Shown piece by piece: positions 1 through 35,297 of a stretch of DNA of 35,297 nt. The notes under the pieces were generated by a model. That model worked only from the letters and a program-made list of their open reading frames with translations, ran no database searches and was not told where the DNA came from. Positions within the stretch are counted from its first letter, which is position 1. Each line of letters opens with the position of its first letter. Location: positions 1-35,297 of the forward strand of contig JAFGSN010000022.1 of NCBI GenBank assembly GCA_016934575.1, read 5' to 3'. A program made the translations under genes and the position numbers. This stretch comes from Vicinamibacteria bacterium (lineage in GTDB: Bacteria > Acidobacteriota > Vicinamibacteria > Fen-336).

Positions 1-294
1 GTTCTTGTCACTGAGTTGCTTTATTGCAGAGCGAAGTCTTCCGGTCAAGCCGAACGATCACATTGCCGGCGGAGCGTCACATTTGCTCGGACGGCTTCCA
101 CGCCGGCATGGACTATTCTCGTTGCCCGTCCAGGCTCACGGATCCGGATTCAGTCGGTGACAGGTGCCATCCAGGGGGGACGGGATCGACACGTGGAGTC
201 GCTGTAACTTGCTGATCACGCTGGCTTATTCACGGCATGAGGTTTGCAATGAATAGTAACAACGCGCGACCGAATGGTTGCCCGGGAGGTCGCC
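1..294. other. No recognisable gene; upstream region of the FecR-like gene
   Basis: Short open frames cross this stretch in two plus-strand frames, but their products are Arg/Ser-rich with no family resemblance and no ribosome-binding site, so they are not called. No tRNA, riboswitch or strong promoter is evident. The last bases (284-290, GGGAGGT) are the ribosome-binding site of the next gene. The true 5' neighbour lies outside the window. Confidence 0.5.
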
Positions 295-2049
295 ATGCAG
301 GCAAGCTTCTACCGTCCGCTTCTCGGCGTGATGATGTTGACAGGGGGCCTTGCCGGCTTCGGGTGGGCCGAGGAACGCGATCTCATCGCACGATTCCGTG
401 AAATCGAACCGGGTGTGATGGTGCAGCGTGCATCCGAAGCCGGCGCCGAATCGGCGGAAATCAATCTTCCGTTCATGCCGGGGGACAGGGCCTGGACGGA
501 CGCCACTGGTCGCGCCGAGCTGCAGTTCGCCGACGGCAGTCTTCTGTGGCTCGATGTGGGAAGCAAGCTCGACTTCGTGGCGCTGGAGTCTGACGACCAG
601 GCCGTCTTGCGACTCTGGTCAGGCGCACTGATGATCCGCGTTCTTTCTCCGGAGGTCGCCTTTACGGTTGAATCAGCGACCGCCTCCGCATCGACACGCG
701 GGCTTACGGAGGTTCGCATCGATATCCTGAACGCGGAGACGCGCGTGACGACGTATGCGGGCGAGGTGGCGCTCGAAAACGGCGCCGGTCAAAGAACGCT
801 GCAAGCCGGCGCTCGCGCCCATGCTCGCTCCAATGCGATCGATTTCGACGTCGACTCTTTCGATCCATATGCTGCGGATGTTTTCGAGCGTTGGGTGAAA
901 CGACGTGGAGGCGAGATCCGCTGGAGCGACGCTCGCGCTCGGGGCTTGCCCGAGGAAATCGCGCCATATGCCGACGAACTCGACGCTCATGGCACGTGGC
1001 GTCACGATACGGACGCCGGCGACGTCTGGTGCCCGCATGTCGAGGCGGACTGGTCGCCCTATGCCGACGGACGTTGGATCTGGACGAGCTACGGCTGGAC
1101 CTGGGTGCCGTACGAACGTTGGGGTTGGGCGGCATATCACTATGGACGCTGGGGATTCTCCCCGAGCCTGGGGTGGCACTGGATCCCTGGCCGGATCTGG
1201 GGTCCGGCATGGGTTTCCTGGACCATCGGGCGCGACTATGTCGGCTGGCGTCCCCTTGGACGATACAATCATTCGGTTTTCATCTCGCATCATCGACAGA
1301 GTCGCTTCGATCGTGCATGGCGCTTTGCACGGCGAGCCGATTTCGGCTCGCGCGGGTTATCGAGACGCCATCATGGAGGCGATTTCAGGCCCGCGCGATC
1401 GCGATTCGCCGCTTACGCGAGCAGCGAGCGCCATCCGAGCCGGGATCTGACGCGATGGGAACGGCCGAAACGACGAATGACCAGCCCTGGTCGTCGCATT
1501 GAAAGATCCATGGCGCGAAAGATCGACGGCCGCCGAGTTGCCGGCCGATCGACGGCCGTCGGTTCTTCGCGAAGGTTTCCGATGCGTTCATCCGACGCTC
1601 AACGAAGCGGCGTGGACCGTCGTGTTCCTTCATCGAATCGCGGGACTTCCACCACGCGACGTGATGATTCAAGCTTTTCCGCGCGTACTTCCATGAGAAC
1701 GGTCCGCGAACGCCAGGCGCGAACCCGAGAGATCAGTCCGCGAGGATCGGTTGAAAGACAAAGTCCCCAGCGTGGCGATAGCCGATCGGTGTCGCGAAAG
1801 AACCGAAGCGCGACAAGTCACGATCCGGTCTCGCGTTTTCTGAGGTCGCGGTCGCGCACGACGGAATCGAGCCGCCGTGATGGCGCTCGTTCCGAAAGAC
1901 GTTTGCGGACCGAACGCTCATCGTCATCGTCGAAGGGCGAGAGCCGCCGCGCAACCTCGTCCGAGCGCCGGAGATCACAGGATGGCGCAACTTCGTCCAA
2001 GCGTCGCCAATCGAAAGGCGACAGAGGACGTTCCAGTCGCCGCAGGTAA
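295..2049 (+). CDS. Exported FecR-domain / DUF6600-like Trp-rich protein with Arg/Ser-rich tail
   Basis: I start at ATG 295 rather than the in-frame ATG at 274. GGGAGGT lies five bases upstream, and the product then begins with a signal peptide (about residues 1-25, cleavage near GWAEE). Residues 65-180 resemble a FecR-type beta domain (ELQFADGSLLWLDVGSKL, then a segment ending in YAGEVALENGAG). Residues 230-325 form a Trp/Tyr/Gly-rich repeat region (YGWTWVPYERWGWAAYHYG, then GWHWIPGRIWG) of the type seen in DUF6600 proteins. Residues from about 330 to 584 are low complexity and almost entirely Arg and Ser with some Thr, Gly and Asp, so extremely basic. The protein is probably periplasmic or surface exposed. 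Its function is unknown; the tail could bind polyanions or nucleic acid. It converges on murI. Confidence 0.8.
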   Translation: MQASFYRPLLGVMMLTGGLAGFGWAEERDLIARFREIEPGVMVQRASEAGAESAEINLPFMPGDRAWTDATGRAELQFADGSLLWLDVGSKLDFVALESDDQAVLRLWSGALMIRVLSPEVAFTVESATASASTRGLTEVRIDILNAETRVTTYAGEVALENGAGQRTLQAGARAHARSNAIDFDVDSFDPYAADVFERWVKRRGGEIRWSDARARGLPEEIAPYADELDAHGTWRHDTDAGDVWCPHVEADWSPYADGRWIWTSYGWTWVPYERWGWAAYHYGRWGFSPSLGWHWIPGRIWGPAWVSWTIGRDYVGWRPLGRYNHSVFISHHRQSRFDRAWRFARRADFGSRGLSRRHHGGDFRPARSRFAAYASSERHPSRDLTRWERPKRRMTSPGRRIERSMARKIDGRRVAGRSTAVGSSRRFPMRSSDAQRSGVDRRVPSSNRGTSTTRRDDSSFSARTSMRTVRERQARTREISPRGSVERQSPQRGDSRSVSRKNRSATSHDPVSRFLRSRSRTTESSRRDGARSERRLRTERSSSSSKGESRRATSSERRRSQDGATSSKRRQSKGDRGRSSRRR

Positions 2050-2102
2050 GCCGTCGCGTCGTCGACCGCGTTCTTCGCGCATGCCCGGCGAGGCGCGCCG
2101 GA

Positions 2103-2119
2103 CGGCGTCGGCGACGCCG
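2103..2119. terminator. GC hairpin between convergent genes, possible terminator
   Basis: CGGCGTC and GACGCCG form a perfect 7-bp stem with a 3-base loop, in the 92-base gap between the convergent FecR-like gene and murI. There is no T-tract on either side, so a Rho-independent role is uncertain. Confidence 0.25.
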
Positions 2120-2141
2120 GAGAGCGCCGACAGGATCGCCC

Positions 2142-2954
2142 TTACAGCTCCACGCGTTCCGAGGCCACCGGATGCCCGAGAAACAGCGCGGCCAGGCGTT
2201 CGAAGGCGTCCGTGCGATCGGTCGTCAGGAACTCGGACGCACCCCCGCGCGTGAGGCGGCTTTCGATCTCGGGATGTCGTTTCAGGTAATCCTCGAGGCT
2301 GGGAGCGACGATCTCTCCCTGGACGAGAATCCGCACATCGGACGGCACGACGGCGCGAATGCTCTCGAGAATCAAGGGGTAGTGCGTGCACGCCAGAAGC
2401 AGCGTGTCGACTTGTCGGGATTGATCCACGGTGTGTTCCCAGTATTTTCTCAAGAAGTATTCGAGGCCGTTTCCCGAGAGCTCGCCGTTCTCGATCAAGG
2501 GCACGAGCAACGGGCAGGCGACTTGAATCAAGCGCAGGTCGCTTCTCAGCTTGGCCAGCTCGAGGGCGTAGCTTTGCGAGAGAACCGTTCCGGGAGTGGC
2601 CCAGAGCGCCACTCGTTTTTGTTTTTCCAGCCGCGCCACCGCTTCGATCGAGGGGCGGATGATTCCCAGCACGCGGCGGTCGGGAAAGGCGCCGGGCAGG
2701 AGCTGCTGTTGTATCGTTCGCAGCGCCTTGGCCGAAGAAGTGTTGCAGGCGATGATGACGAGCGCGCAGTCGCGGGCGAAGAGGAAGCGAACCGCCTCGC
2801 GCGTGAACTTGTGGACGGCCTCGAAGGAACGCTGGCCGTACGGCGTGCGCGCGTTGTCGCCCAGGTAGACGAAATCGTACCGCGGCAAACGCGCGTGGAT
2901 GCTCCTGTAAATCGTGAGGCCGCCGAATCCTGAGTCAAAAACGCCGATTCTCAC
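2142..2954 (-). CDS. murI: Glutamate racemase
   Basis: Interconverts L- and D-glutamate in the cytoplasm to supply D-Glu for peptidoglycan. The protein opens with the family signature VRIGVFDSGFGGLT. The two catalytic cysteines are visible in IIACNTSSAKAL (Cys70) and LLACTHYPLI (Cys189), and YLGDNARTPYG is also typical. I choose GTG at 2954. It gives 270 residues, normal for MurI, and starts 13 bases after the stop of the upstream glycosyltransferase gene. A longer frame from 3062 would add 36 unrelated residues and overlap that gene. It is probably cotranscribed with the glycosyltransferase from the promoter at 4192-4220. Identification is secure; the start is inferred. Confidence 0.93.
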   Translation of the reverse strand: MRIGVFDSGFGGLTIYRSIHARLPRYDFVYLGDNARTPYGQRSFEAVHKFTREAVRFLFARDCALVIIACNTSSAKALRTIQQQLLPGAFPDRRVLGIIRPSIEAVARLEKQKRVALWATPGTVLSQSYALELAKLRSDLRLIQVACPLLVPLIENGELSGNGLEYFLRKYWEHTVDQSRQVDTLLLACTHYPLILESIRAVVPSDVRILVQGEIVAPSLEDYLKRHPEIESRLTRGGASEFLTTDRTDAFERLAALFLGHPVASERVEL

Positions 2955-2967
2955 CGAATCGCATCCA

Positions 2968-4128
2968 TCATGGGCTTTGATCGCGTCCACTCCCCGTTGC
3001 GGGTCGGGCCGGATCCATGCGCTCGCCCGCCGCCGATCGGTTCTGCCGAAGCTGCCAGGCAAAACGCAGCGTCGCGACGTAATTGAAGACGCCGCCGATC
3101 GTCACGCCGACGAACCCGGCCACGATCCAGTGAACTCCGAATCCGTGAAGATGCGTGGCGATCGCGAGATTGATCGCGGCGCCGACGCCGCAGAGGAGAG
3201 AGAAAAAGAGCCAGCCCTGAAGCATGCGCCAGCCGCGCAGGCGCAGGTCGCGGTGCGTGAAGACGTTGTTCAGATAAAAGTTGATGGCCATCACGAACAG
3301 CGTGGCGAGGGCTTGTGAATACGGGAAGGCCAGGCCCCAGGACCGATGGAGCAGGGCGAGAACGACGAGGTGGAACATAACGCCCAGGCCGCCCACGACG
3401 GCGAACATCATGAATCTAGCCGGCAAGACCTTTCCCAGCAACTTCTCCGCGAGCAGCACGAAATACTCCCAGACGACGAGCGTATCGAGCTTGCTCTCGC
3501 CCCACAGGCGGCCGCGAAACGTATACGGAATCTCTCGATAACGCAATTCTCCGGGCGTCGAGGCGATGATGTCCAGCAGGATCTTGAAGCCTTTTCCCGT
3601 GAGGCGTCGTTTCGTGCGATCGAGCAACCGACGTTTCAGCATGAAGAATCCGCTCATCGGGTCCGTCAGCTCCGCGCCGATGATGGCGCGGCCCAGGCGC
3701 GTGGCGCAGCGGCTGGCGAAACGACGCCTGTCGCTCAGGCTCGCCAAATCTTCCGGGCGCGTGTACCGGCTGCCGATCACCAGGTCGAGGTCGTCGTCGA
3801 TGAGCGTCTCGATCATGCGCGGCAGGAGGGTCTCGTCATGCTGCATATCGGCGTCCATGACGGCCAGATAAGGAGCGGAGGACGCGAGCATGCCCTCGAT
3901 GCAGGCGCCGGCCAGACCGCGCCGGCCGATGCGTTGCAGGCAACGTACGCGGGCGTCGGTTTCGGCGATCTCGCGCAACCGCTCGGCCGTTCCGTCGCTG
4001 GAGTCGTCGTCGACGAAAATCGCCTCCCAGTCGACGCCGGCGAGCGTTCGGCGGAGCCGTTCGAGCAGCGGATCGACGTTCCCACGCTCGTTGAGCGTCG
4101 GGATGACGACCGTCAGTCGAGCTGTCAT
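2968..4128 (-). CDS. GT2 family glycosyltransferase fused to a GtrA membrane domain
   Basis: Residues 1-235 are a dolichyl-phosphate-mannose-synthase-like GT2 domain: LTVVIPTLNERGNV at the start, FVDDDSSDGT, the metal/nucleotide DxD in MDADMQHD (Asp92-Asp94) and GSRY. Residues about 238-355 are a GtrA-like domain with four predicted membrane helices (ARFMMFAVVGGLGV onward). Family knowledge suggests transfer of a sugar from a nucleotide donor to polyprenyl phosphate, with the GtrA part helping move the lipid-linked sugar across the membrane. The acceptor cannot be read from sequence. The last 25 or so residues are hydrophilic. No clear ribosome-binding site precedes ATG 4128. It is the first gene of a likely two-gene unit with murI. 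Confidence 0.9.
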   Translation of the reverse strand: MTARLTVVIPTLNERGNVDPLLERLRRTLAGVDWEAIFVDDDSSDGTAERLREIAETDARVRCLQRIGRRGLAGACIEGMLASSAPYLAVMDADMQHDETLLPRMIETLIDDDLDLVIGSRYTRPEDLASLSDRRRFASRCATRLGRAIIGAELTDPMSGFFMLKRRLLDRTKRRLTGKGFKILLDIIASTPGELRYREIPYTFRGRLWGESKLDTLVVWEYFVLLAEKLLGKVLPARFMMFAVVGGLGVMFHLVVLALLHRSWGLAFPYSQALATLFVMAINFYLNNVFTHRDLRLRGWRMLQGWLFFSLLCGVGAAINLAIATHLHGFGVHWIVAGFVGVTIGGVFNYVATLRFAWQLRQNRSAAGERMDPARPATGSGRDQSP

Positions 4129-4191
4129 CGGGAGATCATGCCGTCGCGGTGACGCCGCCTTGAATCGCGTGTTGCTCCATCGTGATGGCGG

Positions 4192-4220
4192 AGACTAGCC
4201 GTCGTCTTCGGGCGTGTCAA
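4192..4220 (-). promoter_or_regulatory. Sigma70-type promoter for the glycosyltransferase-murI unit
   Basis: On the minus strand a perfect TTGACA -35 (4215-4220) is followed by a 17-bp spacer and TAGTCT (4192-4197). The leader to ATG 4128 would be about 57 bases. It lies in the gap after the end of the LacZ-like gene, so the downstream pair can be transcribed independently. Confidence 0.7.
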
Positions 4221-4269
4221 CAGCGTTGAAATAGTCTGCTCTCACGAACCGATTGGCCGCGTGTTCGCT

Positions 4270-7200
4270 TCATTTTCGACCGACGGCCGCGGCGATCTCG
4301 CTCCATGCCGGTTTTGAAAAAGCTTCTCCGAGCGCTTCCTGGAACAGCCGCGGCCAGCGGCCCGCCTCGAGAGGCACGATGCGCATCGATCCGCGCTCCG
4401 ACTGGACCGCCGAGGCCGGCAGAGGGAAACGAGTGAGCATGTCGGCCGGCATGCCGCCCTTTCCCGCGACGCGCAAAGACTGAGACAGGACCATGCCGTT
4501 TGGCGCCTGACTCAAACGGATCGTCGAGCCTTCGAAAAGGAAACCGAAACCGTTGCCCTGGGCGTCGGTCACCGCGGCCAGATCGACGCGGCTTCGATTG
4601 CCCGAAAAGAAACGACCGAGGGTCTCGGTGTCCGGCATCAGGCAGATGTGGTGAATCCCGCGTTCGGCCGCCTCGCCCTGTCCGGGATAGGAGCAGTAAG
4701 GCCCGTCGCCGAGCCAGACGAGGTGGGTCAGGGAATGAGGCAGCAAGAATCCCAGCCCGAGATCGAGGAAGCTGTCCTGTGCGTCGATGGGGCGCAGCTC
4801 GTAGGACACGTCGAGCCATCCCCGGGGCAGCACCTCGCACACGACGTCGGCCTGCACGCGCTGGCCCTGTTGTTGCTCGTTCGAGCGGTGGAACTCGAGC
4901 ATGAGGCGGATTCGCCGTCCGCCGTCCCGCGTCTTTTCCGTCTCCTGGCTGCGCACGATCGCGCGTTCAATGAGCGGATTCTCCCAGTAGCGGAGGCCGG
5001 CCTTTCGGTACTGGAGAATCTCCGCCATTTCAGGCTCGCGGCCGGCGCGCAACAGGGGACCGGCGAACCAGAGATCCATCCGGCCCACTCGCACGGTCAG
5101 ATTTGATCGCGGATGAACCATGACCTCCAGATTGCCCACGCTGATTTCTTCCATATCGCCAGCGCGACGGCTTCTGACGGGCAGCGTTTCCGCCGTCGCC
5201 AAGCGAACGGCGAAATCCACGCGTTGCGACTCGGGCAGCAAGCGTATGGAATGTTCGTAGATCGGGCGTCCCGCGTTGTCGATGAACGAGAGAAGCAGGA
5301 GGTGATCGCGCCGATCCAGTTCGGCCGGCACGTCCACGCTCAGTCGTATCGTCCCTTGCTGTCTTGGGGGCAGCGCGACCGACAAGGGGGCCCGGCTATG
5401 CACGCGTCCTTCCTGGAGGATGCGCCACTCGCCGCGGATCTGATCGAGGTTCGTGAAGTCGTGGCGGTTCTGTATCGGTATCGACAGCGTTTGACGGCCC
5501 GAGCGGGTGGTGATCGACGACTCCGGAATCACGATGGGCGAGAAAACCTTGCGCGCGAGCCAGTAGTCGTCCTGGGGAATGCGATCGGCGTACACAAGGC
5601 CGTCGCTTCCCGCGGCGCCGCGGCTGTCGAGCGCATCGTTCATCGAAAGCAAGACGTCGACGCTGACGTCCGGCGAGGATTCGGCCAAGGCGAGACGGTC
5701 GTCGACGCTCAGGTGGATCGCTCGTCCGGCAAGATTGCGACGCAGGCCTCGATCCTGAAAATGCCAGATACAGCCGCCGGCGAGGCGATCGTGCTGTTGC
5801 ATCAGCTCCCAACGGCTGGCGAGACCCTCGAGCGCCGTTCCGAGCGCGCGATTGAACGCGGTCACGAGGATCGGGCGGGTGACGCGCGCATCCGCCGCCG
5901 CCTCGGCCAGGGTCCAGCGTTTTCGTCCGGGCGCCGGGAGCGCGTCGGGATCGTGCGGAGCGAGAATGTCGGCGCTCGCCGAGAGATTGGCGTCGTACGA
6001 ACCGTCCGACTTGCCCGCGCCGGGCAGGAGCCTGGGCCGGGTCGGGTCCAAGCTACGGATACGTTCCACGGTGGCGAGGACGATCGGCGTCGCCGGGCTT
6101 TCATCGCCAACGCCCCACGCGATGACCGAGGGATGGTCCTTGTCCCGCTCCACGATCGCTTCGGCGCGCGCCATGACGGCGTCCCTGAATCCTGGATCGC
6201 GCAAGAGATCGGCGCCTTTTCCAAAAGGCACGGCGTCGATCACATAGAGGCCGTGACGGTCGCACAGATCGAGGAAGACGGGATGCGGGGGCGCATGCGA
6301 GAAGCGAACCGCGTTGATGTTGCCTCTTTTCATCAGCTCGACGTCGCGGATGTAATGCTCTTCTCGCATGGCACGCCCGACGTCCGGATGGATGTCGTCG
6401 TAGTTCACCCCGCGGATCTTGATCGGGCGATGGTTGAGCCGGAGCACGCCGTTTTCCACCGAAACCCGCCGGATGCCGACGATCCGCCGAACGGAATGCG
6501 TCGTCGATCCCGCTAGATTCAGGGCGATGCGCCACTCATAGAGGTCGGGCGTCTCGGCGCTCCACAATTTGGGCGCGGCGACTTCGGCGTCGAGCGCGAC
6601 ACGCGCGTTGTCGTCGCGGATCAACGCGAACGATTGCGCGGCGCTGGCGACAGTCCCGCCGGCGGAATCGTGAAGAGTTCCGGAGATCTCGCCGCGAACG
6701 GCTCCCCGATCGGCTCCCCGGCGCACGAGGACGCTGAGTTGCACGCGCGCGCGCGCGCCGTCGGGCGTCACCTCGGTCGTCGTCGTCGCGTCCGCGATGC
6801 AGGGATCGGGCGCCGACAGCAGAAGCACGTCGCGGAAGATGCCCGAGAGCGCCCAGACATCGTGCGTGTCGAGCTCCAGACCGCGATATTGTCGATAAAC
6901 ACGCACGGCGAGAGTGTTTCGTCCGTCGTGCTGAAGGAAGCTCGTGACGTCGAACTCGCTCCGGCAACAGGGGATCTCGTGCGATCCCGCGCGCTGTCCG
7001 TTGAGCCAGAACTCGAAGCCCCAGGACACGCCCTCGAAGCGCAAGATGATCCGCCGGTTCGCCCATTGTCGCGGAACGGCAAAGCTGCGGCGATACAACC
7101 CGACGCCGACTCCGGGCCTGCCGAAATGAAGCTGTCCGAAACCCGCCAACTCCCAGTTGCCGGGCACGCGGATCTTGCTCCAGCTCGAATCGTCGTAATC

Positions 7201-7368
7201 CGGCAGAATGAAGTCCGCCTCGGTGATTCCGAACTTGAATTTCCATTCGCCGTTGAGCGAGACCGACCATTGCTCGTCCTGATCTTGTTGCGCGAAAGGC
7301 TGCGCGGGCGCGGCGATAGCGGACGCCGCCAGGATCAAGCCCATCCAGAAGAGCGCTCTGGCGATCAT
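4270..7368 (-). CDS. Secreted LacZ-like GH2 family protein, catalytically degenerate
   Basis: 1032 residues with a signal peptide (about 1-20). Domain order matches LacZ: sugar-binding jelly roll (about 30-185, SLNGEWKFKFG), Ig-like (190-305), TIM barrel (310-560, IRGVNYDDIHP, NAVRFSHAPPHP, HPSVIAWGVGDES), then an Ig-like and a beta-gal small-chain-like domain to the end (VWLGDGPYCSYPG). Aligned by eye with E. coli LacZ, the acid/base Glu is kept (Glu423) but the preceding Asn is Asp422. The nucleophile Glu537 becomes Ala504 in a gap-free segment (RPILVTAFNRALG against RPLILCEYAHAMG). Mg ligands Glu416 and His418 become Gly383 and Gly385. Hydrolysis by the usual retaining mechanism is unlikely, so this may be a binding protein or a diverged enzyme. 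AGGAGG precedes ATG 7368. Confidence 0.88.
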   Translation of the reverse strand: MIARALFWMGLILAASAIAAPAQPFAQQDQDEQWSVSLNGEWKFKFGITEADFILPDYDDSSWSKIRVPGNWELAGFGQLHFGRPGVGVGLYRRSFAVPRQWANRRIILRFEGVSWGFEFWLNGQRAGSHEIPCCRSEFDVTSFLQHDGRNTLAVRVYRQYRGLELDTHDVWALSGIFRDVLLLSAPDPCIADATTTTEVTPDGARARVQLSVLVRRGADRGAVRGEISGTLHDSAGGTVASAAQSFALIRDDNARVALDAEVAAPKLWSAETPDLYEWRIALNLAGSTTHSVRRIVGIRRVSVENGVLRLNHRPIKIRGVNYDDIHPDVGRAMREEHYIRDVELMKRGNINAVRFSHAPPHPVFLDLCDRHGLYVIDAVPFGKGADLLRDPGFRDAVMARAEAIVERDKDHPSVIAWGVGDESPATPIVLATVERIRSLDPTRPRLLPGAGKSDGSYDANLSASADILAPHDPDALPAPGRKRWTLAEAAADARVTRPILVTAFNRALGTALEGLASRWELMQQHDRLAGGCIWHFQDRGLRRNLAGRAIHLSVDDRLALAESSPDVSVDVLLSMNDALDSRGAAGSDGLVYADRIPQDDYWLARKVFSPIVIPESSITTRSGRQTLSIPIQNRHDFTNLDQIRGEWRILQEGRVHSRAPLSVALPPRQQGTIRLSVDVPAELDRRDHLLLLSFIDNAGRPIYEHSIRLLPESQRVDFAVRLATAETLPVRSRRAGDMEEISVGNLEVMVHPRSNLTVRVGRMDLWFAGPLLRAGREPEMAEILQYRKAGLRYWENPLIERAIVRSQETEKTRDGGRRIRLMLEFHRSNEQQQGQRVQADVVCEVLPRGWLDVSYELRPIDAQDSFLDLGLGFLLPHSLTHLVWLGDGPYCSYPGQGEAAERGIHHICLMPDTETLGRFFSGNRSRVDLAAVTDAQGNGFGFLFEGSTIRLSQAPNGMVLSQSLRVAGKGGMPADMLTRFPLPASAVQSERGSMRIVPLEAGRWPRLFQEALGEAFSKPAWSEIAAAVGRK

Positions 7369-7427
7369 CTCTCCCTCCTGCTTCGTTCCGGTCTCAACGA
7401 GCCGCGCTGTACGGATATGCTAAAAAC

Positions 7428-7456
7428 AGTCTAGCGTTCTCGACCGGCCGTATCAA
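7428..7456 (-). promoter_or_regulatory. Sigma70-type promoter for the LacZ-like gene
   Basis: Minus-strand TTGATA (7451-7456), 17-bp spacer, TAGACT (7428-7433). The transcript would start about 50 bases before ATG 7368 and include its AGGAGG site. It sits in the divergent gap with the response regulator. Confidence 0.65.
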
Positions 7457-7472
7457 TTCTGCCCGGGTCGTC

Positions 7473-8270
7473 ATGTCATGGACACAACGACGGCCTTCAA
7501 GATTTCGCGGAGGCGCGTCGAGCAGGGACCCGCTTGATGTACTATCCTTAAACGTTGTGGCTGGCGCTGAAACGGGCGAAAGGAAAGCGCGGATCCTCGT
7601 CGTGGACGACGACCGCAGCGTGCTGGATCTGCTGGTGGTCGTGCTGCGAGACGCCGGTTTCTCCGTGGATAGCGTTGACAACGGCAAGGACGGACTGCGC
7701 GCCATCGAAGCGCGCCGGCCCGACCTCCTGCTGCTCGACGTCATCATGCCGGGGATGAACGCCTGGTCGTTTCTGCGATCGCTTCAGGCGCATCCCCCTG
7801 TCCCGCCCGTGATCGTCATTTCCGGCGAGCACGCTTCCCCGCGAGCGCTTGGGCCGCTGGCGAGCGCCGTATGCGCGTATATTCCCAAGCCGTTCGCCAT
7901 ACGCCAGCTCGTATCGACCTGCCATCAAGTCATCGCGGCCAACGCCAAGGCTTCTCCGCCGGCTCATGAGCGTCGAAGCGAACCCCGCCGCCTGCTGGTC
8001 GTGGGCGTCACGCTCATGACCGCCCGCGGCCAGCCGGTCGCCGCCGGTTACTCGCGGAATCTGAGCCGCAACGGGGCGCAGATCGACGTGGGCGCGTCTC
8101 TTGAGCCAGGACTCGACATCCGGGTGGCGTTACATCTTCCGGATTACTGGGAACCACTGACTCTCTCTGCTCGCGTGATGTGGCGGGAGAGCACGATTCT
8201 GGGCGTGCGTTTCTTTGATCCGACTCCGGAGGATCGACGGCGTCTCCGAACGCTGCTCGGCTTTGTATGA
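7473..8270 (+). CDS. Response regulator with C-terminal PilZ domain
   Basis: A REC domain occupies about residues 38-155: the acidic pocket in ILVVDDDRSV, phosphoacceptor Asp89 in LLLLDVIMPGM, VIVISGEH and the conserved Lys in YIPKPF. A PilZ-like domain follows (about 165-265), with an Arg-rich entry (HERRSEPRR) and NLSRNGAQI in place of the usual D/N-x-S-x-x-G. This implies a phosphorylation input combined with possible cyclic-di-GMP binding. No histidine kinase is adjacent. The start is uncertain: ATG 7473 lacks a ribosome-binding site and gives 37 extra residues before REC, while GTG 7557 would place REC at residue 10, also without a ribosome-binding site. The nuclease gene follows 37 bases downstream. 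Confidence 0.85.
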   Translation: MSWTQRRPSRFRGGASSRDPLDVLSLNVVAGAETGERKARILVVDDDRSVLDLLVVVLRDAGFSVDSVDNGKDGLRAIEARRPDLLLLDVIMPGMNAWSFLRSLQAHPPVPPVIVISGEHASPRALGPLASAVCAYIPKPFAIRQLVSTCHQVIAANAKASPPAHERRSEPRRLLVVGVTLMTARGQPVAAGYSRNLSRNGAQIDVGASLEPGLDIRVALHLPDYWEPLTLSARVMWRESTILGVRFFDPTPEDRRRLRTLLGFV

Positions 8271-8307
8271 AGAAGCTTCGCGTTTTTCCCGGCCGATATC
8301 CTTTAAA

Positions 8308-9729
8308 ATGACCTTCGCAATGCCGCGACTTTCCTTTCTCGGCGCCGCCCGGACCGTCACCGGATCCCAGTATTTGCTTGAAGCGAACGGCACGCTGCTC
8401 ATGGTCGACTGCGGTCTCTATCAGGGTGAGAAGGCGTTGAGATTGCGTAACTGGGCCGAGCCCGAGTTCGATCCGGCGCGCGTTCGCTGGCTTATCCTGA
8501 CTCATACCCACCTCGACCACGTTGGACGCGTTCCCCGTCTCGTCAAGCAGGGCTTTCGCGGCTGTATCTTTTGTACGCCGCCGACACGCGCGCTGGCCGA
8601 GCTGATGCTCAAGGACTCCGCTCATCTGCAAAAAGAAGACGCCGGATATTTCAATCGCAAGGGCTACACCAAGCACAAACCGGCGCTGCCGCTCTACGAC
8701 GAGCAGGACGTCGAAGACGCTCTCGGGCTGTTTGAAGAAACGCCGCTCGGCGAGGAGCGCGAGCTTACGAAAGGCGTTCGCTTCGTCTTTCGCGACGCCG
8801 GGCACATTCTCGGCGCGGCTTCAGCCGAGATTATCGTCGGCGGGGACGGGGCCGGCGTGAACGGGCGCGAATGGCGCATCGTTTTCAGCGGCGACATCGG
8901 TCGTTTCGACGCCGTGCTGGCCAAGGATCCCGAGCCGGCGCCGGACGCGGACTTCATCGTCATGGAAAGCACCTACGGCAGCCGCGAGCATGACGAAACG
9001 TCGGTTCTCGATCAGCTCGAGGCCGTGCTCAAGAGCACTTTCTCCCGCGGCGGAGTGCTCCTGGTGCCGGCTTTCGCCGTCTCGCGCGCCCAACAGATGA
9101 TCTTTCTGATGGAAGAGCTGGTGACGACCGGCAGGATGCGTCCCTTCCCGATTCATCTTGACAGCCCCATGGCCGTCGACGCGACGCTGATCTACAGTCG
9201 TTTTCCGGACCACCATCGCGTCAGTCTGCGCAGCATCGGCGGAGGGAGCGTGTTGTACGGCAAGTGGGTGCATTTGCACAAGAGCCGCAAGGAGTCCGAG
9301 GCGCTCAACGAGATCAGAGGGCCGGCGGTCATCGTCTCGTCGAGCGGCATGCTCGCGGGCGGCAGGATTCTTCACCATTGCCGCGTGCGGTTGCCACACG
9401 CCGAGAACACGCTTCTCATCACCGGTTATCAGGCCGCGACCACGCTGGGGCGCGCGCTTCTCGACGGCGCCCGCCGCGTCCGAATACACAAACAGGAGGT
9501 GGCCGTGCGCGCGGCCGTCGACGAGCTGCGAGGGATGTCCGGTCATGCCGATTCCTCCGAGCTCCTGCGCTGGCTTGCCCGGATCGAAGCGCCGCCGCGC
9601 TGCGTTTTCATCACTCATGGCGAGGAGGAGTCGGCCTTCGCCTTGGCGGAGCGGATTCGCAAGGAGCGCGGCTTCAAAACGCACGTTCCCTCGATCGGCG
9701 AGAGCGTGGAGCTTGGAACGAGCGAATGA
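8308..9729 (+). CDS. MBL-fold beta-CASP RNA-processing nuclease (CPSF73/Ysh1-like)
   Basis: 473 residues, the usual size for bacterial MBL/beta-CASP/RMMBL proteins. The metallo-beta-lactamase motif is LTHTHLDHVG (His66, His68, Asp70, His71); later ligands are in GHILGAAS and FSGDIGR. The beta-CASP domain includes ESTYGSREH, VPAFAVSRAQQM and HLDSPMA. SSSGMLAGGRILHH and MSGHADSSELL are typical of the C-terminal RMMBL part. The predicted role is cytoplasmic RNA endo- or exonuclease activity with two zinc ions. ATG 8308 is chosen because it starts just before the conserved beta strand; ATG 8320 is an alternative. The stop overlaps the next start as ATGA. Confidence 0.92.
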   Translation: MTFAMPRLSFLGAARTVTGSQYLLEANGTLLMVDCGLYQGEKALRLRNWAEPEFDPARVRWLILTHTHLDHVGRVPRLVKQGFRGCIFCTPPTRALAELMLKDSAHLQKEDAGYFNRKGYTKHKPALPLYDEQDVEDALGLFEETPLGEERELTKGVRFVFRDAGHILGAASAEIIVGGDGAGVNGREWRIVFSGDIGRFDAVLAKDPEPAPDADFIVMESTYGSREHDETSVLDQLEAVLKSTFSRGGVLLVPAFAVSRAQQMIFLMEELVTTGRMRPFPIHLDSPMAVDATLIYSRFPDHHRVSLRSIGGGSVLYGKWVHLHKSRKESEALNEIRGPAVIVSSSGMLAGGRILHHCRVRLPHAENTLLITGYQAATTLGRALLDGARRVRIHKQEVAVRAAVDELRGMSGHADSSELLRWLARIEAPPRCVFITHGEEESAFALAERIRKERGFKTHVPSIGESVELGTSE

Positions 9730-10505
9730 TCTCCCTCATCATCGACATCGACGGCGTTGTCCTGCGCGACGAGACGCCCATCGCCGGAGCCAAGGAGTTC
9801 GTATCATGGCTCTTGCGTGACGGACGTCGCTTCGTTTTCCTGACCAACTATTCCTCACAGACGCCGGCCGACCTGCGCGAGCGTTTCCTCGACGTCGAGC
9901 TCGACATACCCGCGCCGCACTTTTATACGTCGGCCATGGCCACGGCCGAGTTTCTCTACGATCAAGACGGCACGAACCGCCGCGTCTATGTCGTCGGCGA
10001 GGGCGCGCTCGTGCACTCTCTCTACGAGGCCGGCTTCACCCTGAGCGAGAGCGACGCCGACGTCGTCGTTCTCGGCGAGACGCGGGCCTACAACTTCGAG
10101 ATGATTCAGAAGGCCGCGCATCTCATCCGTCGAGGCGCGCGGTTCATCGCCACCAATCCCGACGTGACGGGTCCGCAAGGCCGGCCGAGCTGCGGCGCGC
10201 TCGCGGCGCCGATCGAACGCGTCACGGGCAAGCAGCCTTTCTATGTCGGCAAGCCGAATCCCTACATGATTCGCGCGGCGTTGCGGCATCTCGAATCGTC
10301 ATCGAGTCAGACATGGATGGTGGGCGACACCATGGATACGGACATCATCGCCGGCATTCAGGCCGGCATGAAGACCGTGCTCGTGCTCACCGGCAACAGC
10401 AAGCAGGCGGATCTTGAACGATATGCGTATCGACCGCACTTCGTCCTGCCGAACGTGTCGGAGCTGCCGTCCCTGATCGAGCGCCTGGAACAATCGAACC
10501 GCTGA
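9726..10505 (+). CDS. HAD superfamily IIA (NagD-like) phosphatase
   Basis: 259 residues with all four HAD motifs: I, IIDIDGVVLRD (nucleophile and acid Asp); II, FLTNYSS; III, the Lys in YVGKPNP; IV, VGDTMDTDI. The large insertion between motifs II and III corresponds to the C2 cap of the NagD/4-nitrophenylphosphatase group, which acts on small phosphate esters such as sugar or nucleoside phosphates. The actual substrate cannot be read. ATG 9726 overlaps the nuclease stop by four bases (ATGA), implying translational coupling. A longer in-frame upstream extension lies entirely inside the nuclease gene and is rejected. Confidence 0.92.
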   Translation: MISLIIDIDGVVLRDETPIAGAKEFVSWLLRDGRRFVFLTNYSSQTPADLRERFLDVELDIPAPHFYTSAMATAEFLYDQDGTNRRVYVVGEGALVHSLYEAGFTLSESDADVVVLGETRAYNFEMIQKAAHLIRRGARFIATNPDVTGPQGRPSCGALAAPIERVTGKQPFYVGKPNPYMIRAALRHLESSSSQTWMVGDTMDTDIIAGIQAGMKTVLVLTGNSKQADLERYAYRPHFVLPNVSELPSLIERLEQSNR

Positions 10506-10519
10506 GCGTCCGCTCGCGC

Positions 10520-10538
10520 CGAGCGCAAGGCGCGCTCG
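10520..10538 (+). terminator. Hairpin after the HAD gene, likely terminator
   Basis: CGAGCGC, 5-base loop, GCGCTCG: a perfect 7-bp stem in the 65-base gap between the convergent HAD and ATP sulfurylase genes. Only a TT follows directly, with a TTTT 11 bases further on. Confidence 0.4.
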
Positions 10539-10570
10539 TTGACTTCGCGTTTTCCTCTCGTCCGCGAGAC

Positions 10571-11842
10571 CTATCGCCGGCTGGTGGCTTCACCCGTGGC
10601 CGCGCCGTGGAGTTGCACCTCGTGCTTCTCCTCCAGGCCGTCGTAATAATCTTTGAGCACGGCGATGACTTCCGGCTTGGAGAACTCCTTGGGGACCGGC
10701 TTGCCCTCGCTCATCAGCTTGCGGAGCATGGTGCCGGAAAGCAGCAGGCGCGCCCCGCCCCGATAGGCCCCGTTCTCGTCGATGACCGCCTTGCTCTCAT
10801 GCGGACACGTTTTCATCGAGGCCATCGAGCCGCACTCGTAACAATAGAACGTCCAGTCCATCGGCAGAGGCTGCAAGGCGAGCGCGCCGCGCGGAATCTC
10901 GCCGAAGATGCGCTGTGCGTCGAAGGGGCCGTAGTAATCGCCCACGCCGGCATGATCGCGCCCGACGATGAGATGCGAGCAGCCGTAATTCTGCCGAAAC
11001 ACGGCGTGAAGCAGCGCCTCGCGCGGGCCAGCGTAGCGCATTTCCATGGGATAGCCGCCCTGTACGACGCGTTCCTTGCGGAAGTACTTGCTCACCAGGG
11101 CGTCGATGGCGCGCACGCGCACTTCCGCTGGAATATCGCCCGGCTTGAGCTTGCCCACGAGCTGATGGATGTAGACTCCGTCGCAAACCTCGACGGCGAT
11201 CCACGCCAGGTAAGCGTGAGAGGAGTGCATGGGATTACGCAATTGCAGCGCGGCCACGGTGCTCCAGCCGCGTTCCTCGAAAATCTGGCGCGCCTCGGCC
11301 GGACGCTGGTAGATGCCGCGGAACGTCGTCGGATAGTACGATTCCGAAAGAACTCGCACCGGCCCGGCGAGGTTCATGGCGCCCTGTTCCAGCACCTTCC
11401 GAACGCCGGGATGCTTCTCGTCCGTGGCGCGGAAGACCTGACGACATTCATGCTCCTTGTCGATCGCGTATCTTTCCTCGACCTTCATCGTTCCCATCAG
11501 GGCGTCGGTTTCGACGTCCCAGAGAGCGACTTCCTCGCCGTCCGCGATGGAGCGGCCCAGACCCTCCTCGGCGGAAAGCGTGATCGGAATGGGCCAGAAA
11601 AGCCCGTCCCGAGACGGCAGGCGATACTCGTCACAGCAGCCTTTCCAGTCGTCTCGTCCCATGAAACCCAAAAGCGGCGTGAAGGCGCCGATGCCCATCA
11701 TGATGAGATCCGACGTCTCTCGGCTGGTCATGGGCACGCGGCGCAGCCGCGTGGCCTTCTTCCGCTCTTCCGCCAAGGTCGACTCTTCGAGCAACCGGGG
11801 CTTGAGGCAGTCACTGCCATGGGGCGGCACCAGATGGGACAT
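10571..11842 (-). CDS. sat: ATP sulfurylase (sulfate adenylyltransferase), zinc-binding type
   Basis: Forms adenosine 5'-phosphosulfate and pyrophosphate from sulfate and ATP, or runs in reverse. 423 residues. The signature [10 protein letters not shown] (Gln200-His209) fits QxRNPxHxxH; [12 protein letters not shown] and the GTMLR segment are also present. Cys334, Cys337, Cys346 and His348 (in [16 protein letters not shown]) look like the zinc site seen in the monomeric or dimeric Sat of thermophiles and dissimilatory sulfur bacteria. AGGAGGAG stands directly before ATG 11842. No aprAB, dsr, APS kinase or PAPS reductase gene is in the window, so assimilatory or dissimilatory use cannot be decided. 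It is transcribed divergently from a sulfatase-fold gene. Confidence 0.95.
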
Positions 11843-11977
11843 TCTCTCCTCCTGATTGGACGCCAGGTTACGGGGCGGGAGGCGCGGCGAATCAGCGCCG
11901 GGACCGCGTATGCGCCTTCAGATTAGCATGTGACGCTTGATCGGCGCTAATCGCCGACGATACTTTCGCGTGTAGCC

Positions 11978-12007
11978 TTGACGAGACCGGCCGCCTGATC
12001 GTAGCCT
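11978..12007 (+). promoter_or_regulatory. Probable promoter of the sulfatase-like lipoprotein gene
   Basis: TTGACG (11978-11983), 18-bp spacer, TAGCCT (12002-12007). It lies 45 bases before ATG 12052 and fits the -10 pattern seen at other genes in this window. Confidence 0.45.
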
Positions 12008-12051
12008 AAAAGGATTACCAGCGCCGACGCCGCAGGAGGTATGCTCTGGGC

Positions 12052-13593
12052 ATGGATCAAAAGACGAAGGGATTCTTATCGAATAAAACATCGAAGGGCG
12101 GCGCTCTCGACTCGTTCCGGCGGATGGTCGCGATCGGCGGCGCGTTTTCCGTTCTCACCGTCCTCGGATGCTCGCGCCGGCCGTCTCCTCCGAACCTCGT
12201 GCTCGTCGTCGTGGATTCGCTCCGCGCCGACGCCCTGGGTTGTTATGGAGCCGAACGCAGCGCGTCCCCGAACATCGATCGTATCGCGGCCGAGGGTCTG
12301 CGCTACGAACGTGTCGTGGCCCAGGCGCCGTGGAACGTTCCCTCGATCTCTTCGCTCATCACGTCTTCATATCCGCACGAGCACGGGCAGGGCGTGAGCG
12401 CGGGCGCGGCCGCGGACGTCACGACCCTGGCCGAGGCGCTGGCCAAGCGCGGCTATACGACCGCGGCCTTCATCGAGGCGAAGAGCTGGCCCCTGCTTGA
12501 ACGAGGTTTCGGCAGGATCGAGAAGACCGCGTCCCCGAGTCTTCTGGGCGATCCGCAGAACAACCTTGCCGTTCGGACCGTCGAAGCGGCCCAGTCCTGG
12601 ATCCCGGAGCCGGGTCAGGGGCCTTTCTTCGTCTTGATCCATACGTATGAGACATACAGTTACTTCATGGGAAAACCGGCGCATCGCGCCTTCGCCAAGC
12701 GCGAGCGTCCTGAATACTCGGGGCGCTTCTTCGATTGGGGGATTCGTGACGAAGACGCCGCGTTCGGACCGCGAGTCATCGAGGCGTTGCTCGACGCCAG
12801 CGCCGAGGACGCTGCCTTCGTCAAGAGCGTCTATCGCGGCGCGATTTCCGAGACGGACGCCGCCGTCGGCCGACTGGACGCCTTTCTCAAGAAGAAGAAG
12901 CTCGACGGCGACACCGTTCTCGTCGTCACTTCGAGCCACGGCGAGGGCTTTCGACCGGACCTGAAGCGCGTCCATCACGGCGGACGGCTGCATGACGATC
13001 TTCTGCGCGTGCCGCTTGTCATTCGCTGGCCGGGACGCATCGAGCCGCGCGTCGAGCGATCGATCGTCGCCGCGATCGACGTCGCGCCGACCCTGCTGGC
13101 GCTGGCCGGCGGCGATCAAGAGGGATTTCGTGGACGCGCTCTCTTGACTCTGCCTGAGAGCGCCTGGCCTTTCTTCGGCAAAAGACGTTTCAAGGCCGTC
13201 GACCAGCCGTCCCGCTCCATCATGACGGAGGAGTCCGCCATGCGCGTGCTGCCTTCGGGAGAACGCGAGAGCGCCAGCGTCCGGCAGATCGCCGTCTACT
13301 CCGAGGGCGTCAAGCTCATCGATAACGGAGAAACCGTCGAGCTTTACGATCTGAAGATCGATCCCTCCGAGGAAAGGAACGTTGCGGCCGATCACCAAGA
13401 CGCCGTCGCCGCGTTGTGCTCTCAGATCGAGTCCTTTCGCCAGGATTCGGTTCGAACGCCGAGCACGTCCGACGAGCGCGTCGTCGACATGCTCGAGTCC
13501 CTCGGCTATTTGAGCAAGGATCCGCAGGCGCCCGCGGCCGCGAGCGAAGCGGGCGCGCCTTCTGGTTGTGAGCGCGCCCTGACGAAACGATAA
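12052..13593 (+). CDS. Sulfatase-fold lipoprotein lacking the formylglycine residue
   Basis: 513 residues of the alkaline phosphatase/arylsulfatase superfamily. A hydrophobic segment ends in a lipobox (VLGC, Cys40), so an outer- or inner-membrane lipoprotein is likely, although the preceding N-region is long (about 24 residues). The first metal motif VVVDSLRADALGCYG is intact. The catalytic Cys/Ser/Thr of the usual C/S/T-x-P-S is Asn95 in APWNVPSISS, and the Asp of the later D-H-G motif is Ser295 in VTSSHGEGF; His296 remains. Without formylglycine, a normal sulfatase reaction is not expected. It may be a pseudoenzyme, or a phosphotransferase relative with other chemistry. AGGAGGT is 11 bases before ATG 12052. 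Confidence 0.85.
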   Translation: MDQKTKGFLSNKTSKGGALDSFRRMVAIGGAFSVLTVLGCSRRPSPPNLVLVVVDSLRADALGCYGAERSASPNIDRIAAEGLRYERVVAQAPWNVPSISSLITSSYPHEHGQGVSAGAAADVTTLAEALAKRGYTTAAFIEAKSWPLLERGFGRIEKTASPSLLGDPQNNLAVRTVEAAQSWIPEPGQGPFFVLIHTYETYSYFMGKPAHRAFAKRERPEYSGRFFDWGIRDEDAAFGPRVIEALLDASAEDAAFVKSVYRGAISETDAAVGRLDAFLKKKKLDGDTVLVVTSSHGEGFRPDLKRVHHGGRLHDDLLRVPLVIRWPGRIEPRVERSIVAAIDVAPTLLALAGGDQEGFRGRALLTLPESAWPFFGKRRFKAVDQPSRSIMTEESAMRVLPSGERESASVRQIAVYSEGVKLIDNGETVELYDLKIDPSEERNVAADHQDAVAALCSQIESFRQDSVRTPSTSDERVVDMLESLGYLSKDPQAPAAASEAGAPSGCERALTKR

Positions 13594-13606
13594 ACGGAAA
13601 ACGGTC

Positions 13607-13612
13607 TATAAT
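13607..13612 (+). promoter_or_regulatory. TATAAT -10 element before argS
   Basis: A perfect TATAAT lies 34 bases before the argS start, in the 53-base gap after the sulfatase-like gene. No good -35 is seen at 16-18 bp, so this is tentative. Confidence 0.3.
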
Positions 13613-13646
13613 CGGCGCCCAGCCCCGCGCCGGGAACGGCGCACTG

Positions 13647-15599
13647 ATGCTCATGATCATCGATCTTCAGTCCCGCGTCGCCCATCATGTTCGGCGGATC
13701 GTCGCCGAGATGTTCGGCGTTCAGATGGAGGCGGTCGCGTTTCAGTATCCGCCGCGCCTCGAGCTCGGCGACCTCGCGCTGACGGTGCCTTTCGAGCTGG
13801 CCAAAACGCTCCGGCGCAATCCGCGCGAGATCGCGCGGGATCTGGCCGGCCGTCTCGGCTCGCTGCCCGACGTCGCCCGCGCCGAGACGGCCGGCGGCGG
13901 TTACGTGAACATCTTTCTCGATCGCCGCGCCTTCGCGCTCGAGCTGCATCGCGGCCTGATCGAGCCGCGATCGGCGGCGCTGACGAACGGACGCGTCATC
14001 GTCGAGCACACGAGCATCAATCCCAACAAGGCCGCCCACATCGGTCATCTGCGCAACGCCGTGCTCGGCGACACTTTCGTGCGCGTTCTGCGCCATCGGG
14101 GCTATACGGTCGGCGTCCAGAATTACATCGACGACACCGGCGTTCAGGTCGCGGACATCGTTGTGGGTTTTATCCACATCGAACGCAAGAGCCTGGACGA
14201 GGTCGCGGCGATCTCCGGCAGGTTCGATCACTATTGCTGGGATCTCTACGCGCGCGTCGGCGATTTCTACGCGCAGGATCTTGCGCGTCGCGAGCTTCAG
14301 AGCGAGGCGTTGCACGCCATCGAGGCGGGGGACAACGAGACCGCTCGCCTGGCGGCGCACGTCGCCGCTCGCATCGTCGAGTGTCATCTCGCGACGATGG
14401 CGCGTCTCGACGTTCACTACGACCTGCTCGTGCTTGAGAGCGACATCCTGCGGCTGCGTTTCTGGGAGCGCGCCTTCGCGCGGCTCAAGGAATCGGGAGC
14501 GCTGTGGCACGAGCAGGAGGGCAAGAACGCGGGTTGCTGGGTGCTGTCGATGGAGGAAGGCGGGCACGACGAGGACAAGATCATTGTCCGCTCCAACGGA
14601 ACGGTGACCTACACCGGCAAGGACATCGCCTATCAGCTCTGGAAACTGGGCCTGCTCGATCGCGATTTCCGATATCGTCGTCACGCCAGGAAGACGCGAG
14701 GCGGCGACTTGTGGACCACGACCAGCGGCGAGGGCGATGCCGACGCGCCCGCGTTCGGCCATGCGCGCGCGGTATACAACGTCATCGACGTCGGGCAATC
14801 CTACCCGCAGCGCGTCGTCAAGGCGGGCGTGGCCGCTCTCGGCCACGCCGCGGCCGCGCTCAGCAGCCGGCATCTGGCCTACGAAAAGGTCGTGCTTTCG
14901 CCGGCGACCGCGCGCGCGCTGGGCTACGACGTCTCGGATGGCGAGACCTCCGTCAAGGTTTCGGGACGCAAGGGTCTGGGCGTCAAGGCCGACGATCTGA
15001 TCGACGCGCTCGTCGCCAAGGCGCGCGAAGAAGTCGACGCGCGCGATCCCGCGCGCGATTCGCGGGCGCGCGAGAGCGCGGCGACGGAGATCGCGGTCGG
15101 CGCCCTGCGTTACTTCATGCTCAAGTTCTCGCGCGCCAAGATCATCGTTTTCGACATGGACGAGGCGCTGGCGTTCGTGGGAGAGACTGGGCCTTACATT
15201 CAGAACGCGATCGTGCGCGCGCGGAACATCTTCGTCAAGCTCGAGGCCCAGGGCGCGAGCGTCGAAGATTTGATCGCGCGGGCGCGAGCGCTCGACCTCG
15301 AACGCTTCCTCGCGGGCGAGGAAGGCGACCTGGCGTTCGCGTTGCTCATGCTCGTGGCGCGCAGCGAGGACGTCGCGCAACAGGCGATCGATTCCGGCGG
15401 GGACGCGACGCTTCTGGCCAAGCACGCCTTTCTTATCGCGCAGGCTTTTCACTCCTATTATCAGAAGCCGCAGCATTCATTGCTGCGCGCTGAAAACGAC
15501 GACGTGCGCGCCTTTCGCGTTCTGGTCGTCGACATCTTCGTCCGCCAGATGACGATTCTGGCCGATCTTCTGGGCATTCCCGTCCCGGAGCGGATGTGA
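13647..15599 (+). CDS. argS: Arginyl-tRNA synthetase
   Basis: Charges tRNA-Arg with arginine in the cytoplasm. 650 residues. The N-terminal Add-1 domain is followed by the class I motif HIGHLRNAVLGD (His131-His134) inside the ArgRS signature EHTSINPNKAAHIGH. The KMSKS equivalent is degenerate (VSGRKGLGVKADDL), as is common in this enzyme. The C-terminal DALR anticodon-binding domain (SYYQKPQH) runs to the end. ATG 13647 and ATG 13653 are both possible starts, and neither has a strong ribosome-binding site. Its stop overlaps the ATG of the next gene (TGATG). The long antisense frame over this gene is a GC-rich shadow. Confidence 0.95.
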   Translation: MLMIIDLQSRVAHHVRRIVAEMFGVQMEAVAFQYPPRLELGDLALTVPFELAKTLRRNPREIARDLAGRLGSLPDVARAETAGGGYVNIFLDRRAFALELHRGLIEPRSAALTNGRVIVEHTSINPNKAAHIGHLRNAVLGDTFVRVLRHRGYTVGVQNYIDDTGVQVADIVVGFIHIERKSLDEVAAISGRFDHYCWDLYARVGDFYAQDLARRELQSEALHAIEAGDNETARLAAHVAARIVECHLATMARLDVHYDLLVLESDILRLRFWERAFARLKESGALWHEQEGKNAGCWVLSMEEGGHDEDKIIVRSNGTVTYTGKDIAYQLWKLGLLDRDFRYRRHARKTRGGDLWTTTSGEGDADAPAFGHARAVYNVIDVGQSYPQRVVKAGVAALGHAAAALSSRHLAYEKVVLSPATARALGYDVSDGETSVKVSGRKGLGVKADDLIDALVAKAREEVDARDPARDSRARESAATEIAVGALRYFMLKFSRAKIIVFDMDEALAFVGETGPYIQNAIVRARNIFVKLEAQGASVEDLIARARALDLERFLAGEEGDLAFALLMLVARSEDVAQQAIDSGGDATLLAKHAFLIAQAFHSYYQKPQHSLLRAENDDVRAFRVLVVDIFVRQMTILADLLGIPVPERM

Positions 15600-16309
15600 T
15601 GCGTCCGGCGGTCGCCGTCACGAGCGGAGACGAACTTTCGCCGGGCGATGGCTTTTACCTGCGCAAGACTTACATCCGCGCCGTGGAATCGGCCGGCGCC
15701 TTGCCGTTCATTGTCGTTCCGGGAAGGCCGGCGGATGTCTCCGAGATTCTTGCGTTTATGCGGGGCCTGTTCCTCACCGGCGGCGGCGATATCGATCCGG
15801 CGCTCTATGAACGGGACGCCCACCCGACTCTCGACGGCGTCTCTCATGAGAGGGACGCCTTCGAAATCGCGCTGGTGAAGGCGGCTCTGACCCGGGATCT
15901 GCCCGTGCTGGCCGTTTGCCGCGGGCTGCAGATCCTGAACGTCGCTTGCGGCGGACGGATCATTCAGGACATCGCCTCCGAGATTCCGGGCGCCGTCGAA
16001 CATCAACCCGGAGGCGATCGCCGCGCGATCGCCCATGAGGTCGAGCTGCTGCATGAGACGCGCATCCGCGCCATCCTGGGGACGAATCGCGTCGCCGTGA
16101 GCTCGACGCACCATCAGGCCGTCGATACTTTGGGAGACGGCCTGGTCGTTTCAGCGCGTTCGCCGGCGGACGGAATCATCGAAGGGATCGAGTCGCCGAA
16201 CCGTCGCTTCGTCGTCGGCGTGCAGTGGCATCCGGAGGATTTCTGGGACATGGTCCCCGGATTCGCCCCGCTTTTTTCGGCATGGGTGCAAGCATGCGCC
16301 GAAAACTGA
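15599..16309 (+). CDS. Class I glutamine amidotransferase-like gamma-glutamyl hydrolase (PuuD/peptidase C26 family)
   Basis: 236 residues with a glutamine-amidotransferase triad: nucleophile Cys107 in VLAVCRGLQILN, with His211 and Glu213 in VQWHPEDF. FLTGGGDIDPALY and SSTHHQAVD are characteristic of gamma-glutamyl-gamma-aminobutyrate hydrolases and related C26 peptidases, which release glutamate from gamma-glutamyl compounds. No other putrescine-pathway gene is adjacent, so the substrate is open. ATG 15599 overlaps the argS stop by one base. The in-frame GTG at 15596 is an alternative start. Confidence 0.88.
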   Translation: MRPAVAVTSGDELSPGDGFYLRKTYIRAVESAGALPFIVVPGRPADVSEILAFMRGLFLTGGGDIDPALYERDAHPTLDGVSHERDAFEIALVKAALTRDLPVLAVCRGLQILNVACGGRIIQDIASEIPGAVEHQPGGDRRAIAHEVELLHETRIRAILGTNRVAVSSTHHQAVDTLGDGLVVSARSPADGIIEGIESPNRRFVVGVQWHPEDFWDMVPGFAPLFSAWVQACAEN

Positions 16310-17127
16310 GCAGCGGGATCGCCGCCTGCCTGTTGCTTTGCTGCGCGCGCGCCTTCGCGACCGGGATCGCATGGGAGCCGAGCTTCGAAGCCGCCCGGAA
16401 AAAGGCGCGCGTCACGGGCCAACCGCTCATGGTCGACTTCTGGGCCGAGTGGTGCGGATGGTGTCATGAGCTGGATCGGACCACGTACGCGGACCGGGAG
16501 GTCGTGAAGATCACGGGAGGATTCGTGGCCGTCAAGGTCGACACCGAGGGCCGGCGTTCCGACACGGCCGTCGCGACGCGCTATCGCATCGACTCTCTTC
16601 CGACCGTCGTTTTTCTGACGCCAGCCGGACGGATCCTCATGAAACTCAACGGATTCCAGCGCCCGGCGCGGTTCGCGCGCATTTTGACGCGCGTTCGCGA
16701 GATCGCTTCCGAGGTGATCGGCTGGGAACGCGCCGTGGAGAGCAAGCCGGAAGACATTGCGGCGCTCTACATGCTTGGCATGCATCTGCTGGAACAGGAG
16801 GATTACGAGGAAGGCGTCGTTCTCGTCGAACGCGCTCATGCTTGTGACGAAGCCTTGCCCGTCGCCGAGCGAAAAAAGATCCGTTCAGTGCTGGGCGCCC
16901 TGCGCGGCGCGGAGCGTCGCTTTGCCGAAGCCGAGGCGCTGCTCAAGGAAGGGCTGGCGCTCGCGCCTGCCGAGGCCGAGGCCGATTCCCACGCGTTGTA
17001 CACGCTAGGGCGCGTGTATATCGACTGGGGAAGAAAAAACGACGCGCGCGTCACGCTCGAGCGCCTGGTCGCCGTGCACCCCGATACGCCGGCGGGCGCT
17101 CGCGCGCGTCGACTGCTTGCGTACTAA
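16294..17127 (+). CDS. Exported thioredoxin-fold protein with TPR-like C-terminus
   Basis: 277 residues. I choose ATG 16294 because it gives a clean signal peptide (MRRKLSSGIAACLLLCC, cleavage near AFA). It overlaps the preceding stop by 16 bases; in-frame ATGs at 16225 and 16282 would bury the signal. The thioredoxin domain spans about residues 28-145, with redox motif WCGWC (Cys54, Cys57), the cis-Pro loop in DSLPTVVFL and WAEWCGWCHEL as in periplasmic DsbD-gamma or thioredoxin_7 proteins. Helical TPR-like repeats fill about residues 150-275 (ending HPDTPAGARARRLLAY). A periplasmic thiol-disulfide role is likely; the partner is unknown. It ends four bases into the convergent CDF gene. Confidence 0.87.
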   Translation: MRRKLSSGIAACLLLCCARAFATGIAWEPSFEAARKKARVTGQPLMVDFWAEWCGWCHELDRTTYADREVVKITGGFVAVKVDTEGRRSDTAVATRYRIDSLPTVVFLTPAGRILMKLNGFQRPARFARILTRVREIASEVIGWERAVESKPEDIAALYMLGMHLLEQEDYEEGVVLVERAHACDEALPVAERKKIRSVLGALRGAERRFAEAEALLKEGLALAPAEAEADSHALYTLGRVYIDWGRKNDARVTLERLVAVHPDTPAGARARRLLAY

Positions 17128-18059
17128 CGTTTGACGGCGGCAGAGCCGCCGCCTACGTCCTGGCGGCAATCTTCGAAGTCCGGCCCCTCGATCTGAATCG
17201 TCGAGTGCGTGATGCCGAAACGATCTTGAAGCAGGCCGCGGATTTCGCCGAGCAGGCCTTGTTCGTGACCCGCGGCGACCCGGACGTGCGCGGACAAGGA
17301 GTCGAAGCCGCTCGTGATCGACCAGATGTGAAGGTCATGGACCGTTTCAACGCCCGGCAGACGCGACATGGCGTCCAGGACGGCCCGTGCGTCGACGTGC
17401 GCGGGCGCGCATTCCATGAGCACGCTCACCGCGTCACGTAGCAGCGACCATGACGACCAGATCACGAGCAATGCGATGAGCATCGAAGCGACGGGATCGG
17501 CGAAGCGCCATCCGAAGGTCAGGATGAGCGCTCCGGCCAGGATCGTCTGCAGGCTGCCGAGCGTGTCGGCGAGCACGTGCAGCCATGCTCCGCGCACGTT
17601 GATCGACTCCGCTCGCCCCTCGCGCAGGAGCCACAAGCCGGCGAGATTGACCGCGAGTCCGCCGGAAGCGACGGCGATCATCAATCCGCCGCGCACGTCG
17701 GGGGGATCGAGAAGGCGTCCCAGGGCCTCGACGATGACCAAGACGGCGATCGTCACCAGCAGGGTGCCGTTGGCCAGCGCGGCCAGGACCTCCGCGCGGT
17801 GGTAGCCGAAGCTCCGGCTCGGGCTGGCCGGACGCCGGGCGATCCACTGCGCGAAGAGCGCCAGGCCGAGCGCGCCGGCGTCGGCCAGCATGTGTCCGGC
17901 ATCCGCCAGAAGAGCCAGTGAGTTGCTGAGAATGCCGCCAATGACCTCGGCCGCCATGTAGGTCGCGACGAGAGCCAGAGTCGCGCCGAGCCGCCGCATA
18001 CGACGACCCCGAATGTCCTTGGATCCCGCCCGTGGACTTTCGTCGCTCGGCGTGTTCAT
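17124..18059 (-). CDS. Cation diffusion facilitator, zinc-type exporter (CzcD/ZitB-like)
   Basis: Inner-membrane metal/proton antiporter of 311 residues, with six predicted helices and a cytoplasmic C-terminal domain. The transport-site motifs are H-x-x-x-D in both helix II (HMLAD, His56/Asp60) and helix V (HVLAD, His161/Asp165), the pattern associated with zinc and cadmium. The C-terminal metal-binding domain starts near residue 215 (ETVHDLHIWSITSG). The stop overlaps the convergent thioredoxin gene by four bases. There is no long His-rich loop. No metalloregulator gene lies next to it. Confidence 0.93.
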   Translation of the reverse strand: MNTPSDESPRAGSKDIRGRRMRRLGATLALVATYMAAEVIGGILSNSLALLADAGHMLADAGALGLALFAQWIARRPASPSRSFGYHRAEVLAALANGTLLVTIAVLVIVEALGRLLDPPDVRGGLMIAVASGGLAVNLAGLWLLREGRAESINVRGAWLHVLADTLGSLQTILAGALILTFGWRFADPVASMLIALLVIWSSWSLLRDAVSVLMECAPAHVDARAVLDAMSRLPGVETVHDLHIWSITSGFDSLSAHVRVAAGHEQGLLGEIRGLLQDRFGITHSTIQIEGPDFEDCRQDVGGGSAAVKR

Positions 18060-18174
18060 GGGAGATTGGAAACGCGATCAACGATCCGTCAAAGAGCCGC
18101 GTCTCTAGTATGCATCAAGCCATCTTTTCTCGCACGGCGTCATGTCGGAGTAGTACGCGTCAGGGCGTTAGATA

Positions 18175-18195
18175 TTGAGGCCGGGAACGCCTCAA
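18175..18195 (-). terminator. Hairpin at the stop of the DUF2892 gene
   Basis: A perfect 7-bp inverted repeat (TTGAGGC / GCCTCAA) with a 7-base loop overlaps the stop codon of the DUF2892 gene. No T-run follows on the minus strand, so termination is only a guess. Confidence 0.3.
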
Positions 18196-18398
18196 AACGG
18201 CGTACGTAATCGGCAGGCGCGTAGTACGCACCAGCCGCTGGCGCCCTGAAAAATCGAAAATGCGCCGACCGCGATCAGCGCGACGCCGAGCAGCGGCGCC
18301 TGAAGAAGCGCGACGGCGCCGATGATCACAAGACTTGCGCCGAGCGCGCCGCGAGCAATGCGTCCCGGGCGCTCGATGTTGGGATCCAGAATTCTCAT
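18192..18398 (-). CDS. Small DUF2892 (YgaP transmembrane-like) membrane protein
   Basis: 68 residues. The start NIERPGRIARGALG and two hydrophobic helices (ASLVIIGAVALL; LGVALIAVGAFSIFQG) match the DUF2892 inner-membrane family, whose typical N-terminus is N-x-x-x-x-x-R. Two cysteines near the end (GWCVLRAC) resemble the family's conserved Cys after helix 2. GGAGAG precedes ATG 18398. Some relatives are attached to rhodanese domains, but none is present here. The gene stands 133 bases downstream of the CDF start on the same strand. Confidence 0.8.
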   Translation of the reverse strand: MRILDPNIERPGRIARGALGASLVIIGAVALLQAPLLGVALIAVGAFSIFQGASGWCVLRACRLRTPF

Positions 18399-18699
18399 CT
18401 CTCTCCGTTCATGGCAATCAAGCCGTTCCTGATCGTGTTACGCATCCCCTGATTCGTTTGGATTGATTTGCGCCGCGCAGCATAACAACGCTCTTCGACG
18501 GCGCTCTGGCCGCCGTTTTCGCCCGCATGACCGGCTCGATGTGGCGAGGCTATTGTTCGGCGGAGACGCTGTGGCATGGATATGAGATGATCATGGGCGA
18601 CGGCCGTGATGCGAGATCGATCGGTATACCCGCCGGTGACATGCTTGCGCGGCGCCCACATGAAGCGCTCCATGTTCACGATCGCGTCGTTTCGATCTT
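18399..18699. other. 300-base divergent gap with one doubtful small ORF
   Basis: This separates the minus-strand DUF2892 gene from the plus-strand glycosyltransferase. No consensus promoter for either side is seen. A plus-strand open frame without a ribosome-binding site (18527-18703) crosses the right half and is listed separately. An antisense frame (18395-18679) shows no family features and is rejected. Confidence 0.5.
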
Positions 18700-18703
18700 A
18701 TGA
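18527..18703 (+). CDS. Doubtful 58-residue ORF overlapping the glycosyltransferase start
   Basis: It runs from ATG 18527 to a TGA that overlaps the next ATG (ATGA at 18700-18703), the same junction used further down this operon. It has no ribosome-binding site, uses AGA and ATA codons that the neighbours avoid, and resembles no family I recognise. It could be a real leader peptide, a decayed gene end or chance. Confidence 0.2.
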   Translation: MTGSMWRGYCSAETLWHGYEMIMGDGRDARSIGIPAGDMLARRPHEALHVHDRVVSIL

Positions 18704-19932
18704 TTGACGCCAGGGTTCAAGAGATCCTGCTTTTCTACCACGATGCCGGCGGCGGGCATCGCAACGCGACTCGCGCTCTGACGGCCGCCGCGGATAAGAC
18801 GAAACGGCCCTGGCGCTTCCGCGTCGTGAATATCGAGCGTGAGCTTTCGTCCCTGGACTGGCTGCGCCTCCTGAGCGGCGTGACTATCGAAGATTTTTAC
18901 AATCTCATTGTGCGACGCCAGTTGGACGGCGCGTTTGTCGTCATTCTGCTGCGTCTCATGCACGCCGTGATTCGATTGCAGCGGCGGCGGATTCTACGAA
19001 CGCTCGTGGATTTCCTGCGCGCGCAGTCTACTGCGCCGGCCGCCGTTGTCTCCGTCATACACAGCTTCAACGGAATTCTTCGCGAGGCCTGCCGCGAGGC
19101 GTTGCCCGGCGTGCCGTTCATCGTCGTCATGACCGATCTCGCCGACTTCCCGCCGCGATTCTGGATCGAGCCGGGACTGGAGCGCGTCATCGTCGGCTCG
19201 GACGAGGCCGTCGAGCAAGCGCTCGCCGCCGGCCTGTCCCCTCGCGCCGTCACGCGAGTCTCGGGAATGATCCTGCACCCGCGATATTATGAGACGTCCG
19301 CCGTCGAACGCCGCGCATTCCTGCGCCGGGAGCATGGATGGGGCGATCGGGACGAGGTGATTCTGCTGCTTTTCGGCGGCAAGGGCGCTCGGGAGATGCT
19401 GCCTCTGGCCCGTGGGCTGCTCGCCGAGTCGCCGCGCTGGCATGTCACGGCGATTTGCGGCGACAATCCGCCGCTCGTCGAGGCTTTGTCTCGGCTCGCG
19501 ACGGATCATGCGCCGCGTCTGACCGTGCTCGGTTTCACGGATCGCGTGGCCGATTACATGGCGGCGTCCGACCTGCTGGTGACCAAGCCCGGCCCCGGAT
19601 CGCTTTCCGAGGCGTGGCACCAGCGGCTGCCGGTCATCGTGGCCGACAATCGGAAAACCCTTCCACAAGAGCGCTTCAACGCTCGTTTTCTCGAGCGGCG
19701 CGGGCTTGGCTTCACTGTTCGCAAGTGGCGCGACGTTCCCCGGATCGCGACCGAATACTTCGCCGATTCGACTCGGCGGGAGAGGATCAGAGACAACCTG
19801 GCGCGTTTGCCTCGGAACCTCGCCGTCTTCGAGATCCTCGATGTGATCGAGAGGGATCTTCAGGCGCCGGGCTCGTCGGCCGGCTGTCGCGAAGAAGCAA
19901 CGCCAATGGCGGATGTTGCTGTAAAATCATGA
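18700..19932 (+). CDS. MGDG-synthase-like glycosyltransferase (GT28 family)
   Basis: 410 residues. The N-terminal domain carries the glycolipid synthase signature YHDAGGGHRNATRAL (residues 13-27), as in monogalactosyldiacylglycerol synthases and processive diacylglycerol glucosyltransferases. The C-terminal GT28/GT-B donor domain contains LLFGGKGAREM and VTKPGPGSLSEAW, the nucleotide-sugar-binding loop. The predicted reaction is transfer of Glc or Gal from a UDP-sugar to a lipid at the inner face of the membrane; the acceptor is unproven. No ribosome-binding site is evident at ATG 18700. The stop overlaps the next ORF as ATGA. Confidence 0.88.
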   Translation: MIDARVQEILLFYHDAGGGHRNATRALTAAADKTKRPWRFRVVNIERELSSLDWLRLLSGVTIEDFYNLIVRRQLDGAFVVILLRLMHAVIRLQRRRILRTLVDFLRAQSTAPAAVVSVIHSFNGILREACREALPGVPFIVVMTDLADFPPRFWIEPGLERVIVGSDEAVEQALAAGLSPRAVTRVSGMILHPRYYETSAVERRAFLRREHGWGDRDEVILLLFGGKGAREMLPLARGLLAESPRWHVTAICGDNPPLVEALSRLATDHAPRLTVLGFTDRVADYMAASDLLVTKPGPGSLSEAWHQRLPVIVADNRKTLPQERFNARFLERRGLGFTVRKWRDVPRIATEYFADSTRRERIRDNLARLPRNLAVFEILDVIERDLQAPGSSAGCREEATPMADVAVKS

Positions 19933-20093
19933 GTATTGAGGGATGGGGCCCTTTCCCCACTTCGTCTCGGAATGAGACAACGTTCGCTCGCCCAAAACGG
20001 TTTCTCGGCGTGATGCTCCCTGACGAAGTCCACGGCATGAACAAGAGTCGCGCGATTCTCGTGGAGCGACGACGCCGCGAAAATCGCGAATGA
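19929..20093 (+). CDS. Small ORF (54 residues) bridging glycosyltransferase and phosphatase genes
   Basis: ATG 19929 overlaps the glycosyltransferase stop (ATGA), and the TGA at 20091-20093 overlaps the phosphatase ATG at 20090 (ATGA), so the frame fits exactly between its neighbours. The product starts MSIEGWGPFPTSS, is hydrophilic and becomes basic at the end (VERRRRENRE). It has no signal peptide, membrane segment or recognised domain. The double overlap is the only positive evidence. It may be a real small protein or a translated linker that delivers ribosomes to the phosphatase. Confidence 0.4.
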   Translation: MSIEGWGPFPTSSRNETTFARPKRFLGVMLPDEVHGMNKSRAILVERRRRENRE

Positions 20094-21364
20094 TCGACGA
20101 TCGAGGAAAAACGCTCGTGAATGAAAACGCTCCGCCAAGACCCGAACCGAAGCTTCTCTATCGCCGGCTTGATCGGCTTTTCGGCGCGTGGAAGTACGGA
20201 CGCCCGCAGAGGGAGCTGCTGGAATCGTTTCTGGACGACTTGTTCGCCACGCTCGGCGAGCCGTTGCGCCTGCGTAGCTGCGTTCTCTACGGCGAGCGTC
20301 GCAGCGAGTTCGCGTTGCTCAAGTCCATCTCCACGTCGCGGGCGCCGGCTGAAGGACTGCCCCTGGACGCGCCGCCGATTTCCCTGCTCGCCAAGCATCG
20401 CGTTTACATCTTCAGCGATCCCGAGGCGGAGTCCGCGCCGAGCCGCTACGGCGTCCTGGCTCACGGCGCATCGGCCGGCATTCTCGTCGGCCGTCGCCCC
20501 TCGCGGTACGCCTTCTTCTTCCGCCTCGACGACGGCTGGATGCGGGAGGAGCTGGATTTCGCCCTGAACACCATTCGCGCCGCTCTCGGCTCGCGCATCA
20601 CGGAGGAACGCATGCGCGGCACCTTCGCCGAGGCGGCGGAGATCCAGCAGAGCTTGCTGCTTGAAGACGCTCCGGATTTCCCCGGGTATGAGTTCGCCTG
20701 TCGCTCCGTGCCCGCCGAAGAGGTCGGCGGCGATTTCTACGATTTCATCCCCTTCAACGGCGACGTTCTCGCGGTCGCCGTCGGCGACGCATCGGGCCAC
20801 GGGTTGCCCGCGGCGCTGCTCGTGCGCGACGTCGTCACCGGGCTGAGAATGGGCATCGCCAAGGACATGAAGATCACGCCGGTGTTCGAGAAGCTCAACG
20901 ACGTCATCCACCGCAGCAACCTGTCGAGCCGGTTCGTGTCGGTTTTCTACGGCGAACTGGAGTCGAACGGCAATCTGATCTATGTCAACGCCGGCCACCT
21001 GGCGCCCTGGCTGTTTCTCAAGGATCGAGTCGAGTCCCTGACGACGGGCGGAACGGTCATCGGCCCGCTGCCGGAGGCCCGCTTCAAACGCGGCTTCGCT
21101 CACATCGATCGCGGCTCGACGCTGGTGCTCACGACCGACGGGTTGATGGAGCGGCGCAACTCGGCCGGCGAGTTTTTCAGCGAGGAGCGGCTCCAGAAGC
21201 TCTTTGAGGACAATCTCCATCTCCCGCCCGAGGATCTCGTGGAACGTGCTTTCCGCGAGGTGGTGGACTTCGGCGGCGGCGGTCCCTTCGAGGACGATGC
21301 CACGCTCGTCATCGTGCGACGGCATGAAGGCCCCGCGCAGAAGAGCGCTCCGCCCTCGCTCTGA
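20090..21364 (+). CDS. SpoIIE/RsbU-type PP2C serine phosphatase with N-terminal sensory region
   Basis: 424 residues. Residues about 45-165 look like a GAF-like or other sensory fold without recognisable ligand residues, followed by a helical linker (EERMRGTFAEAAEIQQSLL). The SpoIIE phosphatase domain (about 190-414) has its metal-binding acids in EEVGGDFYDF (Asp215), VGDASGHGLPAALL (Asp233), TDGLMERRN and FEDDATLVIV, plus YVNAGHLAPWL. Such enzymes dephosphorylate anti-sigma-factor antagonists, but no STAS or HPK anti-sigma gene is nearby. ATG 20090 overlaps the small ORF. GTG 20117, preceded by GAGG, is an alternative. The stop overlaps the GH2 ATG (TGATG). Confidence 0.9.
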   Translation: MIDDRGKTLVNENAPPRPEPKLLYRRLDRLFGAWKYGRPQRELLESFLDDLFATLGEPLRLRSCVLYGERRSEFALLKSISTSRAPAEGLPLDAPPISLLAKHRVYIFSDPEAESAPSRYGVLAHGASAGILVGRRPSRYAFFFRLDDGWMREELDFALNTIRAALGSRITEERMRGTFAEAAEIQQSLLLEDAPDFPGYEFACRSVPAEEVGGDFYDFIPFNGDVLAVAVGDASGHGLPAALLVRDVVTGLRMGIAKDMKITPVFEKLNDVIHRSNLSSRFVSVFYGELESNGNLIYVNAGHLAPWLFLKDRVESLTTGGTVIGPLPEARFKRGFAHIDRGSTLVLTTDGLMERRNSAGEFFSEERLQKLFEDNLHLPPEDLVERAFREVVDFGGGGPFEDDATLVIVRRHEGPAQKSAPPSL

Positions 21365-23901
21365 TGCGTTTCAAGGCCAGGCATATCGTTCGATGTCGCT
21401 TGCGCGTCACGGCCGTCGGCCTGTTGATCATGTCGATTGTCTTCGTTTCGACGTTCACGGCGTGCCGGCGCCGTGTTTCGCGGCAATCGTCGCCGCGCCA
21501 GATCACGCCGCTCTCGCCGGCTTGGCGTTTCCTCCCGGGCGACGACCTCGAGGACGGCGCGCGCGTCGACCTTGACGACGGCGAGTGGCGGAAGGTCGAA
21601 ATTCCGCATACCTGGTCGATCCCGCGCCCGACGACGTTCCGGCGCGCGTGGTATCGAACCCGCATGCACGTCCCCAAGGAACGCGCGCGCGGCCGGCTCT
21701 TTCTGGCCTTCGACGGCGTGTCGGCGATCGCGGACGTCTATGCCAACGGCGTCCGCCTTGGAAGCCATCATGGCGCCTACACTCGTTTCGTGCTTGACGC
21801 CACTCGCGCCCTGGCGCCCGGCGAGGAGAACGTCATCGCCGTGCGCGTCAGCAACGACCCCGAAGAGACGGCGGACTGTCTGCCCTCCGGCACGGGCGGC
21901 GGTCAGCACTACCATGTCTTCGGCGGCATTCATCGCCCTGCCTGGCTGCTCACGACCGCGGAATGCCATATCGATCCCGCCGATCACGGCGCGCCCGGCG
22001 TCGCGGTGATCCCCCGTCGTGTGGACGGCGAAGCCGCCGAGTTCGACGTTCGCGTTCGTCTCGCCAACCATGCGCGTGTCGCGCGGCGGCTTGACCTGCG
22101 ATTGTCGCTCGACGGCCCGGGCCAAGCGCGGTCGTGGAGCGCGAGTCGCGCGCTCGACCTTGCGGCGAACGGCAGGGCGGAAGTCGTCGTGCGGGGCGAT
22201 ATCCGCGCACCGAGACTCTGGGGACCCGGTCATCCGGCGCTCTATCTGTTGCGAGCCGATCTCTCGAGCGACGGGCGTCTTCTGGACTCGGTCGAAATTC
22301 GCACCGGGTTCCGCGACTTCCGCCACGCCGACGGTCGCTTCTTTCTGAACGGAGCGCCGGTTCTCATCCGCGGCGTCGGCAAGCACGAAGAATCGGAAAG
22401 ACGCGCGAGCGCCGTCACCGGCGCCGAGATCCGCGGGGATTTCGAGGAGCTGGCGTTTCTGGGAGTCAACATGGTTCGTCTCGCGCACTATCCCCACTCC
22501 CAACTGGCTTATGACCTGGCGGACGAGATGGGCATTCTGGTCTGGGCCGAGAACGGCAATTCGACCGACGCCAAGGCGGGAGCGACGGGGGAACGCATCA
22601 CGCGCGAGATGGTGCGCCAGAACGTCAATCACCCCAGCATCGTCGTTTGGTCGGTGGGCAACGAGACGGAATATCGAGGCGTCGATCGATACGCCGCCGT
22701 GGTCAAGGCCGAGGATCCTTCGCGCCCCGTCGCTTATGCCACCAACACTCACGCCCGGCCGCGCAAGCGCGATCTCAGCTTCATCACGCACAACATCTAT
22801 CGCGGCTGGTATCGCGGCGATCCCTGGGACTGGGAGCCGCTCGCGCGCGCGGCGCGGCTGGTTTCCGAGTGCGGCGCGGGATCGGTGATCAGCAACCATG
22901 CCGATTACGGTCGCGCCCATCGAGTGGTGGACTCTTTCGAGCCGGAGGAGTATCGCCAGCTCGTGGCCGAGGCCCAGTGCGCGATCGTGTTCGGACCGGA
23001 GCGCGACCGTTTTCCTTTCTATCTCGTGTGGGTGCTGCGCGACTTCGCCATCGATAAATACAAGGGCGTTCTCAATACCAAGGGGTTACTGACGCGCGCG
23101 GGTTTTCGCAAGGACGCTTACCATCTCTACCGGTCGTTTCTGCGACCCGAGCAACCGGTCGTGCACGTCACGAGCAAGACATACTTCTTGCGCCGCGGCC
23201 GCGCCGACAACGGGATCAAGGTCTATTCCAACCGGGAGAGCTTGCGCCTCGTTCTCAACGACCGCGATGCCGGGACGCGGGTGAACGGCGCGTATCGCCA
23301 TGCGAACGGACGCGTCGTTCCCAACGTCTTTTTTTGGAATGATTCGTTGCGGCCGGGGCGCAATGACATCCGCGTCACGGACGGGGCCGGCAACGAAGAC
23401 GCGGCCGTCGTTTATTTCCAGCCGTCGGATGCAGCCTGGGCGGCGGATCCGGGCGAGCCGATCCGCGATCTGCGGTCGTCGAACGCCGGCAATCGCGCCT
23501 GCTTCATCGACCTGCCGGTTCGGGATGAATGGCCGTTTTATTACGAGTTTGACGGTTCGGCCGACAATACATTCGCCACGTTGCCTTCGGAATTGCGCGG
23601 CGCCGGCTGGATCGGCACGCGCCGGCTTAGCAAACCCGAAATGCGCACGCGACTTGACTTCACGATCGACGACGCGGGCGCCGAGGTTTATATCGTTCAT
23701 GCGCGCGGCGGCCCGATCCCCTCCGTCTGGATCAAGGCCGGGTTCGTCGAAACGCCGACGCGAGGGACATGGCGCGGCGACGATCTTCAGCTCGCGCCGT
23801 TCGGCGTGATGCGCAAGCGCTGCGTCGCGGGCGAGCGGGTCGTGATACCGGCCGTTTCACTCGATTACGTCGTGCTCGTCAAGCGACGCGACCGAAGCTG
23901 A
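21364..23901 (+). CDS. Lipoprotein GH2 family glycoside hydrolase, catalytic residues intact
   Basis: 845 residues. A basic N-terminus and hydrophobic stretch end in FTAC (Cys34), a plausible lipobox. The order is sugar-binding domain (about 50-200), Ig-like domain (205-315), TIM barrel (320-590) with acid/base Glu434 after Asn433 in VVWSVGNETEY, and nucleophile Glu502 in LVSECGAGS. The Trp/Tyr-rich NIYRGWYRGDPWDW is typical of GH2 beta-galactosidase/glucuronidase relatives. Residues 600-845 form beta domains. The specific glycoside cannot be read. It is the last gene of the overlapped chain and ends two bases before the convergent atpF stop. It contrasts with the degenerate relative at 4270-7368. 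Confidence 0.9.
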   Translation: MRFKARHIVRCRLRVTAVGLLIMSIVFVSTFTACRRRVSRQSSPRQITPLSPAWRFLPGDDLEDGARVDLDDGEWRKVEIPHTWSIPRPTTFRRAWYRTRMHVPKERARGRLFLAFDGVSAIADVYANGVRLGSHHGAYTRFVLDATRALAPGEENVIAVRVSNDPEETADCLPSGTGGGQHYHVFGGIHRPAWLLTTAECHIDPADHGAPGVAVIPRRVDGEAAEFDVRVRLANHARVARRLDLRLSLDGPGQARSWSASRALDLAANGRAEVVVRGDIRAPRLWGPGHPALYLLRADLSSDGRLLDSVEIRTGFRDFRHADGRFFLNGAPVLIRGVGKHEESERRASAVTGAEIRGDFEELAFLGVNMVRLAHYPHSQLAYDLADEMGILVWAENGNSTDAKAGATGERITREMVRQNVNHPSIVVWSVGNETEYRGVDRYAAVVKAEDPSRPVAYATNTHARPRKRDLSFITHNIYRGWYRGDPWDWEPLARAARLVSECGAGSVISNHADYGRAHRVVDSFEPEEYRQLVAEAQCAIVFGPERDRFPFYLVWVLRDFAIDKYKGVLNTKGLLTRAGFRKDAYHLYRSFLRPEQPVVHVTSKTYFLRRGRADNGIKVYSNRESLRLVLNDRDAGTRVNGAYRHANGRVVPNVFFWNDSLRPGRNDIRVTDGAGNEDAAVVYFQPSDAAWAADPGEPIRDLRSSNAGNRACFIDLPVRDEWPFYYEFDGSADNTFATLPSELRGAGWIGTRRLSKPEMRTRLDFTIDDAGAEVYIVHARGGPIPSVWIKAGFVETPTRGTWRGDDLQLAPFGVMRKRCVAGERVVIPAVSLDYVVLVKRRDRS

Positions 23902-23903
23902 AA

Positions 23904-24461
23904 TCACGGGCGATCCGGCGCCTGAAGAGGCGGCAGCGTCGTGATGAAATCGTCGACGAGCTTTCTCTGCGCTTCGGGCGTGAGCGAAGACGTCACGATT
24001 CGCGACGCCGCCAGAACGGCGAGGTCGGCGACCTGATCGCGGATCTCGCTCAGGGCCAGATTCGTTTCGCGAGCGATTTCGACGCGCGCGCGTTCCAGGG
24101 CGTGCTCTCCCTCGGTCCGCGCCTGAGTCACGATCTCGTCGCGGACATGCTCCGCTTCCTCGATCGCCTTCTTCAGGATCTGCTCCCGTTCGCGCGTCGC
24201 GTCGCGCATCAGGACGCGGTGTTGCTCGAGCAACGCCTCCGCGTCGGCGTTGGCCTTCTGCGCGCCCTCGACCGCGTCCCGCACGTTTTTCTCGCGTTCT
24301 TCGATAATGCGCAGGAGCGGGCGCCACCCGAACTTCGCCAAAAGGGCGGCGAAAAGCCCGAACAGGACGAGGGTCGCGACGAACAGGACGAAGTCGACGT
24401 CGGTGAAGCTCTTGCCGCCCGCCTCCGCCGTCGCGAGATGGAACAGCGGAAAGTTGATCAT
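23904..24461 (-). CDS. atpF: ATP synthase F0 subunit b
   Basis: 185 residues. One N-terminal membrane helix (about 21-45, VDFVLFVATLVLFGLFAALL) is followed by the canonical IIEEREKNVRDAVEGA and a long charged coiled coil, ending in a C-terminal segment that normally contacts subunit delta. It forms the peripheral stalk joining F0 to F1. ATG 24461 overlaps the atpE stop (ATGA). No delta, alpha, gamma, beta or epsilon gene follows; the next gene is the convergent GH2, two bases away. Confidence 0.94.
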   Translation of the reverse strand: MINFPLFHLATAEAGGKSFTDVDFVLFVATLVLFGLFAALLAKFGWRPLLRIIEEREKNVRDAVEGAQKANADAEALLEQHRVLMRDATREREQILKKAIEEAEHVRDEIVTQARTEGEHALERARVEIARETNLALSEIRDQVADLAVLAASRIVTSSLTPEAQRKLVDDFITTLPPLQAPDRP

Positions 24462-24688
24462 CCCATGGTCGCCAGGAGCAACGTCACGATGAGGGCGAAA
24501 AACGTGGCGCCTTCGATCATGCCGGCCGCGATGATCATGGACAGGCGGATGTCGCCGGCCGCGTTGGGCTGGCGCGCGATGCCCTCCATGGCGGCCGTGG
24601 CCAGGCGTCCGATGCCTGAAGCGCCGCCGATGATGATGATCGCCGCGCCGATGCCGGACGCGAAGTATGCAAGACCTTTGGGATCCAT
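24458..24688 (-). CDS. atpE: ATP synthase F0 subunit c
   Basis: 76-residue hairpin proteolipid of the rotor ring. The polar loop is ARQPNAAGDI; the ion-carrying carboxylate is Glu59 in helix 2 (AAGMIEGATFF). The residue after it is Gly60 rather than Ser or Thr, and the helix-1 position equivalent to the sodium-type Gln is not Gln. This points to proton rather than sodium coupling. AGGAG stands about eight bases before ATG 24688. It overlaps atpF by four bases. Confidence 0.95.
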   Translation of the reverse strand: MDPKGLAYFASGIGAAIIIIGGASGIGRLATAAMEGIARQPNAAGDIRLSMIIAAGMIEGATFFALIVTLLLATMG

Positions 24689-24725
24689 TTCTTTTCTCCT
24701 TGTGTCAAGGCCAGCTTCCGAAACC

Positions 24726-25550
24726 TCAGTGCGCGGGATGCGCGAACATACCGATGAAGATCGCGGACAGCAGCGTGAAGATGAACGCCTGGATGAAGGC
24801 GACCAGGATCTCGAGCAGCATGATGAACAGCGAGAGCCCGAGCGAGACCGGAGCGATCGCGGCGCCGAAGAGGGCGCTCGTCCGCGCCATCATCGGAATC
24901 AGGACGAGCAGAGTCGTTATGACGATATGACCGGCGAGCATGTTGGCGAAAAGACGCACCATCAGCGCGAACGGCTTGGTGAAGAGGCCCAGGATCTCGA
25001 TCGGAATCATCACCGGCAGCATCCAGAACGGAAGTCCGGCCGGTATGAGATTCTTGAAGTGACCGGCAAGGCCGAACCTCGATATTCCGGCGTACTGCTG
25101 GGCGAAGAACGACACCGTGGCGAGGGCCATCGTCACGGCGATGTTGCCGGTCGAGGTGGCGGCGAACGGCATCAAGCCGAGAAACGCGGCGACAAGAATG
25201 AAGAAGAAGAAGCTGCACAAGAGCGGCGTGAACTTACGGCTGTCATGACCGATGTTCTTTTCGGCGATCTCGTCGCGGACGAACAACACGAGCATCTCGA
25301 CGAAGGCCGCCAGGCCGTGAGGGATGCCTTTGCGGTAACCGCGCATGGCGAGGCGCACGATGAAGATGACGAGCAGCGCCGCGAGCGCGAAGAAGGCCAG
25401 ATGCCGGGATGGAAGACCCCAGATCGCATGATCGGAGGCGTGGTGCATGATGACCGCGGCGGGATTCTGGCCCGCGGCCGCGTGCTCTTCGACGGCATGA
25501 CTCGCGGCGGCCTGCCCGGCGGCGCTCACGAAGAACGGAAGCGACTTCAT
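24726..25550 (-). CDS. atpB: ATP synthase F0 subunit a
   Basis: 274 residues, multi-spanning membrane stator subunit. The essential arginine is Arg199 in TKPFALMVRLFANMLAGH. The start at ATG 25550 overlaps the preceding stop (ATGA). A longer in-frame extension upstream lies over the atpI-like gene in another frame and is Arg-rich, so it is rejected. The hydrophilic N-terminus (HHASDHAIWGLPSRHLAFF) is typical of the family. Confidence 0.95.
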   Translation of the reverse strand: MKSLPFFVSAAGQAAASHAVEEHAAAGQNPAAVIMHHASDHAIWGLPSRHLAFFALAALLVIFIVRLAMRGYRKGIPHGLAAFVEMLVLFVRDEIAEKNIGHDSRKFTPLLCSFFFFILVAAFLGLMPFAATSTGNIAVTMALATVSFFAQQYAGISRFGLAGHFKNLIPAGLPFWMLPVMIPIEILGLFTKPFALMVRLFANMLAGHIVITTLLVLIPMMARTSALFGAAIAPVSLGLSLFIMLLEILVAFIQAFIFTLLSAIFIGMFAHPAH

Positions 25551-25930
25551 GACAGCGCCTCGCTTCCCTTTGCGCGCTGGTGAAGAACGGCCAGTTCGAA
25601 AACGAGGTAAAGCGTGAAGTAGCTCAGAAGCGAGACGGCGAGCGGCACGCGGGGAAACCCGAGCCGGACGATCGCCAAGAAAACCGCGGCGAGCATGAAG
25701 GCCATGCGGCCGATCATTCCGCCCAGAACGAAACCCATGAAAGCGCGCGCCGAACGGCGCGAGGCGAGCAGAACGAAGAGGTAGGCGAGGATCGCATTCA
25801 CGGTCGCCACGACGCCGCCCAGGATGACGGCCGAACGGTCTCGCTCGTTGAGCGCATCCGCGAGAAGAAGAACGGCCAGCGACGCCGCGCAAAAACCGCA
25901 GCTCAGAGCCGAGTACTTAATGAAATTCAC
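25547..25930 (-). CDS. AtpI-like membrane protein of the ATP synthase operon
   Basis: 127 residues with four hydrophobic helices and no catalytic motif. Position and topology match the poorly conserved ATP synthase subunit I group, thought to assist c-ring assembly or Mg uptake. I assign it on size, helices and context, not strong motifs. The start is GTG 25930, overlapping the upstream stop as GTGA; its own stop overlaps atpB as ATGA. Confidence 0.75.
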   Translation of the reverse strand: MNFIKYSALSCGFCAASLAVLLLADALNERDRSAVILGGVVATVNAILAYLFVLLASRRSARAFMGFVLGGMIGRMAFMLAAVFLAIVRLGFPRVPLAVSLLSYFTLYLVFELAVLHQRAKGSEALS

Positions 25931-26184
25931 GTCCTTTTCCTCAATACCGTCCTGAAGAATCCGTAAAGACCTGCCGCGAGGCCCACGAACGATCCCATCA
26001 ACGTCAAGAGCGGATCGCTATTCAGCCGCCCGTCGGCCCAGCGTCCGGCTCCGAATCCGAGGATGACCGTCAGGGCCAGGCTTGTCCCGAGACCAAGATA
26101 AGGACCCGCGTCCCGCATCGCGCGCGCCCAGCCCTCGTTTGTCGAAGCATCCGGTTTGCGAGGAGCGTCAGATGGGGAGGACAA
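25927..26184 (-). CDS. AtpZ-like F0F1 ATPase accessory membrane protein
   Basis: Two membrane helices (YLGLGTSLALTVILGFGAG; LLTLMGSFVGLAAGLYGFF) around WADGRLNSDP match the AtpZ/AtpQ-type family (G-x-x-x-D/W-x-D-x-x-x-x-x-x-P). The start is unsettled. The promoter at 26207-26235 would begin transcription near 26200, excluding any start further up. TTG 26184 (used here), TTG 26190 and ATG 26118 are candidates, none with a good ribosome-binding site. It is the first gene of the F0 operon. Confidence 0.7.
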   Translation of the reverse strand: MSSPSDAPRKPDASTNEGWARAMRDAGPYLGLGTSLALTVILGFGAGRWADGRLNSDPLLTLMGSFVGLAAGLYGFFRTVLRKRT

Positions 26185-26206
26185 CTGCAACCCAATGGCC
26201 GTAAAA

Positions 26207-26235
26207 AGGTTATCACAGCGATTCGGGGCGAGCAA
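26207..26235 (-). promoter_or_regulatory. Probable promoter of the F0 operon
   Basis: Minus-strand TTGCTC (26230-26235), 17-bp spacer, TAACCT (26207-26212). It sets the upper limit for the start of the first operon gene. Confidence 0.5.
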
Positions 26236-26402
26236 CGCGGCGCGACGTCGAGACGCCGGAGTGGACGCCGGGACGGCGTTCGAGCCAAACGCTCGGCTTG
26301 CGGGGAGCGCGTTCCCTGGCATATGGGTCGGACCGTATGTTAACCTGTCTACTCAAGAGGCGGTTGCAGCCGCGACGGCGGACGCTTTGGAGGAGAAGAC
26401 AC

Positions 26403-27515
26403 TTGGCGACGACACCACAGGACGAGCAACGGCTGGCGCTGTTCATCGACTTCGAGAACATCGCGATCGGCGTGCGCGACGCGCATTATCGTAAATTCAA
26501 CGTCAACCTCGTTCTGGAACGACTGCTCGACAAAGGCAAGCTGCTGGTGAAGAAGGCGTACGCTGACTGGAGCCGCTACTCCGACTACAAGCGCAGCTTT
26601 CACGAGGCGGCGATCGAGCTGATCGAGGTTCCTCAGAAGTCGCTGGGCGGCAAGAACTCCGCCGATATACGCCTGGTCGTCGACGCCATGGACATGTCCT
26701 TCCAGAAAGAGCACATCAATTGCTTCGTCGTCGCGTCGGGCGACTCTGATTTTTCGCCGCTGGTTTCCAAGCTCAAGGAGAACAACAAGTACGTCATCGG
26801 GCTCGGCGTCAAGAACTCGACGTCGGACCTGCTCATCGAAAACTGCGACGAGTTCATCTTCTACGAAGACCTCGTGCGCGGAAGCGAGCGTCCGCTGCCG
26901 CAGATCGCGAACGTGCCCGAGAAGGTGCAGGAGTGCTTCGCGCTCTTGATCGACTCGATCGTCGCCCTCCAGCGCGAGAACAAGGAGATACTCTGGGGAT
27001 CGATGGTCAAGGAGACGATGAAGCGCAAGCGTCCTTCGTTCAATGAGGGGTACTATGGCTTCCGGAGCTTCTCTCATCTGCTCGAGGACGCGCAACGCCG
27101 CGGCATCGTGACCCTGCGCCGCGATCAACGATCCGGCAGTTACATCGTGGAGGATCTCGGCGTCGACTCGAGCTCGTCGTCGGCGGCGAGCGAAACGCAT
27201 GCCGCGAACGCCTCCGACTCCGCGGCGGCCAACGGCGGTCGCGCGCCGCGACGGCGTCGCGGCCGCAGCCGGCGTCCGCGTCCGGCGGCCGTGCTCGGCG
27301 CGGAACCGCCGATCGAGTCGGAGCGGGAAGAACCGCCGCCGGAACACGCACGGTCTTCCGGCGACCGATCCGCGCCGGAAGCTCCAGCGCCGGAGGGCCA
27401 GGAAACGTCCCAGCGCGCGCGCGGCACGCTTTCCTTCTTGTCATGGCTCCGCGGCTCTTCGGAGCGAAAAAACGAGGAGACTCCGCCCGAGCCGGAGAAC
27501 GAATCGGCGAGCTGA
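26403..27515 (+). CDS. NYN (PIN-like) domain protein with LOTUS/OST-HTH domain
   Basis: 370 residues from TTG 26403, chosen because GGAGGAG (26389-26395) lies seven bases upstream and the NYN domain begins right after. The NYN nuclease-like domain (about 10-145) has acidic residues in ALFIDFENI (Asp16), DIRLVVDAM (Asp94) and VASGDSDFSPL (Asp114, Asp116), plus the G-K-N step GGKNSAD. Residues about 160-240 form a LOTUS/OST-HTH domain (ILWGSMVKETMKRKRPSF and FSHLLEDAQRRGIVTL). The tail from about 245 is low complexity: an Arg-rich patch (RRRRGRSRRPRPAA), then acidic and Pro-rich. A role in RNA binding or cleavage is inferred from the domain pair. It is divergent from the F0 operon. Confidence 0.9.
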   Translation: MATTPQDEQRLALFIDFENIAIGVRDAHYRKFNVNLVLERLLDKGKLLVKKAYADWSRYSDYKRSFHEAAIELIEVPQKSLGGKNSADIRLVVDAMDMSFQKEHINCFVVASGDSDFSPLVSKLKENNKYVIGLGVKNSTSDLLIENCDEFIFYEDLVRGSERPLPQIANVPEKVQECFALLIDSIVALQRENKEILWGSMVKETMKRKRPSFNEGYYGFRSFSHLLEDAQRRGIVTLRRDQRSGSYIVEDLGVDSSSSSAASETHAANASDSAAANGGRAPRRRRGRSRRPRPAAVLGAEPPIESEREEPPPEHARSSGDRSAPEAPAPEGQETSQRARGTLSFLSWLRGSSERKNEETPPEPENESAS

Positions 27516-27525
27516 GCGGGCGTCC

Positions 27526-27548
27526 CGTCTCGTCGACACGAGACGTTT
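27526..27548 (+). terminator. Hairpin with short T-run after the NYN-LOTUS gene
   Basis: CGTCTCGT, loop CGAC, ACGAGACG: a perfect 8-bp stem followed by TTT, starting 11 bases after the stop codon. It probably terminates plus-strand transcription before the convergent HTH gene. Confidence 0.5.
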
Positions 27549-27561
27549 CAGGCCTTACGGT

Positions 27562-28056
27562 CTAGCCGCGGAGTCGGCGCGCTTTCTTGCCTTGCGCTCG
27601 GTTTTGCGGAGCGGGCGTTTTCTTGGCGGCGCGCTTCTTCGACGGGCCGGCCTCGTCCTTCTGTTTTTCCAGCTTGCGCAAGCGGACCACGCTCTCGCCG
27701 CGCGGCTGTGTTCGGCCGTGCTCCCAGCCGAAAATCGATCCCGGGCTCACGCCGACGAGCTTGGCGAACTTGAGGCGTGACAGCCCCAGTCTTTTGCGGA
27801 TGGAATGGATCTCCGTCGGTTGAATACGGGGGCGTCCCTGGGCGGGGACGGCGCTTTTGCCCCGCAAGCGCACCTTTTCCTGGACTTTCGCCAGTTTTCG
27901 TTCCAGGTTCGTGATCGTGCGTTGTTGTCCGCTGTTCACGAGACGCAGGGTGGTGAGTTGCCGTTGCATTCTCCTGACGGAATGCAACGTCCGCTTCATG
28001 TCCTTCGCTGCGAGACGGCGGATCTCCGTTCTCAATGCGGCTGCGAAAGTGGCCAT
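27562..28056 (-). CDS. HTH (XRE-like) protein with N-terminal coiled coil and basic tail
   Basis: 164 residues. The N-terminus MATFAAALRTEIRRLA and following coiled coil (about 10-65) match a common small bacterial family in which a helical segment precedes an XRE-type HTH. The HTH is near residues 84-130 (LGLSRLKFAKLVGVSPGSIF, then WEHGRTQPRG). The C-terminus is Lys/Arg/Ala-rich (KKRAAKKTPAPQ) and histone-H1-like. GGAGGT lies 11 bases before ATG 28056. It probably binds DNA; the target is unknown. It converges with the NYN-LOTUS gene. Confidence 0.82.
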   Translation of the reverse strand: MATFAAALRTEIRRLAAKDMKRTLHSVRRMQRQLTTLRLVNSGQQRTITNLERKLAKVQEKVRLRGKSAVPAQGRPRIQPTEIHSIRKRLGLSRLKFAKLVGVSPGSIFGWEHGRTQPRGESVVRLRKLEKQKDEAGPSKKRAAKKTPAPQNRAQGKKARRLRG

Positions 28057-28096
28057 TTTTATATGCTACCTCCAACGCGGCCGGCTCGCTGACCTC

Positions 28097-28237
28097 ATGA
28101 GCGCGGACGCGATCATTTTATACGAGCTAAAAATGAGGATATATCACAACGGCGGAAGATTCAAATACGACAAAAAAAGCTGGAAAGATATGAAGCGGCG
28201 CCTTTCATCGCGCCGTTATCAAAACGATGAATGGTAG
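28097..28237 (+). CDS. Doubtful 46-residue ORF in an AT-rich patch
   Basis: An open frame from ATG 28097 to a TAG inside the 3' end of the oppositely oriented tRNA-Glu gene. The product (starting MSADAIILYELKMRIYHNGG) is basic and of ordinary composition. There is no ribosome-binding site, and the stop comes from tRNA sequence, so it may be non-coding. The DNA here is clearly more AT-rich than its surroundings. Confidence 0.15.
   Translation: MSADAIILYELKMRIYHNGGRFKYDKKSWKDMKRRLSSRRYQNDEW
28196..28215 (-). terminator. Hairpin downstream of tRNA-Glu
   Basis: CGGCGC and GCGCCG pair over an 8-base loop, starting 17 bases beyond the tRNA-Glu 3' end on the minus strand. A run of seven T follows only about 20 bases later, so this is a weak candidate. 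Confidence 0.3.
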
Positions 28238-28306
28238 CGCTACGGGGATTCGAACCCCGGTTTGATGGCTGAGAACCACCCGTCCTAACCCCTAGACGAT
28301 AGCGCC
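28232..28306 (-). tRNA. tRNA-Glu (anticodon CTC)
   Basis: Folds by eye as a complete cloverleaf: acceptor GGCGCTA/TAGCGCT, D-arm within TCGTCTAGGGGTTAGGAC, anticodon stem GGTGG/CCATC with loop TTCTCAG (anticodon CTC, reads GAG), T-arm CGGGG-TTCGAAT-CCCCG, discriminator A and encoded CCA. The first acceptor pair is G-U rather than the usual G-C. The promoter at 28323-28351 is well formed. Confidence 0.95.
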
Positions 28307-28322
28307 ACCGACACGCACGATC

Positions 28323-28351
28323 ATGATAGAGACAGCCGCCAAGGTAGTCAA
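28323..28351 (-). promoter_or_regulatory. Promoter of tRNA-Glu
   Basis: Minus-strand TTGACT (28346-28351), 17-bp spacer, TATCAT (28323-28328), 16 bases before the mature tRNA 5' end. Confidence 0.7.
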
Positions 28352-28394
28352 CATGACGTAAACCGAGCGGGCCGTCGACTGCCGATGACGCGCG

Positions 28395-29216
28395 TTATTC
28401 TTGCGTATCTCCGGACGATTCGCTCTTCGGCGCCGCCGATGCCCCGGCCTTCAGGCTTTCGACGTTCTTGCGCACGGCGTCGGCTTGAGCGCCCGCCGGA
28501 TTGACTTCGAGGTACTTCTCGAAATGCGTCAGAGCGCGCTCCGAGGAGTCCATTCGAAGAGCGAGATTGCCGAGCATCAGATGCGCCGCGGCCGCTTGCG
28601 TCTTTTCCGGATTGAGCGCCAGGAATCCTTCGAGACGGCTCCGGGCCGCTTCATCGTCCTTGCGGTCGTAGGCGATGCGTCCGGCGTACCAGAAAGGCAG
28701 GGCGAAATCCGGCTTCAGCTCCATGAGCTTGGCGAAATGTGCTTCGGCGCCGTCCTTGTTCTCGGACGACAGCAACGCTAGGCCGAGCAGGTAGCGCGCT
28801 TCCACGTCGTCGGCCTTGGCCGCCACGGCCTTTTCGAGCAAGGGCGTAGCCTCGGCCAGCTTCTTTTGCTTGGCGAGTATGACGCCGCACTCGCGCGTCG
28901 CCTGCTGCACCAGACTCGTCGAGCCGGGATCCGCGCCGGCCTTGGCGACAAAAGTCTTATAGTGCTCGATGGCCTTCTCGGCGTTGTTCTGGGCTTGATA
29001 GGAAACGCCGATCCAGAAATGCGAGACGAACATCTCCGGATTCAGCGATACGGCTTTTTCCAAGAGTGGAATGGCGGCCGCCCAGTCCTTCTGAGTCACG
29101 GCCGCATAACCCTGGGTGTAAGCCTGCGCGGATTCGACGCTTGCCTCGGCTGACTGGAAGGCGAACGCTTCCGCGGCCGCCAAGGACAAGATCAACGATA
29201 GCATCCACTTTAACAT
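28395..29216 (-). CDS. Exported tetratricopeptide repeat protein
   Basis: 273 residues from ATG 29216. That start has AAGGAG ten bases upstream and yields a signal peptide (MLKWMLSLILSLAAAEAFA); a longer upstream frame has neither. About six TPR units follow (WAAAIPLLEKAVSLNPEMF; ALTHFEKYLEVNPAGAQ), and the C-terminus is Ser/Ala-rich. It is probably a periplasmic scaffold with no enzymatic motif. It lies 101 bases downstream of the GAF-Fis regulator on the same strand and may be read through from it, since no clear promoter is seen in the gap. Confidence 0.85.
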   Translation of the reverse strand: MLKWMLSLILSLAAAEAFAFQSAEASVESAQAYTQGYAAVTQKDWAAAIPLLEKAVSLNPEMFVSHFWIGVSYQAQNNAEKAIEHYKTFVAKAGADPGSTSLVQQATRECGVILAKQKKLAEATPLLEKAVAAKADDVEARYLLGLALLSSENKDGAEAHFAKLMELKPDFALPFWYAGRIAYDRKDDEAARSRLEGFLALNPEKTQAAAAHLMLGNLALRMDSSERALTHFEKYLEVNPAGAQADAVRKNVESLKAGASAAPKSESSGDTQE

Positions 29217-29317
29217 CAAAGCTTGCTCCTTCCCGCGACTTGTTCGAGCCGCTCGTAGTGCGTAGCAAAATCTCGTTCTTGCTCTCCGTTCGGTGGGGTG
29301 AAACATGACGTTTTCAG

Positions 29318-30013
29318 CTAAACCTTCGCCCGACGTCGCGCCTGCGACTTGTAAATGCGTTCGCGCGGTATGTCGTAACGACGAAGCCGAAGATAGACCG
29401 TTCGCCTCGTGACGCCCATCATGCGAGCCACGCGGGCGATGTTCCATTCGTTGCGGTTGAGAAGCAACAGGAGCTTCTCGCGCTCCATGTCCTCGACCGG
29501 CGTTCGTTCCAGGTACGTCTGCCACACCTCGGTCGTCAGCGGAGGCTGCGTCGCTTCCGTGCTCACGGCCTTGGCGACGATCCGCGTGAATTTCTGCAGA
29601 CGTTCCAGGTCATGACTTTCGCAGAAACGCGGATCGCGGCTGTCCACGTAGAGCAGCGCGACGAGAGACTCGCCCTCGAAAACCGGAACGAGGACAAAGC
29701 TCATGGCGTCCGTGGCGCTGCCCGCCGGCAGTCCCGGCTCGGCCGAGCGTTCGGGCACATAGTACGTCTCGCCGCGCATGATCAATCTTCGGTGTTCCGT
29801 CCAGGCCCATTGCGCCGCGTCCAGCGCCGCCTGATCGATCGCGCGCGACGCGAAAAGCCGGATGTGCTCGCCGTCGCGGAAAAACACCGCGCCGCAACGT
29901 CCATTGGTGAGAGACATCACGACTTCCAGCGTCTGCTCGGCGAGTCGCTTCGGATCGTCGGCGCCGACGACCAGTTCGGTGAACTGATCGATCAGGTCGG
30001 GACGGCGGGTCAT
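29318..30013 (-). CDS. GAF domain regulator with C-terminal Fis-type HTH
   Basis: 231 residues. Residues about 15-150 form a GAF-like sensory domain (GRCGAVFFRDGEHIRLFAS; FVLVPVFEGESLVALLYVDS). A linker leads to a Fis-type HTH (about 180-222: EKLLLLLNRNEWNIARVARM, then TRRTVYLRLRRY), as at the C-terminus of NtrC-family activators. The AAA+ sigma54-interacting domain is absent, so it probably acts without sigma54. GGAGG lies eight bases before ATG 30013, and a strong promoter is at 30034-30063. The ligand is unknown. Confidence 0.87.
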   Translation of the reverse strand: MTRRPDLIDQFTELVVGADDPKRLAEQTLEVVMSLTNGRCGAVFFRDGEHIRLFASRAIDQAALDAAQWAWTEHRRLIMRGETYYVPERSAEPGLPAGSATDAMSFVLVPVFEGESLVALLYVDSRDPRFCESHDLERLQKFTRIVAKAVSTEATQPPLTTEVWQTYLERTPVEDMEREKLLLLLNRNEWNIARVARMMGVTRRTVYLRLRRYDIPRERIYKSQARRRAKV

Positions 30014-30033
30014 CTCTTAACCTCCCGTGACGT

Positions 30034-30063
30034 AGAGTATCCAGACCGTGACATCTGTGTCAA
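30034..30063 (-). promoter_or_regulatory. Promoter of the GAF-Fis regulator
   Basis: Minus-strand TTGACA (30058-30063), 18-bp spacer, TACTCT (30034-30039), about 20 bases before ATG 30013, giving a very short leader that still holds the GGAGG site. Confidence 0.65.
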
Positions 30064-30165
30064 ACACCTTTCACTTTGAAGCGAGATGCGATCTCATTTC
30101 GTGGCGGCGCTTCTCATATCGACCGCTCGGTCGTTCGCCAAGATAAAGAAAATGCCGTTGGATCC

Positions 30166-30259
<94 letters not shown>

Positions 30260-30334
30260 TCATGGTCTCATGATAGACCGATCTCAAGCGTATCACATGC
30301 CGGACGCCGGTCACAGGGTCGATATCGCCCAGGA

Positions 30335-30364
30335 TTGACAGGCTTTCCGATAACGCGATACCTT
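30335..30364 (+). promoter_or_regulatory. Probable promoter of the beta-helix gene
   Basis: TTGACA (30335-30340), 18-bp spacer, TACCTT (30359-30364). It is the only strong plus-strand promoter in this gap and would give a leader of about 147 bases before ATG 30518. Confidence 0.5.
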
Positions 30365-30517
30365 GTCTTTGCGATGGAAGGCGAGGGATGACGCGTGGAA
30401 CGCGTCAATGGCGGTCGCTGCGCCTGCGCATACGGTCGTGGCGCGATCGGCGGAAGCTCCGCTCGTCGACCGCTTCTTTCCAGTTAATCATTTATTCATC
30501 GCCCGAAAGGAATCGAT

Positions 30518-32377
30518 ATGAATCCGCAACAAACGGCAAAGCTTGATCGGAACCTGGCCGGCCGCGCGATGCCTGGAGCGAGGCGGCTGTCCGCGGCGTT
30601 CGGCCTCGTCCTTTTCCTCGGATCGGCGCCGAGCTGGGCGCAACCGTCCGGCGGCCCCTACGGTCCGCTCCCGCGGAGCTATGACCTCCCGGAGGATGCC
30701 GCTCACATCTACTTCGTGGCGCCTGACGGACAGGCCGGCGATTCCGGAACGACGCTCGACCGGCCCACGACCCTGGAGGCGGCCATCGCGCGCGTCGTGA
30801 CCGGCGACGCGATCGTAATGCGCGGCGGAGTCTATCGGACAGGCGGCCTGAAGCTGAACCAGGGAATCACGATCCAGCCCTATGCCGACGAGCGGCCGAT
30901 CCTGAAGGGGACGCTGGTCGCGACCGAATGGCAGGCCTTGCGTGACGGCGTGTGGAGGACATCCTGGTCGCGTTTGTTTCCCGTCGCGCCTCAGAGCTGG
31001 TGGCGGCGCGAACGCGAAGGCATGCGAACGCCGCTCCATCGGTTCAACAACGACATGGTCTTCATCGACGGCAAGTTTCTGCAATCGGCCGGATGGGAAG
31101 GCGAGCTCGATGAAAACTCGTACTATATCGATTACCAGGCCGGCCACGTCTTCATCGGCGTCGATCCGGCGAACCGCCTGGTTGAAATCACGGCGTTTGA
31201 CGGCGCGCTTGTTCGGACGACCGGCGCCTGTCATGGAAAGGCCTCGGACGGCAAAGGGCCGGTGATTCGCGGAATCACTTTCACCCAGTACGCCACTCTG
31301 GCGATCGATATCGAAGGGCGCGAGCCCGAGGGCCTGGCCGATCCCGCGACGTTCGGCAAGGATGTCGTCGGCACGACGCTGGAGGACGTCACGATCACTT
31401 ACTGTTCCCGAGTGGCGGGTTACTTCCGCGGCGACAAGCTGACGATGCGGCGCTGTCTCATCAGCGATACGAGCACGGAGGGCGTTTACATCATTGGCTC
31501 GGCCGACGTCCTTCTTGAGAAAAACGTCTTCAGACGGAACAACATCGAGCGGATCACCGGATATTTTCCGTCCGCGGTCAAGATTTTCAACCAGTCTTAC
31601 CGCGTCACCTGCCGAGACAACTACGTCACGGACCAGCCGCACTCCAATGGAATCTGGTACGACGTCGGCAACGTTGACGGCGTGTTCGTCAACAATTGGG
31701 TCGAGGGCGCTCTCGACGGGTTTTTCTTCGAGATCTCGAAAGGCGCGATCTGCGCCGGAAACGTGTTCATCAATTGCCAGAACGGCATCCGCGTGCTCAA
31801 CAGCTCGAACGTCCGGATATACAACAACACCCTGGTCAACACGCCCGCCGCGTTCGAGCGCACGGAGAGAAGCGCGGTCGGCGACCACTTCGGCTGGCAT
31901 CCCAGCGCCGGTCCGGACGTCGACGAACGCGACGGCCATGTCTTTGTCGGGAATCTGCTGGCGGCTGACGAGTCGTTCCAGGGGCCGCTGGCGCGGTTCG
32001 TTCAGCGCGAGTCCTTGTGCGCGCGGCTCACCCGACCGCAAGTGACCCGACTCGACGACAACGTCTATGTACGGCTCGGTGAAGCGACCTCGCGCGCTCT
32101 GATGGAGTGGAGCCCGGTAGCGGGCGAGAAATGCCTCCTCGCGCTCGACTCGCTCGAGGGTCTCAACAAGCTGCATCCGGACTTCGAGGCGCGCGGTCGA
32201 TACTTGAACGGGTACCACGGCTCGCTTTTCAAGAGCATGGAGTTGGGCAACTACGAGCCGATAACGGACTTATCGGCGCCGTCCGCGGCCGATCCTCTCC
32301 CCGGCGAGGTCCGCCGGCTCCTCGGCTGGCAGGAGCAGGATCCGCGCGGGCCTGGGGCGTATCCGTCGCGCCCCTGA
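30518..32377 (+). CDS. Secreted right-handed parallel beta-helix protein
   Basis: 619 residues. A signal peptide spans about 1-42 (basic start, then FGLVLFLGSAPSWA). The mature protein opens with IYFVAPDGQAGDSGTTLDRP and TLEAAIARVVTGDAIVMRGG, the usual entry of pectate-lyase-like beta-helix proteins. The helix then runs through repeated N/V/I-rich turns (about 250-450: NVFRRNNIERITGYF; NGIRVLNSSNVRIYNNTLVN). The fold suggests binding or cleavage of polysaccharide, but no PL or GH catalytic residues can be assigned by eye. AAAGGAA lies before ATG 30518. It ends 14 bases from the convergent glutamate dehydrogenase stop. Confidence 0.85.
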   Translation: MNPQQTAKLDRNLAGRAMPGARRLSAAFGLVLFLGSAPSWAQPSGGPYGPLPRSYDLPEDAAHIYFVAPDGQAGDSGTTLDRPTTLEAAIARVVTGDAIVMRGGVYRTGGLKLNQGITIQPYADERPILKGTLVATEWQALRDGVWRTSWSRLFPVAPQSWWRREREGMRTPLHRFNNDMVFIDGKFLQSAGWEGELDENSYYIDYQAGHVFIGVDPANRLVEITAFDGALVRTTGACHGKASDGKGPVIRGITFTQYATLAIDIEGREPEGLADPATFGKDVVGTTLEDVTITYCSRVAGYFRGDKLTMRRCLISDTSTEGVYIIGSADVLLEKNVFRRNNIERITGYFPSAVKIFNQSYRVTCRDNYVTDQPHSNGIWYDVGNVDGVFVNNWVEGALDGFFFEISKGAICAGNVFINCQNGIRVLNSSNVRIYNNTLVNTPAAFERTERSAVGDHFGWHPSAGPDVDERDGHVFVGNLLAADESFQGPLARFVQRESLCARLTRPQVTRLDDNVYVRLGEATSRALMEWSPVAGEKCLLALDSLEGLNKLHPDFEARGRYLNGYHGSLFKSMELGNYEPITDLSAPSAADPLPGEVRRLLGWQEQDPRGPGAYPSRP

Positions 32378-32391
32378 GCGCGTGATTTCGC

Positions 32392-33654
32392 TTAAGCGTA
32401 GATTCCTCGCTCCCGGGTCGTGAACGCCACCCGGTCGATGGCCAGCATGTAGGCCGCGATGCGCATGTTCACCTGATGCTGGTCGGCATAGGCGGCCACC
32501 GTGTCGAAGCCGTTGGTCATGATCTCTTCCAGGCGCTCGTTGACGGTGCGCGCGTTCCAGAAGTAGCCCATGCGGTCCTGAACCCACTCGAAGTACGAGA
32601 CCGTGACGCCGCCGGCGTTGGCCAGAATGTCGGGAATGATGAAGATCTTCTTGTCGAAGAGAACCTGGTCGGCCATGGGCGTCGTCGGACCGTTGGCGCC
32701 TTCGCAGACGATCTTGGCCTTGATGAGATCCGCGTTCCGACTGGTGATCTGATTTTCCGTGGCAGCGGGGACTAGAACGTCGCAGCGCTGCTCCAGCAGA
32801 TCTTTCCCATCGATGGGATCCGCGCCGGCGAAGCCGGCGACCGTCTTGGCCTCCCGGCAATGCTCCAGGAGCCGCGCGACGTCGATTCCCGACGGATTGT
32901 AGAGGCCGCTGCTGACGTCGGAGATCCCCACGACCGAATAGCCGCTCTCGTAAAAATCCCGGGCGGCCATCGAGCCGACGTTGCCGAAACCCTGGATGAT
33001 GACCTTCGTGTTCTCGCGACTCATGTTGAAGCGGGAGATGGCGCGGTCCGTCACGATCTTGCATCCCCGGCCCGTCGCCCCGTGACGTCCAACGGAGCCG
33101 CCCAGATCCAGCGGCTTTCCCGTGACGACGCCGGTGACCGTATGTCGAACGTGCATGGAGTAGGTGTCCATGACCCAGGCCATCACGCGCTCGTCGGTGT
33201 TGACGTCCGGAGCCATCACGTCTCTCTCGGGGCCAAGAACGTCGATCAGAGACGCTGTATATCGTCGCGTGATACGTTCCAGCTCTCCCTGGGACAGGCG
33301 CGCGGGATCGCAGACGATACCGCCCTTGCCGCCGCCGAAGGGGATGTTGACCACGGCGCACTTCCACGTCATCCAGGCGGCCAGGGCGCGAATCTCATCG
33401 AGCGTCACGTCCGGCGAATAGCGAAGGCCGCCCTTGGCCGGGCCGCGCGCCAGATTGTGCTGGACGCGATATCCCTTGAAGACCCTCAATGAACCGTCGT
33501 CCATTTGAACCGGGACGGCCACTCCGATCTCCCGATCGGGCGTGACGAGCACCTGATAGAGCCCTTCGTCCAGCTTCAGTTTCTTCGCCGCCACGTCAAA
33601 ACGGGCGACCATGGCGTCGAAAGGATTGTCCTCGTTGAACCCCGATTCCCGCAT
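32392..33654 (-). CDS. Glutamate dehydrogenase (Glu/Leu/Phe/Val dehydrogenase family)
   Basis: Interconverts glutamate with 2-oxoglutarate and ammonium using NAD(P). 420 residues. The substrate domain has Lys74 (GPAKGGLRY), Lys98 ([11 protein letters not shown]) and the glycine-rich active-site loop with Lys110 ([12 protein letters not shown]). The Rossmann motif is [14 protein letters not shown]. The length and GPAKGGLRY fit the hexameric GdhA/RocG-like group. Coenzyme choice cannot be read with confidence. ATG 33654 has GAGGTG six bases upstream; a longer frame runs antisense into the sulfatase gene and is rejected. Confidence 0.94.
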
Positions 33655-33681
33655 ATCTTCACCTCTTCTCGACTGACAAAT

Positions 33682-33710
33682 AGGATAGTCATATTCAGGA
33701 GAAAAGGTAA
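33682..33710 (-). promoter_or_regulatory. Probable promoter of glutamate dehydrogenase
   Basis: Minus-strand TTACCT (33705-33710), 17-bp spacer, TATCCT (33682-33687), 28 bases before ATG 33654. Confidence 0.45.
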
Positions 33711-33727
33711 CGCCCCGGGACGCCGGA

Positions 33728-33766
33728 ACGCCGACAGTACCTTGACACTTCATGAAACGTCGGCGT
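33728..33766. promoter_or_regulatory. 8-bp inverted repeat bracketing the sulfatase -35, possible operator
   Basis: ACGCCGAC (33728-33735) and GTCGGCGT (33759-33766) are perfect inverted copies whose centres are 31 bases apart. One arm lies upstream of the -35 and the other ends on the first base of the -10. This placement suits a repressor binding site, but no candidate regulator is adjacent. Confidence 0.35.
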
Positions 33767-33771
33767 AGTCT
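33742..33771 (+). promoter_or_regulatory. Promoter of the Tat-exported sulfatase gene
   Basis: TTGACA (33742-33747), 18-bp spacer, TAGTCT (33766-33771), 34 bases before GTG 33806. Confidence 0.65.
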
Positions 33772-33805
33772 TTGACGGCAATCTGGAACGCGAGGAGGAG
33801 CCGGC

Positions 33806-35297
33806 GTGGAGCGCAACGAGGGGAAGGCGTCGAGACGCGAGTTTCTGGGCGCCCTCGGCGCCGCCGCCGCGCTGCCCTTGGCCGAGGCCGAACACACGGA
33901 CGCCGAGCATGTCGAGTCGAGCGAGAGCGCGAAGCCGCGCAACATCGTCTTGATCGTGAGCGACGACCATCGCTTCGACTTCATGGGTTTTCTCGGCAAG
34001 CCCGGATTTCTCGAAACGCCCAACATGGATCGACTGGCGTGCGACGGCGCCCATCTGGAGAACGCCACGGTGACCACGGCGCTCTGCTCGCCCAGTCGCG
34101 CGTCGATTCTGACCGGCCTCTACTCCCACAGGCATGGCGTCGTGGACAACAACACAGCAGTGCCGGAAGGAGTCGTGTTCTTTCCCCAGTATCTTCAACA
34201 GGCCGGATACGAGACGGCCTTCATCGGCAAGTGGCACATAGGCGACGACAATGACGATCCCCGGCCTGGATTCGATCACTGGGTGAGTTTTCGCGGCCAG
34301 GGCGAGTACCACGATCCGTTGCTGAACGTGGACGGCGACCGCGTCAAGCGCAAGGGTTACGTCACCGACATCCTGACCGACCACGCCCTGGAGTGGCTCA
34401 AGAAAGATCGGAACAAACCCTTCTTTCTGTATCTCTCGCACAAGGCCGTGCACGCCATGTTCGAGCCGGCCGAGCGCCATCTGGGCCGGTATGACGGCGT
34501 CCCGCTCTCCTATCCGGCGACGATGGCCGATAGCGAGGAGAACTACCGCGGAAAACCCGACTGGGTGCGCGAGCAGCGCGATAGCTGGCACGGCGTGGAT
34601 TTCATGTACCACGACGCGCTCGACTTCGATTCCTTCTACCGGCGCTATTGCGAGACGCTGCTGGCGCTCGACGAAAGCATCGGCCGCGTGCTCGACGGCC
34701 TCGGCGAGCTGGGACTTGACTGTTCCACGCTCGTCATCTACATGGGCGACAACGGCTTCTCGTTCGGCGAGCACGGGCTCATCGACAAGCGCCACATGTA
34801 TGAGGAGTCCATGCGCGTGCCGATGCTGGCCTGTTGCCCCGAGATCATCGCGCCGGGCGCCAAGATCAAGGCCATGGTTCAGAACATCGACGTCGCGCCC
34901 ACGATCCTCGATGCCGCCGGCCTGCGTCCGCCCGAGAGGATGGACGGCCGCTCCTTTCTGCCGCTTCTCATGGGCCGGAAGATTCGCTGGCGGGACGCCG
35001 TCTTCTACGAGTACTACTGGGAGCGTAATTTCCCGCAGACGCCGACGGTTTACGGCATCCGCACCGAACGCCACAAGTACATCCGCTACCATGGCGTCTG
35101 GGACGTAGACGAGCTCTACGACATCAAGGAGGATCCCGAGGAGCGTCGCAATCTGATCGACAGCCCGAAGCACAAGAAGCTCGTCGAGAAGCTCAATCGG
35201 CGCGTGTTCGACTGGCTGGAGCGGACGGACGGCATGAACATCCCGCTCCGGCGCGACAAGGGCGTCAGGCAGGACAAGCGCGGGAAGCCGTCTTGGA
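33806..35297 (+). CDS. Tat-exported sulfatase with intact formylglycine motif (3' end cut by window)
   Basis: The start is GTG 33806, with GAGGAGGAG ending six bases upstream. The first residues carry a twin-arginine signal ([18 protein letters not shown]). The sulfatase motif C-S-P-S-R (Cys94 in [15 protein letters not shown]) is the substrate for formylglycine conversion. Metal ligands are in VSDDHRFDF (Asp53, Asp54) and [13 protein letters not shown] (Asp315, Asn316); GKWHIG supplies the conserved Lys and His. It resembles family S1 enzymes such as iduronate-2-sulfatase and glucosamine sulfohydrolase relatives acting on sulfated glycans. 497 codons are open to the window edge without a stop; the C-terminal region is present, so little is probably missing. 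No maturase gene is in the window. Confidence 0.93.

Follow-up and report, generated by a model that had tools for sequence, protein, structure and literature searches.

Described systems and the locus

How glycolipids take the place of phospholipids in membranes has been studied in detail in plants and in marine Proteobacteria. Acidobacteriota are abundant soil bacteria, and soils are often phosphate-poor, so that a module of this kind in the phylum would bear on studies of soil phosphorus and of lipids. The closest described system is the PlcP-Agt lipid remodeling that SAR11, Phaeobacter, and Pseudomonas aeruginosa perform under phosphate starvation (PMC4796936, PMC8231724, PMC8528852). For the single enzymes, the references are MGD1 from Arabidopsis (GT28; PDB entries 4wyi and 4x1t), in which H155 is the catalytic base (PMC7419546), the PP2C phosphatases of the RsbU/SpoIIE type (the RsbU domain of Rv1364c, SiaA, and SpoIIE), and the GH2 β-galactosidases/β-glucuronidases (e.g., 8dhe and 3fn9).

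The window, i.e., the whole stretch of 35,297 nucleotides analyzed, comes from a genome of Vicinamibacteria (G000). It contains four open frames at 18700–19932 (410 aa), 19929–20093 (54 aa), 20090–21364 (424 aa), and 21364–23901 (845 aa), exactly where the original prediction had placed a chain of four coupled genes. HMM searches also confirm the families it had named: GT28 C-terminal/MGDG-synthase type, SpoIIE/PP2C, and GH2. The region is nevertheless not one four-gene system, and that claim need not be kept. It leaves a testable glycolipid-making route for Acidobacteriota, with hints of a response to phosphate.

The glycosyltransferase resembles MGD1

The glycosyltransferase (GT; 18700–19932, + strand) is assigned by HMM, profile, and fold to the GT28/MGD1 (MGDG synthase) type. 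It matches PF04101 (E = 1.1e-6) and PRK13609, the model of diglucosyl diacylglycerol synthase (E = 9.6e-26). The latter score (90.6 bits) falls below the equivalog cut-off of 500; therefore, the GT belongs to the same superfamily but is not that enzyme. In the profile search, MGD1 (4wyi; E = 1.8e-45 over the full length) and the processive diacylglycerol glucosyltransferase rank first. The AlphaFold model (pLDDT 90.5) adopts the GT-B fold over its full length, with MGD1 as the best PDB match (TM 0.84 by target). The catalytic His, residue 20 in DAGGGHR, corresponds to H155 in MGD1, and the His of the GGGH motif is invariant in 36 sequences. The GGGHR motif and the donor-site motifs KxGPGxxxEA and QExxN are also shared with MGD1, whereas the GT is bacterial, shows only 23% identity, and is encoded with PAP2/PHP in relatives. 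As judged from sequence and model, the GT is probably a chloroplast-type, MGD1-like diacylglycerol glycosyltransferase, its sugar donor and acceptor being predicted. The earlier description as a glycolipid-type glycosyltransferase is thus well supported, both by the relationship to MGD1 and by the PAP2/PHP partners described below.

MurG is also a member of GT28, and the GT matches the MurG family (TIGR01133, E = 9.6e-6). In an alternative reading, another lipid, such as a polyprenol-linked or ceramide-type one, would be glycosylated to give a precursor of a surface glycan rather than a membrane glycolipid, with PAP2 acting as an undecaprenyl-pyrophosphate phosphatase. The ranking of MGD1 and the diacylglycerol enzyme in the profile search, where no MurG structure appears below 0.01, argues against this alternative, as does the fold comparison, which places MGD1 far above MurG.

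PAP2 and PHP phosphatases accompany the glycosyltransferase

Among 80 named GT loci, a PAP2 lipid phosphatase gene adjoins the GT gene in 47, always upstream and in divergent orientation, and a PHP phosphoesterase gene is found nearby in 14. The other 33 loci show no PAP2 gene in the upstream sequence covered, which spans at most 4 kb. A metallophosphoesterase gene lies near the GT gene in L104, L134, L146, L158, L194, and L195, some GT loci without PAP2 being included, and G119, whose GT locus lacks PAP2, carries a diacylglycerol kinase family gene in addition to a metallophosphoesterase gene. Of 297 genomes of the phylum, six have the GT subfamily (E < 1e-100), and the only five with the PAP2 subfamily (E < 1e-55) are among these six. 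Within the family, the presence of PHP and PAP2 tracks that of the GT (G000, G001, G002, G004, and G008), while G014 has PHP and PAP2 with only a distant GT. The PAP2 and GT genes are unlinked in G000 and G004 despite their co-occurrence; in G000, the PHP-PAP2 pair is located on another contig than the GT gene.

Could all these neighborhoods be chance arrangements of unrelated housekeeping genes? Such an explanation fits the GH2 gene and the small open frame of the window, but it is contradicted by the co-occurrence of the two subfamilies (five of five) and by the divergent orientation in every one of the 47 adjacent pairs, and we regard it as highly improbable. The distribution suggests instead that the functional partners of the GT are the PAP2 phosphatase and the PHP phosphoesterase, whose substrates are predicted.

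The PAP2 protein in G000 weakly matches the NCBIfam undecaprenyl-diphosphatases. On these family matches it could be an undecaprenyl-pyrophosphate phosphatase, as the surface-glycan alternative supposes. That alternative appears quite unlikely on balance, because genes for phosphate functions, for metallophosphoesterases, and for a member of the diacylglycerol kinase family are found together with the module.

Phosphate genes and repeats near the module

The PHP-PAP2 pair in G000, at G000:C92:18790–20274, is located beside phoU (TIGR02135, above the cut-off), a PhoR/WalK-like kinase gene, and two genes for PhoB-like regulators, which score under the curated cut-offs of their models. In G014, PHP and PAP2 are near a PHO4 transporter gene. 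The protein encoded downstream at locus L201 was considered as a phosphate porin and rejected, as it has no family match.

A Pho-box-like 11-bp repeat (YGTCA N6, three units) is found in relatives. G002 has a single perfect copy, at G002:C67:11228–11254, between the GT and PHP genes. The single perfect copy in G008 precedes an operon for a PhoU_div-PHO4 phosphate transporter by 28 nt, and the GT region of G008 has a copy with one mismatch. No such repeat is present in front of the GT gene of the window, and only a weak, unconvincing one precedes the PHP gene of the same genome. When one mismatch is allowed, the single match in G000 is in a ribosomal protein operon, by our reading, and the matches in G012, G004, and others are mostly without clear phosphate genes. 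The evidence for an operator therefore comes mainly from G002 and G008.

Proposed lipid remodeling

The observations are the protein families, the fold, the conserved catalytic His, the fact that PAP2/PHP co-occur with the GT and lie divergently next to it, the phosphate-regulation genes beside them, and the repeats in relatives. From these we propose, with moderate confidence, phosphate-controlled glycolipid synthesis by the GT and PAP2/PHP as a variant of PlcP-Agt remodeling; the PP2C gene would probably be promoted separately, and the GH2 gene lies downstream in this genome only. When phosphate is short, diacylglycerol would be released from phosphatidate or another phospholipid by PAP2, possibly together with PHP, which would strip off the phosphate. 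The GT would then convert the diacylglycerol to a glycosyl diacylglycerol, and this glycolipid would take the place of the phospholipid and save phosphate. The substrates, the products, and the induction of the module by phosphate shortage are inferred.

The proposed module has in common with PlcP-Agt a phosphatase or phospholipase step that would supply diacylglycerol, a glycosyltransferase, and a position near pho genes; Pho-box-like repeats are present in two relatives (G002 and G008) but not before the GT gene of the window. Contrarily, an MGD1-like GT28 enzyme stands in place of the Agt type, and PAP2 and PHP replace PlcP in most loci, the metallophosphoesterase being found near the GT in a minority. 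No PlcP phospholipase C gene is located beside the GT gene in the window. The host is a member of Acidobacteriota, and the parts lie on two contigs in its genome. Acidobacteriota might even have their own type of phosphate-controlled lipid-remodeling module, composed of an MGD1-type GT28 enzyme, PAP2, PHP, and an operator of 11-bp repeats and independent of PlcP-Agt, with the GT of one family additionally influenced by the adjacent PP2C; we hold this stronger claim only tentatively. The full-text literature searched, in which few subscription journals are represented, contains no description of the combination in Acidobacteria, and titles and abstracts on lipid remodeling mention no such module; this absence is weak evidence.

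The PP2C phosphatase and its probable promoter

The PP2C gene most likely starts at GTG 20117 rather than at 20090 (20117–21364, + strand), since this codon aligns with the initiator Met of 13 orthologues in relatives and is preceded at 9 nt by a Shine-Dalgarno-like GAGGA (20103–20107, + strand). With this start, there is no overlap with the small open frame. The product is a SpoIIE/PP2C-type serine phosphatase (PF07228, E = 2.2e-40), and its fold matches the PP2C domain of SiaA, the RsbU domain of Rv1364c, and SpoIIE. As in these proteins, the PP2C domain has conserved aspartates, the metal-binding Asp columns being invariant in 14 orthologues, and follows an N-terminal input domain. We read the N-terminal half as a small α/β domain, GAF-like in predicted secondary structure, although it has no family match as such. 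No membrane segment is seen; therefore, the protein is cytosolic and not an envelope sensor. Genomes of the family carry many paralogues, with as many as 18 matches in one genome, and a search for viral relatives found none.

The element TGNTANNAT is located 8–13 nt before the PP2C start in 7 of 13 relatives but in only 2 of 228 other genes, suggesting that the PP2C gene probably has its own promoter in relatives and separate promotion in the window. The relatives' form of this extended −10 is not found before the PP2C gene of the window, where only a −10-like TAAAAT at the 3′ end of the GT gene (19922–19927, + strand) may serve as a promoter, albeit a weak one.

Both genes occur together in five genera of the family, and in each of these the GT gene is upstream of the PP2C gene, while the flanking genes vary. 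This conservation would be explained if PP2C regulated the GT or its pathway, for example, through an anti-sigma/anti-anti-sigma switch, and selection held the two genes together. However, eight genomes (G003, G005, G009, G010, G011, G013, G014, and G016) have the PP2C orthologue without an adjacent GT gene, and several have the promoter directly before it. Conversely, G002 has the GT and lacks the orthologue, and PP2C adjoins the GT in just 1 of the 80 named loci, which are mostly from Acidobacteriota. No STAS/RsbW-like partner gene was noticed in the neighborhoods read. We therefore consider such regulation, and with it the phosphatase control proposed originally, fairly unlikely. The long-lived adjacency of the GT and PP2C genes is not explained by the lipid-remodeling model.

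The small open frame, the overlaps, and the GH2 lipoprotein

The 54-codon frame (19929–20093, + strand) is not supported as a gene and forms part of the GT-PP2C spacer. Its coding score is nearly zero (0.013 per codon, compared with 0.23–0.33 for the GT, PP2C, and GH2 genes). The frame merely ends a longer stretch of 251 codons that is open in the alternative, wrong register (19338–20093), and it has neither a family match nor a similar sequence in the 80 loci of relatives. A real peptide, and with it a member of the chain, is rejected on these grounds.

The overlapping letters (ATGA, ATGA, and TGATG) from which coupling had been predicted are present, but two of the three overlaps vanish because PP2C most likely begins at GTG 20117. 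Moreover, overlaps are seen in 6 of the 14 other pairs of same-strand neighbors in the window, including several functionally unrelated pairs; they are commonplace here and therefore give no evidence of joint function. Canonical sigma-70 promoters and terminators across the region show no excess over chance.

A single coupled operon, by which a surface glycan or glycolipid would be made under phosphatase control and then trimmed, would agree with the common strand, the little spacing throughout, the 1-nt overlap of PP2C and GH2, and the GT-PP2C pair, which is the part of the chain kept in five genera. The loss of the small frame, the shifted PP2C start, and the PP2C promoter in relatives speak against it. 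Gene neighborhoods, which the original prediction had named as its refuting check, largely refute it: all four genes are together in this genome only, and GH2 follows the GT-PP2C pair nowhere else, occupying its own locus in all relatives. We reject the four-gene operon on this basis and give it almost no credence; trimming by GH2 likewise finds no support.

The GH2 lipoprotein (21364–23901, + strand; PF02836/PF02837/PF00703) belongs to the β-galactosidase/β-glucuronidase superfamily and matches the BetGlucuronLacZ4 model (E = 1.1e-84). It shares with GH2 enzymes such as 8dhe and 3fn9 the three GH2 domains (sugar-binding, immunoglobulin-like, and TIM-barrel), both catalytic Glu residues, the acid/base in NE and the second in SECGAGS, and a signal peptide with a lipobox; it differs in its C-terminal part, to which no domain is assigned. 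The start at 21364 is uncertain, and the in-frame TTG at 21400 would possibly give a signal peptide as short as those in relatives. The orthologues in G002, G003, G010, and G009 show 53–57% identity, and the orthologous genes are near Rieske/cytochrome b genes or share those neighbors. In the orthologues of G003 and G010, the lipobox Cys is followed by RR.

Identity of the glycosyltransferase

HMM searches of the window's proteins identified a GT28-type glycosyltransferase (GT; 18700–19932, + strand), a SpoIIE/PP2C phosphatase (PP2C; ending at 21364, +) and a GH2 hydrolase (GH2; 21364–23901, +), and gave no family match for the 54-codon ORF between GT and PP2C (19929–20093, +). A GT profile built from 36 relatives was searched against solved structures. 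Only two enzymes in that set were matched with E below 0.01: plant MGDG synthase MGD1 (full-length match, E 1.8e-45) and a processive diacylglycerol glucosyltransferase (E 5.5e-34). MGD1 is also the top match of the GT AlphaFold model (pLDDT 90.5; TM 0.84 by target length, E 7e-19). His20 in the GT motif DAGGGHR is invariant in the 36 sequences, and its MGD1 counterpart, H155, is the catalytic base (PMC7419546). GT is thus a relative of MGD1, and diacylglycerol glycosyltransferase is the best prediction of its activity, because the profile match, the fold match and the invariant His20 all point to it.

Gene boundaries and the proposed four-gene chain

The four open frames and their ATGA, ATGA, and TGATG junctions are present in the window as described in the original prediction, which read them as one coupled chain. 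Overlaps carry little weight here, since of the 14 remaining pairs of same-strand neighbours in the window 6 overlap too, such as arginyl-tRNA synthetase with peptidase C26. The chain is flanked on the opposite strand by genes for a YgaP-like membrane protein and a CDF cation transporter upstream of GT, and for the F0 part of ATP synthase downstream.

The small ORF is rejected as a gene. Its score per codon is 0.013, compared with 0.23 for GT, 0.33 for PP2C, and 0.23 for GH2, on a scale trained on window genes including these three. It is the end of a 251-codon open frame (19338–20093) that overlaps the GT gene in a different phase, and at 64% G+C such long out-of-phase frames are common. None of the 80 GT loci collected by scanning named genomes, almost all of them from Acidobacteriota (Bryobacterales and relatives), encodes a similar peptide, and the GT-PP2C spacing is only 19 nt in genome G004 and 14 nt in G008.

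PP2C more likely starts at GTG 20117 than at ATG 20090, judging from GAGGA 9 nt upstream of this GTG and from an alignment of 14 PP2C orthologues, in which its residue aligns with the initiator Met. With this start, PP2C would overlap nothing upstream and lie 184 nt from GT, and the claimed overlaps with the small ORF would disappear. The 1-nt PP2C-GH2 overlap holds only if GH2 begins at ATG 21364; a start at the alternative TTG 21400 would shorten the signal peptide to the length seen in relatives.

GH2 orthologues (53–57% identical) occur in G002, G003, G009, and G010, near Rieske/cytochrome b genes in the former three and with part of those neighbours in G010; none of the four is near PP2C or GT. 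GH2 adjoins GT in 0/80 named-genome loci. With GH2 located elsewhere in relatives and the small ORF rejected as a gene, the chain does not survive as a conserved unit. Seven GH2 matches are found in the window's genome (G000), and another of them, beta-galactosidase-like, lies at 4270–7368 of the window. Two sulfatases (12124–13593 and 33806–35296), one with a lipobox-like signal, are also present; polysaccharide-degrading genes are abundant in the window.

The GT-PP2C neighbourhood

Within the window's family, G001, G004, and G008 have GT next to PP2C, and so, judging from two contig ends that share one sequence, the end of GT, does G012. Including the window, adjacency is found in all five genera of the family that have both genes, with varying outer neighbours. 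PP2C orthologues without adjacent GT occur in G003, G005, G009, G010, G011, G013, G014, and G016, and G002 has GT without a PP2C orthologue. PP2C adjoins GT in 1/80 named-genome loci (L083, the same contig as G008), the 80 including the broken G012 contig (L081). Co-occurrence coupling with GT of the kind found for PAP2 (below) is not seen for PP2C.

The element TGNTANNAT lies 8–13 nt before the start codon in 7/13 PP2C orthologues versus 2/228 other genes. It looks like PP2C's own promoter with almost no leader, with or without GT, and PP2C transcripts in this acidobacterial family are probably leaderless or near-leaderless. The only counterpart in the window is TAAAAT at 19922–19927. GT-PP2C is thus a real yet limited conserved neighbourhood that does not imply co-transcription. 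As an extended −10, TGNTANNAT was seen 8–13 nt before the PP2C ATG in loci L062, L063, and L066–L070. In L062 (G004), a 345-aa protein without a Pfam family (8543–9580) is encoded on the same strand, 14 nt upstream of GT.

Partners of GT

The partners of GT by co-occurrence and position are a lipid-phosphatase-type phosphatase (PAP2) and a PHP-family phosphoesterase (PHP). PAP2 is upstream of and divergent from GT in 47/80 loci, in constant orientation; the distance is <300 nt in most of the 47 and about 1 kb in 13, where PHP sits between in those listed. The PAP2 subfamily (E<1e-55) occurs in 5/297 phylum genomes (G000, G004, G008, G213, and G290), and each of these belongs to the six genomes in which GT is matched strongly over its full length (E<1e-100); GT and PAP2 are on separate contigs in G000 and G004. 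The strongest PHP matches among phylum genomes are confined to the window's family. In the window's own genome, PHP and PAP2 sit side by side on a contig other than that of GT (G000:C92:18790-20274).

In G119 and G157, which have GT without this PAP2 subfamily, a metallophosphoesterase gene is near GT. In G119 it stands in a row with GT and a diacylglycerol-kinase family gene (L194 5988–7732), and the two could possibly handle diacylglycerol where PAP2 is missing. In G012 (L064 11093–11797), a PHP with an internal deletion is fused in frame to PAP2 sequence adjoining GT; this is a decayed or mis-assembled pair. Acidobacterial-type GT loci are also filed under Bordetella parapertussis (L089) and other names (L103, L134, and L152; Nevskia, Variovorax, and Extensimonas), which probably reflects wrong labels or contamination in the public records, or else transfer.

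Possible phosphate control

In Pseudomonas aeruginosa and marine bacteria, phospholipase C (PlcP) and Agt glycosyltransferases swap phospholipids for glycolipids under phosphate stress (PMC4796936, PMC8528852, PMC8231724). The proposed working of the GT/PAP2/PHP module resembles this remodelling, but the module is not assigned to it, since it lacks two of the defining features, PlcP and an Agt-type glycosyltransferase. We infer that GT produces glycosyl diacylglycerol and that the module is under phosphate control.

The G000 PHP-PAP2 pair lies beside phoU (TIGR02135, above cut-off), two regulators with PhoB as best model (below cut-off), and a PhoR/WalK-like kinase, with a GT4 glycosyltransferase on the same side as the phoU/PhoB-like genes. 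Genes close to the G014 pair encode a PHO4 transporter, a GT4, a lipid N-methyltransferase-like protein, and a regulator orthologous to one of the two PhoB-like regulators of G000 (67% identity).

The G002 GT/PHP intergenic region contains CGTCATCGTGCCGTCATCAGGGCGTCA, in which three units follow each other at 11-bp intervals. This sequence is comparable to the Pho box that PMC8528852 cites, CTGTCATNNNNCTGTCAT, and is the sole perfect YGTCA-N6 triple in that genome. The sole perfect triple of G008 (CGTCA-N6; G008:C1:376443-376469, L199 3944–3970) ends 28 nt upstream of a PhoU_div-PHO4 phosphate transporter operon, and its GT is preceded by a triple with one mismatch. Triples with ≤1 mismatch number 14 in five genomes, whereas the reversed control pattern gave 1; few of the remaining sites are near clear phosphate genes. 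A repeat scan found no Pho-box-like repeat upstream of the window's own GT. In the Bryobacterales PAP2-GT gap (L084–L155), a conserved TACA-N5-6-GTGACA-N5-AAAAA motif with about 11-bp periodicity scores 573 versus 279–308 in shuffles, which had fewer restarts; shared descent may contribute part of this score.
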